Notes under the pieces: model-generated
The model's input: the letters and a program-made list of their open reading frames with translations, nothing else
What the model was told of the DNA's origin: nothing
Database searches by the model: none
Position numbers and translations under genes: made by a program
In this document: piece after piece, positions 1 to 64,000 of the stretch
How the letters are laid out: the number at the start of each line of letters is the position of its first letter
How positions within the stretch are numbered: the first letter of the stretch is position 1
From: an uncultured Rhodospirillales bacterium
GTDB taxonomy: Bacteria > Pseudomonadota > Alphaproteobacteria > Rhodospirillales > JABHCV01
NCBI GenBank assembly: GCA_938092065.1
Contig: CALKND010000004.1
Location: forward strand, 62,001-126,000
Length of the DNA: 64,000 bases
Direction: 5' to 3'

Positions 1-79
1 AGGGTTAAGATTAAAAAAATATTTTGCCGCCTTTAAGCTCAAGTGAGATATCACTATTTTATACGAAAAAAACATACGA

Positions 80-535
80 TTGGCCTTGTTTCAGCCTGAT
101 ATTCCTCAAAATACTGGCACATTACTGCGTATGGCGATGTGTTTGGCTATTTCAATTGATATTATTAAGCCCTGTGGGTTCATTTTTACTGATCGACGAC
201 TAAAGCGAGCAGGCATGAACTATCTCAATGATGCTGACGTTACCCATCATGATTCATGGGAAGCTTTCAGGGAATTTGTTGCTGAGGAAGAAAGGCGTCT
301 AATTCTATTATCGACAAAAGCACAAACAATTTACACTGATTTTTCATACACAGAAAATGACATTTTAATGGTTGGACGTGAAAGTGCTGGCGTTCCAGAT
401 CATGTCTTTAATGCTGTAGATAGGCGTGTTCGTATTTCCATGTCTAAAAATGCACGTTCTCTAAATGTTGCAATTGCTGCAGCCATAGTCCTTGGGGAGG
501 GCTTGCGTCAGCTTAAAGGACCAAGTGCTCTTTAA
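80..535 (+). CDS. trmL: tRNA (cytidine(34)-2'-O)-methyltransferase TrmL
   Basis: SPOUT-family methyltransferase that 2'-O-methylates the wobble base of tRNA-Leu isoacceptors using S-adenosylmethionine. The protein begins with the family hallmark QPDIPQNTG, has GRESAG at about residues 99-104, and ends with the knot segment SLNVAIAAA near residues 127-135. The length of about 151 residues is normal. The listed start is TTG at 80. Family members normally begin MRLAL, and those residues are encoded here from an ATA codon at 74 (ATA CGA TTG GCC TTG), so the true start may be ATA. No in-frame ATG lies upstream before a stop. The gene is alone on its strand in the first 500 bases. Confidence 0.92.
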   Translation: MALFQPDIPQNTGTLLRMAMCLAISIDIIKPCGFIFTDRRLKRAGMNYLNDADVTHHDSWEAFREFVAEEERRLILLSTKAQTIYTDFSYTENDILMVGRESAGVPDHVFNAVDRRVRISMSKNARSLNVAIAAAIVLGEGLRQLKGPSAL

Positions 536-769
536 ATAAAACCAGCGGATAAGATTTAGTTATACTAATTTGAAGTTGGTTTGTTATGCTTCTAGCGCAG
601 GTCTGATATGACTGCAGCGCTGATCTGTAACATGTCCTTAGTGTTGGTTTCATTGACTAAATGCGATGTCCGTCTGTATTTGTGTCCCTCATAATTTAAA
701 ATTACACCATCATTATATTAGTTGAGACAAAACTAATCATTGACGCTAGTTATTTTGTAATAATAGTAT

Positions 770-788
770 GATATTAATTATCATTCTC
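770..788. promoter_or_regulatory. Possible Fur box
   Basis: The 19 bases GATATTAATTATCATTCTC agree with the classical Fur consensus GATAATGATAATCATTATC at 14 of 19 positions. The site lies about 90 bases upstream of the DUF4856 gene, which heads an iron-type cluster, so iron regulation is plausible. The region is AT-rich, so a chance match cannot be excluded. Confidence 0.4.
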
Positions 789-831
789 ATCAATTCACTT
801 TCTGATGAGATTTTTAAGAGAGCATTAACTT

Positions 832-873
832 ATGAAACTTCAAAAACTCCAAGTAATTAGAAAAGAATTTTAA
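832..873 (+). CDS. Possible 13-residue leader peptide
   Basis: An ATG-started frame encodes MKLQKLQVIRKEF and stops at 871-873, three bases before the ATG of the DUF4856 gene. A weak purine-rich AAGAGAG lies upstream. The DUF4856 gene itself has a poor ribosome binding site, so translation of this short frame could help re-initiation. It is far below the size at which coding can be judged from sequence alone, and there is no homology evidence. Confidence 0.25.
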   Translation: MKLQKLQVIRKEF

Positions 874-876
874 AGA

Positions 877-2331
877 ATGTATCATACAAAATTCAATAAA
901 ACTTTAGCGGCAATATCACTATCAACAGCATTTCTAATCTCAGGTAATGCGATAGCAGGTGGGCATATTTATTCTGGATTTCCTATAACAGAAAAAAGTT
1001 ACACTGGTAAAAAAAAGACTTCGGTTTCCTACACAGGCCAAATTGCCCGTCATGTGCTTCATGACTCGCTGAAAAAATTAGCAGTATCAGGTAATGGTAA
1101 AGAAAATGCCGATCTAAAGAAAAAGATGCTTTCATACTACAACGAAAAAGACCCTGGGCGTGCTATTCTGGCTCCTAAGACCAAGGGACCTTTTATTGTA
1201 AAACAGTCTAATGTAGATGAAATTAGTAAAGGTAAGAATTTAGCAGGAAAAACCTATAAAGGAATTATAACTGGCATGCCTAACGGTATGACCGGTATAG
1301 AATTAGTAAATTTCTGGATAGATAAAGCCTCATCAGCGAACAAGGGCGTGGATACTGTGAATGGTTATAACTACGGCCAGTTGATTTCTAAATTTATAAT
1401 GGGAGCAATATCCTACAATCAAGCTGTTGACAATTATTTAGATGAAAAATTATCAGCAGATAATAAGCCAAATGATAAACCATACAAGAAAGGTGCCGCA
1501 TACACTGGAAAAGAGCATTCCTGGGATGAGGCATTTGGTTATTTTGGAGCGCCTGCTCATACATTAACATTATCGCCAAAAAATGTTTACGAAATTGCAA
1601 AACAAGGTAGCAAATCTAAGAAGCCAGAAGATGCCCTTGCCTATGCAGATTACAACAAAGATGGAAAAGTAGATTTAAAAACTGAATTCACTTTTGGCCC
1701 AGCGTACTATGCTTCAGGATTTGACTCTAAGGTTTATGACAAGGGTAAAAATACGTCATACCTTCATACCATAACCAAAGCTTTTCTGGATGGACGTAAG
1801 CTTTTAACTGATGCGCATGGAAAAAAGTTAAATGACAGTCAGCGCAAAATTCTACAAGGTCACGCAACCGTGATCGAAAAAAATTGGCAGCAAGTCCTTG
1901 CAGAGGCAACGTTTAAGTATGCCGGTTCCAGTTATAAGGATATGGCAAAACTGAAAACAATCATTGACGCCAAGGGAGATACATCAAAGGCTCTCAAAAA
2001 TTACATCAAGCACTGGGGTGAATTAAAAGGCTTTAGCCTCGCACTACAGACAGGAAAAAGTGATTTGGGTGAGACTGCAAAGAAAATGAATCAACTAATT
2101 GGATTTGGCCCTTTGATGCCAAATCTTAGTCAAGTTGCAGACATTGACAGCAAAGGAAATTATGTGCGCGACCAGGGTGAAACTTGGGGTGGCTATATGA
2201 TGCACATGTTAAAATTGCAAAAGCTTTTAATTGCAGAATTTGGAATTAAAGCCCGTAATAATGATATGACAGGTAAGATGGCGGCTTTAACTGAATCACT
2301 TGGCGAAGGTGCCAGTTCAGAGAACGATTAA
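877..2331 (+). CDS. DUF4856 exported protein
   Basis: Predicted periplasmic or surface protein of 484 residues. A signal peptide is visible at residues 1-27, with a hydrophobic stretch and cleavage near NAIA-GG. The mature protein carries the DUF4856 features: SYTGQIARH near the N terminus, and WDEAFGYFGAP at about 213-223. The biochemical role of DUF4856 is unknown. Its placement ahead of an iron-type binding protein and permease, and behind a possible Fur box, suggests a role in metal acquisition; that is inference. ATG at 877 is the first codon that gives a complete signal peptide. A strong terminator follows at 2353, so the gene is probably its own transcription unit. Confidence 0.8.
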   Translation: MYHTKFNKTLAAISLSTAFLISGNAIAGGHIYSGFPITEKSYTGKKKTSVSYTGQIARHVLHDSLKKLAVSGNGKENADLKKKMLSYYNEKDPGRAILAPKTKGPFIVKQSNVDEISKGKNLAGKTYKGIITGMPNGMTGIELVNFWIDKASSANKGVDTVNGYNYGQLISKFIMGAISYNQAVDNYLDEKLSADNKPNDKPYKKGAAYTGKEHSWDEAFGYFGAPAHTLTLSPKNVYEIAKQGSKSKKPEDALAYADYNKDGKVDLKTEFTFGPAYYASGFDSKVYDKGKNTSYLHTITKAFLDGRKLLTDAHGKKLNDSQRKILQGHATVIEKNWQQVLAEATFKYAGSSYKDMAKLKTIIDAKGDTSKALKNYIKHWGELKGFSLALQTGKSDLGETAKKMNQLIGFGPLMPNLSQVADIDSKGNYVRDQGETWGGYMMHMLKLQKLLIAEFGIKARNNDMTGKMAALTESLGEGASSEND

Positions 2332-2352
2332 AATAAGCATTGTACATTCTAT

Positions 2353-2398
2353 AAACCGGTGAGGGATGTTTAGATCTTTCCCTTGCCGGTTTTTTTTT
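2353..2398 (+). terminator. Rho-independent terminator
   Basis: A 14-bp stem (AAACCGGTGAGGGA pairing with TCCCTTGCCGGTTT, two G-U pairs) encloses a 12-base loop and runs into an eight-T tract. It lies 21 bases after the DUF4856 stop codon and separates that gene from the desaturase/binding-protein gene. Confidence 0.88.
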
Positions 2399-2409
2399 GA
2401 GAAGCCTGA

Positions 2410-4419
2410 ATGGAAATATTTACTTTTGAGTATTTAAACTTAGTTATTTATCCTTTTATCAATCCACAAAAGCGTATTTTTCTGGGGTACCTGTTTTGTG
2501 CCCTGGTTTTTGCTATTGTCTTTCAACGTTTCATCTTGGGCCACACACTTAGCCAATCGGCTTCAGAATTATTCAAAAAATCGATCTGGTGTTCAAAATC
2601 TGCGCGTAAAGACTATTTAATCATGATAATTAACAAGGCTCTCATGATGGGTGTAGCTCCCCTATTAATATCTAAAATATTAGTAGCGGTATTTCTTTTT
2701 GAAACTATGCACGTTTGGTTCGATGGTCGGACCATTCTCTGGCCAGCAGTTCCCAAGTGGGGAATTGCAACCGTATTCACGATTTCATTGTTCCTACTAG
2801 ATGATGTTACAAAATATTTAGTTCATCGTTGCCTTCATCGGTTTCCTTTTTTATGGTGCTTTCATAAGGTTCATCATAGCGCAGAAGTTTTGACGCCTTT
2901 TACAGTATATAGGACACATCCAGTAGAAGGTATTGTGTTTGGTCTGAGAAGTGTATTTGTTCAGGCAATAGCTACGGCAATTTTTTTCTACTTTTTTGGT
3001 GAGAGAGCGGAGCTCACTACAATTTTAGGGGTAAATGCCGGCCTGTTTCTATTCAATGCTGCAGGTGCAAATTTACGGCATTCGCATGTGTGGATCAGCT
3101 ACGGGACCCTTATAGAAAAGTTCCTCATCTCTCCGGCTCAACACCAGATACACCACTCGTCTGATCCAAAACATCATGACACCAATTTTGGAGTTGTGCT
3201 CGCAATTTGGGATCGAATGGGGGGCAGCTTGTATTGTGCTGATAGTCGATCGCCACGTCAGTTTGGCCTTGGCGACGGATCGGGGCAGGTTCACAATTTA
3301 TCTACAATTTATCTCACGCCAATAATGGAAGCAGTGAGGTGTTTATTTTGGACAATGGAAAAGGTAATGAAGAAAATGCCAGTACTAAATATGAACAAAC
3401 GTATCCGTCACTCTACAATGGGAGGTATCGTTCTATTTTTGTGTATATTTGGCTTTGAACTCTCTGCAGGCGCATCTGAATTAAACATATATTCACATCG
3501 TCAACCCTTTCTGATAAATCCATTTATAGAGGCCTACCAGGCAAAGACAGGAGTTAAAGTTAATATCGTTTACGCATCAAAGGGTTTAGCACAAAGACTT
3601 CAATCTGAAGGAGAAAGAAGTCCTGCTGATGTAATTTTGACGGTCGATATGGCCAGACTCAATGTGTATTTGGACAAAGGGCTCTTGGCACCGGTCCAAT
3701 CTGAGATTTTATTAAAAAATGTGCCAGCTCATTTGCGCGATCCTAATAATAAGTGGTTTTCTTTTTCTAAGCGAGCGCGTGTTATAGTTTTATCCCTGAA
3801 ATCAAAGGATACAGTTGTAATCAAAAAATATGAAGATTTGATAGATTCAAAATGGAAAGGTAGAATTTGTGTTAGACCTGGCAGTCATGTTTACAACCGT
3901 GCACTTGTTGCTTCTCTAATAAATGCTGGTGGCATAGAATTCGCTGAAAATTGGGCTTCAGGATTAATAAAAAATCTTGCACGTCGCCCCCAAGGTAATG
4001 ATAGAGCACAAGTAAAAGCTATTTTTGAGGGTGTATGCGATATTGCTATAATTAATAATTATTATTTTGGCAAACTAAAGTACTCGAATAAAGAAGAGCA
4101 GCGCAAATGGGCTTCTGCTGTTCAACTAGTATTTCCAAATCAAAAAGGACGAGGTGCACACATTAATATTTCTGGTGGTGGAGTAGCAAAGCATTCTAAG
4201 AATAAAAAGGAAGCTATTCGTTTTCTTGAGTTTTTAACCTCAAAGGAAGCACAGAATCTGTATGGTTCTATAAATTTTGAGTATCCAGTTAACCCCAACG
4301 TTGAAGTGCCAAAGGAATTACTGTCTTGGGGAAATTTCAAGGAGGATCAGATGCCGATTAGCCAAATTGCGAAGCTGGCACCTGACGCTCAGAAAATTAT
4401 AGATAGGGTTGGATGGTAA
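2410..4419 (+). CDS. Sterol desaturase-like / iron-binding protein fusion
   Basis: One uninterrupted 669-residue frame. Residues 1-320 resemble the fatty acid hydroxylase/sterol desaturase family: several membrane segments and the metal-binding histidine boxes HRCLH (139-143), HKVHH (152-156) and HQIHH (245-249). Residues from about 328 look like a complete periplasmic binding protein of the FbpA/IdiA iron class. They start MNKRIRHS, pass through a signal-like hydrophobic segment (about 338-356) and continue ELNIYSHRQPFL. The hydrophobic segment would put the binding domain in the periplasm, as a tethered domain or after cleavage. ATG codons at 3367, 3376 and 3391, with AAAAGG just before the first, could start a separate binding protein. 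The permease follows in the same frame after one TAA. Confidence 0.75.
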   Translation: MEIFTFEYLNLVIYPFINPQKRIFLGYLFCALVFAIVFQRFILGHTLSQSASELFKKSIWCSKSARKDYLIMIINKALMMGVAPLLISKILVAVFLFETMHVWFDGRTILWPAVPKWGIATVFTISLFLLDDVTKYLVHRCLHRFPFLWCFHKVHHSAEVLTPFTVYRTHPVEGIVFGLRSVFVQAIATAIFFYFFGERAELTTILGVNAGLFLFNAAGANLRHSHVWISYGTLIEKFLISPAQHQIHHSSDPKHHDTNFGVVLAIWDRMGGSLYCADSRSPRQFGLGDGSGQVHNLSTIYLTPIMEAVRCLFWTMEKVMKKMPVLNMNKRIRHSTMGGIVLFLCIFGFELSAGASELNIYSHRQPFLINPFIEAYQAKTGVKVNIVYASKGLAQRLQSEGERSPADVILTVDMARLNVYLDKGLLAPVQSEILLKNVPAHLRDPNNKWFSFSKRARVIVLSLKSKDTVVIKKYEDLIDSKWKGRICVRPGSHVYNRALVASLINAGGIEFAENWASGLIKNLARRPQGNDRAQVKAIFEGVCDIAIINNYYFGKLKYSNKEEQRKWASAVQLVFPNQKGRGAHINISGGGVAKHSKNKKEAIRFLEFLTSKEAQNLYGSINFEYPVNPNVEVPKELLSWGNFKEDQMPISQIAKLAPDAQKIIDRVGW

Positions 4420-4509
4420 CTCCAAGAAAGGTATCCACTTATCAAAAATGAATTATTAACATGGCTGAGCCCGTGGAATTTAGGGACACTTTTTTTAGTC
4501 AGCATATTT

Positions 4510-6078
4510 TTGGCACCTGTTATAGCAATCGCAATAACTGCAAGTGGTAATAGTGATGGACTGTGGTTACATCTAGCTAACACAGTTTTGCCACGATATG
4601 TGGCTAATACGCTTATTTTAATGTTGGGCGTTGGTCTTGTTACCTTGTTTTTTGGGGTAACCACGGCATGGATTGTTGTGAGATATGAATTCCCTGGACG
4701 CCATATTATTCAATGGGCACTTCTACTACCCGCCACGATCCCGGCATACTTAATTGCATATACCTATACGGATTTTCTGGAATATGCAGGGCCACTTCAG
4801 GTGCTAATTCGTGATTTTTTTGGGTGGGATAATGCACGTGATTACTGGTTTCCAGAAATAAGATCTATGGGTGGAGCCATTTTAGTAATGGGTGCAGTAC
4901 TTTATCCGTACGTGTATATCATTACTAGGACAGCATATCTCTTAACACCAGCTTCGCTGTTTGAAGTTGGACGAATGAATGGTTCTAATATGTTTTGGGG
5001 TGTCGCTTTTCCGTTGGCCCGGCCCGCTATAGTTGCAGGTTTGGCGTTAGTAATGATGGAGACAATTTCAGACTTTGGTACTGTGGAATATTTTAGTATT
5101 GAGACCCTCACACTCGGTATCTTCAATGTGTGGTTAGGTATGAATAATTTAACAGCAGCCTCGCAAATAGCAGCATTTTCTTTTCTCTTTATAATAGTTT
5201 TGGTTCTTATTGAACGAATTGCCAGGGCGCGCCGGAGATACATGGACACAACTCGCCGTTCAGATTCTTTGTCACCACAATCAGTCTCTTTTACAAAAGG
5301 AACTTGGTTTACACTAGTGTGCAGTTTTCCAATCATTATAGGTTTTATTATACCGGTTTGTGTTTTATTGAATTTTGTTCTGCAAGGCTATTCAACTTCG
5401 GTGAACAGAGAGGTTCTTTCAGCTGCATGGAATTCACTTTATCTTGGAGTAACAGTAGCTATTCTAGTGGTCTTTAGTGCAACTTTTATGGGTCTTGTCT
5501 CTTCTTTTGACCGCGGAAAAGTAATGCGGCGGCTTTCTGCTTTATCATCATTTGGCTATGCGTTTCCTGGAACTATATTAGCTATCGGGGTGGTTACAGC
5601 AGGTGGAATGATAGATTCTTGGATTGCTTCAACACTAATGCGAACTTTTGGAATCTCTTATCAAGGATTGCTAACAAGTGGAGTAGGACTGATTGTTTTT
5701 GCCTCTGTCGTCAGATTTCAAGCGGTTGGTTTTGGTGCTGTTACAGCTGGTCTTGAGAGAGTTCCTAGTAACATGATGGAGGCGAGCCGTGTTCTCGGGC
5801 AAGGGCTGGCTCAAAGCATTAGAAGGGTAATGTTACCGTTGATGCGCTTGTCTTGTGTAGCTGGTGGGTTATTGGTCTTCGTTGATGTGATGAAAGAACT
5901 CCCTATGACATTACTTTTGCGTCCATTTAATTACGAAACACTTGCAACTTATGTATACCAGTTTGCAAAGGATGAATTGCTTGAGGAGGCAGCTCTTCCA
6001 GCCTTAGTAATTGTAGCGAGCGGCATCATTCCTGTCATATTGATGAACGCAGCATTGGATAAAATTAGAAAACGGTAA
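4510..6078 (+). CDS. Iron(III) ABC transporter permease, FbpB type
   Basis: Inner-membrane permease with two fused MetI-like domains and about 12 membrane segments, the usual build of ferric-iron permeases. Two EAA-type loops that contact the ATPase are visible (EVGRMNGSNMFW and EASRVLGQGLAQ). The listed TTG at 4510 falls inside the first membrane helix. Coding character continues upstream in frame to the TAA at 4417 (LLTWLSPWNLGTLFLVS), yet no ATG, GTG or TTG occurs there; ATC 4441 or CTG 4465 are the nearest candidates. It follows the binding-protein gene directly. No ATPase gene lies nearby, so the ATP-binding partner must be elsewhere. Confidence 0.85.
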   Translation: MAPVIAIAITASGNSDGLWLHLANTVLPRYVANTLILMLGVGLVTLFFGVTTAWIVVRYEFPGRHIIQWALLLPATIPAYLIAYTYTDFLEYAGPLQVLIRDFFGWDNARDYWFPEIRSMGGAILVMGAVLYPYVYIITRTAYLLTPASLFEVGRMNGSNMFWGVAFPLARPAIVAGLALVMMETISDFGTVEYFSIETLTLGIFNVWLGMNNLTAASQIAAFSFLFIIVLVLIERIARARRRYMDTTRRSDSLSPQSVSFTKGTWFTLVCSFPIIIGFIIPVCVLLNFVLQGYSTSVNREVLSAAWNSLYLGVTVAILVVFSATFMGLVSSFDRGKVMRRLSALSSFGYAFPGTILAIGVVTAGGMIDSWIASTLMRTFGISYQGLLTSGVGLIVFASVVRFQAVGFGAVTAGLERVPSNMMEASRVLGQGLAQSIRRVMLPLMRLSCVAGGLLVFVDVMKELPMTLLLRPFNYETLATYVYQFAKDELLEEAALPALVIVASGIIPVILMNAALDKIRKR

Positions 6079-6184
6079 ATAGTGTTTTACTCAGGTTAAC
6101 TCTAGTTCATAGCTTCTGAAAAAATTGATCTTTCAAAGCTATTTGTTGTTTGGAATTACTCCAAAGATAAGAGACATTTGGTTC

Positions 6185-6211
6185 TTTTTGTCTGGCTGTC
6201 CCAGATAAAAA
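6185..6211. terminator. Possible bidirectional terminator
   Basis: An 11-bp stem (TTTTTGTCTGG pairing with CCAGATAAAAA, one G-U pair) with a five-base loop lies between the convergent permease and cca genes. Both flanks carry T/A tracts, so it could end transcripts from either side. Confidence 0.45.
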
Positions 6212-6220
6212 CTTTTTGTG

Positions 6221-7516
6221 CTATTGTCTTTTTTGACTCTTTATTATTTGTTTTAATTGGTAAATGCATTGTCTTCTATTAGCTTGAAAGTCACCATGCC
6301 GCCACCATGATTTCACTTCCCCCAAAGCCCTGCCGACTGCTGGGCCTTGCTTAAGCCCAAGTTTTTTAGCGTCACCTCCTTTGATTGGAAATATGGGTTG
6401 TTGCCAAGTGTCTGCAGCATCGATCAGGTCTAACCAATGTTTGGTTCTTTCTGGAAAGTTTTGCCGCTCAATAGTTTTTTCCTGGGACCAATTCAGCAAA
6501 ACCAGGTCACGAAAATTATCAGCTCCAAGGTCATACAGGGCATGGTGGCGTTTTAGCTGACTTAACTCCATGACTGGAGTGCGTGCGAACTTTGTCATGA
6601 TGGCTAATCGTGAGCATTGTTTATTAGACAATCGAAGCCGTTTAGCCAAGGCTGCATGTCCTGCTTCATCGATAAGCAGCAAGGCAGCCAGTCGCCTGAG
6701 TTTATCTGGATTTATAGTATCAATATTGATGAAATTGGTTTCAAGCCAATCCATCGATTTCAAGCGGCTAAAATTTTTGGCTTCCGGTAAAACGTATTTG
6801 AGAACTAGCTCGTTATTCATCAAGATCATGGTGTTGGCCGGGTTTGGAGCCTCAAGAATTTTGAATAATTCACTTTGTACTCTTTCGGCTGAAAGTTCAT
6901 TTAGTCTAGGGGCTAATCTTCGGCAGGCAGTGATAGCTGCCTGGTCTACGGCGTTACCACCGAATGTCGCATGGAAGCGAAAGAAACGTAACAAACGAAG
7001 AAGGTCTTCTTCAATACGTAACTTGGGACTACCAACAAAGCGAACCCTACGCTTGTCTAGATCATCCATCCCAGAAAGTGGATCAAAAATATCACCTTCA
7101 ATTGTGCTGGACATGGTGTTGATGGTGAAGTCACGACGCAGCGCATCGGCCACCCAATCATCCGTATAAGCAACAGTAGCACGGCGACCGTGATTTTCTA
7201 CATCAATGCGCAGTGATGTTATCTCGTAGTGTATAGAATTAATAACTGCGGTCACCGTGCCGTGCTCTATGCCGGTTGGGATGGCTTTGATATTTGCTGC
7301 CTCAAGCAGTTTCAGAACCCTGTGGGGTGTTTCCGTAGTTGCAATATCAATGTCCTCAACAGGAAGGCCAACTATTGCGTTCCTGACGCAGCCACCAATG
7401 AAGCGTGCTTCATTGCCCTCGGCTTTCAGGGCTTTGAAAAGAGTTCTTGTTTCCGCTGCTTTCATCCAAGGTTGCGGCGCAAGCTTCCCGATTGCGCCCA
7501 TTCGTTCATTGGTCAT
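6221..7516 (-). CDS. cca: CCA tRNA nucleotidyltransferase / poly(A) polymerase family
   Basis: Class II nucleotidyltransferase that adds or repairs the 3' CCA end of tRNAs. The head domain shows GGCVRN (41-46), the metal-binding EDIDIA (54-59) and the RRDFTIN motif (127-133). The rest is the helical RNA-binding region, for example LLRLLRFFRFHATFG. The 431 residues are typical of the alphaproteobacterial form without an HD domain. It is the last gene of a minus-strand run in which nudix, DUF6111 and cca overlap by four bases each (ATGA), indicating translational coupling. Confidence 0.93.
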   Translation of the reverse strand: MTNERMGAIGKLAPQPWMKAAETRTLFKALKAEGNEARFIGGCVRNAIVGLPVEDIDIATTETPHRVLKLLEAANIKAIPTGIEHGTVTAVINSIHYEITSLRIDVENHGRRATVAYTDDWVADALRRDFTINTMSSTIEGDIFDPLSGMDDLDKRRVRFVGSPKLRIEEDLLRLLRFFRFHATFGGNAVDQAAITACRRLAPRLNELSAERVQSELFKILEAPNPANTMILMNNELVLKYVLPEAKNFSRLKSMDWLETNFINIDTINPDKLRRLAALLLIDEAGHAALAKRLRLSNKQCSRLAIMTKFARTPVMELSQLKRHHALYDLGADNFRDLVLLNWSQEKTIERQNFPERTKHWLDLIDAADTWQQPIFPIKGGDAKKLGLKQGPAVGRALGEVKSWWRHGDFQANRRQCIYQLKQIIKSQKRQ

Positions 7517-7788
7517 TGTTGCGGCTTGTCTTTTGGCACCATTTGGCCTGGTATGACTTCGCCATCTTTTAAGTAGGGAGCACTATATTTCCCTCCTGGG
7601 GTCGCACCACCAGTAATGGCAGTGATAGCCAAGCCAAGCGCCATAAGGCTCAGTCCTGCGATGAGTAGACGAAACCAGGGTCCTGTTCGAGCCAGTACGG
7701 CATCTTTCTGGATAAACTTAGCCCAGCAAAAGAATAAGATACTAGGTAGGACAATCGGAATGATATACATAAAAAAAACACGGGTCAT
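7513..7788 (-). CDS. DUF6111 family membrane protein
   Basis: Small inner-membrane protein of 91 residues with two hydrophobic segments (about 6-24 and 41-60) and a polar, proline-rich C-terminal tail. It matches the DUF6111 proteins found between nudix and cca genes in Rhodospirillales; the function is unknown. ATG at 7788 overlaps the end of the nudix gene by four bases, and its own stop overlaps the cca start by four bases, so the three are almost certainly co-translated. Confidence 0.75.
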   Translation of the reverse strand: MTRVFFMYIIPIVLPSILFFCWAKFIQKDAVLARTGPWFRLLIAGLSLMALGLAITAITGGATPGGKYSAPYLKDGEVIPGQMVPKDKPQQ

Positions 7789-8417
7789 GAGTTTTCCAAT
7801 AGTTCGTAAAGATTAATCAGCATACCTGCGGTGGCACCCCAAATATAATACTCATTAAAGGGTATAGCGTAAAATTCTCGCTTATTGCCCTCACAAATAA
7901 GACTGTGGCGTCTATGATTGACGGGGTCGAGCAAAAACGCCAAGGGGACTTCGAAGGCTTCAGCGACTTCGCCTGGATTTAGTTTTAAATTAAAAGGTGG
8001 GGTCAAAATGGCAACTATGGGCGTCACTCTGAAGCCGGTTCGTGTCTCGTAATCATCAAGTCTTCCGATAATATCAATATGTCGCCGGCGCAGGCCTGTC
8101 TCTTCTTCAGTTTCGCGCAGGGCTGTTTCTTCAGGTGTGCCATCTGCGTCCTCCATTTGGCCACCAGGGAAACTGATTTGCCCGGGGTGCTTGGCTAGAT
8201 GTTCTGTGCGACGTGTCAGTAGGATGGAAGTTCTACCTACATGGACAACCAAGGGAATAAGAACGGCTGCGCGGGTCAGTGGACTTGTGTTGCGGGTGCC
8301 CGGATTAAGGTCATGATCTCCGCGAGGAGCACCAATCAGGGAATGGTTGCTTTGCCTTAGGTGTCTCACCAACCACTCCCGATCTGTAAGGGGGGGAAGA
8401 TATCTGTGTTTGATCAT
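7785..8417 (-). CDS. CoA pyrophosphatase, nudix family
   Basis: Nudix hydrolase of the NudL/CoAse group, which splits coenzyme A into 3',5'-ADP and 4'-phosphopantetheine. The nudix box is clear: PGGQMED, then RETEEETGL, carrying the metal-binding glutamates. About 210 residues is normal for the group. A TTG nine codons upstream (8444) is also open, but ATG at 8417 is preferred because it lies one base after the stop of the DUF1285 remnant, the spacing expected inside this operon. The gene leads into DUF6111 and cca. Confidence 0.85.
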   Translation of the reverse strand: MIKHRYLPPLTDREWLVRHLRQSNHSLIGAPRGDHDLNPGTRNTSPLTRAAVLIPLVVHVGRTSILLTRRTEHLAKHPGQISFPGGQMEDADGTPEETALRETEEETGLRRRHIDIIGRLDDYETRTGFRVTPIVAILTPPFNLKLNPGEVAEAFEVPLAFLLDPVNHRRHSLICEGNKREFYAIPFNEYYIWGATAGMLINLYELLENS

Positions 8418-8418
8418 G

Positions 8419-8613
8419 TCAAGCCGTGCTTTCCAGATTGGCAATATAGTAGGACACGCTTTGGTTGATTTTGACTTCTATGTTGCCGCGTGCAGTCAAA
8501 TAGTGAGATAGCTCTTGTCTCACAGCATTAGCCCCAACCCTGATTTGATTGTCAGTCCCGGCCGTGAATATGGCACCCCATTGGCTCCAAAGCTCAAAGA
8601 TTGCTCTTTCAAC
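8419..8613 (-). pseudogene. C-terminal remnant of a DUF1285 gene
   Basis: A frame of 64 codons with no ATG, GTG or TTG at its head (TAA immediately precedes) reads from VERAIFELWSQWGA through TAGTDNQIRV to RGNIEVKINQSVSYYIANL before its stop. This resembles the last third of DUF1285 proteins, which end with a pattern like TAG-D-PLRV ... RG-LEA-IN-PV-Y-LV. Full-length members have roughly 180-190 residues, so the N-terminal two thirds are missing. It lies directly before the nudix gene, the normal DUF1285 position, and directly after arsJ. The parsimonious reading is that arrival of arsJ-GAPDH destroyed the gene. The family assignment is from memory of the consensus. Confidence 0.55.
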
Positions 8614-8617
8614 TTAA

Positions 8618-9838
8618 TCATGACTTCTCTAATTGCCCCGTAACGTTTGGCAAAGACAGGCTTAGTAACCACGATGCCATTAGGAAAACCACAGAAATAG
8701 CTAAACATAAAATAAAGCCCCCCCATTGATACATCAGGCCCGAGAGCAAGGTGCCGAGAAGTCGTCCTCCTGCATTTGCCATGTAATAAAACCCGACGTT
8801 CAGGGAAACATGATCCGCTTCGCTATAGGCCAACACTAAGTAGGAATGAATGGCCGAATTAACGGCAAAGACAAAGCCAAAGAACAGCAAGCCCAAGAGA
8901 ACACTTAGCCCGGGGGCGATGCCAGCCTGAACAGCGGTGCTGATCACAATAGTGACAAGGATGAGAATAACAATCCAACGCCTTGAAAGGGTGCCGTCAG
9001 GCATTTTACCAAGTTGCTTGAGTAATTTTGGCGTTGCCGCTTGAACTAAGCCATAGGCGATTACCCAGGTGGCCATGTAGCCACCCACTTGGAGGTGGTC
9101 CCAACCCATGGTGACGGCTAAAAACAACGGTAACCCCACAACAAACCAGATGTCGCGAGAACCAAACAAGAAAAAACGCGCCCCAGAAAGCCAGTTAATA
9201 GCAGCGCTTTTCGACAGTATTTGGCTGAACCTGACTTTTGTGCTGGCTTGTCCCAGATCACCAGGCAGGCTTATTACCGTCATCAGTAGAATGATCACTA
9301 GTCCACCAGCCATGGCGACTAGGGCCCCGGCAAATCCAAGCCAAGCAAGCAGCGCACCGCCTATAAAAAATCCTATTCCCTTGAGAGTGTTTTTAGACCC
9401 CGTGAGGACCGCCACCCATTTAAACAGGACGCCGTATTCACCTTTGGGCACTATAAGCTTGACGGCACTTTTTGAGCTAAGCTTAGTCAAGTCCTTGGCA
9501 ATGCCCGAAAGTGCTTGCAAGGCCATCACATAGGCGACACCCATAACTCCTGGCCACGCTGGGTCGAATAGAGCAAGCAAGCAGAGTGCAATCACTTGCA
9601 GGGCAAGTCCTGCAAATAAAGTTGCTTTTAGCCCTGCTCGTGCAGCGATCCAGCCACCTATTAAATTTGTGATAATGCCAAAAAATTCATAGAAGATAAA
9701 CAATAGGGCAATTTCAAAGGGGCTATATCCAAGACCATGAAAATGCAGCAGTACTAGCATACGCAAAGCACCGTCGGTTAGGGTGAAGCCCCAATAGGCG
9801 CCAGTGACCAAAGCATATTTACGAATGTCAATTTTCAT
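8618..9838 (-). CDS. arsJ: Organoarsenical efflux MFS transporter ArsJ
   Basis: Major facilitator protein of 406 residues and about 12 membrane segments. The N-terminal GAYWGFTLTDGALRMLVLLHF, cut here at LVLLHF, and later GGYMATWVIAYGLVQA are characteristic of ArsJ. ArsJ exports 1-arseno-3-phosphoglycerate, which breaks down outside the cell, so the pair with GAPDH gives arsenate resistance. The GAPDH gene lies 12 bases upstream on the same strand, the known arrangement. No arsR regulator is visible beside it. The last bases of the gene abut the DUF1285 remnant. Confidence 0.88.
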   Translation of the reverse strand: MKIDIRKYALVTGAYWGFTLTDGALRMLVLLHFHGLGYSPFEIALLFIFYEFFGIITNLIGGWIAARAGLKATLFAGLALQVIALCLLALFDPAWPGVMGVAYVMALQALSGIAKDLTKLSSKSAVKLIVPKGEYGVLFKWVAVLTGSKNTLKGIGFFIGGALLAWLGFAGALVAMAGGLVIILLMTVISLPGDLGQASTKVRFSQILSKSAAINWLSGARFFLFGSRDIWFVVGLPLFLAVTMGWDHLQVGGYMATWVIAYGLVQAATPKLLKQLGKMPDGTLSRRWIVILILVTIVISTAVQAGIAPGLSVLLGLLFFGFVFAVNSAIHSYLVLAYSEADHVSLNVGFYYMANAGGRLLGTLLSGLMYQWGGFILCLAISVVFLMASWLLSLSLPNVTGQLEKS

Positions 9839-9850
9839 GACGCACCGGCC

Positions 9851-10852
9851 TTAAAAAGTTTCTGCCACCTTTGCTGCCAGATCTACCATGCGATTCACAT
9901 AGCCCCACTCATTGTCGTACCAAGCCAGTATTTTAACCTGAGTACAATCGGCGACCATGGTAGATGGAGCATCTATTATAGACGATCTGGCATCGCTGAC
10001 AAAATCTGTGGAAACTAGGGGTCGTTCTTCAACCCCCAAAATACCTGCCAACTCGCCCTGAGCAGCTTTGCGAAACAAGGCATTAACTTCATCTGCTGTA
10101 ACAGGACGTTCGACCTCGAACACGCAATCCGTTAGGGATGCATTGGCCAGAGGAATCCTTACAGCATGGCCATTCAACTTACCTTCAAGTTCTGGATAAA
10201 TCATAGCGATGGCTTTCGCCGATCCAGTTGTGGTAGGGATTAAATTCGTGAGGCTTGAACGCGCCCGGCGCAAATCCTTGTGGGGATAGTCGACGACTAC
10301 TTGAGTATTGGTGACGCAGTGAATGGTCGTGTACACTCCATGCTTTATTCCAATATTTTCATGTACCACTTTTACAACTGGTGCAAGGCAGTTGGTCGTA
10401 CAACTCGCTGCGGTCAGAAGGTGGTGACTTGCAGGGTCATATTCCTTGTCATTTATACCGTATACTATATTCAGGGCTCCGTCTTTTACTGGGGAGGAGA
10501 CAATGACCTTCTTCACCCCTTGATCAAAATATGCCTGTAATTTTTCTGGTGTGCGAAACTTGCCGGTGCATTCCAGTACAACATCGCAATCACCCCAGTT
10601 TCCATTTTTGATGTTAGGGATAGAGGTGAAAAAAATATTATGATCTTTGATGACTATATTGTCGTCTGCTCCAGTAGCTTCCTCGTTCCAACGGCCTTGC
10701 ACGGAATCAAAATTTAGAAGATGGGCACCACCAGCGGCATCCATATTAATTTCGTTAATACGGACCCACTCAAATTCTTTGCGATCCAAACCAGCTCGCA
10801 AAGACAACCGTCCCATACGGCCAAAGCCGTTGATACCAATTCGTATGCTCAT
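9851..10852 (-). CDS. Glyceraldehyde-3-phosphate dehydrogenase, ArsJ-associated
   Basis: GAPDH of 333 residues with the N-terminal NAD-binding [10 protein letters not shown] and the catalytic SCTTNC around residue 150; [10 protein letters not shown] and [12 protein letters not shown] are also present. In ArsJ modules this enzyme uses arsenate in place of phosphate to make 1-arseno-3-phosphoglycerate for export. It may be a dedicated paralogue rather than the glycolytic enzyme, given its place directly upstream of arsJ. The start at 10852 is ATG. Only about 95 bases separate it from the gcvPB pseudogene upstream. Confidence 0.9.
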
Positions 10853-10946
10853 AGATTTACCACTTGATTTTTTATTTCGCTCATATAGGAGTACTTAACA
10901 GAATATTTGGACCCCGTCATTTCCAATTGTTGAGGGGTAATTCCAT

Positions 10947-11289
10947 TTAGAGGCTACTTCGCCCCCGAATAGGTGGGTGCCAACGCAAGATGGGTCGACG
11001 TGCGGCTGCGGCTTCATCGAGGCGACGGCGTGGCGTTAGTTTTGGTGCTTCATGGGAGTAATTAGCATTACCTGCTTTGGCCCGTTCTGTTAGCACCTTT
11101 AAATCCAAAATATATTGTTCTAAAGTTTTCTTACTTTCGCTTTCTGTCGGCTCCATCAACATGGCTCCATGCACAGCCAGTGCCTGTTGCTGAATTGGAG
11201 CCATGGGCGGATTCTGAAATTAGCACACGTTTACGCGTTTCACCACGGTCTTCAAGTGCTGCGCGAATTGCCATCATTCCACAGTAATT
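10947..11289 (-). pseudogene. gcvPB: gcvPB pseudogene with internal deletion
   Basis: Two pieces of glycine dehydrogenase subunit 2 are joined here. In one frame, MMAIRAALEDRGETRKRV and LISESAHGSN match the part of the protein that precedes the usual SAHGTNPA. After about 11190, in another frame, AVHGAMLMEPTESESKK and PRRRLDEAAAARRPILRW match the extreme C terminus. About 110 codons survive of a protein of roughly 500, so about 250 residues between the pieces, the N terminus and the frame are lost. This subunit is part of the glycine cleavage P-protein. A working copy, if needed, must lie elsewhere. The flank is the arsJ module, so the whole locus looks rearranged. Confidence 0.75.
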
Positions 11290-11371
11290 TTTTACTAAAT
11301 TCCTGATTGTTTTTTTTTGATTTTCTATCATAAAATTTACATTAATTACGTTAATATTGAGAGAATCGATC

Positions 11372-12013
11372 TTATAATTGACCATTTCCATTGCGGTTGA
11401 ATTCCAGCTCCTCTTGGCTTAGCTGAAACCCCACATAAACTCTAAAATCCTGCCCTGTTTTGCCAGCTCTTAGGGGTATAGACAGTTCGACTGGGGAATC
11501 CTCATCTTTAGCCCAAGTACGATTTTTATTGTGTTCTAATGAATACGGGAAGATTTGCTTCTCCAGAATATACCCTTCGTCATTCAAGACGGAGACAAAG
11601 TATTGAAAGTTAGCTTTTTGAGATCTATTGGCAGGGCCACGCTTCATTTTAAATCTAGTTAGTACGCTAATCTTAACAGTCCCATCACCCGTGTCTGAAT
11701 CAAACTCATAAGAGCACTTGCCCTTGATCCCAGTGATTTCTCCAGAAAAATTAACGTCAAGAATGGTTCTCTTAGCTCCTTCAGCGTATCGGGTTATCGA
11801 TGCCGCTTCCGACAGTATTGAAACCGGCGGACAATCCGTTTTTATATCAGTATTGGTAATGCCTCCCATGTACAAGTCGCAACCAGGAAGTAACACTATC
11901 AGGCTCAATATTATGGGTATCATACCCGTTTGGATTTGTGTTGTTATCATCTTTTTTGGCTTGTTGATCATTATCGTTGTTTTAGTTTCCAGTGCTATTT
12001 TAGATTCAGTCAC
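11372..12013 (-). CDS. Conserved lipoprotein
   Basis: Putative lipoprotein of up to 213 residues. A hydrophobic segment ends in LLPGC, a lipobox whose cysteine would be lipidated. The mature part includes CPPVSILSEAASITRY and NFSGEITGIKGKCSYEF, a pattern I associate with an uncharacterised alphaproteobacterial lipoprotein group; function is unknown. The listed start is GTG at 12013. ATG at 11950 (MITTQIQTG) would give a more normal signal peptide length and may be correct. It lies upstream of the decayed gcvPB on the same strand. Confidence 0.65.
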   Translation of the reverse strand: MTESKIALETKTTIMINKPKKMITTQIQTGMIPIILSLIVLLPGCDLYMGGITNTDIKTDCPPVSILSEAASITRYAEGAKRTILDVNFSGEITGIKGKCSYEFDSDTGDGTVKISVLTRFKMKRGPANRSQKANFQYFVSVLNDEGYILEKQIFPYSLEHNKNRTWAKDEDSPVELSIPLRAGKTGQDFRVYVGFQLSQEELEFNRNGNGQL

Positions 12014-12245
12014 ATTGTTTTTTCTTCTTACTGGCTATGCAAGCGTAATTGTGAACGGGTCTAGTTGTTTTTGTATATAAGAAATATGCAGAAAATATTT
12101 CATTATGGAAGCCATAATAAAGAAAACTAATTCTTGTAGCATTGGAAGTAATGACTGTGGAACTTTTTTTGGATAACAAGGTGCCTTTCTACCTAACAAA
12201 TCAGTTTCTGTGCAATTTTTATTTAATATACCTTGGCCGCTGCTG

Positions 12246-13973
12246 TCACATTTGATTTGCTCTGTTGGAGAGCTTAATTAGGACTGAAGCTAGCCTGACA
12301 AGGGCACGAGAACGTCCCCAGGCACTATCTAGACTCTCAGCAATAGACAGAGCTCGCTTAAAATTACTCCATGCCAATTCTAATCTCTTGGCTAAAAAAT
12401 GCTCAATGGCGATTTCACTAAATAGCCAGACACGGGTGAAGGGACTCTTTATTCGTCTTGTAGCCTGTTCAGCCATTTTTTCCAATTTAGCAGCTGATTT
12501 GTTGTCGCCGTTTATTAGGCGCTCGGTGGTTAGCGACCAAAGTGTATGGGCGAGGAGTTTGTTATCGCTAATCAAGCCTGCAGTTTGAACGGCTAGATCA
12601 AAATTATCAGGGCCGCCAAAGTGCCAGACTTTTATCAGCGCAAGGCAAATTTGCTCATAAGCATAGGCCTGGGCAAAAGGGGGGGTTGTTTTTTTAGCCG
12701 CAATCAAAGCTAACTTAAGGGTTTTACTGCCACCTGCTGCGTCGCCAGACTTTGCCTGGGCGATAGCAATTTGGCTTAAAACAATAGAGCGGTAGCGAAA
12801 TGCTTCAATTCGCTTAGCTGTCACAACAGCCTGCTGTGCATACCCCATTTCAGCAAAGACTGTGGCAGCGGACACCAGAATCGAAGTATGTTCAGAAACA
12901 TCTGGGACGTCCTTGAGAATGGCTAACGCTTGTTCAGGCTTACCTGTTTCTGCCAATATTCTTGCAATATGGCGTAGGGCAGGGCTACGCTGTTCTGATG
13001 GCATACCTGCATTCACGGTGACCTTAATTTTAGCCAATTCTTTTTCCGCTAGTGCCGTTTTTCCAGCTTTTGCTAGAATGATCACTGCCCTGCTGGCAAG
13101 TGAGACTTGTTTCAGTGGAGCATCGATTTGACCCAGCCCGCTAAGTAGCATAAGGGATGTTGTAGTGGCTCCATCCATGTTGCCTTGGTCAACCTGAATG
13201 GAAGCAATGGAAGCTAGTGCTTCTAAACGTTTTTGATTGTCCGGTATGATCGTTGCCGCACTTAAGGCTTCTGACGATCTACCTGCAGAAGCTTTAGCCA
13301 TAGCAATATCGCGCAAAGCTAACAAAATAAGCCTTGGATCAACGATCTGGCGAATTGTTTTAGATGCATCAGTGCTCAGTCCAGCATCAGCTTGGATAAC
13401 AAAAATTTCCGATAGAACCCAGTCACGACGCTCATTCTTAAAGATCGCGATAGCGCTGGTAAAGGCTCCGTCGAGCAGACACTTAATCGTTGGGTTCAAA
13501 AAACACATAGCTGTGCTACGTTGGTTTTTAGTCTGTGTAGCATTTTCGATTGGGCCGAAGACCAGATTGCGGATTTTTGGCTCTGTCAGTAAAGCCTCTC
13601 GTGCCTCTTCCATATTGTTCAATCGTTGAGTTTGTAATTGCTTAAGAAGGGACTGAATTTTTTTATTTGCCAGGATATGTTTAACTAGCTCTTTACTGGC
13701 GATAGGGTTGAGCGGTAAACCTTGACCACTTTGATATTCAAGAATGGCCCTTTCGGTATCCTGGTTGAAGCGGCCATCGACGCTGCCGTTATAGTAACCG
13801 ACATCTTTTAGTGCTCTCTGGACCCGTTCCACGGTCACGTTGAAGGTAGATAGGCCAAGCGGCTTAATACCACCTAGGGGCAGTTTTTCCTTGGCACGTG
13901 AGGCAAGGACATCTGCTGGCAAAACGAATATAAAAAGGGCTATTAGGCCTATGGTGAGAAATAAAGACTTCAT
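12246..13973 (-). CDS. Peptidoglycan-binding domain / helical repeat protein
   Basis: Exported protein of about 575 residues. From ATG at 13973 a signal peptide is visible (MKSLFLTIGLIALFIF ... VLAS). It is followed by one PG_binding_1 domain (VQRALKDVGYYNGSVDGRF, then TERAILEYQ) that should hold peptidoglycan. The long remainder is alanine-rich and helical, with repeated segments such as ILAKAGKTALAEKEL, ILAETGKPEQALAIL and VFAEMGYAQQAVVTA that look like TPR-type repeats. It is probably a periplasmic scaffold; the exact role is unknown. An upstream ATG at 14009 is also open but would bury the signal peptide. Confidence 0.7.
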   Translation of the reverse strand: MKSLFLTIGLIALFIFVLPADVLASRAKEKLPLGGIKPLGLSTFNVTVERVQRALKDVGYYNGSVDGRFNQDTERAILEYQSGQGLPLNPIASKELVKHILANKKIQSLLKQLQTQRLNNMEEAREALLTEPKIRNLVFGPIENATQTKNQRSTAMCFLNPTIKCLLDGAFTSAIAIFKNERRDWVLSEIFVIQADAGLSTDASKTIRQIVDPRLILLALRDIAMAKASAGRSSEALSAATIIPDNQKRLEALASIASIQVDQGNMDGATTTSLMLLSGLGQIDAPLKQVSLASRAVIILAKAGKTALAEKELAKIKVTVNAGMPSEQRSPALRHIARILAETGKPEQALAILKDVPDVSEHTSILVSAATVFAEMGYAQQAVVTAKRIEAFRYRSIVLSQIAIAQAKSGDAAGGSKTLKLALIAAKKTTPPFAQAYAYEQICLALIKVWHFGGPDNFDLAVQTAGLISDNKLLAHTLWSLTTERLINGDNKSAAKLEKMAEQATRRIKSPFTRVWLFSEIAIEHFLAKRLELAWSNFKRALSIAESLDSAWGRSRALVRLASVLIKLSNRANQM

Positions 13974-14092
13974 TGTATAAATTATCGCGTTGTAGGTGAG
14001 CTGTTTCAAGATGTAGTTTTCAACATGGAAGCAGTTCTTGCCACACGCGGTCTTGTTACGTTAGTAGAGGGTGTGGAATTTAAAGGTTTGCT

Positions 14093-15070
14093 ATGGCCGT
14101 TTATACAGAAGTCACAGACGAGGAATTGACCACCTTCGTTGCCGATTATTCAATTGGCAAGGTGACATCCTGCAAGGGTATTGCTGAAGGCACAGAAAAC
14201 TCCAACTACCTTCTGAACACGGAAAAAGGCTCTTATATCCTTACGCTCTATGAAAAGCGTGTCGCCGCAAATGATCTGCCGTTCTTTCTGGGCCTTATGG
14301 GACATTTGGCCAAACGGGGTGTTGCTTGCCCTACGCCGCTTGAGAACACAAATGGACAGGCACTAAATCAACTGTGTGGACGCAATGCGGCAATCATCAG
14401 CTTTCTTGAAGGCATGTGGCCAAGGCGTCCCACGCCAGACCATTGTGCTGAGTTGGGTCAAGCATTAGCCAAATTGCATGTAGTTGGTGCTGATTTTGAA
14501 ATTAAACGACCAAATGCCCTTTCAGTCGCATCTTGGCGTAAACTACTGGAGGCATCAGGTGCACGAGCAGATGAAGTTAAGCCAGGCCTACGTGATATTC
14601 TAGCCCAGGAAATAGACGAGTTGGAAGCTAGTTGGCCTGAGACAGTTTCAAGTCTTCCATCTGGGGTAATCCATGCTGATTTGTTCCCTGATAATGTTTT
14701 TTTCAATGGCGGTCAGCTTTCTGGCCTGATCGATTTTTACTTCGCATGCAATGATGTTTTTGCTTATGACGTAGCTATTTGTCTCAATGCTTGGTGTTTT
14801 GAGACCGATGGTAGTTTTAATACGACAAAGGCCCGGCGCATGCTCAGCGCTTATGGTAAGGTTAGGAATTTTTCCAAAGTAGAGTTGGACGCACTGCCTT
14901 TGCTGGCTCGTGGTAGTGCCATGCGTTTTTTACTAACACGTCTTTACGACTGGTTGAACACTCCGAAAGATGCTATGGTTACAATCAAAGACCCTTTGGA
15001 GCTTCTGGAAAGACTGCAATTCCATCAAGGCGTCACCAGCCCCAGCTCTTATGGGCTAGACCAGTCATGA
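14093..15070 (+). CDS. thrB: Homoserine kinase, APH-fold type
   Basis: Phosphorylates homoserine with ATP, the step before threonine synthase. The 325-residue protein is the aminoglycoside-phosphotransferase-like ThrB of alphaproteobacteria and pseudomonads. It begins [15 protein letters not shown] and shows [10 protein letters not shown], the catalytic HADLFPDNV (about 200-208) and the metal-binding [11 protein letters not shown] 14093 fits the family. It overlaps rnhA by four bases (ATGA). The partner thrC lies about 6 kb away on the other strand. Confidence 0.93.
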
Positions 15071-15510
15071 GTGAGAAGGTTCAGCTTTATACGGATGGTG
15101 CGTGTTCTGGCAACCCGGGCCCCGGTGGGTGGGGTGCGCTAATGCTGTGGAACAATCATGAAAAAGAGCTTTGCGAGGGTGAGTTTGAAACCACCAATAA
15201 CCGCATGGAATTAATGGCTGCTATAATGGGTCTTGATCATCTAAAACGGGGCATGGTGGTCGATCTTTACACTGATAGCACATATGTCCGTGATGGTATT
15301 ACCAAGTGGATTCACAACTGGAAGAAAAATGGCTGGCGCACGGCTGCGAAGAAACCAGTTAAGAATGCAGACCTCTGGAAACGCCTCGAAGTGTCCATGC
15401 AACGTCACCAAGTTGAATGGCACTGGGTCAAAGGTCACGCTGGAAATCCTGAAAATGAGCGCGCCGACGAACTGGCGAGGCAGGGCATGACGCTTTATAA
15501 AGGCAGGTAA
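15067..15510 (+). CDS. rnhA: Ribonuclease HI
   Basis: Removes the RNA strand of RNA-DNA hybrids. The 147-residue protein has [16 protein letters not shown] at residues 7-22 with the first catalytic Asp, then E and N in [11 protein letters not shown], and D in [20 protein letters not shown] supplies the C-terminal histidine and Asp. It overlaps the end of thrB by four bases, a conserved arrangement. Confidence 0.95.
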
Positions 15511-15862
15511 GTATGTAAAAGTTTTGGACGCTTGGATCCTTTTAAAATGTGGTGATATTCTGGTTAAAAAGCAATATCTATAACCTGAAATAAGGGAACT
15601 ATAAGACGGCCACTTTCGCATGTGATGTATGGTGAATGAGCGTTAATGCTATCCGTGGCAAATGTGACACCCTCTTTGTTCAACGACAGTCTAAAACTCC
15701 CTGATGGTGTTCAAGTTCAAATTTCTCGATGTCCTAAAAAACTATGGCAAGATAAAATCTCAGATGTGCTGTGGCGATAATATGAACGCCTGTGCTTAAC
15801 GCTTCTTTTAAGACGAAGAAAATTAAAAAGGCCGTAGATTAATTGCTACGGCCTTTTTTGTA
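15511..15862. other. Intergenic region with terminator
   Basis: About 350 bases between rnhA and the convergent peroxiredoxin gene. Apart from the terminator hairpin at 15825-15858, I see no gene, repeat or RNA in it. Confidence 0.6.
15825..15858. terminator. Bidirectional rho-independent terminator
   Basis: A perfect 13-bp stem (AAAAAGGCCGTAG with CTACGGCCTTTTT) and an eight-base loop, with A- and T-tracts on the two sides. It sits four bases from the stop of the peroxiredoxin gene and can serve both converging transcripts. Confidence 0.9.
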
Positions 15863-16345
15863 TTAGAGCTGATCTAGCATAGTTTCGGCGCTAGAAACGC
15901 GATATTCTCCAGGTGGCTCGTGGTTTAGCACACTGACCACCCCATCATCTACGATCATGGAGAAACGTTGGCAGCGTATGCCCATGCCATGTTCTGTCAA
16001 ATCCAATTCCAACCCCATGGCTTTGCTGAATAGAGCATTGCCGTCACCAGCCATAATGATATTGTCACCAACACTATGTTCCTTGCCCCAGGCTCCCATT
16101 ACAAAAGCATCGTTAACGGATAGGCAGATAATGTTATCTATACCCTTTTCCTTTAATGCTGCCGCGTTGTTTAAATAACTTGGGACATGCTTAGCGGAAC
16201 AGGTTGGTGTGAAAGCACCTGGCAATCCAAACATTGCAACCTTCTTACCCTTGAATAGGTCATTTGTTGCAGAGGATGTTGGGCCATCAGCCCCCATCAT
16301 GAAAAGAGTTGCGGAAGGAATGCTGTCGCCGGGTTTAATGGTCAT
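15863..16345 (-). CDS. Peroxiredoxin, Prx5 type
   Basis: Thiol peroxidase of 160 residues that reduces hydrogen peroxide and organic peroxides. GLPGAFTPTCSAKHVPSYL holds the peroxidatic cysteine at about residue 49 within the TPTCS motif. The protein starts MTIKPGDSIP with ATG. The length and AFVMGAWGKEH segment match the PRX5/hybrid-type group with glutaredoxin or glutathione as donor. Its place after thrB-rnhA is common in related genomes. Confidence 0.92.
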   Translation of the reverse strand: MTIKPGDSIPSATLFMMGADGPTSSATNDLFKGKKVAMFGLPGAFTPTCSAKHVPSYLNNAAALKEKGIDNIICLSVNDAFVMGAWGKEHSVGDNIIMAGDGNALFSKAMGLELDLTEHGMGIRCQRFSMIVDDGVVSVLNHEPPGEYRVSSAETMLDQL

Positions 16346-16426
16346 GAGTTTACCTTTATGAAATAAAACAATTAAGTTTTAAAGAAATAGCCTATTCAGG
16401 CTTGAAATCAAGAGCTAAAAAAAACT

Positions 16427-18529
16427 TTAACGGGCCTCGTCGAGGGCCTTGACAACAACGTCATGGCTAAGCAGTTCTGGTAAGGCCAAGCCACCCGGAA
16501 CTCCAGTGCCGTAGACGGCGTTAAAGGGAATGCCATAACGGCCGAAACTCGCCAGGTAGGCGGCGATGGTGTCATTAGGTAGGGTCCAGTCCCCCTGCAT
16601 GGCTACTACATTTTCTGCCCCCAAGCGGTTCAATATATCATCTTGGGCAATGACAAAGTTTTTATTGATTTGGCAGGTCAGACACCAGTCGGCAGTAACA
16701 TCGACAAAGACCGTTTTTCCGCTGGCGACCAATCTGGGGATTGCGGCCACATCAAAGGGCTGCCATAGGTTCTTAAAACGCGGATCCTTGTCCAGCAAAA
16801 GTTTGTCGGGTGCCGGATGGGACATCAGTGTGGGGACACTAAAGGCAAGGAGCCCCAAGATGGCAACCCCGCAGCCACCAATCTGCCATAGTCTTTCCAG
16901 TCGATGAGCCAGATACAAGATACCGATAACGCTCACCATCAAACCAGTAACAGCGAAGCCAACATTTTGACCCAAAGCCCCGGTGATTACACTTAACAAC
17001 CAGACACCAGTTCCAGCTAGCGCAAAGCCCATGACTTTACGTAAAGTGATCATCCACTTGCCCGGTTTGGGCAGGCAAGTTGCGAGGCTGGGGAGTAGGG
17101 CAACCAATATATAGGGAAGCGCCAACCCAACACCCAAGGCAGTGAACACGCTGAATATATCAACAGCCCCCCTCGCTAGGGCAAAGCCTATGGCGGTGCC
17201 AAGAAAAGGCGCGGAACAGGGCGTCGCCAGTAGGGTTGCAAAACAGCCCGTCAAGAAATGGCTGCTTAATCCCTGTACATGGGTTATGTTTTCACCAATG
17301 CCATTGATCCAGTTAGGCAACCGAAATTCAAATAGGCCCCAGAGGTTGCAGGCGAACAGGGTGACGACCAGTGTCATTGCGATCAGGAACCAGGGTTGCT
17401 GGAAGTGAATACCCCAGCCTATAGTCATTCCGGCACTTTTTAGGACAACCAAAGCTGCGGCAAACAAGACAAAGGTAAATATAATGCCCATGGCTGTTGC
17501 AATAAAGCTGGCTTGAACGTGACGTTTTTCACCACCGCCATGAGCGACAATGCTTATAAGCTTTATGGAAAGTACGGGTAAAACACAGGGCATTAAATTC
17601 AATATTAGCCCACCCAGAACTGCAACGGCCAATATTATGGCAAAGGAAAAATTTAAATGGTCATCGTCACCTTGTGTAACTTCCAAGACAGCCTTTACCG
17701 AGCGTTTCCCATCGCTTAGAGTTACCCCGAAGTTAAGGCCTTCAAGGCCGTTAGAAGACTTCAGGTCCTCAGTGCCGTGTGTCTTTGAAACTAGTATGGC
17801 TTTCAGGCCACCTTTTTGAAGCTCAATCTTTGGTTTGTCAAAAGCTAGAATGTCTGGCCCTTCAAAAAAAGCATCCGGCTTGATGAACGGTGTTTTTGAA
17901 GTAGCTGTTATACGCAACTGTGTTTGCTTACCCTGTCCCAGAACTTCTAGTGAGTCGATGGAAACACCGTGGGCAGGGCTATCCTTTGGAACTCTGGCAT
18001 AGAAGCGATTTATTAAATGGGCAAAAGCGCTGGGGCTAGCCGGTCCAGCTGGTAAATTCAGGGTCAGTTTGGCGCTGTAAGGCACACAGATATCATTGCA
18101 GGTCAGATAATCTACGTTGGCGATAGCGTCCAGGGCATGGCCAGGTGTCTTAAGCTTAACGGCGATTGGGAAGAGAACTTGGTCTTCATAGCCCAGTGTC
18201 TCTATGCCCAATATGGAAAAGCGGAGTGGCACAGGCCAAAGCATTTCAGCATTGTCGAGATTATCTGAACCTTCCCATCCTATAGAAGGTGGATATCCTG
18301 CATCACCTGGACTCCGCCAATAAACTTTCCAGCCGGGCCTCATGGTAAAGTGCAAACCTAGTGTCAAGATTTCTGTGTCCCCAACACCCACACTACTGGA
18401 AAGAAGACGGAGTTGGGTGTGGTCGTTCTCTATAGTATTTGATGCAGCAGCCTGATCTTCGTTAAAAACAAAGAGTGATAAAACAAGTGTGAGTTTTACA
18501 AATCTGGAGATGTTAAAGTGTTTATTCAT
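16427..18529 (-). CDS. DsbD/ScsB-like thiol:disulfide interchange protein
   Basis: Inner-membrane electron carrier that passes reducing power from cytoplasmic thioredoxin to periplasmic proteins. There are three parts. A signal peptide precedes a periplasmic N-terminal domain (residues to about 290, with YLTCNDICVPYS holding a cysteine pair). A membrane core of about eight helices has cysteines in LNLMPCVLPVLS and ATPCSAPFLG. A C-terminal thioredoxin-like domain has the active site DWCLTCQ. About 700 residues is normal. ATG 18529 (MNKHFN) gives the proper signal peptide; 12 extra codons upstream are open. Confidence 0.9.
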   Translation of the reverse strand: MNKHFNISRFVKLTLVLSLFVFNEDQAAASNTIENDHTQLRLLSSSVGVGDTEILTLGLHFTMRPGWKVYWRSPGDAGYPPSIGWEGSDNLDNAEMLWPVPLRFSILGIETLGYEDQVLFPIAVKLKTPGHALDAIANVDYLTCNDICVPYSAKLTLNLPAGPASPSAFAHLINRFYARVPKDSPAHGVSIDSLEVLGQGKQTQLRITATSKTPFIKPDAFFEGPDILAFDKPKIELQKGGLKAILVSKTHGTEDLKSSNGLEGLNFGVTLSDGKRSVKAVLEVTQGDDDHLNFSFAIILAVAVLGGLILNLMPCVLPVLSIKLISIVAHGGGEKRHVQASFIATAMGIIFTFVLFAAALVVLKSAGMTIGWGIHFQQPWFLIAMTLVVTLFACNLWGLFEFRLPNWINGIGENITHVQGLSSHFLTGCFATLLATPCSAPFLGTAIGFALARGAVDIFSVFTALGVGLALPYILVALLPSLATCLPKPGKWMITLRKVMGFALAGTGVWLLSVITGALGQNVGFAVTGLMVSVIGILYLAHRLERLWQIGGCGVAILGLLAFSVPTLMSHPAPDKLLLDKDPRFKNLWQPFDVAAIPRLVASGKTVFVDVTADWCLTCQINKNFVIAQDDILNRLGAENVVAMQGDWTLPNDTIAAYLASFGRYGIPFNAVYGTGVPGGLALPELLSHDVVVKALDEAR

Positions 18530-18734
18530 TATATATGGATCATATCCTTTTTTATTCTTATACAAAGCGAAAGATCTATCTGTTTAAATAGTATTAAGTA
18601 GGAATTTTAATCTATGAAATTGGTTTTTTTTGCGACCAAATATTTTTGGCAGAAAAAAGTTTGTTGTGAATCGTCTATGTAGAGTTATCAAGGATTTAAA
18701 ATTAGTGATAAGTTCATCTTAAAGGGGATATTAT

Positions 18735-19310
18735 ATGGCATATTGTGAGAGTTTAGGGAGTTCACTACCTGGTCAGCTTTTGATTGCTATGCCCAGTATG
18801 GAGGATCCTCGTTTCAAGCACTCGGTAATTTTCGTTTGTGCCCACAGTGGTGGTGGCGCAATGGGCCTAATGATTAACAAGCCCTTTAGTGCTATTACCT
18901 TTCCTGGTCTGCTCGAGCAACTTGGCGTTTCTGAATATGCTGGAACTAATCATGTTGAGGTTCAATTGGGTGGGCCCGTTGAAGCTTCACGCGGGTTTGT
19001 GCTTCATAGCCAGGATTATATTCGTGAATCATCTCTTGTTGTGGACGAGGACATGGCACTGACGGCAACACTCGATATTTTGCGTGCCATAGCGGATGAT
19101 TGTGGCCCACGTCGGTGTCTGCTTGCGTTGGGGTATGCTGGATGGGGGCCAGGCCAGCTGGATACAGAAATCCTTAATAATGGCTGGCTAAACGTAGAGG
19201 CGGATGAGGATCTGGTGTTTGGCGAAGATTTAGACTCCAAGTGGGCTCAGGCCATTAGTAAGATTGGCATTGACCCGCTCATGCTTTCAGACAACGCTGG
19301 TCACACCTAA
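18735..19310 (+). CDS. YqgE/AlgH family protein
   Basis: Conserved 191-residue protein of the YqgE/AlgH (DUF179) family. It shows GQLLIAMPSMEDPRFKHSVI near the N terminus, cut here at HSVIF, then GAMGLMINKP, QLGGPVEASRGFVLHS and the C-terminal LGYAGWGPGQLD. The molecular function is unsettled; AlgH has been linked to alginate regulation in Pseudomonas. The AAAGGGG before ATG 18735 is a good ribosome binding site. It diverges from the dsbD-like gene. Confidence 0.9.
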   Translation: MAYCESLGSSLPGQLLIAMPSMEDPRFKHSVIFVCAHSGGGAMGLMINKPFSAITFPGLLEQLGVSEYAGTNHVEVQLGGPVEASRGFVLHSQDYIRESSLVVDEDMALTATLDILRAIADDCGPRRCLLALGYAGWGPGQLDTEILNNGWLNVEADEDLVFGEDLDSKWAQAISKIGIDPLMLSDNAGHT

Positions 19311-19444
19311 AGTGTCTGTATTAGATATTGCAATGGCAATAGAAGCCAATATTAATGATAAGGTGGTCGTGTTGTTGCATTTGGTCATTTGTGATGGCAG
19401 TTCAGTTAAATAGACTTTTTTCAGCAACGTTGCTACTTGGATGT

Positions 19445-20701
19445 CTATTCCAAACGTTGAACTATTTCCTCAAAATTTTCCAGTTTTGAAATAGGCCCCA
19501 AGGCAGCAATCGTTAGGGGAGTAGAAAATATACGCTGGGCAGTGTTTAGAATGGCGTCGCGGTCCACAGCTTCAATGCTAGCGACGATTTCTTCCGTCGG
19601 CAGAGGCCTTCCAAAAACCATCATCTGTCGGGCCAACTGCTCGCAGCGTGAGGATGAGCTTTCAAGGGCCATTAGAATAGAGGCTTTGATCTGAGCCCGT
19701 GCCCGGATGAGTTCATCAGTGCCAACACTGTCGCAAATTTTTTTAATTTCATCACATACTAGTGGGATCAGTTCCCGCGTTTCTTCTTCTCCGGTTCCCG
19801 CATAAATGCCAAACAGGCCACTGTCCGAATAGCTGGGGACGAAGGAATAAATGGAATAAACAAGACCGCGTTTTTCTCGAATTTCCTGAAATAACCGTGA
19901 GGACATTCCGCCTCCCAACAAGGTAGAAAGAACAGCTGCTGCATGGAAATCCGAGTCTTCATAGCCGACGCCTTCAAAACCAAGTATAAGGTGTGCTTGC
20001 TCTAGCTCACGCGCCACAATGCTTTGCCCGCCAGTGTAAATGGCTGGCTCTCGTGAGGCCTGTTCTCCTCTGGGTAAGTTACTGAAGGTGTTTTGAGCAA
20101 GCTTAACCAGTTCGTTGTGGTCTACACAACCAGCAGCAGACAGTACCATTGTGTTAGAGTTATAATGGCATTCCATATAGTTCATAATAACATCGCGTTT
20201 CATGGAACCAACGATGTTAGCATCTCCCAGAACCTGGCGACCCATAGCTTGCTCGGGATAAGCTGTTTCCTGAAAATTATCAAAGACAACATCGTCTGGG
20301 CTGTCATTGGCCTGATGAATTTCCTGTAAAATTACAGTACGTTCACGCTCCAGCTCTTCGGTTTCCATGGTTGAGTTCTGGAGAATATCAGCAATTAAAT
20401 CAACACCCAATGCCACGTCTTCTTTTAGAACTCGAACGTAATAAGCGGTGCTTTCCCGCGTCGTATATGCGTTTATATAGCCACCAACAGCTTCAATTTC
20501 TTCAGCTATGGCTAGGGCTGACCGTCGTTTGGTGCCCTTGAAAGCCATATGCTCAAGCAGGTGAGACACACCATTCATTTCCGATTTTTCATAACGTGTA
20601 CCAACTCCAACCCAAACGCCAAGAGAAACGGATTCGACAGCCAACATTGGGTCGCTGACCACACGCAGACCATTTTTTAACGTCGTTGATTTGATACTCA
20701 T
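19445..20701 (-). CDS. M16 family processing peptidase
   Basis: Zinc peptidase of the pitrilysin/mitochondrial processing peptidase family, 418 residues. The inverted zinc motif HLLEH is at about residues 48-52 (VSHLLEHMAFKGT), with the downstream glutamate in ERTVILQEI. GGGMSSRLFQEIREKRGLVYS is the second hallmark, cut here at LVYS. It is translated immediately after thrC: the thrC stop ends at 20702 and this ATG is at 20701. That thrC-M16 pairing is common in alphaproteobacteria. Confidence 0.92.
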   Translation of the reverse strand: MSIKSTTLKNGLRVVSDPMLAVESVSLGVWVGVGTRYEKSEMNGVSHLLEHMAFKGTKRRSALAIAEEIEAVGGYINAYTTRESTAYYVRVLKEDVALGVDLIADILQNSTMETEELERERTVILQEIHQANDSPDDVVFDNFQETAYPEQAMGRQVLGDANIVGSMKRDVIMNYMECHYNSNTMVLSAAGCVDHNELVKLAQNTFSNLPRGEQASREPAIYTGGQSIVARELEQAHLILGFEGVGYEDSDFHAAAVLSTLLGGGMSSRLFQEIREKRGLVYSIYSFVPSYSDSGLFGIYAGTGEEETRELIPLVCDEIKKICDSVGTDELIRARAQIKASILMALESSSSRCEQLARQMMVFGRPLPTEEIVASIEAVDRDAILNTAQRIFSTPLTIAALGPISKLENFEEIVQRLE

Positions 20702-22105
20702 TTAGTTGGCACCGTCCATTCTATGTTTCTTGATGAAGTCTTGTACCTGGTTACGGTCATTTTGAAGTACAGTGAAGTGTTCTTCTCGTTCGAAAAGATC
20801 GGAAAGGCTTGGGGGCAAAGCCGGGTGTTGGCCACAAGCCTGCTTGACAGCGTCTGGGAATTTAGCTGGATGGGCTGTCGCAAGGGAGATGTGTGGCGTC
20901 TTGTTGTTGATGCGTTTAGCCCGCCCAGCGGCAACCCCGATTGCCGAGTGTGGGTCTAGCAGTTCCTTATTCTCGCTCAACACTTGTTTCATGATGGCAA
21001 GTGTTTCGTCGTCGCTGAAACGTTGTGCAGAAAAGAGGCTCAGAGCTTGTTCAAGTTGGCTTTGACCAACTTCAAAGAATCCGGTGTCGCTGAAGGTTTT
21101 CATCATTGTCTGGGTGATGTCACCATTGCGCCCATACAACTCAAACAAAAGGCGTTCGAAGTTGCTTGAAATTTGAATATCCATGCTGGGGCTAATGGTC
21201 GGGTGGACCCCCGTCGTCAGCATGCGACCATCTTCGAAAAAGCGAGAGAGTATATCGTTGCTGTTAGAACCAATTATCAATTTTTCGATATTAAGGCCCA
21301 TACGCTTTGCTCCATAACCAGCAAAGACATTTCCGAAGTTTCCTGTCGGCACGGAAAAAGAAACCGGATTTTCTGGCGCACCTAATTGTAAAGCTCCATA
21401 GAAATAATAAACAATCTGTGCCATGACACGAACCCAGTTGATGGAGTTAACAGCTGATAGTTTGCAGTGGTCACGGAATTCTGTATCATTAAACATTCCT
21501 TTAACCATGTTCTGGCAATCATCAAAAGTACCTTTAATAGCTATGTTGTGGACATTGGCATCGCGCACTGTTGTCATTTGGCGGCGCTGTACCTCAGAAA
21601 CCCTGCCTTCTGGATGTAAAATAAATATTTCTATTGTGTCACGGCTACGACAGGACTCAATGGCTGCTGAGCCTGTATCACCGGATGTTGCGCCAACAAT
21701 TGTTACTCGTTCACCGCGTTTAGTAAGGATATGGTCAAAAACTCGGCCCAAAAACTGCATAGCATAATCTTTGAAAGCTAGCGTTGGCCCGTGGAAAAGC
21801 TCCATTAACCACTCACCGTCTCCAAGTTGTCTCAAGGGTGCAATAGCTGGATCATTAAAGCCCGCATAAGATTCATTAACCAGTGTGGCTAGGTCACTAT
21901 CTTCGATAACGCCAGCAGTAAAGGGGTTTATAATCCGTATAGCCATTTCAGGGTAGCTCAACCCGCTAAGGGATTCGATCTCTTCAGTGCTAAATACCGG
22001 CCATTCTTCGGGCACGTACAAGCCGCCGTCACGGGCGAGGCCGCTTAGTAGCGCATCGTCAAAACTCAGGGTTGGGGCCTGACCCCGGGTGCTAACGTAC
22101 TTCAA
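20702..22105 (-). CDS. thrC: Threonine synthase
   Basis: PLP enzyme converting O-phosphohomoserine to threonine. The 467-residue length is that of the long bacterial ThrC. It starts MKYVSTRGQAPTLSFDDALL, shows HGPTLAFKDYAMQFL with the PLP lysine (about residue 110), GATSGDTGSAA, and SVPTGNFGNVFAGY. It works with the homoserine kinase encoded at 14093-15070. The 270 bases upstream to the M32 gene carry no feature I recognise. Confidence 0.95.
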   Translation of the reverse strand: MKYVSTRGQAPTLSFDDALLSGLARDGGLYVPEEWPVFSTEEIESLSGLSYPEMAIRIINPFTAGVIEDSDLATLVNESYAGFNDPAIAPLRQLGDGEWLMELFHGPTLAFKDYAMQFLGRVFDHILTKRGERVTIVGATSGDTGSAAIESCRSRDTIEIFILHPEGRVSEVQRRQMTTVRDANVHNIAIKGTFDDCQNMVKGMFNDTEFRDHCKLSAVNSINWVRVMAQIVYYFYGALQLGAPENPVSFSVPTGNFGNVFAGYGAKRMGLNIEKLIIGSNSNDILSRFFEDGRMLTTGVHPTISPSMDIQISSNFERLLFELYGRNGDITQTMMKTFSDTGFFEVGQSQLEQALSLFSAQRFSDDETLAIMKQVLSENKELLDPHSAIGVAAGRAKRINNKTPHISLATAHPAKFPDAVKQACGQHPALPPSLSDLFEREEHFTVLQNDRNQVQDFIKKHRMDGAN

Positions 22106-22378
22106 TAGAGAGCTCCATATTAACGCGAAACAACCTATACCTGGAAGCGTCGTGTTTCAAGACGGATAGTGGCATTTCAAACTGCTCAGGAAATTTTTTG
22201 ATCATTGTTTTTTCACTACTCCTAATTAATTGAGGAAAATCGATATGAGATCACTACAGTTAGTTGCAGAGCCAACGTTTCCCTGACAATCTGTTCAGGT
22301 GTATTTTGATAACTATTAAAGAGATGATATGCATCGCAGTGCAAATTTTATAGTGGGGTACCGCGGCTCAATTTGGGT

Positions 22379-23875
22379 CTACGAAGACAAGTAACGGGCT
22401 TTTAGGTGTGAAATAAAAGCTACGGAACTTAATGGACGACCAGTGGCCTTTTCAATGACATTTGCAGGTCCTAGTGAGCATCCAAGGGAGTGGACGTTCT
22501 CACCCAGCCATGTGATCAACGCGGTGAAATTGCCCTTCGCAATGCCCAGGCTTATTTGAGGGTCGGATTGCAGGGCCGCGGCAAAAAGCTGAGCCGCAGT
22601 CATTGCTCCCAAAGTATAGGTTGGGAAGTAGCCCCAGGCGCCATCGTACCAGTGGATATCTTGCAGGCAGCCCTCGCGATCATTGGTTGGGCGAATGCCC
22701 AACAGGCTCTCCAGCCCATCATTCCAAGCAGCCGGTAAGTCGCTAAGGGCTAGGTCGCCTACGATCATCTGTTTTTCCAGGCGATATCGTAAAATGACGT
22801 GCATTGGGTACGTAACCTCATCCGCGTCGACGCGAATGAAGCCCGGTTCAACATTGATTAGATTACGGTACAGGGATTGTGGTTCCCAGGCTGGGCCAGT
22901 ACCGCCAAAGGCGTTACGGATTAAGGGTGCAGCAAATTCTAGGAAAGGCCGAGAGCGACTCATTTGCATTTCTATTAGCAGGGACTGGCTCTCATGTATG
23001 GCCATGCCTAAGGCTTCGCCTACTGGTTGATAACGCCACTCTTGAGGTAGGCCGCGTTCGTAAAGCCCGTGGCCGGTTTCGTGTAGCACCCCCATAATGG
23101 CGCTGGTAAAATCATTCTCGTCAAATCGTGTAGTTATACGGACATCATCAGGTGTGCCTCCACAAAAAGGGTGCAGGCTAACATCTAGTCGCCCATGTTT
23201 AAAGTCAAAGCCCAAAGCAGTCATTAGTTGCAGGCCCAACTTTCGCTGCGCGGCTACATTAAAAGGGCCTTCTGGCATGGCAGGCGGTGGATTTGATTTT
23301 TGATTTTCCAGAACTTGCCCAAGAAAACCTGGCAGGAATGCTTCCAGCTCTGCAAAACGCACATCTATGTCGGCACTTAGTCCGCCCGGCTCGTATTCGT
23401 CAAGCAACGCGTCGTATTGACTAAGTCCCAAACTTTCAGATTTTGCCTGGGCGCATTCGCGGACCAGTGATAGTAAATTATCCATATGAGGTAAAACGGT
23501 AGCAAAGTTATCTTGGGCCCGAGCCGCACGCCACACTGTCTCGCATTTGGAAGATGCTTTTGACAAAGCTAAAACCAATTCTTCACTGAGTGCTGCTGCA
23601 TGGCTCCATTTGCGACGCATAGCAGTAAGGTTAGCTAATTGCCATGACCCCAGAGTGGAATCTTTTTCGGCCTCGTCTAGTAGGTCGCCTGTCTCGGTAT
23701 CACAAAGTAGGGAATGGTTGATATTACATAATTCTGCCAGTTGGTTGCTGCGCCCGGTGCCACCGCCGGCTGGCATCTTTGTAGCATTGTCCCAGTGCAA
23801 TACTTCATTAATATCCCTTATGACGCCAATACGACGGAAACGCTTTTCCAGCTTTAAATAGGCTTGCTTGCTCAT
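22379..23875 (-). CDS. Carboxypeptidase M32 (Taq type)
   Basis: Zinc metallocarboxypeptidase of 498 residues. The active site HETGHGLYERGLP contains HEXXH, and GMAIHESQS supplies the third zinc ligand. HPFCGGTPDDVRITTRF and IRVDADEVTYPMH are further M32 hallmarks. It removes C-terminal residues from peptides in the cytoplasm. The start overlaps the end of ctaB by four bases, so both are probably co-translated. Confidence 0.92.
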   Translation of the reverse strand: MSKQAYLKLEKRFRRIGVIRDINEVLHWDNATKMPAGGGTGRSNQLAELCNINHSLLCDTETGDLLDEAEKDSTLGSWQLANLTAMRRKWSHAAALSEELVLALSKASSKCETVWRAARAQDNFATVLPHMDNLLSLVRECAQAKSESLGLSQYDALLDEYEPGGLSADIDVRFAELEAFLPGFLGQVLENQKSNPPPAMPEGPFNVAAQRKLGLQLMTALGFDFKHGRLDVSLHPFCGGTPDDVRITTRFDENDFTSAIMGVLHETGHGLYERGLPQEWRYQPVGEALGMAIHESQSLLIEMQMSRSRPFLEFAAPLIRNAFGGTGPAWEPQSLYRNLINVEPGFIRVDADEVTYPMHVILRYRLEKQMIVGDLALSDLPAAWNDGLESLLGIRPTNDREGCLQDIHWYDGAWGYFPTYTLGAMTAAQLFAAALQSDPQISLGIAKGNFTALITWLGENVHSLGCSLGPANVIEKATGRPLSSVAFISHLKARYLSS

Positions 23876-24807
23876 GAGAAGACGCTTGGGAATAGGGTCA
23901 TCAGGCTTTTATCTATCAACAAGAAGACAAAGATCATAAATAGATAAAAGATAGAGTAGAAAAACATCTTGCGGGCTTTTTGGATATCGTCATCTTTAAG
24001 TACGATGAACGCATGACGTAGGAAGCCAACACCCAGCATAATTGCTGCTGTCAGGTAAACTCGACCAGAAATACCCAGAAGAGAAGGTAGTAATGTTACT
24101 GGCACCAGAATAGCGGTGTAGATTAGCATCTGGATAGCTGTCTTTGTATGGCCAACGACGATTGGCATCATAGGAATACCCGCAGCCCTGTAATCATCGC
24201 TTCTGTACAAGGCTAGAGCCCAGGTGTGGGGCGGTGTCCACAAGAAAATAATCATAAACAAAATCCATGCATTGGGCTCTACCGCACCAGTGACTGCGAT
24301 CCACCCTATCATAGGTGGAAAGGCCCCTGCGGCGCCACCGATGACGATGTTCTGTGGAGTGCGACGTTTAAGCCATATGGTATATATTAACACATAATAG
24401 ATGATTGTCATCGCCAGCCAGCCAGCTGCTGCAGTGTTGACAACAATAGCCATAATGGATACGGAAGCGAAAGATAAAAAAACCCCGAACCCGAGTGCTT
24501 CAAACGGTTTGAGAGTGCCTGCGGGTAGAGGCCGATTTTGGGTCCTAATCATAATATTATCTATGTCTCGATCGTACCACATGTTAATCGCTCCTGAAGC
24601 TCCGGCGGCAACTGCAATACAGAGGATAGCCACAAAAGCAGTAAATGGATCTATATGACCCGGGGCCATCATCAGGCCTGTCCAAGCTGTAAACACAACA
24701 AGTGACATAACCCGTGGCTTTAGCAACAGGGCGTATTCGACAACCCTTAGTTTTGGGGTGCGAATGTCAGAGACGTCTTGACCATTAATATCTGGCGTTT
24801 TGGACAC
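23872..24807 (-). CDS. ctaB: Protoheme IX farnesyltransferase
   Basis: Inner-membrane prenyltransferase that converts heme b to heme o for terminal oxidases; 311 residues with about eight or nine membrane segments. The diphosphate-binding motif NMWYDRDIDNIMIRTQNRPLP (cut here at QNRPL) is at about 75-95, and WTPPHTWALAL is the second conserved loop. Usually the gene lies with cytochrome oxidase genes; here it is followed by the M32 peptidase and no oxidase gene is in the window. Confidence 0.93.
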   Translation of the reverse strand: MSKTPDINGQDVSDIRTPKLRVVEYALLLKPRVMSLVVFTAWTGLMMAPGHIDPFTAFVAILCIAVAAGASGAINMWYDRDIDNIMIRTQNRPLPAGTLKPFEALGFGVFLSFASVSIMAIVVNTAAAGWLAMTIIYYVLIYTIWLKRRTPQNIVIGGAAGAFPPMIGWIAVTGAVEPNAWILFMIIFLWTPPHTWALALYRSDDYRAAGIPMMPIVVGHTKTAIQMLIYTAILVPVTLLPSLLGISGRVYLTAAIMLGVGFLRHAFIVLKDDDIQKARKMFFYSIFYLFMIFVFLLIDKSLMTLFPSVFS

Positions 24808-25097
24808 AGCTCGTGAGTTCTCCTAGAAACAATGCGACCATCAATGCCTTGGCGTTTTTGAGTAATTTAACTTCATTTACTTTATGTGCCTGTTGACTGG
24901 CCCAAAGGCAAGGATAAGTTGGCATCTACTAGGCCAAATTCAATTTTGGTAAACATCAAGATCAAATATCTTGACGTTGATGTGGCATAAAAATAATTCG
25001 ACAAAGATGGTATTATGCATCCATGATCGTCGAAGCCCTGAGTGCTTAAGACGAGGCTGACAGAGTTACAACTAGTGTTGATTATGGAAATAACTGA

Positions 25098-25313
25098 ATG
25101 TGCAACAAGCAATCCAATCGTATTAAACAACTAGAAGAATCTTTGGCACACCAGGAGGCCATGGTTCAAGATTTAAGTGTTCAATTAGTTCAGCAGTGGC
25201 AAGCCATTGAGACAATAAATAGGCGTATGAAAGAACTGGATGAAAAAATTGAAGAACAAAGCGTATCCCTAGATGTGCCACAATTAGGTGAGCCTCCCCC
25301 TCCGCACTATTAA
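25098..25313 (+). CDS. slyX: SlyX family protein
   Basis: Coiled-coil protein of 71 residues. It shows the SlyX pattern: a start rich in RIKQLEESLAHQE, then LSVQLVQQWQAIETINRRMKEL (shortened to stay brief: the heptad stretch is residues 8-50), and ends with GEPPPPHY, the conserved proline-rich tail. The function is not established. ATG 25098 is the first codon of the frame. It is divergent from ctaB. Confidence 0.85.
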   Translation: MCNKQSNRIKQLEESLAHQEAMVQDLSVQLVQQWQAIETINRRMKELDEKIEEQSVSLDVPQLGEPPPPHY

Positions 25314-25547
25314 ACCTTTAATTCCCGATTCCCATATCTCAGACAGTTCCTTGTATATCTTGCACCCTGATAAGTTGGCTGCATTGAATTAAGATATGTT
25401 CCCGTCTCAGTCTTTGTGGCTAGAGTTAATTAAGCAGTTTCTTGTTCTTGCACTGTAAAAATGCAAATGTGATTATGAATCAAATGGGCCATGTCGACTC
25501 CGCTTTTTGTGAAGTTTGGTTCAAACTTAAATTATAGACAATATGTA

Positions 25548-25754
25548 ATGAAAATTTTCTTGGCGTTTTCAATGATAAATATACTATTTGTTGGTGGAGT
25601 GTGTGTCGCCAATGCCTTAACTAAGGACAGTTCACATAGTATTGAAATAATAACATATGCATTAACAAAGATTGACAAGCCTAAAACTCTGAAAGTAGCT
25701 GAAAGTCTAGAGTGCGTTAACCCAAATTTTTCAACATATGACCTTATTATTTGA
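25548..25754 (+). CDS. Possible small exported protein
   Basis: From ATG 25548 the 68-residue frame starts MKIFLAFSMINILFVGGVCV and continues with an ANA-type cleavage site, which looks like a signal peptide. The remaining 45 residues are polar with one cysteine. I do not recognise it. The frame is open 19 codons further upstream (25491). With no homologue in mind and AT-rich context, it could be chance. Confidence 0.35.
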   Translation: MKIFLAFSMINILFVGGVCVANALTKDSSHSIEIITYALTKIDKPKTLKVAESLECVNPNFSTYDLII

Positions 25755-25830
25755 TATGAGCGAGTGGCCTAGTGAGTAGTTTAAATCAATGGTGAAAAAA
25801 ACATATAATTAAACGATTGTTGTTTTAAAA

Positions 25831-27201
25831 TCATCTCAAAGCAACTTCTGCCTCATCTAATCCACGTATTGTGCGATCAAAAATATCGTCAATTTCTTGC
25901 TCCGTAATTATTAATGGAGGACAGATGCCAATTACATCACCAGGCAAGGGTCTTAGGATTAAATTCTGACCAAGGATTTTCTCAGTTGCAGTCACGGAAG
26001 CTTTACTTGCTTCCGGGAATTGCTTACGTGTCTTTTTGTTGGCGACAAGCTCCAGCCCACCAATTAACCCGACACCGCGTGCTTCTCCAACAAGTTTATG
26101 TTTTGACAGTTCGGCTAAACGTTTTTGGAAATGTCCAGATATGTTAACCAAATGACCTAAAATATCATCATCTTCGTATATTTTTAAAGTTTCCAGTGCA
26201 ACTGCCGCTGCAACAGGATGTCCACCATAGGTATTTCCCGTGCCAAAAACGCCGAGCTTTCGACTGTTTTCAACAAATGACTGATAGATAGGTTCAGACA
26301 GCATGACTGCACCAATGGGAAAATAAGCAGACGACATCTGTTTGGCACATGTTAACAAATCAGGTTTAATACCATAGGTATCAGAACCCCACATATTACC
26401 CGTTCGCCCGAACCCACAAATAACCTCATCCGCAATTAGAAGGATGTTATATTTTTTTAGCACTTTCTGGATTTTTTCAAAATAGGTCTTGGGTGGTGTC
26501 ATTACACCGCCAGCGCCCATTACTGGTTCGGCAATAAAGGCAGCAACCGTATCCGGGTCTTCATTGGTAATCTGTTGGTCCAAAATATCTGCTAGTCGAG
26601 TTGCAAATGCTTCTTCAGTTTCGCCGCTCTCGCCGTAGCGATAATAGCAGGGGGTTTCCGTATGTAATATTCTGTTGATTGGTAGGTCCCAGTCGTCCTG
26701 AGCATAAGGTAATGCGGTTAGTGAACCAGCAGCTACAGTAACGCCGTGATAGCCCCTTTTGCGGGATATAATTTTCTTTTTTTCAGGTTTTCCGATGGCA
26801 TTGTGATAGTACCAGACCATCTTAATAGCGGTATCGACGGCTTCAGAACCTGAATTAACTAGATAGACCTTGCTCAAGTTGCCAGGTGCAATATTAATCA
26901 ATTTCTCTGAAAGCTCGATTACTGGAACTGTCGCCCGATGAGCGAAAGAATGCGAGAATGGTAATTGGTTCATTTGGGTCATAGCGGCATTAACTAGGCG
27001 CTTTTCGCTATAGCCAAGACCGGTACACCAAAGTCCCGATAGTCCCTCTATATATTTGTTCTCCAGATCATCATAAACATAAATTCCTTCACCCCTAGTG
27101 ATTACAAAGGGGCCGCGATCTTCATGAACAGCGAGATTAGTATAAGGATGTAGAGAAAAAGCCAGATCTACTGTTGCGTGCGAGTTGGGTAAGTGGGGCA
27201 T
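25831..27201 (-). CDS. Class III aminotransferase
   Basis: PLP-dependent omega-aminotransferase of about 456 residues. It shows NSGSEAVDTAIKM, the RKRGYHGVTVAAGSLT loop, LLIADEVICGFGRTG with the PLP-contacting Asp, and CAKQMSSAYFPIG with the Schiff-base lysine. The overall pattern resembles the putrescine/taurine:pyruvate group, but substrate cannot be decided from sequence. ATG 27201 (MPHLPNSHATVD) fits the family; 33 extra codons upstream lack similarity. It diverges from the beta-alanine aminotransferase operon across 390 bases, so the two may be linked in amine or amino-acid use. Confidence 0.85.
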   Translation of the reverse strand: MPHLPNSHATVDLAFSLHPYTNLAVHEDRGPFVITRGEGIYVYDDLENKYIEGLSGLWCTGLGYSEKRLVNAAMTQMNQLPFSHSFAHRATVPVIELSEKLINIAPGNLSKVYLVNSGSEAVDTAIKMVWYYHNAIGKPEKKKIISRKRGYHGVTVAAGSLTALPYAQDDWDLPINRILHTETPCYYRYGESGETEEAFATRLADILDQQITNEDPDTVAAFIAEPVMGAGGVMTPPKTYFEKIQKVLKKYNILLIADEVICGFGRTGNMWGSDTYGIKPDLLTCAKQMSSAYFPIGAVMLSEPIYQSFVENSRKLGVFGTGNTYGGHPVAAAVALETLKIYEDDDILGHLVNISGHFQKRLAELSKHKLVGEARGVGLIGGLELVANKKTRKQFPEASKASVTATEKILGQNLILRPLPGDVIGICPPLIITEQEIDDIFDRTIRGLDEAEVALR

Positions 27202-27591
27202 TGCGTGCACCTTTTTCGACGAATACGTCAGTGGGTAATTGGTACACATAACCAAAGGTTTCTGCAACCGCCATACAGTTGGTTTTTTCAACAAAGACAT
27301 TCAAGCCATTTAAATAAAGGTATGATCAAGTGAAGACAGACGGCAGCGCTTGCTGGCCATGGCTAGTATAAAATTTAGCACAGCAATACTTAGGAGAATT
27401 GTAGAGGTCAGTGTGACAGTGAACACTATATGAGCTATACAATTAAACTCGGTGCATAGTAACTTCTGTACGCGACCCATACTTTACAATGGTTTGCTAA
27501 AGCTCAAATATTATGGATGTTTTATACTATTCATATAGACTTTAATGCGTACACTTTAGATTTAAATTTCATTCTTTAGGAATTAGACTTA

Positions 27592-28899
27592 ATGCAACAC
27601 ACCGCAAATACACTTGAAAATCAATGGATGCCGTTCACGGCCAACAGAGACTTTAAAGCCGACCCAAGATTGGTGGTCAAGGGTAAGGGTATTAACTACA
27701 CCAATCACCACGGTGATAACATTATTGATGGTTCTTCGGGTTTGTTTTGTTGTGCTGCTGGCCACGGCCGTCAAGAAATTGCTGACGCAGTCTCTCAACA
27801 GCTAATGGAGTTGGATTTCAGTCCGCATTTTCAAATAGGGTCACCGCCTTCTTTCGAGTTGGCCAGTCGTGTTTCAGCATTGACACCTGATAATATGAAT
27901 AATGTCTTTTTTACTAATTCAGGATCAGAAAGTATCGATTCAGCCCTTAAGATCGCCATGGCCTATTACAGTGCTCGTGGTGAAAGTTGTCGCTCCCGTT
28001 TTGTATCGCGTGAACGCGCTTACCATGGTGCCAACATTGGCGGAACGTCTCTTTCAGGTCTGATGAAAAACCGTCAGACTTTTGGTTCCCTCATGCCGGG
28101 CGTTGTTCATATGCGTCATACATGGTCTCCGAATGCTCGTTTTGTTCGTGGCCAGCCAGAGTTAGGTGCAAAGTTGGCGGAAGACTTGCAACGTTTTTGC
28201 GAGCTGTTGGGTGGTGGTAATATAGCAGCTTGTTTTGTAGAACCCATCGCGGGATCTACCGGTTGTCTTGTTCCACCGATAGGGTACTTGGAGAGGCTGC
28301 GTGAAATTTGTGACATTCATGGTATCCTGCTTGTTTTTGACGAAGTTATCACCGGTTTTGGTCGAACTGGCAAAGCGTTTGCCTCGCAAACCTTTGGCGT
28401 TACTCCCGATATGATAACTCTCGCTAAGGCTCTAACTAACGGTGTATTGCCAATGGGAGCAGTTGTTGTGAAAGATGAAATTTATGATACGATAATCGAA
28501 GCAGCGCCGGATGGCGTCATAGATTTTTTCCACGGGTATACCTATTCTGGAAACCCTGCCTCTTGTGCTGCGAGTCTAGCCACCCTGAATATTTATGAGA
28601 AAGAAAATCTATTTCAGCGTGGTGCTGATTTATCAGAATACTTCCTTGACTGTGTCTTTGATTTGGAAGACATAACTGCTGTAACCGATATTCGTGGTTA
28701 TGGTCTTTTTGCTGGTATTGATCTTGCTGTAGATGGTGCTCCAGGTGTGGCTGGAACGAAAGCTCTGAAAGCGCTTTTTGAGGCCGGACTGCACATTAAA
28801 TTTACTGGTGATACTGCCGTGATGGCTCCTCCGCTAATCGCAACAAAAAATGATATTGATAATGTTGTTGGTATCCTGCGTGAAGTACTCACAAGCTAA
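27592..28899 (+). CDS. Beta-alanine--pyruvate aminotransferase
   Basis: Omega-amino acid:pyruvate transaminase of 435 residues. The N terminus ENQWMPFTANRDFKADPRL is diagnostic of this subgroup. It also shows NSGSESIDSALKIA, ERAYHGANIGGTSLSG, FDEVITGFGRTG and LAKALTNGVLPMG with the PLP lysine. It converts beta-alanine and pyruvate to malonate semialdehyde and alanine. mmsA follows 39 bases after the stop, giving a route from beta-alanine to acetyl-CoA. TAGGAA upstream of ATG 27592 is a reasonable ribosome binding site. Confidence 0.9.
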   Translation: MQHTANTLENQWMPFTANRDFKADPRLVVKGKGINYTNHHGDNIIDGSSGLFCCAAGHGRQEIADAVSQQLMELDFSPHFQIGSPPSFELASRVSALTPDNMNNVFFTNSGSESIDSALKIAMAYYSARGESCRSRFVSRERAYHGANIGGTSLSGLMKNRQTFGSLMPGVVHMRHTWSPNARFVRGQPELGAKLAEDLQRFCELLGGGNIAACFVEPIAGSTGCLVPPIGYLERLREICDIHGILLVFDEVITGFGRTGKAFASQTFGVTPDMITLAKALTNGVLPMGAVVVKDEIYDTIIEAAPDGVIDFFHGYTYSGNPASCAASLATLNIYEKENLFQRGADLSEYFLDCVFDLEDITAVTDIRGYGLFAGIDLAVDGAPGVAGTKALKALFEAGLHIKFTGDTAVMAPPLIATKNDIDNVVGILREVLTS

Positions 28900-28938
28900 C
28901 AAACAACAATTTAAAGACTTATGAGAGGGGTCACTAAG

Positions 28939-30444
28939 ATGACAAAGATAATAAATCATTTTATTGATGGCAAGCTGGCCAAAGGCCAAAGTGGCCGGAT
29001 GGGGGATATATTCAACCCAGCTACTGGCGATGTTACAGCACAAGTTCCTTTGGCGAGTGCCGATGAAGTTCGTGCTGTCATTGCTTCCTCAACCGCTGCT
29101 CTTCCAGGTTGGATGGCAACGCCACCAGCTCGGCGCACCCAAGTCTTGTTTAAGTTTCGTGAACTACTAATAAAAAACATGGATGAGTTAGCCAACTTAC
29201 TTTCTGCCGAACATGGCAAGACCATACAGGATGCTAAGGGCGAGTTGGGTAGGGGCTTGGAAGTCGTAGAATTTTCTTGTGGTATTCCCCATGCCCTTAA
29301 AGGAGAATATTCTGAAAATGTCGGCTCAAACGTTGATAGTTATACAATCCGCCAGCCAGTTGGTGTAGTGGCCGGTATTACCCCGTTTAATTTTCCGGCC
29401 ATGGTACCTATGTGGATGTACCCTGTCGCAATCGCCTGCGGGAATACCTTCGTTTTGAAACCCTCAGAACGAGATCCTTCAGTAGCTATTTGCATAGCAG
29501 AACTGGCAAGTAAAGCAGGCCTACCAGATGGCGTATTGAATGTTGTTAATGGCGATAAGGAAGCCGTCGACATACTGCTAAGAGATGAGCGTGTTTCAGC
29601 CATAAGCTTTGTTGGCTCAACAGCTATTGGTGAAAACATCTACAAGACTGGATGCGCCGCCGGTAAACGTGTGCAGGCGCTTTGTGGTGCTAAGAACCAC
29701 CTCGTTGTTTTGCCTGATGCTGATATGGCCCAAACAACGGATGCCCTGATGGGCGCGGGATACGGCTCCGCTGGCGAGCGGTGCATGGCGGTTTCTGTCG
29801 CCGTCGCCGTGGGCGCTGATACTGCTAATGAGCTTGTTAACCGGCTAGAGCCTAAAATCCGCACCCTAAAGATTGGTCCTTATAGTGACCCCAATTCAGA
29901 AATGGGCCCTGTAATCTCGCGCGAAGCATTGGATCGTATTAAGGGCTATGTGGACTCAGGTGTTCAAGCTGGTGCCAAACTGGTTGTTGATGGAAGGGAT
30001 ATTAACGTGCAGGGTCACGAGAACGGCTACTTCATTGGTGGTTGCTTGTTCGACAATGTCACCCCAGATATGTCAATCTATAAGGATGAGATATTTGGCC
30101 CGGTTCTAGCTATCGTTAGGGTTAATGATTACGAGGAGGCCTTGCGGCTAGTTAATGACCATGAATATGGAAACGGTGCTGCTATCTTCACCCGAGACGG
30201 CGATGCAGCGCGTGATTTCTCTAGCCGTGCAAAAATTGGCATGATTGGCATTAATGTTCCGATTCCTGTTCCTGTTGCTTACCATAGCTTTGGAGGCTGG
30301 AAGCGCTCCTTGTTTGGAGACCATCACATCCACGGCATGGAAGGTGTACGCTTCTATACCCGTCTTAAGGCTATGACTACGCGCTGGCCTTCGGGAATTA
30401 AGGATGGTGCCGAATTCCATTTCAAGCGTAGCTCGGATCACTAA
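28939..30444 (+). CDS. mmsA: CoA-acylating (methyl)malonate-semialdehyde dehydrogenase
   Basis: NAD- and CoA-dependent aldehyde dehydrogenase of about 501 residues. It acts on malonate semialdehyde and methylmalonate semialdehyde to give acetyl- or propionyl-CoA. It shows GVVAGITPFNFPAMVPMWM, FVGSTAIGENIYKTG and the catalytic cysteine in GYGSAGERCMA. ATG 28939 is chosen because GAGAGGGG lies just before it; an ATG six codons earlier has no such site. It follows the beta-alanine aminotransferase, whose product is its substrate. Confidence 0.92.
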   Translation: MTKIINHFIDGKLAKGQSGRMGDIFNPATGDVTAQVPLASADEVRAVIASSTAALPGWMATPPARRTQVLFKFRELLIKNMDELANLLSAEHGKTIQDAKGELGRGLEVVEFSCGIPHALKGEYSENVGSNVDSYTIRQPVGVVAGITPFNFPAMVPMWMYPVAIACGNTFVLKPSERDPSVAICIAELASKAGLPDGVLNVVNGDKEAVDILLRDERVSAISFVGSTAIGENIYKTGCAAGKRVQALCGAKNHLVVLPDADMAQTTDALMGAGYGSAGERCMAVSVAVAVGADTANELVNRLEPKIRTLKIGPYSDPNSEMGPVISREALDRIKGYVDSGVQAGAKLVVDGRDINVQGHENGYFIGGCLFDNVTPDMSIYKDEIFGPVLAIVRVNDYEEALRLVNDHEYGNGAAIFTRDGDAARDFSSRAKIGMIGINVPIPVPVAYHSFGGWKRSLFGDHHIHGMEGVRFYTRLKAMTTRWPSGIKDGAEFHFKRSSDH

Positions 30445-30635
30445 TTAAAATTAAAGAGGGGGCGATGGCCCTTTCAGATGGAGACGTAAGGGTAGTTGTC
30501 TTTCTTTGGTCTTCTCTTTTTCGATTTCTAGGTTGCCGCTAGGTAGTTTAAACAGTTCCTGGACTATTGTTGCGCTTGAACAAGCTTTAAGTGCAAGACT
30601 TTTTTTACTTTGCCACTAGACTAGAAGCCTGGCTT

Positions 30636-31076
30636 TTAGTTGCTGAGATCAACCGTCCCGCGATTACGTTTGGTCCCGGCACGATGGCGTTTCGACATCA
30701 AACGCTTTTCACGGGCGGAGTTCGACGGTTTTGTCTTCTTCCGAATAATGGGGAGACTTGCGGCTCTCTTAATTATTTCAATAAGGCGGGTCAATGCGTC
30801 TTCGCGGTTGCGTTGCTGGCTACGGAATCTTTTTGCCTCAATGATGATGACACCTTCTGTTGTCATGCGCCGCCCAGCTAAGGATTTCAATCTCAGGTAT
30901 ATTGCATTGGACAGGGCTTTACTGCGTCGTGCATTGAAGCGTAACTGAACAGCGCTTGAGACCTTGTTGACATTCTGGCCACCAGGGCCACCGGCGCGAA
31001 TGAAGGTTTCAGATATTTCTTCAGGGTCAAGGGAGATAGCCCTTGTGACTAGAATTTGAGGAAGGCGTAAGTTCAT
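30636..31076 (-). CDS. arfB: Alternative ribosome-rescue factor ArfB
   Basis: Peptidyl-tRNA hydrolase that frees stalled ribosomes lacking a stop codon. The release-factor-like domain has RAGGPGGQNVNKVSSAVQLRF with the catalytic GGQ (shown in parts: GGPGGQNVNK), and the C-terminal tail is basic (KRLMSKRHRAGTKRNRG) as needed to enter the empty mRNA channel. About 146 residues is typical. ATG 31076 (MNLRLPQ) matches the family; eight upstream codons overlap the next gene. The DUF922 gene lies directly upstream on the same strand. Confidence 0.88.
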   Translation of the reverse strand: MNLRLPQILVTRAISLDPEEISETFIRAGGPGGQNVNKVSSAVQLRFNARRSKALSNAIYLRLKSLAGRRMTTEGVIIIEAKRFRSQQRNREDALTRLIEIIKRAASLPIIRKKTKPSNSAREKRLMSKRHRAGTKRNRGTVDLSN

Positions 31077-31086
31077 AGTGCTTAAG

Positions 31087-31779
31087 CTACCAGTTATCAC
31101 AAAGTAATTGTACCTTACGGTAGCTTTTTGGAGTGTCGATGCGGGCGTTGGAATGGTCTGCTTCTCGATTCAACTTTAGAATCAAAGGACGGATGCGACG
31201 TTGTACTTGTTCCTGTATATATTTGGTGCCAAGGTTTGGTGTTGATACTACAACTGGGCGTACCCCCAAAGCCGCGGTCTGTACTTGTTTTTTGATGTAG
31301 GGAAGGTAGCGTTTAAGATAGCTCTTGTAGATGGTGACATGGGCATTTTCGTGCTTAAGGATTGCCCGGTATTCACAGCTTCCGGTAGGGTACTTTCGGT
31401 CAACATAAATGAGGAAATCTGCGTAGCCTATATTTAGGTCGTATGATACTGGGTATGCGCAAAAACGTCCTCCTGTAGTCTTTTTGAAATTAGCTGTTGT
31501 TTTAATTGAATATTTGAATTCAGTTTTCGTTAAGCCAAGAATTTTCCATTTACCACTGGTCGTATGTCGGCCTTGTCTGAGTTGCAAGCGTTCAAGATCA
31601 CTTCGGCTGTGACTGGTTTTGTAAATTACTTTGGCTGGGGTGTTTTTGACATTAACTTTGACCGACGTATTAGGTGCTGGGCAACGTTTATTTGCCTGTG
31701 CCTGAAAAGGGGTAAGAGTAAAAGCGCCTATTACTATCAGTGTTATGAGAGGATAAAAAAAAGAAGGTCTATGATTCAT
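31087..31779 (-). CDS. DUF922 family exported protein
   Basis: Exported protein of 230 residues, signal peptide at about 1-29 (ending QAQA). The region CEYRAILKHENAHVTIYKSYL (shown in part: KHENAHVTI) fits the HEXXH-like zinc site of the DUF922 putative protease family; two conserved cysteines flank the domain. The substrate is unknown. It lies just upstream of arfB on the same strand. Confidence 0.75.
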   Translation of the reverse strand: MNHRPSFFYPLITLIVIGAFTLTPFQAQANKRCPAPNTSVKVNVKNTPAKVIYKTSHSRSDLERLQLRQGRHTTSGKWKILGLTKTEFKYSIKTTANFKKTTGGRFCAYPVSYDLNIGYADFLIYVDRKYPTGSCEYRAILKHENAHVTIYKSYLKRYLPYIKKQVQTAALGVRPVVVSTPNLGTKYIQEQVQRRIRPLILKLNREADHSNARIDTPKSYRKVQLLCDNW

Positions 31780-31918
31780 TATGTTCTTTGACTAATTGAG
31801 TTTTTCAGAATATGTGTCCACTGTTAATTTTCGATTTTTCCTTGGTAATATGTTTTTTGTTCAAAATCTTGCATCGCTTGAACTGGATTAATCCTGTTAA
31901 AGTGATGCTGGAACCCCT

Positions 31919-32803
31919 CTAGCCATTGCTGGAACTCGTACGCGTAAGACGCCATTTATCCATTTGCTTTCGGCGTTTGTCAGCAAAGCTCTTACCAGTC
32001 TTGCCGCGCCTGTCGTGGGAATATTTTTCTTGCCACTGAGCTGACTTGGATGCTCTTCGCATTGTTGCAAGGGTCGCCATGCTGTGGTTTCTTTTGTCAC
32101 CATTTCGCCAAGCGTTAAGTTGATAGCCGTGGACATTTGTGGATGTGTTATTTAGAGCTTCTTGTTTTCGTTGCTTGTGGTGGGCGTTTAGTTTGGACAT
32201 GTGCTGAAGGTTAACAGCTTTGCGATCCTCGAGCCCTGCTAGTTGGTGTTGTTGTTTCCAGTACTTAAGAATCTTCAACTTGTAGGCTTGAAAGTATCGT
32301 GGTGTTTTTGAGTGATAAAACCCGGCAGCCTTTGTCCAAGAGCGTGCAGTTTGATACATCCCTTTTAAATATTTTGCTGCATAGTTTACATTAGTGGCTG
32401 GGTCCATGGCATCCTCCAAGCTAGCGAAGGCGTCGCCGTGGTAATGTAAGTTCACCTGCATGCAACCAACATCAATATTAGTGATTGCGTTAGCCTGCAA
32501 AAAACGTACATGTTTGAGTGCTTCAACTTTATTTTGGAAATAATTTCCAACGCCAAGAGCGGTTACAGTCCAAGGCCAGGCAACATTTGCCTGTTTTTGC
32601 CTGTCCCAGCGGCCTGTCTCTGCCAACGAAATAGATTTCAAAAGGTAGCGTGGTATACCTTTTTCTTGCTCCACTTTCTGAGTTTGAAAATCACATAATT
32701 TCCACGCATTTCCAATCACTTGTATAGGTGCTGCCGATACTAATGAGGGTGTGATAATTACTAGCGTCAAGCTTATCACAATCACTAAAAGTCTTTTTAC
32801 CAC
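31919..32803 (-). CDS. Lytic transglycosylase, SLT domain
   Basis: Exported peptidoglycan lyase of about 294 residues. A signal peptide follows the GTG start at 32803 (cleavage after LVSAAP). The SLT fold is visible in LLKSISLAETGRW with the catalytic glutamate, in WPWTVTALG, in NIDVGCMQVNLHYHG, and in NVNYAAKYLKGMY and AAGFYHSKTP. The C-terminal third is basic and low in structure. This resembles transglycosylases often found near flagellar or cell-wall genes, but no such genes are here. Confidence 0.83.
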   Translation of the reverse strand: MVKRLLVIVISLTLVIITPSLVSAAPIQVIGNAWKLCDFQTQKVEQEKGIPRYLLKSISLAETGRWDRQKQANVAWPWTVTALGVGNYFQNKVEALKHVRFLQANAITNIDVGCMQVNLHYHGDAFASLEDAMDPATNVNYAAKYLKGMYQTARSWTKAAGFYHSKTPRYFQAYKLKILKYWKQQHQLAGLEDRKAVNLQHMSKLNAHHKQRKQEALNNTSTNVHGYQLNAWRNGDKRNHSMATLATMRRASKSAQWQEKYSHDRRGKTGKSFADKRRKQMDKWRLTRTSSSNG

Positions 32804-32854
32804 AAAGCAATACTCCAAATTGTTGCTTTGTAGAAAATGCAAAGGTCATGCCAG

Positions 32855-33379
32855 TTACGGGGGTGTCGTGTCACTTTCACCCAAGGGATGCTGCATGATC
32901 ACCTGATTGAGCCATTTGCCATGCTTAAAGCCCAAGGATTTAAGAGTACCGCAAGGCACAAAGCCGTGAGTAGCATGCAGCTTGATCGACGGGGCATTTT
33001 CACTGTCACCAATAACTGCAACCATTTGCCTGTAGCCTCGGGCTGTACACTGTTTGATCAGGTCCTCCAACAGGCTGCCACCGAGACCCATTCTTGTGTT
33101 GGCGCTGGCTACATAGATGCTATTTTCAACAGTATGGCGATAGGCGGGTCTGGGCCTGTAACTACTGGCATAGGCGTAACCCCTGACCTCTCCATTAAGT
33201 TCGACGACCCGGTAGGGAAATCCAGCCTTCGTGAGTTCAGCCATCCGGTGGGCGATTTCAACCACATCAGGTGGGATCTCCTCCCAGCTGGCAAGACCGT
33301 GAATGACGTGTTCGCCATAAATTGCTTGGATTGCACCGCAGTCGTCTTCAACGGCGTCACGAATATGGATGGAATTCAT
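32855..33379 (-). CDS. GNAT acetyltransferase, phosphinothricin-type
   Basis: Acetyl-CoA-dependent N-acetyltransferase of 174 residues. It shows IRDAVEDDCGAIQAIYGEHV, then EVRGYAYASSYRPRPAYRHTVENSIYV (in part: YASSYRPRPAYRHTVENS), which is the hallmark of the phosphinothricin/methionine sulfone acetyltransferases, and the acetyl-CoA loop around MGLGGSLLEDLI. Natural substrates are probably amino-acid analogues. The start overlaps the end of the N-formylglutamate amidohydrolase-like gene by 23 bases on the same strand. Confidence 0.88.
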   Translation of the reverse strand: MNSIHIRDAVEDDCGAIQAIYGEHVIHGLASWEEIPPDVVEIAHRMAELTKAGFPYRVVELNGEVRGYAYASSYRPRPAYRHTVENSIYVASANTRMGLGGSLLEDLIKQCTARGYRQMVAVIGDSENAPSIKLHATHGFVPCGTLKSLGFKHGKWLNQVIMQHPLGESDTTPP

Positions 33380-34259
33380 GTTTTTTTAGGCTTTCGGGGC
33401 TGATTTTGGTAATGACTTGAATTAGTTTCTCCAGGTTTTTTTTCAATGGATAAAATCCCTCTGAGTAGTCGATTAAAAACTCATTCATATAAAGTGCTCT
33501 GTTGATTTCGACTTGTAAGGTATGGTGGTTTTCCCTCGGTTTTCCGTAATGGCCGGTGGTAAAACCGCCTGCGTAGGGATTATTTCGGGTTACGATGTAT
33601 TTCATTGCTTTAAGGCTCTGCTCGACCTCATTGGTAACCGAGCTTGTACACGAGGTGCCGTGCCTGTCACCTAAAATGAAGTCGACCCGGTTGAAACCGG
33701 GATCGCGGTCCATGGGGCCACCAATTGAGGGCATAGAATGACAGTCAATTAACAGATAGCAACCAAATCGTGCTTTAGCCTCGTTCAGTAAACCCTTGAG
33801 TGCCTCGTGATAGGGGAAATAGTTGGCCTGGATAGCCTTTTCTGCATCTTTAAAGCGTAGTTTTTCAGAGTAGACCTCTTCACCGCTGGTGACCACCCGG
33901 GCCATGGTGCCTAGCCCTGCGGCGACACGTGGAGATGTTGTGTTAACGTAAGTGGGTAAGGGGCTGTCAAACATCTCAGGATCAAGTTCATAGGGCTCCC
34001 GGTTGGCATCCACGTAAACTCGGGGGAAATGGGCACGGAGCAAAGGTGCTCCATAAACCGGTGCCGTTATAAACATTTCATCGACAAAAGCATCTTCTGA
34101 GCGACGTAAGCCAAGTGGGTCAAGGCGTGACGCTTTAACAAAGCCATCCGGGTAGTTTTGCCCGCTGTGAGGTGAGGAAAAAATTACTGGTGATGACCAA
34201 TCATCAGGGCGAAGGATCTCATAAGAGCTGTGCTTGTCAATGTTAGAGGAAATGGTCAT
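33357..34259 (-). CDS. N-formylglutamate amidohydrolase family protein
   Basis: Zinc amidohydrolase of 300 residues. It shows VIFSSPHSGQNYPDGF near the N terminus, VDANREPYELDPEMF, the zinc-binding LIDCHSMPSIGG and VEINRALYMNE near the C terminus. Family members deformylate N-formylglutamate at the end of histidine breakdown, but no other histidine-degradation gene is present, so the substrate is open. ATG 34259 is about 160 bases from the tRNA-Val that marks the island edge. Confidence 0.85.
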   Translation of the reverse strand: MTISSNIDKHSSYEILRPDDWSSPVIFSSPHSGQNYPDGFVKASRLDPLGLRRSEDAFVDEMFITAPVYGAPLLRAHFPRVYVDANREPYELDPEMFDSPLPTYVNTTSPRVAAGLGTMARVVTSGEEVYSEKLRFKDAEKAIQANYFPYHEALKGLLNEAKARFGCYLLIDCHSMPSIGGPMDRDPGFNRVDFILGDRHGTSCTSSVTNEVEQSLKAMKYIVTRNNPYAGGFTTGHYGKPRENHHTLQVEINRALYMNEFLIDYSEGFYPLKKNLEKLIQVITKISPESLKKHEFHPYS

Positions 34260-34416
34260 GGAGTTTTGATAACGCTCCGTTTGCTTGAGTGCAATAGTTA
34301 CATTGAAAGCACGGTGGGTGGTAACTTATGTGAAGGGTTGTACAATGTCTTGCCAACGGCCGCAGATCAGACTAATGACTCTTTTCTCTATTGGTGTAGT
34401 AACTTTAAAGAGACGA

Positions 34417-34491
34417 GGGCGCGTAGCTCAGCGGGAGAGCACTGCATTGACATTGCAGGGGTCACTGGTTCAATCCCAGTCGTGCCCACCA
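34417..34491 (+). tRNA. tRNA-Val(GAC), left copy
   Basis: 75 bases including an encoded CCA. The acceptor stem GGGCGCG pairs with CGTGCCC, and the D-arm is AGCTCAGCGGGAGAGC. The anticodon stem CTGCA/TGCAG encloses TTGACAT with anticodon GAC, and the T-arm is CTGGTTCAATCCCAG. It is identical to the copy at 40347 and forms the left attachment site of the island. Confidence 0.97.
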
Positions 34492-34560
34492 TATTTTCTC
34501 CCATGTTATCAATAGGATAGCGTAAGACCGAAACATAAGAATTTTTCTCACAAGTCAATC

Positions 34561-34578
34561 TGGCACACCAGTGGCACA
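34561..34578 (+). repeat. Left TGGCACA arm-type repeats
   Basis: TGGCACA occurs at 34561-34567 and 34572-34578, start to start 11 bases. The same heptamer with the same spacing occurs three times near the right end. They lie between the tRNA and the integrase gene, where arm-type integrase binding sites are expected. Confidence 0.6.
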
Positions 34579-34593
34579 GTGAGGAGTATTCTT

Positions 34594-35214
34594 GTGGCTT
34601 CATATCGCAAACGTGGCAGTGTCTGGCATGTACAGATTCGCCGTAAAGGCCATCCAAGCCTAACTAAAACATTTATATCAAAGGCAGACGCCGATCGCTG
34701 GGTAAGGCGTATAGAGCGCGGCATAGATCTTGGCGAAGGTTTTATCCATGCGGGCGTTACCCAAGCAACATTACTGTGTGAATTGCTTGAGCGTTACAGA
34801 GATACGGTATCAATACATAAGCTGAGCCATGATGTTGAGAAGTGGCGTCTGAATGCTATGTCGCGACACTGGCTAGGAAAGTGCAGTTTGGAGCGCCTGT
34901 CCTCCGAGATTATAAGCAAATATCGTAATGAGAGAATGGACATGGTGTGTGGAGCGTCTGTCTTGATGGAATTAAATTTACTCAGGCATTGCCTCAAAAT
35001 AGCAATTAACGAATGGGGTGCGGCTTTATCAATCAATCTAGTAGACGGTGTTAGATTTCCAAGTCCTAGCAAACCTCGTAAAAGACGCTTGGAAGCTGGA
35101 GAGTTCGACTTCCTGATCCAAGGCTGCAAACTAGGAAGATCGCCCCTGCTTGCCCCTGTCATCATCATCGCGATAGAAACGGGCATGAGGCGGGGGGAGA
35201 GGAGAAAATGGTGA
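34594..35214 (+). pseudogene. Truncated tyrosine integrase
   Basis: About 206 codons from GTG 34594, which has GAGGAG seven bases upstream. The N-terminal arm-binding domain (SVWHVQIRRKGHPSLTKTF, ADADRWVRRIERGIDLGE) and core-binding domain are present. The catalytic domain begins and reaches the first active-site arginine in ETGMRRGE, then ends RRKW-stop. The HxLRH box and the nucleophilic tyrosine are missing. The 250 bases that follow contain no integrase-like sequence in any frame I could read. The enzyme should be inactive. Confidence 0.8.
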
Positions 35215-35405
35215 ACATGATCATGATTGTGGCGTAAAGCTTCATCTAGCTAACTTCAAATTTTTAATTGGGTACATTTGTGAATGGGCTTGATCCGCTC
35301 CGGTTGAGCGTTCAGATCCACTATGACATAACCCTCGCTATCTATAGAAAATACGTTTCTCATAAACTTAATCCGCATCTGGCTAAAACTCTTTATGGAA
35401 GTTGT

Positions 35406-35437
35406 AAGTTTACAGTAGACATAATAGTGTGTATACT
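35406..35437 (+). promoter_or_regulatory. xre promoter with operator
   Basis: A sigma-70-like promoter has TTTACA at 35409-35414, a 17-base spacer and TATACT at 35432-35437, about 35 bases before the xre ATG. The -35 overlaps the pseudo-dyad GTTTACAGTAGAC. The 21 bases from 35406 match the complement of 37265-37285 at 18 positions, so the same regulator probably binds both. Confidence 0.6.
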
Positions 35438-35472
35438 ACTTTCTGCATGAACACACTTAACAAGGCTAGACG

Positions 35473-35838
35473 ATGACCCTAGGCGACAAGATCAAAGAGC
35501 TACGAGAAGATAAACGTTTCAGCATTAGAGAGCTTGGAAGACGAACTGACGTAAGTGCTATGCACATCTCCAATATTGAGAAGGGGAAGGTTAATGCAAG
35601 CCCTGAACTGGTTACTAAAATAGCAAGTGAGCTTGAGGCCAATGTAGATGAGCTTCTTCACTTAGCTGACCGTGTTGATCCTGAAGTTGTGGATGTAATT
35701 CAAAAGAACCCTACAGCAGTTCCCAGCTTCCTTAGGTCTGCTAAAGACCTCTCACCTGAAGAGTGGGAGAAAATGCAGAACTACTTAAACAAAATGAAGA
35801 AACAGAAGACACCCAAGGGTAAGAAGCGTGGCAAATGA
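35473..35838 (+). CDS. XRE-family transcriptional regulator
   Basis: Repressor-like protein of 121 residues. A helix-turn-helix occupies about residues 6-60 (KIKELREDKRFSIRELGRRT, VSAMHISNIEKGK). The C-terminal part is helical and ends in a strongly basic KKQKTPKGKKRGK. AAGG lies seven bases before ATG 35473. The ImmA-type protease gene starts inside its 3' end (11-base overlap), as in phage and ICE switch pairs where the protease cleaves the repressor. A repeated operator-like sequence at its own promoter suggests autoregulation. Confidence 0.85.
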   Translation: MTLGDKIKELREDKRFSIRELGRRTDVSAMHISNIEKGKVNASPELVTKIASELEANVDELLHLADRVDPEVVDVIQKNPTAVPSFLRSAKDLSPEEWEKMQNYLNKMKKQKTPKGKKRGK

Positions 35839-36517
35839 GCAGTACCCAAAGAGGTCGCTGGATGAAGTGGAGATACTAGCAAATGGACTTAATATTTCTT
35901 ATTTTACTTCTGTTGAGATTGATTTAACGGTACCAATTCCTATTGAAGATATTGCAGAGCATTTCCTTGGTTACTCAATAGACATTACCGATGAAGGATT
36001 ATTCAGTGATCCTAATTTCCTAGGTGGCATCGACTTTGAACAGAACCTTATCTACGTCAATGCTTCGGTTGAGGATCATGATGGAAGGTATGCATTCACT
36101 GTAGCTCACGAAATTGGACACCATGTGCTTCACAGAGAAGCTTATCTGAATGACAAAGAGCAAGGTAAGAGGGAAATACTCTGCAGGGATTCAGGAGAGA
36201 AACCACAGATCGAAATAGAAGCAGATAGGTTTGCTGCTGCGTTACTCATGCCCTCTAGTGTGGTTCTGGAAACCTTCAATCGCATTAAACCAAAACCCAA
36301 AGCATCTACCATTGGTCAGGCTAGAGGTGTGGCGAATGAAGTCATAAAAGAAGGTGGTTTTAGTAACGTCTCCAACACTGCAATGATCAACAGGCTTATT
36401 GATCTAGGTGCAATCAAGGCTGCATATCAAAATGGACTGGTGCACAAGGGTCATAGGGGAAGTCTAATAACAAGAATGGTACGTGGGACGTTGGCCAAAC
36501 TTAAATCGTTTAGATAG
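35828..36517 (+). CDS. ImmA/IrrE-type metalloprotease
   Basis: Zinc protease of 229 residues. AFTVAHEIGHHVLH holds HEXXH at about residues 95-99, and IEIEADRFAAALLMPSSVV is the second family hallmark with the third zinc ligand. Relatives inactivate a cognate XRE repressor after DNA damage or cell-to-cell signals (ImmR/ImmA of ICEBs1, DdrO/IrrE of Deinococcus). The start is GTG 35828, overlapping the xre stop. The 3' end overlaps the converging gene at 36464 by 54 bases. Confidence 0.87.
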   Translation: MANEQYPKRSLDEVEILANGLNISYFTSVEIDLTVPIPIEDIAEHFLGYSIDITDEGLFSDPNFLGGIDFEQNLIYVNASVEDHDGRYAFTVAHEIGHHVLHREAYLNDKEQGKREILCRDSGEKPQIEIEADRFAAALLMPSSVVLETFNRIKPKPKASTIGQARGVANEVIKEGGFSNVSNTAMINRLIDLGAIKAAYQNGLVHKGHRGSLITRMVRGTLAKLKSFR

Positions 36518-36853
36518 TGTTTGTTTGCCTTCAACGAACCCTCCTTTATCCATTAGGACATCCATGTAGTCCGAATATTGCTCTTTAAACTCGTCGCTAG
36601 CGAAAGATAGTGTCAGTATATCCGTGGCCTCATTAAGGTAGCTATCACCTTCGTTCCACTCCCCATATGTCTCATCAGTTTTAATAGCTACAAACCATTT
36701 TGCAAACGGGTTCTTTAGTTCTTTAGAGGGTATTTGATAGCTCTTTAAAAGATGAACTGTTGTATCCCCAAAGGGTCCAAAACCTTTAAATGTTGCGTAC
36801 GGGTTCTCTTTTGGCCGACATTTACCCATTAAGTTCTTTTCTTTACTACTCAT
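36464..36853 (-). CDS. Island protein of unknown function
   Basis: A 129-residue soluble protein that I do not recognise. It is rich in aromatic and charged residues, for example YATFKGFGPFGDTTVHLL and FASDEFKEQYSDYMDVLM. There is no signal peptide or membrane segment. ATG 36853 is chosen because AAGGAAAGGTG lies just before it and TAATG couples it to the upstream 57-residue gene; a GTG three codons earlier is also open. It is the third gene of a minus-strand operon and its 3' end overlaps immA. Confidence 0.6.
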   Translation of the reverse strand: MSSKEKNLMGKCRPKENPYATFKGFGPFGDTTVHLLKSYQIPSKELKNPFAKWFVAIKTDETYGEWNEGDSYLNEATDILTLSFASDEFKEQYSDYMDVLMDKGGFVEGKQTLSKRFKFGQRPTYHSCY

Positions 36854-37026
36854 TATCCACACCTTTCCTTAATTCTTTCGCATACTGTTAAAAGTCCTAA
36901 CAATGGCCACATCACTAAACTTACTGGAATGAGTAGTATCAAGCCCAAAAATAGGATGATTTGCTCGATGGATTTGCGCACTGAATAGATGTACTCACTA
37001 TTTTCTATTATGGTTTTAAGAGACAT
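36853..37026 (-). CDS. Small membrane protein, 57 residues
   Basis: An open frame of 57 codons from ATG 37026 starts MSLKTIIENSEYIYSVRKS, has one long hydrophobic stretch (about residues 22-46, IILFLGLILLIPVSLVMWPL) and ends in a basic KERCG tail. Both ends are coupled by TAATG overlaps of one base, to the 66-residue gene upstream and the 129-residue gene downstream, which strongly supports real coding despite the size. I know no homologue. Confidence 0.6.
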   Translation of the reverse strand: MSLKTIIENSEYIYSVRKSIEQIILFLGLILLIPVSLVMWPLLGLLTVCERIKERCG

Positions 37027-37226
37027 TAAATTGTTCCCCCATTTGCAACTTTGTAGATTTTAACGCCATCTAGAATGACAGTTGCCACCAATGAAAGTGG
37101 TAGTATTAGTATGACGCCCAGACTGAAAAGGGCACCTAAAACTTTGTATAGTTGTTCAGTATGTAGCAACAGACCCACAGAAATTATGATCAGTGAAATT
37201 CCTGTGATTAAGGATGTGATATCCAT
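37026..37226 (-). CDS. Small membrane protein, 66 residues
   Basis: From ATG 37226 (GAAGGTG seven bases before it) the protein reads MDITSLITGISLIIISVGLL, with a second hydrophobic span LGALFSLGVILILPLSLV. Two membrane helices fill most of it. A longer frame running up to 37466 crosses the divergent promoter and is not credible as the start. It is the first gene of the minus-strand operon. Function unknown; size and topology resemble holin- or toxin-like small membrane proteins, but that is only a resemblance. Confidence 0.55.
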   Translation of the reverse strand: MDITSLITGISLIIISVGLLLHTEQLYKVLGALFSLGVILILPLSLVATVILDGVKIYKVANGGTI

Positions 37227-37264
37227 GTTTGCACCTTCGGGTTTGGTTATGAGCTTTATGCTCG

Positions 37265-37318
37265 AATAATGTATACTGTAAACTTCTAGTTGACATCTGT
37301 CAACATACAGTTTACATT
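37265..37318. promoter_or_regulatory. Divergent promoter with concentric operator
   Basis: Nested inverted repeats share one centre at 37296.5. The outer arms are TGTAAACT (37277-37284) and AGTTTACA (37309-37316). The inner arms are TTGACA (37290-37295) and TGTCAA (37298-37303). The inner left arm also serves as a -35 for a rightward promoter (TTGACA, 17 bases, TACATT at 37313-37318) that would start near 37325, before DUF763. A leftward -35 TTTACA is at 37282-37277, with CATAAA 16 bases on. The left outer arm and its flank match the xre operator at 18 of 21 bases. Confidence 0.65.
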
Positions 37319-37353
37319 TCCGTTCATCGAAACACATATGAAAGGTGAACGTT

Positions 37354-38592
37354 ATGATTAGTGCAGGTTCAATAGGTATGCCTCTACACTTTGGTAAAGT
37401 GCCCAGATTTCTCTCAGATCGCATGGGGAACATGGGTGAGGCAATAATAGAGTCCATAGTGGACAACTACGGGAAGTCAGAGGTGCTCACACGTATGTCT
37501 GACCCGAATTGGTTTCAGGCCTTCGGTGCAGTCACAGGTATGCACTGGAACTCCTCTGGTGTCACAGCAGTTCTACTCGGAGCACTAAAGCGTCGGCTCA
37601 ATCCGAAGTCACATGAGCTAGGTCTCTACCTACTAGGTGGTAAAGGTAAAGCTGCATACGGAACAGAGAAGAAGCTAGGCAAAATCGCAGAGGAACATAA
37701 TCTTCCGGGAAAGGAGCTAGCTAAGTCATCCAGAATGACGCGTAGGATAGACAACAACGCTGTTCAGGACGGGTTTGATCTCTACCAACAGTACTTCCTC
37801 GTCTCAGACGAAGGCGAGTGGACAGCTATCTCTCAGGGCATGAACAAAGGAACTCGTCGTGCTCGTCGTTACCACTGGCACTCTCCTACTGTACGTTCGT
37901 TTGGTGAAGCCCCACATACGGGCATTATGGGTATAGAGAATCAGAAGGTTCTCAATCTCGTAGACCCTCAGGCTGACAAACTTAGGACCAACATGGTAGA
38001 GCTCACGAAGGAGAAGCCCTCTGAGATTGTTAAGGCTGTACGTGAAGGTGATCTACCTAACCGCCATGATGTTCGCAAAGAGGACATCAATATGCCACGG
38101 TTGGCCTCTGTTCTTGATCTTGCCTACAACCGTGGGGTTGAGAACTTCGAGGAGTTAGTGGACCTACATAATGTTGGCCCTCGTACCTTGAAGGCACTGG
38201 CGATAGCGAGTGAGGTCATCCACGGCGATGCTACTCGTTTTGATGACCCGGCTAGGTTCTCATTCGCAGTAGGTGGTAAGGACGGTCGTCCACATCCCAT
38301 TGACACCAAGTCATTTGATGAGACCGTAGAGATGTTGCAAAACAGCGTAGATAAGTCAAAACTGGGCGATAAGGATAAGTCCTCAGCCCTGAGAAAACTA
38401 CACAACATGGCTGTAACGGGTGAGACGAAGGGCACTCCTATCGAGTTCCTTCAGGACCTCATTGACAGCGAATGGAACCATGCTGAGTCTAATGGGGGGA
38501 AGACTTTCATGGGTGGTGTCGTAAAGGGCGTCACTAGAAAGCTCATGGATACGCAGAACTCTCTGCTCTATGGAAAATCAAATGACAAGTAA
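37354..38592 (+). CDS. DUF763 protein with helix-hairpin-helix
   Basis: Protein of 412 residues belonging to DUF763 (COG1415), common in archaea and scattered in bacteria, with no established activity. Conserved blocks are visible in order: MPLHFGKVPRFLSDRM, RMSDPNWFQAFG, HWNSSGVTAVLLGALK, LLGGKGKA, IDNNAVQDGFDLYQQYF, ARRYHWHSP and GGKDGRPHPID. Near residues 270-287 LHNVGPRTLKALAIASEVI is a helix-hairpin-helix, so DNA or RNA binding is likely. ATG 37354 has AAAGGTG six bases upstream; a GTG three codons earlier lacks one. The radical SAM gene begins inside its 3' end. Base and codon use look different from the neighbouring housekeeping genes by eye. Confidence 0.8.
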   Translation: MISAGSIGMPLHFGKVPRFLSDRMGNMGEAIIESIVDNYGKSEVLTRMSDPNWFQAFGAVTGMHWNSSGVTAVLLGALKRRLNPKSHELGLYLLGGKGKAAYGTEKKLGKIAEEHNLPGKELAKSSRMTRRIDNNAVQDGFDLYQQYFLVSDEGEWTAISQGMNKGTRRARRYHWHSPTVRSFGEAPHTGIMGIENQKVLNLVDPQADKLRTNMVELTKEKPSEIVKAVREGDLPNRHDVRKEDINMPRLASVLDLAYNRGVENFEELVDLHNVGPRTLKALAIASEVIHGDATRFDDPARFSFAVGGKDGRPHPIDTKSFDETVEMLQNSVDKSKLGDKDKSSALRKLHNMAVTGETKGTPIEFLQDLIDSEWNHAESNGGKTFMGGVVKGVTRKLMDTQNSLLYGKSNDK

Positions 38593-39364
38593 GGGCTACG
38601 ACCCAATTGCTCTCACGGCGGCCACCGAAAAGGTGGTCGTCGATGGGACACGCAGAAAGTACGTTCAGCTAGGGCGTCCTCTGCGTTTCTACGGTGGCAC
38701 AACGAGTGCCACTGAGGTCGGCTGTAATCTTCGCTGTAAGTTCTGCTTCAGCGATAAACCTGTCTGGAAACCAAAAGAGACAGGTAAGTTCTACTCGCCT
38801 CAGGAGGTGTTTAATGGGCTGGCTAAAAGTGCTCGAAAGCATGGGCACAAGATTATTTCGGCCTCTGCGTCAGAAGGCACAATAGGTCGTGAGCATCTCA
38901 TGGAACTGCTCGACCTTGTTGAGGAAAGCGAGTTCGTCTACGTACTAGAGACCAACGGCATGACCCTTGGCAACGACCCTGAATATGTTCAGGCTCTGTC
39001 GAAGTACTCTCGTCTCCATGCCCGTGTATCCATCAAGGGTGATAGTCCAGAGATGTTCCACGAACTGACTGGTGCACATCCAGACAGCTATGAACTGCCA
39101 TATAAAGCACTCCGATATTTGATTGATTCTAGTGTGTCCACGAATGCATGTCTGATGGCATCGTTCTCTGACGGCGAGGGGATCAAGAGGGTCCAGAGGA
39201 AGCTTATGGAGATACACCCCGGCATTCTAAAGTCGCTGGAGATAGAGAAAATCACGTTGTTTCCAAAGGTGGCACAGCGTTTGAGAGCATATAAGTTAAA
39301 ACCAGAGAGTGTTAGGAGGGATTGTAATAAGACTAAACAACTTAACAGTTATAATTGTAACTAA
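38570..39364 (+). CDS. Radical SAM enzyme partnered with DUF763
   Basis: Radical SAM protein of 264 residues. The cluster motif is CNLRCKFC (Cys52, Cys56, Cys59), preceded by FYGGTTSATEVG, and is followed by FCFSDKPVW. SASEGTIGREHLMELLDLV and VYVLETNGM mark the barrel, the latter as in activase-like enzymes. The pattern resembles archaeal MoaA-like proteins of COG5014. I see no second iron-sulfur domain; Cys238 onward holds few cysteines. The start (38570, or ATG 38582) overlaps the DUF763 stop by 23 or 11 bases, and no good ribosome site is seen, so translation is coupled. The substrate is unknown. Confidence 0.8.
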   Translation: MENQMTSKGYDPIALTAATEKVVVDGTRRKYVQLGRPLRFYGGTTSATEVGCNLRCKFCFSDKPVWKPKETGKFYSPQEVFNGLAKSARKHGHKIISASASEGTIGREHLMELLDLVEESEFVYVLETNGMTLGNDPEYVQALSKYSRLHARVSIKGDSPEMFHELTGAHPDSYELPYKALRYLIDSSVSTNACLMASFSDGEGIKRVQRKLMEIHPGILKSLEIEKITLFPKVAQRLRAYKLKPESVRRDCNKTKQLNSYNCN

Positions 39365-39398
39365 GATCAAAAGAAATAATAGTAATAGGAAATTTGCT

Positions 39399-39875
39399 AT
39401 GAAAGCTCTGTCGATAATCTTAATCACTTTAATTTACTTTAATAGCCAAGCATCAATGGCGGCTAGTGATATTGCTCAATGCGGAAGCATTAGTGGATGG
39501 ACCCATTACCATGCTGGTGACGTCATGTCGCCAGCTCGCTCTGGTTGGCAAAAAGATGGAATTTCAAAAGGAAAAACGGCCCTCAAAAAACTTGATTCTG
39601 GTGATTTTGATATACTTTACCTTGATGCCACAGGAAGCATTTATTCATATATTCAGGATGGGTACAAAATTCTCAAGATCAGGGCATCAGGCTCCGATAT
39701 TGCATTAGTTTTGGTCAGTCCTAGAGGAATAATAGAGTTCTATAATTTCTACAAAGAACCAAACGGGAAACTAAAAATGGATTGGGCACAAAATAAGGGG
39801 GATACATTCCTTATTGCGAAGTCATCTATGATGTCTGGAGAATGTAGTTTTATTGAGTTTGATGCTGCTAAATGA
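39399..39875 (+). CDS. Small exported island protein
   Basis: Exported protein of 158 residues, signal peptide MKALSIILITLIYFNSQASM cleaved near MAA-SD. ATG 39399 has AGGA eight bases upstream; the frame is open to 39309 but lacks coding character there. Two cysteines remain in the mature part (SDIAQCGSISG and SGECSFIEF) and could form a disulfide. The gene begins 34 bases after the radical SAM stop, so it may share its transcript. I recognise no family. Confidence 0.6.
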   Translation: MKALSIILITLIYFNSQASMAASDIAQCGSISGWTHYHAGDVMSPARSGWQKDGISKGKTALKKLDSGDFDILYLDATGSIYSYIQDGYKILKIRASGSDIALVLVSPRGIIEFYNFYKEPNGKLKMDWAQNKGDTFLIAKSSMMSGECSFIEFDAAK

Positions 39876-40346
39876 TGAATGCCTCAACTGATACTGGCTG
39901 GGTTGGAATCCGCAAAAGCCGATATCAAGAATTTTTCTGAGATAATCTCAGGGTCTGTTTTATTAAGGAACCCGTGCCCCCACTCCCCCGGGGTACCCCT
40001 GTCTCATCACAGTCTGATCGATGGTAAGAATGTTAAATAGTGACAAAGGGACACGATGGACACGTGTATGTAATGGTTCTAACTTTATTGAACTTTATAA
40101 AAGGAACTGAATAGCGTGTCACCGGTGTCACCTTGTCACCTCGAACACCTCTTCATAGGCCTGAGTAGCACCTGTGAAGCCCTAACACGGACATATATCT
40201 ATCATCGAAATGGAACTGCACAGGCTGGCACAATTCTGGCACACCTATGGCACAATTCACTGCATATATGGCTGTTTTATGGTGTGTAGGTGTGTTAAGC
40301 TCTGTTGAGTTAACAAATTGAGTTTAAATGAAGAATTCTCATAATA
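39876..40346. other. Right-end noncoding region of the island
   Basis: About 470 bases with no credible gene. It holds a short hairpin CTGAGAT/ATCTCAG at 39937-39951, which ends without a good T-tract. It also holds GC-rich palindromic bases near 39980-39995, and the three TGGCACA repeats at 40226-40254. The last 90 bases are AT-rich and run into the right tRNA-Val. Confidence 0.5.
40226..40254 (+). repeat. Right TGGCACA arm-type repeats
   Basis: TGGCACA starts at 40226, 40237 and 40248, exactly 11 bases apart, placing them on one face of the helix. The left end of the island has two copies with the same spacing and the same orientation. This is the layout of arm-type binding sites for a tyrosine integrase. 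Confidence 0.65.
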
Positions 40347-40421
40347 GGGCGCGTAGCTCAGCGGGAGAGCACTGCATTGACATTGCAGGGGTCACTGGTT
40401 CAATCCCAGTCGTGCCCACCA
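40347..40421 (+). tRNA. tRNA-Val(GAC), right copy
   Basis: Identical over all 75 bases to the copy at 34417-34491, including the encoded CCA and anticodon GAC in TTGACAT. It marks the right edge of the island. The sequence before the two copies differs completely, and the match after CCA ends within a few bases, so the tRNA is the whole duplicated unit. A GGGGTTAGC/GCTAACCCC hairpin follows only this copy. Confidence 0.97.
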
Positions 40422-40913
40422 TAATTATCGAGGGGTTAGCAGAAGGTGGCTAACCCCCTGTTCCGTTGGGCAGTACATATCAGTGGGACAAAGGCCCTGC
40501 AAGAACCCATTGTGCGGAAATATTTTTAAGACCACATTGAGGCTACCCTCATCGTTGGGTTTGCGGCTGCTATAAACCTTAATGTAGAAAATTGTTGGAG
40601 TAGCTTCGTTTTTTTGAATGTTGGCGTATTAGAGGTGAACACTTTTGGTTCTGATCGAACAATTTAAAATAAATAGAGATAAACGAAGTAGTATTGTAAA
40701 AAAAAATGAACACGTGGCATATAGAGAATAATGCTTCTGTTGACGGAATGTCTTATAAAAACTCAAGAGGATTAAATTGGCGACTACATACCAAAATGTG
40801 TATTTTTCACTTTGGACACTTTCTAAATTGCAACTCAGACTTCGGCCAAGAAAGTCCAGCCGTACAAATAGTCTTCATTCCAAAACTTGCTTCCCTTTTT
40901 GAGCCATAAATAG
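40422..40913. other. Intergenic region after right tRNA-Val
   Basis: About 490 bases. A 9-bp hairpin (GGGGTTAGC at 40432-40440 with GCTAACCCC at 40449-40457) lies 10 bases after the tRNA and may end its transcript, though no T-tract follows. A 67-codon open frame at 40706-40909 has no coding character. Nothing else was seen. Confidence 0.5.
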
Positions 40914-42266
40914 TTGTCACTTTACCCAGAGGATGGGCTGAAAAGACGTCTGCAAATGCATTTCTTGGAAGTGCTTCGTCTGTCATGGCCTGTTATTGTT
41001 GCACGCTCTAGTATTATGACTATGGCTTTGGTGGACACGGTCATGGTTGGACGGTTTTCAACTATGGAATTAGCTTACCTTTCTATTGGCTTAATCCCCT
41101 TCGTGCCAATATATTTGATTATGCTGGGCATGGTTATGGGGACTGTAGTGATGAGTTCAGCAGCCTTCGGGAGGGGGGACTTTATGGAATGTGGCGCTGT
41201 CTGGCGACGTTCCATACCATATGCGGCTGCTTTGGGCTTGATCGGCTGCTTTATCTCCCTGTTTGGCGAGGAATTGCTGCTAGTGGGGGGGCAAAGTGCT
41301 GAGATGGCAAGCCATGGTGGGCAAGTTATGTTTGTTCTTGGCCTAGGTTTGCCTGCTTATTTAGTAACCATCACTTCGTCACTGTTTCTTGAAGGTATCA
41401 AACAGCCTAAACCAGCCATGGTTATGATCATTGTCGCCAACCTAATTAATGTTGGTCTGAACTGGGCTTTTGTATATGGCAATGTAGGGGTTCCGGTTAT
41501 GGGGGCAGAGGGATCTGCTATTGCAACAACAATAGTTCGTTGGTTGCTCGCAATAGTCCTTATTGTATATGTCTTGGTAATGTCAGATCACAGTAAATTT
41601 GGTGTTAGATTGATTCCTACTAGCGGGTGGGGGGGCTGGGTTGAACAACGTAGGGTAGGATATTCGTCGGCCTTTAGCATTGGTGGAGAATCCCTGGGAT
41701 TTGCCAGTGTAGGCCTATTTGCCGGCTGGCTTGGAGAGGTGCCTCTTGCTGCTTATTCTATCGCCCATAATCTAATTGCAATGGCTTTCATGGTTTCTTT
41801 GGGTGTTGCGTCTGCTACTGTCGTTCGGGTCAGTATTGCCAGAGGCCGGGGTGACAGTCATGACTTAAAACTAGCGGGCTGGATAGGGTTTGGAGTGAAC
41901 TCTTTATTCATGGGGGTGATTGGTATTGGATTTGGACTGGTGCCCGAAACTCTTGCCAGCGTTTATACTAATGATAAAGCGGTTATTATTCAGGCTGCAC
42001 CTTTAATCACTTTTTGTAGCATTGTCATAATTGCCGATGGAGGCCAGGCTGTTATGGTCAACGCCTTGCGCGGGGCTGGTGGCATATGGGCTCCAGCTTT
42101 GATTCAAAACTTTTCCTTCATGCTAGTAATGGTGCCGTTGGGCTGGTGGTTGGCAATCAACAATAGTTTTGGAGCAATAGGACTTTACGAGGCAATTCTT
42201 ATAGCCACCATTTTATCTTTACTGTTGCTCTCACTCCGCTTTATGCGGGTAAGTCGGAAAAGTTAG
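40914..42266 (+). CDS. MATE family efflux transporter
   Basis: Multidrug and toxin extrusion transporter of 450 residues and about 12 membrane segments, driving export by sodium or proton flux. It shows LRLSWPVIVARSSIMTMALVDTVMVGRFS (in part: SSIMTMALVDTVMVGRF), FLEGIKQPKPAM and GAGGIWAPALIQNF, typical of the NorM/DinF group. The listed start is TTG 40914; ATG 40956 just before the first helix is an alternative. Neither has a clear ribosome site. It stands alone between the island and gmk. Confidence 0.87.
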   Translation: MSLYPEDGLKRRLQMHFLEVLRLSWPVIVARSSIMTMALVDTVMVGRFSTMELAYLSIGLIPFVPIYLIMLGMVMGTVVMSSAAFGRGDFMECGAVWRRSIPYAAALGLIGCFISLFGEELLLVGGQSAEMASHGGQVMFVLGLGLPAYLVTITSSLFLEGIKQPKPAMVMIIVANLINVGLNWAFVYGNVGVPVMGAEGSAIATTIVRWLLAIVLIVYVLVMSDHSKFGVRLIPTSGWGGWVEQRRVGYSSAFSIGGESLGFASVGLFAGWLGEVPLAAYSIAHNLIAMAFMVSLGVASATVVRVSIARGRGDSHDLKLAGWIGFGVNSLFMGVIGIGFGLVPETLASVYTNDKAVIIQAAPLITFCSIVIIADGGQAVMVNALRGAGGIWAPALIQNFSFMLVMVPLGWWLAINNSFGAIGLYEAILIATILSLLLLSLRFMRVSRKS

Positions 42267-42553
42267 CTTTGAGTCTAGCCAGCGTCTTTTAACTCTGGGG
42301 TGCCCCATTTATTTCGTTATCATTTATTGGCATTTTCAAATGCTCGCTTGCTAACCGTAACTCTATTATTTTAGTTCCCATCTCCTCAAATATTGCGCCA
42401 ACTTAATGTATTGTTTATAAATTGCTGTCTCAAAAGAGTTCTTTCCCATACTGCTAAGGCAAGATTACAATATTGTTAGACTATTCATAACTAACTGATA
42501 AACAATTATAAAATATAATGTAATGAGTAAACTCGGAATGTCTAGTAGCTACT

Positions 42554-43192
42554 ATGAATACTGATAAAATCCTCAAACGCCGCGGCCTCATGGTTATTCT
42601 TTCCTCTCCTTCTGGTGCAGGCAAATCAACCATATCGCGTGCGTTGATAAACCGTGATAGCAATCTGACAATGTCAGTATCCGCCACCACTCGTCAGCCT
42701 CGCCCCGGTGAGATCGAGGGTCAAGACTATTACTTTGTTCAAAAGAAAGTTTTTGATGCTATGGTTGCCAGTGGCCAAATGCTCGAACATGCCAAAGTTT
42801 TTGATAACTTCTACGGCACCCCTGGAAAACCAGTTGAGATATCATTGTCGCAAGGCCAGGATATTATTTTTGATGTAGACTGGCAGGGGACCCAGCAACT
42901 AAGCGAAAATGTGGCTAAGGACCTAGTGCGTATTTTTATTTTGCCCCCCAGTATGGAAGAGCTTGAACGGCGTCTATATAGCCGCGCACAGGACAGTATA
43001 GAGGTCGTAAGAACGCGCATGGCTAAAGCAGTCTCGGAAATGAGTCATTATCCTGAGTATGACTATATTATTGTCAATTCGAATATGGAAGAGAGTATTG
43101 CTAAAGTCGAATCAATTCTTGCTGCGGAGCGCCAGAAAACTGAACGCCAGGTCAGTCTCCATGATTTTATTACAGAAATCAGTCGTGGGTAA
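42554..43192 (+). CDS. gmk: Guanylate kinase
   Basis: Phosphorylates GMP to GDP with ATP. The 212-residue protein has the P-loop SSPSGAGKST at about 17-26, the GMP-binding SVSATTRQPRPGE and EGQDYYFV, and the IFDVDWQGTQQL segment. ATG 42554 fits the family. In related genomes gmk sits near pdxA-rsmA; here it converges on rsmA. Confidence 0.95.
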   Translation: MNTDKILKRRGLMVILSSPSGAGKSTISRALINRDSNLTMSVSATTRQPRPGEIEGQDYYFVQKKVFDAMVASGQMLEHAKVFDNFYGTPGKPVEISLSQGQDIIFDVDWQGTQQLSENVAKDLVRIFILPPSMEELERRLYSRAQDSIEVVRTRMAKAVSEMSHYPEYDYIIVNSNMEESIAKVESILAAERQKTERQVSLHDFITEISRG

Positions 43193-43375
43193 AACCTTAT
43201 TATTGAGAGATCAGGGGCATATTTTGAATAAATCTGCCTTGCTGCATGGCGAATTTACAACAGTTGGTGCTGAGAAATACTCTCTTGTGATTTACAAATT
43301 CACGGGGAATGGATCAAACGATTTTCTATCGAGGCAGCAATTTTCATTCATGGATTGAGAGTTATCTTTGAAAAA

Positions 43376-44185
43376 TTATTTAATTGATCGGGCAATTGCA
43401 CAGAACTGATCAACGCTGAGTGTTTCAGCCCGCGCAGTTGGATCTATACCTAAACTTTTCAAATCTATATCTAGATGCTTCAGGCTGGCTCTAAGCATCT
43501 TGCGGCGTTGGCCAAAAGCAGCGGATGTAACTTTTTCAAAGTCTTGCCAATTGGCAACTGCTATAGGTCTTGTTCGCGGGGTTAATGTAATTACCGTGCT
43601 ATCTACTTTTGGCGTTGGCGTAAAAGCGGTGCGAGCAATGTTGAATTCGTGTTTGGTGTGACACAACCACTGGGCCAAAACGGATAAGCGCCCATATGTC
43701 TTATTGCCAGGGTTTGCAGTCAAACGATCAGCCACCTCTTTTTGAAACATTAGAGTTAAGCTCTCATAGTGATTTATGTTTTTTAACCAACCGATTAGTA
43801 AGGGTGTTGCCACGTTGTAAGGTAGGTTAGCAACAATCTTTTTTGGGCCTTGACAAAGACTGGAAAATTCTAATTTCAAGGCGTTTGCTTCTATGATTTT
43901 CAGTCGGCCATCATAATGAATTGCTAACTCTTTTATTGCTTTGGCACAGCGTGGGTCCCGTTCGATTGCAATTACTTGTTTGGCACCACTGTCTAACAAA
44001 GCTCGGGTTAAGCCACCGGGACCAGGACCAACCTCAACTACTGTGCATACGCTCAAATTTCCTGCTGCGCGTGCTATTCTTGCAGTTAGGTTAAGGTCAA
44101 GTAGGAAATGTTGGCCAAACTTCTTTTGAGTTTTTAGATCAAAGCGTTCCATAACATCACGCAGAGGAGGCAGTTCAGAACTCAT
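43376..44185 (-). CDS. rsmA: 16S rRNA dimethyladenosine transferase
   Basis: KsgA/RsmA methyltransferase that dimethylates two adjacent adenines near the 3' end of 16S rRNA. It starts MSSELPPLRDVMERFDL and has KKFGQHFLLD, the SAM-binding VVEVGPGPGGLT, and the catalytic NLPYNVATPL. FGQRRKMLRASLK is in the C-terminal part. 269 residues is normal. It overlaps pdxA by four bases, the last gene of the lpt-surA-pdxA-rsmA run. Confidence 0.95.
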   Translation of the reverse strand: MSSELPPLRDVMERFDLKTQKKFGQHFLLDLNLTARIARAAGNLSVCTVVEVGPGPGGLTRALLDSGAKQVIAIERDPRCAKAIKELAIHYDGRLKIIEANALKLEFSSLCQGPKKIVANLPYNVATPLLIGWLKNINHYESLTLMFQKEVADRLTANPGNKTYGRLSVLAQWLCHTKHEFNIARTAFTPTPKVDSTVITLTPRTRPIAVANWQDFEKVTSAAFGQRRKMLRASLKHLDIDLKSLGIDPTARAETLSVDQFCAIARSIK

Positions 44186-45204
44186 TGGTTGTTGTGAATT
44201 TTAGTCATTTTTGCAGCCATTTGCAGGGCCGCAACTAAGCTTCTCTCGGAGGCCACGCCAGTTCCGGCAATATTAAAAGCTGTACCGTGATCGGGTGATG
44301 TTCGCACAAAAGGTAAGCCCAGTGTGGTATTGACTGCTCCATCAAAATCGATGGTTTTTATTGGGATAAGGGCCTGGTCGTGATACATACAAATTGCTAC
44401 ATCATATAGCTTTCGAGCAGCGCTGTGAAACATGGTATCAGGTGCCCAGGGACCGCTGGCATCAATCCCAATCTTACACAGCTTGGTGATTGCTGGCACG
44501 ATATCTGTAATTTCTTCCTTGCCCATTTTTCCACCTTCGCCCGCGTGGGGATTGAGTCCGGCAATGGCAAGGCGAGGTTTAGCTATAGAAAAATATTTTG
44601 TCAGTGCCTTAGCCGTAATGCGTGCCGTATTAATAATGTCAACTTGACGAAGGCTGTTCAGGGCCTTGGCCAAACTGACATGTATGGTCACTGGTACGAC
44701 TTTTAATTCAGGTGAGGCCAGCATCATCACTGGTGTGGTTCCCATACCAGCTAAATTGGAAAGGTATTCCGTATGGCCTGGAAATTGAAAACCTGCATCG
44801 TACAAAGTTTCTTTATGAATAGGGTTCGTGACAACTGCTGAAGCTTGGCCAGAACTAACCAATTCAACAGCTAACTTAATTGACTCCGTAACGGCTTTGG
44901 CATTTTTCAGTGAGGGTTTGCCAAAAACAACTGGATTTTGGAGAGGTTTATGTAGCACAGGCAGGGCGACTTCGAATACTTTCAAGGCCTCAGAAGGGAG
45001 ATTAATTTCAGTCACAGGAACATTAAGTCCGAGCTTATGAGCAAGTAGACGCAGACGGTCAGCATCATCAATAACAAAAAAGGCAGGTGTGTTCTGGGAC
45101 ATCCAAGCCTTTAGGGTTACTTCGCCTCCAACACCGGCGGGTTCACCCATGGTAAGAGCCAGGGCTTGCCTACTCCCACTATTTAGGAAATTCGCGCTGC
45201 TCAT
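44182..45204 (-). CDS. pdxA: 4-hydroxythreonine-4-phosphate dehydrogenase
   Basis: NAD-dependent enzyme of pyridoxal phosphate synthesis, 340 residues. It shows TMGEPAGVGGEVTLKAW, VTNPIHKETLYDAGF, PGHTEYLSNL, GLNPHAGEGG and the metal-binding MYHDQALIPIK. It overlaps surA upstream and rsmA downstream by four bases each, so translation is coupled along the run. Confidence 0.95.
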   Translation of the reverse strand: MSSANFLNSGSRQALALTMGEPAGVGGEVTLKAWMSQNTPAFFVIDDADRLRLLAHKLGLNVPVTEINLPSEALKVFEVALPVLHKPLQNPVVFGKPSLKNAKAVTESIKLAVELVSSGQASAVVTNPIHKETLYDAGFQFPGHTEYLSNLAGMGTTPVMMLASPELKVVPVTIHVSLAKALNSLRQVDIINTARITAKALTKYFSIAKPRLAIAGLNPHAGEGGKMGKEEITDIVPAITKLCKIGIDASGPWAPDTMFHSAARKLYDVAICMYHDQALIPIKTIDFDGAVNTTLGLPFVRTSPDHGTAFNIAGTGVASERSLVAALQMAAKMTKIHNNQ

Positions 45205-46472
45205 ATGCGGACATCTAGAAAAGCGGCGAGACGCAGGTCGCGAAGATATCCCCTTGCAGTAATATCAAGCCGTTCATTGAGCAAATTTTGTTTAATTTTG
45301 GGGCGAATGATTTCTAACGCTGATGAACCAGTGCGATTGCAAACCATAAGAAATATAACCCCTCCCTCTGCTGTGGTCGGATTACTTGGTTTGCCAACAG
45401 GAAGGTTCCTGACGGAAGCTTGAATGGCAGCAGGTAGAGATGTCGTGTTAATCATTCCGAGACTACCCGACAATGATGATTTGCTCTCGGCTTCAAGTTT
45501 TTTCATTGATGAACAATCTGTAGCTCTGACCGCCATGGACTTTGCCTGCGCCATCAATTCATTTATATCTGTTGTTAAAAGTGGTAAAAACACTTGTCGT
45601 AAATCTATTTTTTCCCCTGATGGTGGCAGGCCAAGACCTACACGCTGATCACGTTTCAAGATGATATGATAGCCTCCAATAGTACGAATTGCCTGTGAGA
45701 TATTGCCTTTTTTGAGGTTCGAAAGTGCTGAATCAAGATTCTTTGACAGTTGCCCTTGGCGTACCCAACCTAGGTCCCCTCCGACAGCAGCAGAAGCACT
45801 TTGTGAGTAGTTTCTCGCCAATGCACTAAAATTACCGCCACTCGTAATTTGTTCGATTAGACGATTAACGTTGCTTAAAACTTCATTAGCTTTATTGGGG
45901 TTGTTGACAGGGAAAAATATTTCAGAAGTCAGGTATTCAGGCTTTCCTTTGCTTTCCTTAATGTCATTAATTACATCATCAATTTCTTCTTCACTTATTG
46001 AGATTCGTAACCGAAATTTTTTGTTGACTGTATCTCTCCAAGCAATCGAAGCCTCAATCTGATCAATTAATGCCAATCGGTTAATGCCTTTTGATTCTAG
46101 AAATTTTGTAAGACCTCCTGGTGGCATTTTGTTTTGCTTTTCCATATCGGAAAATGCTTGTTCTAGATTACTTTGTTCGACCTTAATTCCAAGTCTCTTC
46201 GCATCCTGTAGCTTTAGCTTCTCGTCAATAAGGCGATTTAGAGTTTGACGCGAGAGGCGTTTGCGTAACTGCGGTGAGTCTTTTTGGTTTGATGTTATAA
46301 TGAGCAGATCAAGACGCTCTTCTAAGTCATAAAGGGAAATAACATCGTCATTCACAATGGCGGCAATACCAAGGTCTTGGCTTGAAGCGTAGAAAGGATG
46401 TAGTAAAACACTCAATATAATTGCAAAGAATTTGAGAGCCCAAGTTTGGGGTGGAAATCTAATTTCTGACAT
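45201..46472 (-). CDS. surA: SurA-like periplasmic peptidyl-prolyl isomerase
   Basis: Periplasmic chaperone that escorts outer-membrane proteins, including LptD. From ATG 46472 a signal peptide is visible (hydrophobic ALKFFAIILSVLL), then the SurA N-terminal domain (IAAIVNDDVISLYDLEERL). One parvulin domain spans about 180-290 (AARNYSQSASAAVGGDLGWVRQGQL, in part: SASAAVGGDLGWV), and the C-terminal part has a second, weak one. It lies between lptD and pdxA, the usual place. Upstream codons to 46514 are open but overlap lptD. Confidence 0.9.
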   Translation of the reverse strand: MSEIRFPPQTWALKFFAIILSVLLHPFYASSQDLGIAAIVNDDVISLYDLEERLDLLIITSNQKDSPQLRKRLSRQTLNRLIDEKLKLQDAKRLGIKVEQSNLEQAFSDMEKQNKMPPGGLTKFLESKGINRLALIDQIEASIAWRDTVNKKFRLRISISEEEIDDVINDIKESKGKPEYLTSEIFFPVNNPNKANEVLSNVNRLIEQITSGGNFSALARNYSQSASAAVGGDLGWVRQGQLSKNLDSALSNLKKGNISQAIRTIGGYHIILKRDQRVGLGLPPSGEKIDLRQVFLPLLTTDINELMAQAKSMAVRATDCSSMKKLEAESKSSLSGSLGMINTTSLPAAIQASVRNLPVGKPSNPTTAEGGVIFLMVCNRTGSSALEIIRPKIKQNLLNERLDITARGYLRDLRLAAFLDVRI

Positions 46473-46494
46473 GGACACAAACACCATTGTTAAT

Positions 46495-48720
46495 TTAATT
46501 AGAGTTAAGAACATTCAAGCCTTGGGATACTTCACCTAGCGTTTTGAATAGAAAACGAAAAATCAATGAATTTTCTGGCTGTAAATCTTGGTTCTGAAAA
46601 AAAGTTCTGTTGACGGTGCTTGAGAAAAGAAAGCATTCATCTTCATAAGTCAAATTTAAGTTCATGGAGCGTGTATCACCTTCTGCAATATCCTTGGATG
46701 CACCTAGGCTTGATCTCCAAGTTTCTGTTATTTGTGATGAAAGTGAACCGCTTATTTCTTCACGTGCGGTAAATTCACTGCCTTCCTGACGATCGAAAAA
46801 GGCATAGCGTGTACTTAGGCGTAATGCTGGTGTTCCGGTCTTTAGATCTAGTTCGTTACGCTGAGGTTCCAAGTTATCTTTGCTCAAACGAGTTCGATAG
46901 AACACATTAAGCATTGGTCCTGGTGATGCTTGTGCACTACCAACTATGTCTGAAAAATTATCCTCAAGACCCGATCCGACCACGAAAGTATCATCTTTTT
47001 TGTAACGGTAGCTTTGCCCTAGCAGAAAACTAGTGGAACCGCCACGCTTGCCAAATACCCCCCACTTGAGCCCATAATTTATGCGTGGACCACCTTCAAC
47101 ACGATCAAGACCAGAAAAGCGATTTTCACTAAAAAGGTTGGTGTCGTCGAATTCAATATTTTGGGAATCTTCATTGGGGATGTTTGCAGAATTCCCACCG
47201 TAGGGGCTCAAAACTACTGAAGCAATTGGCTCAAACATTCTGTAGACGTTCTCATCACCACTAACAAACGGATATCGCCAGTCAAGGGCTACCTGTGGTA
47301 AAACCCGATGAGCGAAGTTGGATGTAGTTTCTTGGCCAGTTACCTCAAGGCCGCTGGTGTTGTAAAAATCACCAACTATTTTAGCACTTAATGTGTAAAC
47401 ATCCCCCTTTGGTGCCACATAAGGAAGGTTCCAACCGCTGTGGACAGAAAGCCTGCGAGTATCTGTTGCCTCTTGGCGGCTTAAAGCCAGAAAGTTGAGG
47501 TCAAGAGTTGTTCCTGCTCCATATGTATTGGGTTCGCTGACATGACTGACGTCAACAAGGGGAAAAATTATTGGAATCGTATCTTCATCTTGACCCGTCA
47601 AAGTAGTTTGAAAACTGTATGCCTCAGCATTAACATAATTGCGACCCTTAAACCCCTCAACAAAAACGTTACTTGCCAAGGTGTTTGTTACTTTTGGCAT
47701 CGTGTTATCACCCCCAAAGCCAAAGCGTGACATATAAGTTGTGTCTGACTGGCGATTAGCATCAAAACCCCAGCGCCAAGTCTCGTTATGATCAAAGCGT
47801 CCTTTTGCGGAAACATGTCCCCTGATGCCAGCTATGCCACTTTCTGCAGTATACGTTCGTTCATTGGCGGGAGTGTTCCGCTTAATGCTTGCACGTGCAT
47901 CAAAATCACCGTTCTGAAGTTTTTGACGGTATTCACCCCCCAGAATAACGCTTTCATCTGCCGTGAACATGGGTGTAATTGTGGCGTCAGAATTCGACGA
48001 AATATTATAATAATAAGGGGTTCTGGTAAAAGCCCCCGTCGAAGTTGTTGAACCAAAGGAAGGTGTAAGAAAGCCGCTTTTCTTTTTCACAGAGGGGTCA
48101 GGATGAGAAAGATAGGGAGTGTACAGAACTGGAACTCCACCAACTTCAAGCCAAGCGTTTTCATATTCAATGGTCTGGCGTTTCTTATCGTGGGTAATCC
48201 TGACTGCCTTGACCTGCCATAATGGTGCACGCGATGGATCGTCTTCGCAAAGTTTACATGGTGAATAGACTGCATTTTGCATATCTAAAAGGTTGCCGTT
48301 TGAGCGTCGACCACCATTTGCAGCAATCAGTGAGCCATCTTTCAAAATAGCTCTAAAATCTGCAACAACTCCGTCCTTAAGATCGCCAGAAAGCTCCATA
48401 AATTCAGCGAATAGAACTTCACCTGTTGGTTCCAGTAGGGTTATATTTCCTGATGCGTTAACAAAATTTTGTTTTTTGTTATACACAATAACGTCGGCTT
48501 GAAGGATACGATCCTGATTTGTCAACTGAACATTGCCGCGGGCGGTTGTGATGCCTAATTCGCGATCATAATCCATTTCGTCAGCGCTAAAGCGAACTTC
48601 ATTTGAGGGCTCCTCCAAGCTAGCAGAGTATTTTTCAGCTGTTGTGGCGCCAAAGGTCACCTCAGGCGTCACCGCCAGCGCAATCAATAATAATGCAATT
48701 TTTTTAACAGGTTTCAACAT
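46495..48720 (-). CDS. lptD: LPS-assembly protein LptD
   Basis: Outer-membrane beta-barrel that inserts lipopolysaccharide into the outer leaflet. From ATG 48720 a signal peptide is seen (MLKPVKKIALLLIALAVTP). The OstA/LptA-like jellyroll follows (VRFSADEMDYDRELGITTARG, in part: MDYDRELGITTARGNVQL), then the barrel with LEVGGVPVLYTPYLSHPDP and KKSGFLTPSFG. About 741 residues is normal. The end is close to the surA start. It belongs to a minus-strand run lptF-lptG-lptD-surA. Confidence 0.92.
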   Translation of the reverse strand: MLKPVKKIALLLIALAVTPEVTFGATTAEKYSASLEEPSNEVRFSADEMDYDRELGITTARGNVQLTNQDRILQADVIVYNKKQNFVNASGNITLLEPTGEVLFAEFMELSGDLKDGVVADFRAILKDGSLIAANGGRRSNGNLLDMQNAVYSPCKLCEDDPSRAPLWQVKAVRITHDKKRQTIEYENAWLEVGGVPVLYTPYLSHPDPSVKKKSGFLTPSFGSTTSTGAFTRTPYYYNISSNSDATITPMFTADESVILGGEYRQKLQNGDFDARASIKRNTPANERTYTAESGIAGIRGHVSAKGRFDHNETWRWGFDANRQSDTTYMSRFGFGGDNTMPKVTNTLASNVFVEGFKGRNYVNAEAYSFQTTLTGQDEDTIPIIFPLVDVSHVSEPNTYGAGTTLDLNFLALSRQEATDTRRLSVHSGWNLPYVAPKGDVYTLSAKIVGDFYNTSGLEVTGQETTSNFAHRVLPQVALDWRYPFVSGDENVYRMFEPIASVVLSPYGGNSANIPNEDSQNIEFDDTNLFSENRFSGLDRVEGGPRINYGLKWGVFGKRGGSTSFLLGQSYRYKKDDTFVVGSGLEDNFSDIVGSAQASPGPMLNVFYRTRLSKDNLEPQRNELDLKTGTPALRLSTRYAFFDRQEGSEFTAREEISGSLSSQITETWRSSLGASKDIAEGDTRSMNLNLTYEDECFLFSSTVNRTFFQNQDLQPENSLIFRFLFKTLGEVSQGLNVLNSN

Positions 48721-48744
48721 AGTGCCCAGAGTATTCATTTAATG

Positions 48745-49827
48745 CTACCCATCTTCAAGATGGAGTAACATAGCTAATCCAAGTAATGTCGCTACTCCCG
48801 ATGGTGTCCAAGCAGCCAGTGTCACTGGGATAGAATCTGAAAGACCAAAGGCAAAAACGATATCTGAAAAAAAGTAAAGAACAAATCCAGTCAGAACGCC
48901 ACCAGAAATAACAAACACAGTTCCACTGCGTTTCGTGTGATGCAGTGTAAAAGTCGCTGCTATCAGAACCATTGCACACATTAGTAAAGGAGCTGCAAGT
49001 AAGGTATGCCAATGTAATCGATGGCGGATGGCTGAAAAACCTGCACTTTCAAGAGCCTCAATAAAAGCAGGCAAGTCCCAGAAAGACATAGTTTCAGGCG
49101 GTGCAAAATTATCCTGGATTGATCCCAGCGTTAGGTCTGTTTCTAGCCAAAACTCACCTTCATGCTTTGAGGGGGTATCAGGCTGGTGAACCCAAACATC
49201 ACTCATGTGCCAGAAACCATCTTCCAAAATTGCTTTTTTAGCATCTAGCCGATAATTAAATTTATCAGTTCCGTTGTAGATGAACACATTCACCTTGCTT
49301 AATTCTACATCGTTTCCGAGCTGTAAGACGCTTTTGGCGTGAACAACAGATTGATCTGTGCCGTTTGATTGGCGGAGCCATAACCCAGACTTGGAAATTG
49401 CAAGGAAGCTCTCCTGTCCTTTATAGGCGGCAGCTTCAATTCTCTCGAAGCGAAGGAGCATAACTGATGCGAGCGGATTAAAGATGGTGATTTTGCAGAT
49501 TCCTAACAAGAAAGCTAGAACTAAGACAGGCAACATAAATTGCCAGGCTGAGACACCGGCAGCGCGGGACACGACCAGTTCATGGTTGCGAGTTAGTCTC
49601 CAAAATGCGGACATGCACCCAAACAACACCGCAAAGGGAAACAGTTGCTGGCCCATGTGTGGAAGTTTCAAAATAGCCATCTCAACAACTAGGGGGAACC
49701 CAATTTGAGGTTTTGACGCGGCCCTTCTGAGCAACTCAATGGTATCTACCATTAAAATCAACATCAGTAGAATTGAGAATATAACGGCAAAGCTTAAAAT
49801 GAATTGTTTGCCTATATAAAAGGACAT
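48745..49827 (-). CDS. lptG: LPS export ABC transporter permease LptG
   Basis: One of two permease subunits that, with LptB and LptF, pull lipopolysaccharide out of the inner membrane. The 360-residue YjgP/YjgQ protein has membrane helices at both ends and a periplasmic beta-jellyroll in the middle. LMVDTIELLRRAA, LWRLTRNHELVVSRAAG-like FWRLTRNHELVVSRAAG and ALLFGCM-type FAVLFGCMSAF are typical. It lies 22 bases after lptF and seven bases plus a short lead before lptD. Confidence 0.92.
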   Translation of the reverse strand: MSFYIGKQFILSFAVIFSILLMLILMVDTIELLRRAASKPQIGFPLVVEMAILKLPHMGQQLFPFAVLFGCMSAFWRLTRNHELVVSRAAGVSAWQFMLPVLVLAFLLGICKITIFNPLASVMLLRFERIEAAAYKGQESFLAISKSGLWLRQSNGTDQSVVHAKSVLQLGNDVELSKVNVFIYNGTDKFNYRLDAKKAILEDGFWHMSDVWVHQPDTPSKHEGEFWLETDLTLGSIQDNFAPPETMSFWDLPAFIEALESAGFSAIRHRLHWHTLLAAPLLMCAMVLIAATFTLHHTKRSGTVFVISGGVLTGFVLYFFSDIVFAFGLSDSIPVTLAAWTPSGVATLLGLAMLLHLEDG

Positions 49828-49849
49828 CGTGGAGGAAATATGAATCGTT

Positions 49850-50971
49850 TTAACTCCCTCTTAAGTTCATATTCTGAGCACTACGCATACCCCGCGTTCG
49901 CAGCATATAGTAATAGCCACCGAAGATGGGCAATAACCCAAGTATGTATAGGCATGGAACCAATGAGAGATTCTTGGCAGCAGCATTTTCAAGGGCCATC
50001 ATTGCTGCTAGCAAACCCGCTGAGATAACAGCAGCCAAAACGATGTGCTTGGATTGTGAGCGTCTTGAGTAATTGCCTGAAATTAGAATAGAAATAGCAA
50101 CAATTGCGTACCCAAAGGCAGAAATTGGTGAAATTAACCTTTTGTGACCTTCAACAGTGAATTTGCCAATATCTTGTGGATTTATGTTCGCGTCTTCATC
50201 GAGATTGAACAATTCATATACTGTTCTTTCTCGGGCTTCGCGAAAGCGACTATCAACAGCTTTTGCATCTTGCTCCATTTCAAAAATATAACGATCGAAA
50301 TACAGTATTGAAAATTGATGTGTTTCTGAATTCACTTCCTGACGGTTGCCATTGTACATGACAACTCGAGACCCTTCCTTACCCTCTAGTAATGCTCCAC
50401 GTTCTGCAAGGAGGGTGTATGGCTTCTTTGGGTTTCTCTCGTCTCGGACAAGAATACCAAGCAATTGTCCATCAGCGGAACGCTCACGAATGTAAACGGT
50501 GATGTCTTTTGAAGCTTGGTTAAAAGCTCCTTCTTGTAACATAACATGGGTGTAGCTATAGCGAATATCCCACTGCAAATTCTTAAACATTCGTTGCGAG
50601 TTAGGTAGCAAATAGATGTTTATGAGATAGCCGAAGACAACGACGATAAGAGCTAGGATTAAACCCGGTTTGGCTATTGCAGTCTGGCTAAGACCCGCCG
50701 CACGCATCACAATAATTTCACGATCGGTGATCATTTTTGAATAAATAAAAACGGTAACGATAAACAGGGCAATAGGCATAACTATCGTAAGAAAATTTGG
50801 CAGTAACAGCATGGTCAAATAGACAAAAAGGCCAGATGTTAGACCACGATTGACGATCATTTCAACGAACCGCAATGACTGTGTCAGCCAAATGACACAG
50901 GTCAAACCCGCTGTAACGAGTATCATGCCCACAAGCAATTGCTTGAAGACGTATTTAGTGAAACCATTCAT
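49850..50971 (-). CDS. lptF: LPS export ABC transporter permease LptF
   Basis: Partner permease to LptG, 373 residues. Helices at both ends flank a periplasmic domain with LQEGAFNQASKDITVYIRER (in part). KMITDREIIVMRAAGLSQ is the cytoplasmic coupling region, and FEMEQDAKAVDSRFREARER is a typical alphaproteobacterial insertion. It is the first gene of the run to lptG and lptD. In many relatives lptF is divergent from pepA; here about 7.7 kb of other genes lie between. Confidence 0.92.
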   Translation of the reverse strand: MNGFTKYVFKQLLVGMILVTAGLTCVIWLTQSLRFVEMIVNRGLTSGLFVYLTMLLLPNFLTIVMPIALFIVTVFIYSKMITDREIIVMRAAGLSQTAIAKPGLILALIVVVFGYLINIYLLPNSQRMFKNLQWDIRYSYTHVMLQEGAFNQASKDITVYIRERSADGQLLGILVRDERNPKKPYTLLAERGALLEGKEGSRVVMYNGNRQEVNSETHQFSILYFDRYIFEMEQDAKAVDSRFREARERTVYELFNLDEDANINPQDIGKFTVEGHKRLISPISAFGYAIVAISILISGNYSRRSQSKHIVLAAVISAGLLAAMMALENAAAKNLSLVPCLYILGLLPIFGGYYYMLRTRGMRSAQNMNLRGS

Positions 50972-51201
50972 TTGTGGAATATCACCCTAATTTACATTAA
51001 AAATGCCCGAAAAACACAAAAAAATCAAGGATTAACCCAACTTTTGTGTCGCCCTACAATAGCATTTGGAAAAATGCTGGTGGTTACTAAAGAGGACACA
51101 AAAAAATTCAAATGTTTAAGCCTTCTAGGAGTGAATGATATGTATAAATGTGAGTTGATAAAAAAAAGATTATCTTTTGATGAGTGGCTTTATTTACTTT
51201 T

Positions 51202-52614
51202 TTAAATGACCTTTCCGGGGTTCATTGTATTACATGGATCAAGGGCCTTTTTTAAGGCTCGCATCAGGTCTAACTCCACATCTGATTTATAGCGTTTCAA
51301 ATCACCGCGTTTCATTTGCCCAATGCCGTGCTCAGCACTAAAGCTTCCACCTATACTCACAATTAGGTCGTGGATGATTCGATTGATTGTATCCCAGTTT
51401 TTCAAGTAAGCATCAGTATCAGCGCCAAGAGGTTGGCTTATGTTGAAATGAATATTGCCATCCCCGGCATGGCCAAAGGCACAGATTCGTCCGCCGGGTA
51501 AATTAGCTTCAACCAGATCACTGGCCCTTGTAAGAAACTCCTCTATACTAGAAACTGGCACGGAAATATCATGTTTTATCGAACCACCTTCATGTTTTTG
51601 GGCCTCTGGGATGGCGTGGCGAATGGCCCATAACTGGTCTGACTCAGCCCTGCTTTTAGCGATAAAAGCATCTGCTATCAAACCGTCCTCCAGTGCCTGA
51701 TCCAATATATATTTCAAAGTGGAACGTATGCCATCATGGCCACTCAATTCAATTAGAGCGTACTGGCTGTGAGGGTTCTCAAAAGGATTGTTGACGGCGA
51801 GAACATGTTTTACCGCGATTTCTAGGCTAAAGCGGTTCATAATTTCAAAAGCACTTAAGGTATTGCCCACACTTGTGTTTAAACGTTGAAAAATCTCCAG
51901 TAGGTTCCCTGCGTTGGCACAACCGCACAATGCAGTTTCCTTGGCTTGTGGCCGCGAATACAACTTCAGCACAGCGGCAGTTATTATGCCGAGGCTTCCT
52001 TCCGCACCCATAAATAAATGTTTAAGGTCATAACCTGTGTTATCTTTTCGTAAACTGCGCAGACCATCCCATGTGCGGCCATCAGCTAGCACGACTTCAA
52101 GACCAAGAACTAGATCGCGGGTGTTTCCATAGCGTAAGACCTGTACACCACCAGCGTTTGTTGAGATATTTCCCCCGATGCAGCACGTTCCTTCAGCTCC
52201 AAGACTCAGGGGGAAAAGTAACCCAACGTCTTTTGCAGCTTGTTGAATATGTGCCAGTATAACTCCAGCTTCGACGGTCATTGTCTGATTTAAAGGATTG
52301 ATGTCGCGGATGACATTCAGTCTTTGTGTAGAGATAACAATGCCGTCTCCACCAGGAAAGTCTGGCACACCACCACCAACTAACCCTGTATTGCCACCTT
52401 GAGGGACGACACCGAGACCTGCCTTATTGCAAATTTTTAAAACCCGGGCCATCTCGTTTGTTGATTTGGGGCTAATAACTGCTGCTGCCGCACCCTGATA
52501 ACGTCCACGCCACTCGCGAAGATATGGCTCCATTCCTCCTTTGGTCTCGATCCAGCCTTGAGGGCCGACTATATTTTGTATTTTTTGCAGTGCAATAGAT
52601 TGATTCGTCATCAC
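51202..52614 (-). CDS. FAD-linked oxidase, 2-hydroxyacid dehydrogenase type
   Basis: FAD-binding oxidoreductase of 470 residues in the GlcD/D-2-hydroxyglutarate dehydrogenase group. The PCMH-type FAD domain shows VVPQGGNTGLVGGG and GAEGTCCIGGNISTNAGGV. The C-terminal domain has FGHAGDGNIHFN and SAEHGIGQMKR with the catalytic histidines. The most likely substrate is D-2-hydroxyglutarate or D-lactate, not decidable here. Its start overlaps the end of the tsaC-type gene by four bases. Confidence 0.88.
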   Translation of the reverse strand: MMTNQSIALQKIQNIVGPQGWIETKGGMEPYLREWRGRYQGAAAAVISPKSTNEMARVLKICNKAGLGVVPQGGNTGLVGGGVPDFPGGDGIVISTQRLNVIRDINPLNQTMTVEAGVILAHIQQAAKDVGLLFPLSLGAEGTCCIGGNISTNAGGVQVLRYGNTRDLVLGLEVVLADGRTWDGLRSLRKDNTGYDLKHLFMGAEGSLGIITAAVLKLYSRPQAKETALCGCANAGNLLEIFQRLNTSVGNTLSAFEIMNRFSLEIAVKHVLAVNNPFENPHSQYALIELSGHDGIRSTLKYILDQALEDGLIADAFIAKSRAESDQLWAIRHAIPEAQKHEGGSIKHDISVPVSSIEEFLTRASDLVEANLPGGRICAFGHAGDGNIHFNISQPLGADTDAYLKNWDTINRIIHDLIVSIGGSFSAEHGIGQMKRGDLKRYKSDVELDLMRALKKALDPCNTMNPGKVI

Positions 52615-53570
52615 ATAGTTGCTGCCCGTTTTAAGCGATCATTAATAGCGACTCCAAGGCCAGTAGTAGGGATTTTCATAACAGCAATGCCTCTAAAATT
52701 TGGCTGATCGAGCATTCGCAGCATGGCAAATAAATTGGCTGCGGCCTCTTTAAGGTCCCCCATATGGCTGAGATTCGTATGGCGCGCGTTGACTTTTGAT
52801 CCAAAAGCGAGAAAAGCTTCGCCGGGATTAGCTTTTTTTGCATTTAAGCGTAGTGGAATTGATGGCGCGTAGTGCCGTTCCAACATACCTGGTGATCTGT
52901 TCTTATCTTCGCTACCATCGGAGAGGACTATGGGTCCTATTACTTTTTCCAATTCCTCACAAACAATTCCGCCAGGGCGCAACAGGGTTGGTGTGGAGCC
53001 GCTTAAATCGATGACGGTAGACTCGATGCCTACTCTGCATGGTCCTCCGTCAAGGATGGTATCGACTTTCTCACCAAGGCTTTGCATTACGTGCTCCGCA
53101 GTGGAAGGGCTGATCTCTCCTGAACAGTTTGCGCTTGGGGCTGCGATTGGGGTGTTCGCGGCTGTTATCAGGGCCTGTGCAAGTGGATGATTGGGAATAC
53201 GAACGGCTAATGTATCCAGGCCTGCGCTTGCCAAAAGTGAAATTGAGCAATCACTTTTTCGTGGCAGCACAAGGGTTAGTGCACCAGGCCAGAAAGCTCG
53301 GGCTAGTTTTTTTGCCTGTTCGTTAAACACTACTGTGGCAGAAAGCGAAACCTGATTGGAAAAATGAATAATTAGCGGGTTGAAGTAAGGCCGTCCTTTA
53401 ACGTCAAAAATACAGGCCACAGCATCATCATTTGTAGCGTCAGCGCCGAGCCCATAAACTGTCTCAGTAGGAAAAGCGACGAGGCCACCTGCTTGAATAG
53501 TCTGCGCTGCTTTGGTCAGATGATCAATGCTGGCACATTTTAAAATATTATTTTGGAATTGTTCTTTCAA
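52611..53570 (-). CDS. Threonylcarbamoyl-AMP synthase, Sua5 type
   Basis: Makes threonylcarbamoyl-AMP, the first step of the t6A modification of ANN-decoding tRNAs. The YrdC domain shows GGLVAFPTETVYGLGADA, KGRPYFNPLIIHF and APSANCSGEISPS. The 319-residue length and the C-terminal domain with SPGMLERHYAPS make it the long Sua5 form rather than TsaC. It overlaps the FAD-linked oxidase gene by four bases. Confidence 0.93.
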   Translation of the reverse strand: MKEQFQNNILKCASIDHLTKAAQTIQAGGLVAFPTETVYGLGADATNDDAVACIFDVKGRPYFNPLIIHFSNQVSLSATVVFNEQAKKLARAFWPGALTLVLPRKSDCSISLLASAGLDTLAVRIPNHPLAQALITAANTPIAAPSANCSGEISPSTAEHVMQSLGEKVDTILDGGPCRVGIESTVIDLSGSTPTLLRPGGIVCEELEKVIGPIVLSDGSEDKNRSPGMLERHYAPSIPLRLNAKKANPGEAFLAFGSKVNARHTNLSHMGDLKEAAANLFAMLRMLDQPNFRGIAVMKIPTTGLGVAINDRLKRAATM

Positions 53571-53795
53571 AAAGGCTGCCTTTTATGAATATTAAACCAG
53601 TTTATAAAAATAGCCATCATTTGGGCTAACGGCAACTTACTCTCTCTACTTTTTGTAAGATCGACAGCTACTATAGTTATTAACCACAGTCTCCGGATTG
53701 ATTAAAGGCTAGTTAAATTGTAAGTCTTAAGGTGTAAACTGAAAAGTTACGTACATGAAGAAAATTACCTTCAAGACCCAAAAAGTTTGTTTTGC

Positions 53796-54572
53796 TTAAC
53801 CTTCTAGTCCACGAACGATAAAATCAGGGTTCTCTAAACCTTTTTTAGCATAAGTCATTGTGCTGCCGTCCATTTTCTTCACACTGCCTCCTGCAGCGTT
53901 GATAATGGCATGACCGGCGGCAATATCCCATTCCATGGTGCGGCCTAGGCGTGGGTAAATATCCGAACTTCCATTGGCTACGAGGCAAAACTTCAGTGAG
54001 CTTCCAATGCTCATTGAGCTTGTGACCTTCAGTTTTGCAATGAATTCTTCCAGTTCAGGTGATCTATGGTTGAGGCTTGCTATGACTACAAGACCTTCAT
54101 CATCAGGCCTGCGGCATGAGATGGTTTTCGCTGCTTTACCTGAGTATTCTGCAAAGGCGCCGCTTGGCCCACCCCAGTAGGTATCTCCCAAAGCCGGTGC
54201 GTGGATTACACCAAGCACTGGCCTGCCCGCATCAATCAGAGCAATGTTGACAGTAAATTGGTCATTTCTTGAGATGAAGCTACTGGTGCCGTCTAGGGCA
54301 TCGACAAGCCAAAATGGACCGCCGCCTGTTTCAGGTGACTTTCCGGTAGTGTAGGCCTCTTCCCCGATGATTGGATAGCTTGCGGTGATGCCTTCACGGA
54401 TGCCGCTGATAATATGGGCCTCTGCTACTCTGTCCGCTTCAGTGACTGGAGAATTATCAGCTTTGGTTTCGACGTTGAAGTCAGTATTATAGATTTTCAT
54501 GATTTCTTTGCCGGCGCTTTTGGCAAGGTCACCTACCTGTTCCATCATGCTGATGGTTATATTCAGTGTCAA
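53796..54572 (-). CDS. cysQ: 3'(2'),5'-bisphosphate nucleotidase
   Basis: Magnesium-dependent phosphatase that hydrolyses 3'-phosphoadenosine-5'-phosphate, a by-product of sulfate assimilation. It shows NSPVTEADRVAE, IIGEEAYT, the metal site VDALDGTSSFI and GRTMEWDIAAGHAII. 258 residues is typical. TTG 54572 is taken as the start because GAGGAG lies seven bases before it; ATG codons nine and ten codons in are alternatives. A neighbour upstream is the MEMO/AMMECR1 gene, 40 bases away. Confidence 0.9.
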   Translation of the reverse strand: MTLNITISMMEQVGDLAKSAGKEIMKIYNTDFNVETKADNSPVTEADRVAEAHIISGIREGITASYPIIGEEAYTTGKSPETGGGPFWLVDALDGTSSFISRNDQFTVNIALIDAGRPVLGVIHAPALGDTYWGGPSGAFAEYSGKAAKTISCRRPDDEGLVVIASLNHRSPELEEFIAKLKVTSSMSIGSSLKFCLVANGSSDIYPRLGRTMEWDIAAGHAIINAAGGSVKKMDGSTMTYAKKGLENPDFIVRGLEG

Positions 54573-54612
54573 AATATTACTCCTCTGAAAAGTTTAGTTT
54601 TTTCTATCAAAA

Positions 54613-56034
54613 TTATTTTGTTTGAGTCCAAAGAGCGACAGCATCCTGACCATTAGCAAATATTTCAGTCGTGATAAATCGTGATGCTTTAAAGTTGTGC
54701 GACCACTGCCTTGAGGTCATTGTCGCCTTGGCTTTCAGGTGGCCGAGAAAATCTTCAGGCTTTGGAAATTGGCTCCATACCGAAGGCAGAAACAGAGCAC
54801 GCTTACCCATGTCTTCAATAATCAACCCGTCAACTTTTTGGCGCAATTGTGAAATTAGGTCTTTTTCATCCCTTACATCCATGGGTATTAGAGGACTTAA
54901 AATAGAAATTGAAAGCTCCAAATCGGCCAGTTCCTCCGACCTTAAGGGCTCGAACCGATGATCGCAAAAGGCTGAGGCAAAAGCATTTTTAGCCACATCT
55001 TCGGCCAGAGGGCGCTGATGCTGAAACGAGCCAATACAACCGCGCAACTGGCCCTTCAGCCTCAGGGTTACAAAACTGGCACCAGGCGCGTCAAGAGCTT
55101 TTGGATATTTGGCCGGGTTGAATGCCAAAGGCAGTTCAGTAGTAAGGCCATGCTGGATACTCTGAGCTGCCAACTTCAGCAGGGTTTTACCATGTTCATT
55201 CATAAGGGCATGAGTTTTGGCTTCAAAATCAACCTGTTCGAAAAATGCCCAGGAACCGTAACCAACAACTTTAGCCTTGTTTCCGGTCGTATCACCTGAA
55301 TTGCATAATTCTAATGTTTTAACATGAAGGTTTCGCTGCTTGGCGAGTGCCAGAAAACCCTTAAGCGGGTGGCGTCCACATGCCTGATTGTCGTTGATAT
55401 TCTCGGGTGACATGGTCTCGATAGCGTGCGCGGTAACATCATCAAGGTCACGGGCTGAGTTGTAATCCATGAAATGGCTCAAGTCCGATGAGATTACTAT
55501 CAAGGTTTCTGACCCGCCCCAAAGGATATCAAGAATTTCAGCAATCTGAAATGGGGGGCAGTCTCCAACAACTACGGGCAACACCTTGAATTGGTCAAGC
55601 ACTACCTGAAGGAAGGGTAATTGAACTTCAAGTGAGTATTCTTCGGCGTGGCATTTATCGGACACTTGGACTTGAGGCAAGTCGATGATCTGCTGCGCCC
55701 CGTTATAGTCGATGGGAATTTCACCTAGTGGCGTTGCAAAGGCATTTGCACTGCTTAATGCCACACCCTTGAGAGAAACCTTGTGGCTCGGGCCAAGTAG
55801 GACCACACGCTTGATGGTTTTGGCGGCCGGCTTCAGCCTTGCATAGGCAAGGGCGGCGTTAGCACCTGAGTAAACGTAGCCAGCATGTGGTGCGATGATA
55901 GCCTTTGGTGCATGGTCGTTGCTAGGAATCCGAGCATTAGCATCTTCAAAAAAGTGCTTAATCATAGCGCTTAGCTTTCTTGGTTCGCTTGGATAAAAGG
56001 TCCCGGCAACTGCGGTTTGTCTTATTAAACTCAT
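54613..56034 (-). CDS. AmmeMemoRadiSam system protein B-A fusion
   Basis: Fused protein of 473 residues. Residues 1 to about 270 are a MEMO1-like domain (TAVAGTFYPSEPRKL, AIIAPHAGYVYSGANAA, VVLLGPSHKVSL, SSDLSHF), normally the separate protein B. Residues from about 285 are an AMMECR1-like domain (FVTLRLKGQLRGCIGSF, FEPLRSEEL), normally protein A. Both occur together with a radical SAM enzyme in many bacteria and archaea; the reaction is not established. The radical SAM partner starts 45 bases away on the opposite strand. Confidence 0.9.
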   Translation of the reverse strand: MSLIRQTAVAGTFYPSEPRKLSAMIKHFFEDANARIPSNDHAPKAIIAPHAGYVYSGANAALAYARLKPAAKTIKRVVLLGPSHKVSLKGVALSSANAFATPLGEIPIDYNGAQQIIDLPQVQVSDKCHAEEYSLEVQLPFLQVVLDQFKVLPVVVGDCPPFQIAEILDILWGGSETLIVISSDLSHFMDYNSARDLDDVTAHAIETMSPENINDNQACGRHPLKGFLALAKQRNLHVKTLELCNSGDTTGNKAKVVGYGSWAFFEQVDFEAKTHALMNEHGKTLLKLAAQSIQHGLTTELPLAFNPAKYPKALDAPGASFVTLRLKGQLRGCIGSFQHQRPLAEDVAKNAFASAFCDHRFEPLRSEELADLELSISILSPLIPMDVRDEKDLISQLRQKVDGLIIEDMGKRALFLPSVWSQFPKPEDFLGHLKAKATMTSRQWSHNFKASRFITTEIFANGQDAVALWTQTK

Positions 56035-56079
56035 AAAGATTAATTAATCCCACACTAGAGTGAAGTAAAGGGTGAAGCA

Positions 56080-57213
56080 TTGACGCTGCACACCATCGGG
56101 CTTATTTCATTGAGTATGGAACCAACTAACCCAGATAGTGTTTTTGCGGTGGCTCTCAACGGTCGCTATTGGCATACATTGAATGATGGCCGGGTGCAGT
56201 GTGATCTTTGCCCACGTTATTGCAAGCTTCACGATGGCCAGCGCGGTCTTTGCTTTGTTAGAGCACGTTTGGGTGGTGAGATTGTTTTAACTACATACGG
56301 GCGTTCTAGCGGCTTTTGCATTGATCCTATTGAGAAAAAACCCTTGAATCATTTTTTGCCCGGAACCCCAGTGCTCTCCTTCGGTACGGCAGGTTGTAAT
56401 CTTACATGCAAGTTCTGCCAAAACTGGGACATTTCAAAATCTCGTGAGTTTGACAAACTGCAAGAACTTGCTACGCCCAAAATGATTGCCCAAAGTGCAT
56501 TAATAGCTGGATGCAAGTCTGTCGCCTTCACTTACAATGACCCAATTATTTTTCTTGAGTATGCAGTCGATGTAGCAAAGGCCTGCCGTGACGTTGGGCT
56601 TAAAACAGTGGCGGTGACGGCGGGTTATATTTGTAGTGAACCGCGCCAAGAATTTTTTAAATATATAGATGCCGCTAATGTTGACCTTAAGGCTTTCACA
56701 GAGGATTTCTACAAGCGCCTGTGTTCAAGTGAACTGACCCCGGTATTGGAGACCCTAAAATACTTAAAACATGAGACAGATGTGTGGTTTGAAATTACTA
56801 CTCTACTTATACCAGGCGAGAACGATTCTGAAAGTGAGCTTGAGGAGATGACACAGTGGGTAGTTGAAAATCTTGGTACAGACGTGCCCATGCATTTTAC
56901 TGCCTTTCATCCCGAATGGAAAATGATGGATGCCCCAGCAACACCCCATTTGACACTTATTTTAGCCCGCAACATCGCCCTAAAAAATGGAGTGCGCTAT
57001 GCCTATACGGGTAATGTTCATGACTTCAAGGGGGAGAGCACTTACTGCCACAATTGTGATGAAATACTAATTGGTAGAAACTGGCATCAGCTTTCCACTT
57101 GGAGCTTAAGTGAGAATGGACATTGCCAAAAATGTGGTACTGCCGTTGCCGGTTTTTTTGACGGACCACCAGGCGTTTGGGGTGCAAAGCGCCAACGGGT
57201 AACCCTCAAATAA
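56080..57213 (+). CDS. AmmeMemoRadiSam radical SAM enzyme
   Basis: Radical SAM protein of up to 377 residues, in the pyruvate formate-lyase-activase-like group. Early cysteines CDLCPRYCKL and GQRGLCFVRA form an N-terminal cluster region. The SAM cluster motif is CNLTCKFCQNW, and a C-terminal zinc-ribbon-like part has CHNCDEI and CQKCGT. The listed start TTG 56080 has AGGGTGA upstream; ATG 56116 is an alternative. It is divergent from its A-B partner, consistent with shared control. Confidence 0.9.
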   Translation: MTLHTIGLISLSMEPTNPDSVFAVALNGRYWHTLNDGRVQCDLCPRYCKLHDGQRGLCFVRARLGGEIVLTTYGRSSGFCIDPIEKKPLNHFLPGTPVLSFGTAGCNLTCKFCQNWDISKSREFDKLQELATPKMIAQSALIAGCKSVAFTYNDPIIFLEYAVDVAKACRDVGLKTVAVTAGYICSEPRQEFFKYIDAANVDLKAFTEDFYKRLCSSELTPVLETLKYLKHETDVWFEITTLLIPGENDSESELEEMTQWVVENLGTDVPMHFTAFHPEWKMMDAPATPHLTLILARNIALKNGVRYAYTGNVHDFKGESTYCHNCDEILIGRNWHQLSTWSLSENGHCQKCGTAVAGFFDGPPGVWGAKRQRVTLK

Positions 57214-57273
57214 TGACAGCTCTTAAAGATGCTGTTAAACCAAACTTCTAATTACCTATTGGCGATAATTAAA

Positions 57274-58239
57274 ATGAGAAAAAATAATATCATCCTGGCC
57301 CTGAAGTTTCTGGTTTCAGGTGCTCTGATCTGGTTTTTGATCGATGGTGTTGATCTTGGGGCGGCGAGCGTTCGCATATTGGATGCGGATTTGCAAATTC
57401 TAGCTTTGGTTATGGGTTTGGCTGTTCTTCAAGTGGGAATTTGTGTGGTGCGTTGGCGCGCTGTGCTTGGGGCCATTGATGGTGTTCTGTCCGTTTCTAA
57501 CTGCTTCATGCTTTATTTTATTGGTATTTTCTTTAACCAGGCCCTCCCGTCAGCTGTTGGTGGCGATGCTGTGCGTATTTATCGTGCTTATAAAGAAGGA
57601 TTGTCACTGCACTGTTCTATTAATGGTGTAATGCTCGAGCGGGTGGCGACAGTTCTAGGTCTGATTATCTTGGTGGTTCTTGCCACGCCATTTTTTGTCA
57701 ATCGCGTTGAGTCAGAAGATGCAGCATGGATAATACCCACGCTAAGTGTGCTTTGTGTCTCCGGCGTAGCCAGTGTGATCGTACTAATGTATTTGGATAG
57801 ATTACCCTCAAAATACTCTCATTGGAGTTTTGTGCATGGACTAGCACTTCTGGCGTCAGATACTCGACGGGTTTTTCTATCTCCTGTAAATGCATTCAAG
57901 GCCCTCAGCTGGTCGCTTATGGGGCACGTTAACATCGCTCTAATGGTTTTTTTGCTGGGGGGTTCTATTGGGCTGGAAATTACATGGCTTGACTGCATGG
58001 TGCTAATGCCTCCGGTGCTGCTGGTGATGACTTTGCCTATATCAATCGCCGGATGGGGTGTGCGTGAACAAGCTATGGTTGCTGCCTTTGCTCTTGTTAA
58101 CGTTCCTGGCGAAGGTGCCTTGGCCCTGTCTATTATGTTCGGCTTGATCGGGCTTGTAACTGGCTTGCCCGGCGGTATTGCCTGGTTAATTAGCTCAGAT
58201 AAAAAGATTTTAAAAATTAATGAAATTTCGGATCATTGA
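57274..58239 (+). CDS. Flippase-like LPG synthase TM-region protein
   Basis: Inner-membrane protein of about 321 residues and eight or more helices, from the UPF0104/AglD family shared with the flippase half of lysylphosphatidylglycerol synthase. It shows FLIDGVDLG near the N terminus, YFIGIFFNQALPSAVGGDAVRIYR, cut here at AVGGDAVR, and PISIAGWGVREQAMV. The substrate is unknown. ATG 57274 (MRKNN) is placed before the first helix; the frame is open 15 codons further. Confidence 0.82.
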   Translation: MRKNNIILALKFLVSGALIWFLIDGVDLGAASVRILDADLQILALVMGLAVLQVGICVVRWRAVLGAIDGVLSVSNCFMLYFIGIFFNQALPSAVGGDAVRIYRAYKEGLSLHCSINGVMLERVATVLGLIILVVLATPFFVNRVESEDAAWIIPTLSVLCVSGVASVIVLMYLDRLPSKYSHWSFVHGLALLASDTRRVFLSPVNAFKALSWSLMGHVNIALMVFLLGGSIGLEITWLDCMVLMPPVLLVMTLPISIAGWGVREQAMVAAFALVNVPGEGALALSIMFGLIGLVTGLPGGIAWLISSDKKILKINEISDH

Positions 58240-58310
58240 TAACTAAATACTTTATTTTGTTACCGTCCTTGTTACATTCATAGGCTAGGTCAATTTGAAG
58301 GGATAAAATA

Positions 58311-58667
58311 GTGAGTAATCTACAACTGACAGTTCATGAGTTTTTGACAATCATGGGCACCCTTGACGAACATTTGGAAGAAGCTGGATTTGAGGGCGAG
58401 TCCGCAATTTATGATTCATGGTATCAGCAATGGCGCGATGTGGAAGCCAAGGTTGAAAAGTTGTCCATGATGGATCGTGCAGACATGCTGTTTGATGGAA
58501 AAGTGACGATCAATGACATATCAGCTGAACATCTTATAGAAGTCAGGGCCAGCATTAACGAGCAAATCTCCATACATAAAAAAATGATCAAAGAAAACGA
58601 TGTGGATGCCGACCCAGATGATCTGGAAATTTGGGAAAACCGCCTCGCCTCCATCAAAGATTTATAA
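58311..58667 (+). CDS. Conserved hypothetical protein
   Basis: Acidic soluble protein of 118 residues, predicted mostly helical, with a start at GTG 58311 preceded by GAAGGGA. It reads MSNLQLTVHEFLTIMGTL and ends with WENRLASIKDL. There is no signal peptide or known motif; I do not recognise the family. It lies 70 bases after the flippase-like gene and 23 bases before the pepA ATG, so it may share the pepA transcript. Confidence 0.6.
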   Translation: MSNLQLTVHEFLTIMGTLDEHLEEAGFEGESAIYDSWYQQWRDVEAKVEKLSMMDRADMLFDGKVTINDISAEHLIEVRASINEQISIHKKMIKENDVDADPDDLEIWENRLASIKDL

Positions 58668-58690
58668 ATAAAGATAAGGACATAAGTTCT

Positions 58691-60193
58691 ATGAAAATTA
58701 CATTTGCTAACCCCGAGATGCCCAAGAAGGGTGTTGTTGTCGTTGGTGTTCTTGATGGACGTAAACTTGGCGGCAGCGCTAAGGCCCTAAATGAGGTAAT
58801 GAGTGGGGGCTTGGTGCGTGCCATGAAGGCGAGCCGCTTCAAAGGTTCAAATGGGCAAAGCCTAGCACTGTTGGCGCCGGGAGGGACAAGGCTTGACCGA
58901 ATCCTGCTTGTTGGCTTAGGTAAACCAGCGTCTCTTGATGCAAGTGCACTCCAGCACTTGGGCGGGGAGCTTTATGGGGCACTTTCTACAAAGGGACATG
59001 CTACAGTTCAGGTGCTTATTGACCCTATTGAGAATTGTAAGATGCAGCCCGATGAAATGGCTGCAGAAATTGCCTTTGGTGCCCGGCTACGTTCCTACCG
59101 CTTTGATAAGTATCGGACTAGGGAAAAAGTGGAGGCTAAGCCGAGTCTGAAAAATTTAAAAATTATCTGCAAGGGTTCAGCGAGGGCGCGTAGCGCCTTT
59201 AGTCCTAAAAATAAGGTCGCTGATGGTGTCTTCCTCACTCGTGATTTGGTCTCTGAACCAGCTAATGTACTCTACCCGGAAACACTTGCTAAGCAGGCCC
59301 AGTCTTTGACCAAACTTGGCGTAAAGGTTGAAGTCTTAGGTGAGGCGCAAATGCATAAGCTTGGCATGGGTGCTCTTTTGGGTGTTGGTCAAGGCAGCGT
59401 GCGCGAATCCAAGATGGTCATCATGCAATGGAACGGCAAAAAAGGTAAGGGCAAGAGTGAATCTCCGGTCGCCTTTGTCGGCAAGGGTGTGACCTTCGAT
59501 ACAGGTGGCATCTCCATTAAACCCTCCGGCGGAATGGAAGATATGAAATGGGATATGGGTGGTTCTGGCGTGGTTATAGGCCTGATGAGGGCTTTGGCTG
59601 GACGTAAGGCCAATGCCAATGTGGTTGGTGTTGTTGGCCTTGTAGAAAACATGCCGTCAGGTTCGGCCCAACGCCCAGGTGACATTGTCACCTCCATGTC
59701 TGGGCAAACCATCGAGGTGCTTAACACTGATGCAGAGGGTCGCCTCGTGCTAGCTGATGCACTTTGGTATACAAAGGGTCGCTTTAAGCCTAAATTCATG
59801 GTTGATCTTGCTACCCTTACCGGAGCCATCATAATTAGCCTAGGTAATGAGAAGGCTGGGCTGTTCTCCAATGATGACAAACTGTCAGAACAACTGAGAG
59901 AAGCCGGTGAGGCTGTTGGTGAAAGTGTCTGGCGTATGCCCATGGGAGACAGCTACGATAAAATGATTGATTGTGACGCTGCTGATATGAAAAATATTTC
60001 TGGAGGTCGGGGTGCTGGTTCAATCACTGCGGCACAATTCCTCAAGCGCTTTGTTGATAAGACACCTTGGGCGCATCTGGACATCGCTGGGGTGACTTGG
60101 TCAAACAAGACGACGTCAATCGTACCCAAGGGTGGCACGGCTTTTGGAGTTCGCTTGCTCGATCGCCTCGTTGCGGATAACTACGAGAAATAA
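58691..60193 (+). CDS. pepA: Leucyl aminopeptidase
   Basis: Two-metal M17 aminopeptidase of about 500 residues. The active site is spread over VGKGVTFDTGGISIKPSGGM, cut here at GGISIKPS, with WDMGGSGVVIGLMRAL, and NTDAEGRLVLADAL. The N-terminal domain ends near residue 180. ATG 58691 (MKITFANPEM) fits the family; 20 earlier codons overlap the hypothetical gene. The pepA-holC order is conserved widely. Confidence 0.94.
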   Translation: MKITFANPEMPKKGVVVVGVLDGRKLGGSAKALNEVMSGGLVRAMKASRFKGSNGQSLALLAPGGTRLDRILLVGLGKPASLDASALQHLGGELYGALSTKGHATVQVLIDPIENCKMQPDEMAAEIAFGARLRSYRFDKYRTREKVEAKPSLKNLKIICKGSARARSAFSPKNKVADGVFLTRDLVSEPANVLYPETLAKQAQSLTKLGVKVEVLGEAQMHKLGMGALLGVGQGSVRESKMVIMQWNGKKGKGKSESPVAFVGKGVTFDTGGISIKPSGGMEDMKWDMGGSGVVIGLMRALAGRKANANVVGVVGLVENMPSGSAQRPGDIVTSMSGQTIEVLNTDAEGRLVLADALWYTKGRFKPKFMVDLATLTGAIIISLGNEKAGLFSNDDKLSEQLREAGEAVGESVWRMPMGDSYDKMIDCDAADMKNISGGRGAGSITAAQFLKRFVDKTPWAHLDIAGVTWSNKTTSIVPKGGTAFGVRLLDRLVADNYEK

Positions 60194-60208
60194 GATTTGC
60201 AATGACTT

Positions 60209-60664
60209 ATGACTGATATATCTTTTTATCATTTGCAAAAGTTTCGTTTTGAGGAAGCCTTGCCCCTGCTATTGGAAAAGACACTGGAAATAGGCAAACG
60301 CGCATTAGTTAAGGTCGGCTCCAGTGCCCTTGCTGAACAGTTAAGCTCTCACCTGTGGAGCTATCACCAGGGCGCATGGTTACCTCATGGCACCACCACG
60401 GACGGTCGAGGTGAGCATCAACCAATATGGCTGACATCCCTTGATGAAAATCCTAATGGGGCGACATTTTTGTTTCTTGGTGGCGGTGCTTGCAGTACTG
60501 ATATTGGAGCCTTTGAGCGTTGTTTTGAGATGTTTGATGGTAATAATCCAGCCCAGCTAGCTAGAGCGAGGGAAGGCTGGCAATCCTACAAAAATGCCGG
60601 TCATACTCTCAAGTATTTGAAACAAACTGATCGTGGTGGATGGGTGGAAAAGGCCACAGGCTAA
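60209..60664 (+). CDS. holC: DNA polymerase III chi subunit
   Basis: Clamp-loader accessory protein of 151 residues that links the holoenzyme to single-strand binding protein. It starts MTDISFYHL and shows LPLLLEKTLEIGKRALVKV, LSSHLWSYHQGAWLPHGT (the HolC hallmark), and ILLF-type FLFLGGG. It is 15 bases after the pepA stop, the usual arrangement. Confidence 0.92.
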   Translation: MTDISFYHLQKFRFEEALPLLLEKTLEIGKRALVKVGSSALAEQLSSHLWSYHQGAWLPHGTTTDGRGEHQPIWLTSLDENPNGATFLFLGGGACSTDIGAFERCFEMFDGNNPAQLARAREGWQSYKNAGHTLKYLKQTDRGGWVEKATG

Positions 60665-60711
60665 ATTTCTTTTACTAGTAAAAATGTGTGTTTTTCCATT
60701 TGGTGATATTT

Positions 60712-62604
60712 TTACGAATGGTCTGTTTTAAAGTTTTCTATTTCTGCCTGAGCCTTTAGCCAAGCATCTTCAGCTTCGGCAAGGTTGAATTTAACATCGC
60801 CTACTTTAAGTTGGAGTTCTTTGAGAGCCTGCGTTGGTCCTTCGTAGACTTCTGGCAGAGCAAGGCGAGCTTCAAGGTCTGCTTTTTTTTGTTCAAGTTT
60901 TTCAACAAGCTTTTCTGCCTCTTGTGCAACTTTGCGAATGTTGGCAGTTTTGGCTCTGGTTGCAGCCCTCTCTTGTCGTGCCTGTTTGCGGCTCTTTGGG
61001 GTTTTTTCTGTTAATGAGCGCTGTGATCTTGCATTTGAGCGTTGCTTGTCTAATAACAGGGTGCGGTATTCATCGAGGTCACCTTCCCAAGTCTCGCAAC
61101 TGCCACCATCGACTAGCCAGAGACGGTCGCAGACCATCTCTATCAAGTGGGGGTCGTGGCTGACGAGGATTACTGCGCCTCTAAAATCATTAAGGGCGTG
61201 AACCAATGACTCGCGTGAATCCACATCGAGATGGTTGGTGGGCTCATCAAGTAGCAAGACATGGGGCTTATCAAGGCACATTAAAGCGAACAGTAGCCTA
61301 GCTTTTTCGCCGCCAGACAAATCAGCGACCAGTGTATCAGCCTTGTCACTGCCAAACCCAAAATGACCGAGATGCCCCCGGATTTTGGATTCAGGCTGAT
61401 CTAAAAGTCTTCTTGCCATTATTTCATAGGCCGTGGAGGAGACACTTAATTCATCAGTCTGGTGCTGAGCGAAGTAGCCAATGCGTAGCTTTGATGATTT
61501 GCGAAGCTTTCCCGTCATTGGTTTTAGGCGCTCTGAGAGTAGCTTAATCAAGGTGGATTTGCCATTCCCATTAGCCCCGATAAGGCCAATACGGTCATCC
61601 ATATCAATACGCAGATCAAGTCCGCTTAGTATGGGATTTCCTTCTTCATACCCAACCTCAGTCTCCTCCATTGAAATCACAGGTGGTGGAAGAGCCTCGG
61701 GGTTTGGAAAGTCAAAAGCTACGGTGCGTTCTTCCATCATTGATGCAATGGGCTGCATGCGCGCGAGCATCTTTAGGCGGCTTTGGGCTTGTTTTGCTTT
61801 GTTTGCCTGAGCCCGAAAACGATCCACGAAGGACTGGATATGACGTTGTGCGGCAATTTGCTTGGTGCGCATTTTGGCTTCATTGGCAAGACGTTCGGCC
61901 CTAGTTTTTTCAAAACGGTCATAGCCGCCCGTATAGCGAATCAGCTTAGCTTCCTGCAGGTGAATGATCTGATCAACTGAGGTATTTAAAAGTGTGCGAT
62001 CATGGCTGATGACTAGCAATGTGCCGCGCCAATTGGCCAAATAGTTCTCGAGCCACAGGGTTGCTTCAAGGTCAAGATGGTTGGTTGGTTCATCTAACAA
62101 TAACAGATCCGGTTTAGAAAAAAGTACCGCGGCCAGTGCGACACGCATGCGCCAGCCACCAGAAAAGCCTGAGCATGACCTGGCTTGTGCTTCCTCGCTA
62201 AACCCTAAGCCTGAGAGGATCGCCCCTGCCCGGGCGGGGGCACTGTGGGCGTCAATATCAGCCAAGCGTGTGTGAATATTGGAGATGCGTTCTGGACTGG
62301 TGGCAGTCTCTGCTTCGTCCAGCAACTGGGCTCGTTCTTTGTCAGCAGCTAGTACAGCATTAACAAGAGATATAGCTCCGCTTGGGGCTTCCTGAGCGAC
62401 AGTGCCAATACGTGCCAGCTTACGAATATTGACGGAGCCTCCGTCAGCATGCACTTCACCCATAATTATTTTGAACAGCGTTGTTTTGCCAGTGCCGTTA
62501 CGACCAACCAGTCCAGCCTTGTGCCCGGCAGGCAGCGCAATTGAGGCTTGATTAAACAGGATCCGTCCACCAATACGGTAGGTAAGTTCATTAATGTGCA
62601 GCAT
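60712..62604 (-). CDS. ABC-F family ATPase
   Basis: Soluble protein of about 630 residues with two ABC ATPase domains and no membrane segment. Walker A motifs are GRNGTGKTTL (about 31-40) and GANGNGKSTL; signature motifs are CSGFSGGWRM and LSGGEKARLL; both Walker B regions end LLLDEPTNHLD. The linker between the domains is basic and helical, and the C-terminal tail is a coiled coil (KLEQKKADLEARL). ABC-F proteins act on ribosomes; this one is closest to the Uup/YheS type. ATG 62604 (MLHINEL) matches family starts. Confidence 0.92.
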   Translation of the reverse strand: MLHINELTYRIGGRILFNQASIALPAGHKAGLVGRNGTGKTTLFKIIMGEVHADGGSVNIRKLARIGTVAQEAPSGAISLVNAVLAADKERAQLLDEAETATSPERISNIHTRLADIDAHSAPARAGAILSGLGFSEEAQARSCSGFSGGWRMRVALAAVLFSKPDLLLLDEPTNHLDLEATLWLENYLANWRGTLLVISHDRTLLNTSVDQIIHLQEAKLIRYTGGYDRFEKTRAERLANEAKMRTKQIAAQRHIQSFVDRFRAQANKAKQAQSRLKMLARMQPIASMMEERTVAFDFPNPEALPPPVISMEETEVGYEEGNPILSGLDLRIDMDDRIGLIGANGNGKSTLIKLLSERLKPMTGKLRKSSKLRIGYFAQHQTDELSVSSTAYEIMARRLLDQPESKIRGHLGHFGFGSDKADTLVADLSGGEKARLLFALMCLDKPHVLLLDEPTNHLDVDSRESLVHALNDFRGAVILVSHDPHLIEMVCDRLWLVDGGSCETWEGDLDEYRTLLLDKQRSNARSQRSLTEKTPKSRKQARQERAATRAKTANIRKVAQEAEKLVEKLEQKKADLEARLALPEVYEGPTQALKELQLKVGDVKFNLAEAEDAWLKAQAEIENFKTDHS

Positions 62605-62758
62605 GTGCATTCTGTTAGCACGGTGCAAAGCTCAAGGAAACCGGCTTTAAAAAATGAATAGATGTTTGTGTGCAGGCTATTGCTATCCTTGTGAGATGGG
62701 TTTATATGGCGCAGCCTCATTATTAAATTTTTATAACTCTTGGAAAGGTCTTGGTAAA

Positions 62759-63181
62759 ATGGCTATAGAACGCACCCTGTCCATCATTAAACCGGACGCT
62801 ACGGAACGTAATCTTACTGGTAAGATAAACGCCATGTTTGAAGAAACTGGTTTAAGGATAATTGCTCAACGCCGTATTCGTTTGTCGCGAGAGCAGGCTG
62901 AATCTTTTTATGAGGTTCATAATGAGCGTTCATTTTTTAACGAATTGGTGGATTATATGATTTCTGGCCCCATTGTGGCCCAAGTTCTGGAAGGAAGCGA
63001 CGCAGTTGCTGCCCATCGTAAGATTATGGGGGCTACTAATCCAGCTCAGGCAGACGTTGGTACAGTGCGAAAGGAATTTGCACTCAACGTTCAAGAAAAC
63101 TCAGTACATGGCTCAGATAGTGCTGAAAATGCTGCCAAAGAGATAAGCTTCTTCTTCTCTGACGCAGATATCGTAGGATAA
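62759..63181 (+). CDS. ndk: Nucleoside diphosphate kinase
   Basis: Transfers phosphate between nucleoside tri- and diphosphates. The 140-residue protein starts [18 protein letters not shown] and carries [16 protein letters not shown] with the phosphorylated histidine. ATG 62759 is chosen because the family begins at this point; 35 codons upstream are open but unlike the family. Confidence 0.97.
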
Positions 63182-63219
63182 ATAGTTTCAGTATAAAAAT
63201 TTGGAAAGCCCACAGGTTT

Positions 63220-63870
63220 TTATACCTCAGGATTAATTAGTATGCTGTCAGGATGAGTTGCCCCATCTATTAAAACCCGCTCATTTTTGATAGTTGTGCG
63301 GCCTTGGGCGATCAATTTGATGGCTAGAGGGTAGATTCTGTGTTCCTGTATGAGAATGCGTTCTGTTAGGGTGTAAGCATTATCATTGTTCAGCACTGGA
63401 ACAACTGCTTGCAAGATAATAGGACCCGTGTCCATATCTCGGCGCACGTAGTGGACAGTGCAGCCAGAAAATCGCACCCCAGCATCTATTGCTCTCTGTT
63501 GTACGTCCAGACCCCTAAATGAGGGTAGCAAGGACGGGTGAATATTAACTATACGGTCATGCCAATGGTCTACAAAGTTGTCACTAAGGATACGCATGTA
63601 TCCAGCAAGGCAGATTAGATCCACATTAAAAGACTTTATCGCCTCAATCATTGAGATATCAAAACTGTTAGGACTATTGAAATCCTTAATGTTGATGACA
63701 TAGGTCTGGATACCTGCTGCCTTGGCTCGCTCAAGTCCCTGAATACCGGCTTTGTTGGAAATCACCAAGGCTATTTGGGCTGGGTAGCCATCATCTGCAC
63801 AGGCCTCTATCAAGGATTGTAAGTTCGATCCTCGCCCAGAAATAAAAACACAAAGCTTTAATTTGGCCAT
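63220..63870 (-). CDS. purN: Phosphoribosylglycinamide formyltransferase
   Basis: Purine synthesis enzyme that transfers a formyl group from 10-formyltetrahydrofolate, 216 residues. It shows VFISGRGSNLQSLIEA, IVNIHPSLLPSFRG with the catalytic Asn-His pair, and GCTVHYVRRDMDTGPII with the essential Asp. ATG 63870 overlaps the 3' end of purM by 13 bases, so the two are co-translated. Confidence 0.95.
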   Translation of the reverse strand: MAKLKLCVFISGRGSNLQSLIEACADDGYPAQIALVISNKAGIQGLERAKAAGIQTYVINIKDFNSPNSFDISMIEAIKSFNVDLICLAGYMRILSDNFVDHWHDRIVNIHPSLLPSFRGLDVQQRAIDAGVRFSGCTVHYVRRDMDTGPIILQAVVPVLNNDNAYTLTERILIQEHRIYPLAIKLIAQGRTTIKNERVLIDGATHPDSILINPEV

Positions 63871-64000
63871 TGGTGTTCTATGTCTGAGATTACTACACTA
63901 CTGTCTTTGCGCTTAACGATCTTACCAATAGGCATTACTTGCTCACGATATTGCATTAGTGTTTGATATAGATTGTCAGCACGGGATTCATTCGCAATAA
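63858..64000 (-). CDS. purM: Phosphoribosylaminoimidazole synthetase, 3' end
   Basis: The last 47 codons of a minus-strand frame enter from the right edge and stop at 63858 inside purN. The residues NLYQTLMQYREQVMPIGKIV and VVISDIEHQWPN resemble PurM ends (GE-V-RIGRV ... W). Position directly before purN supports the call. The start lies outside the window. Confidence 0.7.
   Translation of the reverse strand, partial: IANESRADNLYQTLMQYREQVMPIGKIVKRKDSSVVISDIEHQWPN

Follow-up and report, generated by a model that had tools for sequence, protein, structure and literature searches.

Gene organization of the locus

The window, i.e., the whole 64,000-nucleotide stretch of DNA analyzed here, derives from an uncultured Rhodospirillales bacterium whose genome assembly comprises 2.07 Mb in 37 contigs and is 90.65% complete. 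It contains a gene for a DUF763 protein followed by a gene for a radical SAM enzyme (rSAM), and upstream of these are genes for a CapH-like repressor and a CapP-like metalloprotease. All four lie, together with several smaller open reading frames (ORFs), on an island between two tRNA genes (Table 1).

Table 1. Features of the island (window positions) and Ldi-like genes at related loci (positions within each locus)
Feature	Position	Strand	Description
Left tRNA-Val(gac) direct repeat	34416..34496	+	Left island border; tRNA gene 34417-34491
Truncated integrase-like ORF	34579..35214	+	N-terminal part; likeness to L018 protein; no Pfam integrase match
Promoter-like site upstream of capH	35406..35437	+	Carries AAGTTTACAGTAGACAT, common to DUF763 upstream region
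CapH-like HTH repressor	35473..35838	+	121 aa; HTH_3 2.8e-11; PADLOC capH 9.4e-17
CapP-like M78 metalloprotease	35828..36517	+	229 aa, HEIGH motif; Peptidase_M78 8.9e-13; PADLOC capP 6.3e-22
Hypothetical ORF	36464..36862	-	132 aa from GTG; overlaps capP 3' end; divergent from DUF763; no Pfam match
Small ORF	36853..37026	-	57 aa, hydrophobic by eye
Small ORF	37026..37226	-	66 aa, hydrophobic by eye; divergent from DUF763
Two tandem 19-bp palindromes	37277..37316	+	TGTMAAC-N5-GTTKACA, 2 bp apart; presumed CapH operator
DUF763 protein	37354..38592	+	412 aa; alternative start GTG 37345; Pfam
Radical SAM enzyme (rSAM)	38570..39364	+	264 aa; C52-x3-C56-x2-C59
Hypothetical protein	39399..39875	+	Inside island; signal-peptide-like start by eye; no Pfam match
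Right tRNA-Val(gac) direct repeat	40346..40426	+	Right island border; tRNA gene 40347-40421
Ldi-like gene, L025	173-1237
Ldi-like gene, L026	6217-7409		Broken
Ldi-like gene, L027	10783-11892
Ldi-like gene, L028	3621-4802
Ldi-like gene, L031	10695-11876
Ldi-like gene, L033	2523-3590
Ldi-like gene, L066
Ldi-like gene, L067
Ldi-like gene, L068

The DUF763 protein matched Pfam family PF05559 (E 2.2e-114; 382 bits against a gathering score of 35.5; profile positions 3-319 of 319) and the enzyme matched PF04055 (E 8.2e-14). ATG codons of the rSAM frame are located 11 and 23 nt before the end of DUF763. Thus, the pair reported in the original prediction is real, and its genes overlap. In 18 of 19 loci (window included), the nearest rSAM start lay between 4 nt after and 23 nt before the DUF763 end; the exception, L067, is the one locus without a match to the search pattern. 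A helix-hairpin-helix had also been described in DUF763, and the segment 'LHNVGPRTLKALA' can be read this way by eye, but no HhH model matched. The notion that DUF763 is mostly archaeal was not supported: within the phylum of the window, 21 of 398 genomes contain the family (its own genome counted), as do 230 plasmid records, 209 of them from Rhizobium or Sinorhizobium.

The two tRNA-Val(gac) copies, spaced 5930 bp apart on either side of the 5.9-kb island, belong to a direct repeat of 81 nt with 99% identity, in agreement with the tRNA-bounded element first proposed. With these repeats and an integrase-like ORF, the latter truncated, it qualifies as a tRNA-integrated island. The ORF shows 36% identity to residues 31-221 of a 346-aa protein encoded at a related locus, L018, only this part being convincing, and our reading of the L018 homolog suggests a recombinase of the tyrosine type. 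Close to each end of the island (34559-34578 and 40224-40254) are short repeats of the TCTGGCACACC type, possibly arm sites for the integrase. Four of five relatives have the gene that adjoins the island on the left, each time with one tRNA-Val beside it, and a search of the fifth did not reveal this gene; on the right side, contig ends intervene in two relatives. Of the relatives sampled, the five from the same genus and family had no DUF763, and one of 59 others did. No other defense gene was seen on the island.

The operon most closely related to that of the window, at L018 (6340-10771), has an integrase nearby, along with two proteins of 224 and 401 aa with no Pfam match; this region is possibly an intact version of the window element.

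Occurrence of the four-gene operon

A scan of the species-genome collection seeded with rSAM identified 17 loci (59-83% identity). When these were searched with the island proteins (tblastn), DUF763 adjoined rSAM in 16, and CapH and CapP genes were upstream in 13. As for the remaining four, L022 and L024 begin inside DUF763, L025 ends after an upstream Ldi-like gene, and L030 has an rSAM piece only (residues 47-249), with neither DUF763 nor CapH and CapP. In L026, the DUF763 frame is broken. The hosts included one Rhodospirillaceae metagenome-assembled genome, which has the nearest relative of the window pair, several gammaproteobacteria (Thioglobus and HTCC2080 included) and Marinimicrobia; a further locus lies on a 3.2-kb contig assigned to Flavobacteriales, perhaps by a binning error. 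Many of the hosts are from lineages known as marine, habitat being absent from most record titles.

Searches seeded with DUF763 gave matches in 4 of 140 genomes of the HTCC2080 family and 5 of 199 of the Marinimicrobia phylum. Three of these nine loci (L066, L067 and L068) were new, and all three had rSAM, CapH and CapP. The pair is therefore no stray association: its genes are adjacent in 16 of 17 loci and in the three new ones, of which L068 has only parts of both. In L068 (1525-2157), residues 4-132 of DUF763 continue directly as rSAM residues 124-249, a joint that looks like an internal deletion or an assembly chimera. Identities of DUF763 and rSAM agreed over 12 loci (Mantel r 0.88, reached in 0 of 500 permutations). 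Together, capH, capP, DUF763 and rSAM form a conserved, patchily distributed and co-inherited four-gene unit. Among the openly licensed PMC papers listed by the searches, no description of this operon was found.

The 17 related loci do not share the tRNA setting of the window, a search for tRNA genes in them having given none. By clustering, two of them have an integrase of the type seen in the window; the case for mobility elsewhere therefore rests on patchiness and host range. Plasmid records contained no relatives of the window rSAM. No relatives of either protein were present in viral_contigs or phage records, as searched by single-protein scans, which reach close relatives only, and by two alignment scans, each based on two short peptide patterns. 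On this basis, carriage of the pair by viruses was rejected, distant viral forms being outside the reach of the search.

Additional genes accompany the operon in some lineages. An Ldi-like protein (related to linalool dehydratase/isomerase; 354-393 aa where intact) was observed at varying positions in 9 of 20 non-window loci (Table 1); Pfam Ldi matched three of seven members (9.1e-6), and a PDB profile match had an E-value of 0.003. A small conserved membrane-like protein follows rSAM in seven loci (L020, L023, L024, L025, L026, L029 and L034); it has an SGYP...-like motif, is hydrophobic by eye, and had no Pfam match in the L029 member scanned. Neither protein was found in the window. In L022 (1550-3070), a second radical-SAM-looking protein of 506 aa comes directly after the operon rSAM.

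Properties of rSAM and DUF763

The enzyme has the CxxxCxxC motif, the PF04055 match and a modeled fold of the radical SAM superfamily, and is a member of it. Residues C52, C56 and C59 were invariant in 15 of 15 aligned sequences. With about 260 aa, it is a minimal enzyme; truncation of the window copy was rejected given that complete relatives have 251-293 aa. A 217-aa form in L030 is a remnant, and contig ends cut off the gene in L032 and L033. The predicted model (pLDDT 68; residues 24-73, cluster loop included, under 50) best matched NifB (Z 11.9, rmsd 3.0 over 167 residues), followed at nearly tied Z by PFL-activase, SuiB, MqnE and viperins, and sequence searches against PDB gave generic radical SAM matches with NifB the best. 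Spore photoproduct lyase showed a fold-level likeness only (Z 9.1, rmsd 4.4, 201 residues). Placement in a named subfamily was rejected, as the NCBIfam scores of the window protein were all far under the cut-offs; nor do these scores support the earlier impression of an archaeal-looking enzyme. The viperin model NF038283 scored 21.7 bits against a cut-off of 180, and the protein is thus not a viperin by this measure.

An alignment of 25 DUF763 sequences, one of them archaeal, contained 63 invariant residues, including H12, D133, Q138-D139, Q161, R171-R172-Y173-H174, H238, E287, D298 and K309-D310. Because so many positions are invariant in these sequences, an enzyme or a demanding binding site is suggested. 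The 14 operon DUF763s tested occupy one side of a branch in the tree (support 100/100), and dN/dS was 0.02-0.06 in five usable pairs, with dS saturated in three. The predicted structure (pLDDT 58) had no confident fold. Its best Foldseek E-value was 0.25, with no PDB match at E 0.001; the best Z by VIA was 3.4 (rmsd 3.3 over 65 residues), for a model that is itself weak; and sequence searches of PDB yielded nothing convincing. Structure prediction, which had been proposed as a check on the pair, therefore supported rSAM through its radical SAM fold matches and was uninformative for DUF763, whose model was too weak. A 2005 report (PMC554113) includes DUF763 among families of unknown function, and the openly licensed PMC papers searched contained no later mention of it.

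Rhizobial and archaeal DUF763s outside the operon clade belong to the same Pfam family and have the 63 invariant residues in common with those of the operon (32-42% identity in the loci aligned), but their surroundings differ. No plausible rSAM neighbor was present at 24 of 26 such loci; the operon rSAM profile had no match at 1e-3 around any of them, and an rSAM-like ORF was recognized by motif only in L072 and L092. The CapP profile matched none of the 26 and the CapH profile one (L080). The flanks searched were mostly about 8 kb per side (6-7 kb for L003, L004 and L070-L072, and 1.5 kb for L002); the flank of L091 is cut on one side, and L004 is without annotation.

A probable CapH/CapP switch with an operator-like site

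The original prediction placed the pair under control of a repressor. A regulator is indeed encoded on the island, not as a lone repressor but as half of a repressor-protease pair (PADLOC capH and capP). An HTH repressor gene adjoining that of an M78 HExxH metalloprotease, with an operator-like site at the controlled promoter, identifies a CapH/CapP pair, and HExxH was present in 14 of 14 CapP proteins. According to two reports (PMC13373217; PMC10904395), CapP is an ssDNA-activated protease that cuts the CapH repressor, and such pairs control immune operons by ssDNA-triggered derepression. By analogy with these published pairs, the one described here is likely switched by ssDNA.

The tandem palindromes just upstream of DUF763 read TGTAAAC-N5-GTTGACA and TGTCAAC-N5-GTTTACA, and they overlie promoter-like sites on both strands in a promoter scan whose counts were at chance. 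The pattern was written after the sequences had been seen, and genome uniqueness and recurrence elsewhere serve as checks on it. In the 2.07-Mb genome, TGTMAACNNNNNGTTKACA occurs exactly at two places, both at the DUF763 promoter, and a backward control pattern had no occurrence. Within the window, 0.03 matches at no more than one mismatch were expected versus two exact ones found. For AAGTTTACAGTANACAT at up to three mismatches, the count was not significant (13 of 100 shuffles reached two matches); both matches are exact.

Among 111 loci searched, exact operator copies start 62-150 bp upstream of capH in five: a tandem pair in L019 and L026, and one copy in L020, L029 and L033. L021 has one exact copy about 690 bp from capH. 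A looser search found only sites 230-690 bp from capH in L021, L023, L032 and L034, and nothing near capH in L018, L066 and the Marinimicrobia loci L027, L028, L031, L067 and L068. When the upstream regions of capH and DUF763 were compared, the best common 18-mer exceeded every one of 60 shuffles for the window and for L018; it did not do so in L019, L020, L027, L028, L029 and L033.

In known CapH/CapP-controlled immune operons (CBASS and others), the repressor gene likewise overlaps the M78 HExxH protease gene upstream of the operon, palindromes resembling operators are found at the promoter, and defense genes are often near. The difference is the downstream pair, here DUF763 and a radical SAM enzyme, and we regard the operon as a variant of those controlled by CapH/CapP. 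It is not a CBASS operon, as eight island ORFs scanned with Pfam contained no CD-NTase match. DUF763 had no match among PADLOC models at E 0.1, and both 'DUF763' and 'radical SAM' are absent from the accessible text of PMC13373217. A similar protease/repressor logic with an ssDNA trigger is known from PprI(IrrE)/DdrO of Deinococcus (PMC10904395), whereas here one mobile operon combines it with a downstream pair of unrelated genes.

Defense genes near the operon

Strong PADLOC matches were obtained at 8 of 14 loci with at least 4 kb of flank. These included SspB/SspC, an RT and SspD (L026), DruE/DruF of Druantia (L029), PglZ/BrxL of BREX (L066), a type I methyltransferase (L034; a weaker one, 1.6e-17, in L021), IIG-like and type II methyltransferases (L024), a cytosine methyltransferase and NERD-UvrD (L027), and Z1/helicase (L019). 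No defense gene was identified at L018, L020, L022, L030, L031 and L067, from which seven ORFs were scanned singly, none of them from L018 or L022. Of the two kinds of neighbor originally proposed for scoring, defense genes were identified at 8 of the 14 flanked loci, and integrases of the window's type in 2 of 17 loci.

At 1e-20, 95 flank ORFs (at least 150 aa, 17 loci) matched 206 PADLOC models, 25 of which are among the matches listed; for 114 control ORFs, sampled elsewhere in these genomes from 19 segments, the number of models was 10. Model counts exaggerate the difference, large families being represented by many models each; counted by ORF, the enrichment was modest (at least 15 of 95 in flanks versus at most 11 of 114 in controls). 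The control matches were to RmuC-like, IetA, mad, SspH and ATPase-Toprim models, mad2 being one that also matches methyltransferases; BREX, Druantia and restriction models were absent from these ten.

Proposed function of the operon

The best explanation, in our opinion, is that capH-capP-DUF763-rSAM is a horizontally spread, alarm-triggered defense system whose effector acts on nucleic acid; we consider it about evenly poised between right and wrong. At rest, CapH would occupy the tandem palindromes at the DUF763 promoter and keep the pair silent, as the sites and the protein family suggest. ssDNA arising from phage replication or DNA damage would activate CapP, which by family precedent would cut CapH. 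DUF763 and rSAM would then be made together, their gene overlap being consistent with translational coupling. Most likely, DUF763 would bind nucleic acid through its helix-hairpin-helix-like segment and invariant residues and present it to rSAM, which, in what is the weakest step, would alter it by radical chemistry and block the invader. Some lineages add the small membrane-like or the Ldi-like protein. Judged from gene content and context, the operon probably has an anti-phage function.

The main rival, which we find unlikely although worth serious attention, is a mobile DNA-repair operon, switched on by CapH/CapP after damage as DdrO/PprI acts in Deinococcus; DUF763 would recognize damaged DNA, and rSAM would reverse the lesion in the manner of spore photoproduct lyase. 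That enzyme is among the rSAM model matches, below NifB and PFL-activase. A housekeeping function on DNA would be in keeping with the archaeal and rhizobial DUF763s that have no rSAM, and several carriers are from bacterial lineages of the sunlit ocean. A precedent is PprI/DdrO, a protease/repressor pair that is activated by ssDNA and serves a damage response (PMC10904395). Defense is nevertheless weighed above repair because of the patchy occurrence of the operon, its mobility, illustrated by the tRNA island of the window, and the defense neighbors at more than half of the flanked loci; furthermore, the recognized companion, the Ldi-like protein, is not a repair gene.

Improbable, in comparison, is a viperin-like role, in which rSAM would produce a modified nucleotide toxic to phage polymerases, with DUF763 as an accessory or immunity protein. 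Like prokaryotic viperins, rSAM is a small radical SAM enzyme in a defense-like setting; viperin structures reach Z of about 10 against its model, and viperin models match weakly and partially (PADLOC pVip 3.2e-5; NF038283 in 15 of 15 members, best 1.6e-5). However, the score is far below the viperin cut-off, the TrsS, MoaA, PFL-activase and ScmF models match better, and CapH/CapP genes and a conserved DUF763 neighbor are present, whereas viperin needs, to our knowledge, no partner of the DUF763 kind. Least of all do we favor ordinary island cargo, a very improbable reading in which CapH/CapP would resemble ImmR/ImmA and regulate the mobile element, with DUF763 and rSAM as unrelated passengers. 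The integrase remnant on the island would agree with it, as would the control of the integrative element TnSmu1 by an ImmR-like regulator (PMC10233336), but the four genes stay together across different hosts and surroundings, and the operator is at DUF763 or capH, with no exact motif at the integrase.

If the defense system is real, it would add a second radical-SAM defense chemistry and a mobile system present in more than one phylum. The conserved DUF763-rSAM pairing, together with a defined operator and a damage-sensing switch of known type, offers a direct route to the function of DUF763.

A second gene assembly with DUF763

The two out-of-clade loci with an rSAM-like ORF have an eight-gene cluster in common, located at 153-7248 of L072 (a plasmid of Rhizobium sp. 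WYJ-E13) and at about 2300-10019 of L092 (genome G594). It encodes DUF6932, an HTH-M78 fusion, DUF4186, a radical SAM protein, a 444-aa DPPW-motif protein, ASCH, a kinase-like ATPase and DUF763, the last of which is on the rhizobial side of the tree. The cluster resembles the window operon in its HTH-M78 regulator, DUF763 and remotely related radical SAM protein (hhalign probability 95, E 4e-8, 195 columns, with a profile of two sequences only on the rhizobial side); it differs in that the regulator is fused and DUF6932, DUF4186, the DPPW-motif protein, ASCH and the ATPase are added. It looks like a second DUF763 system. Either the three parts were joined twice, or an old association was mostly lost, and either would imply a working link between DUF763 and rSAM.

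A more specific version of the defense reading is that, once CapP senses ssDNA, DUF763 loads invading nucleic acid onto rSAM, which damages or marks it, in a new class of immune effector with two assemblies. We advance it tentatively, as possible but on balance doubtful. If true, its forms would be the four-gene operon and the rhizobial cluster, and it would give DUF763 its first function and represent a radical-chemistry defense distinct from viperin. The DPPW-motif protein of the cluster appears, by our reading, methyltransferase-like.
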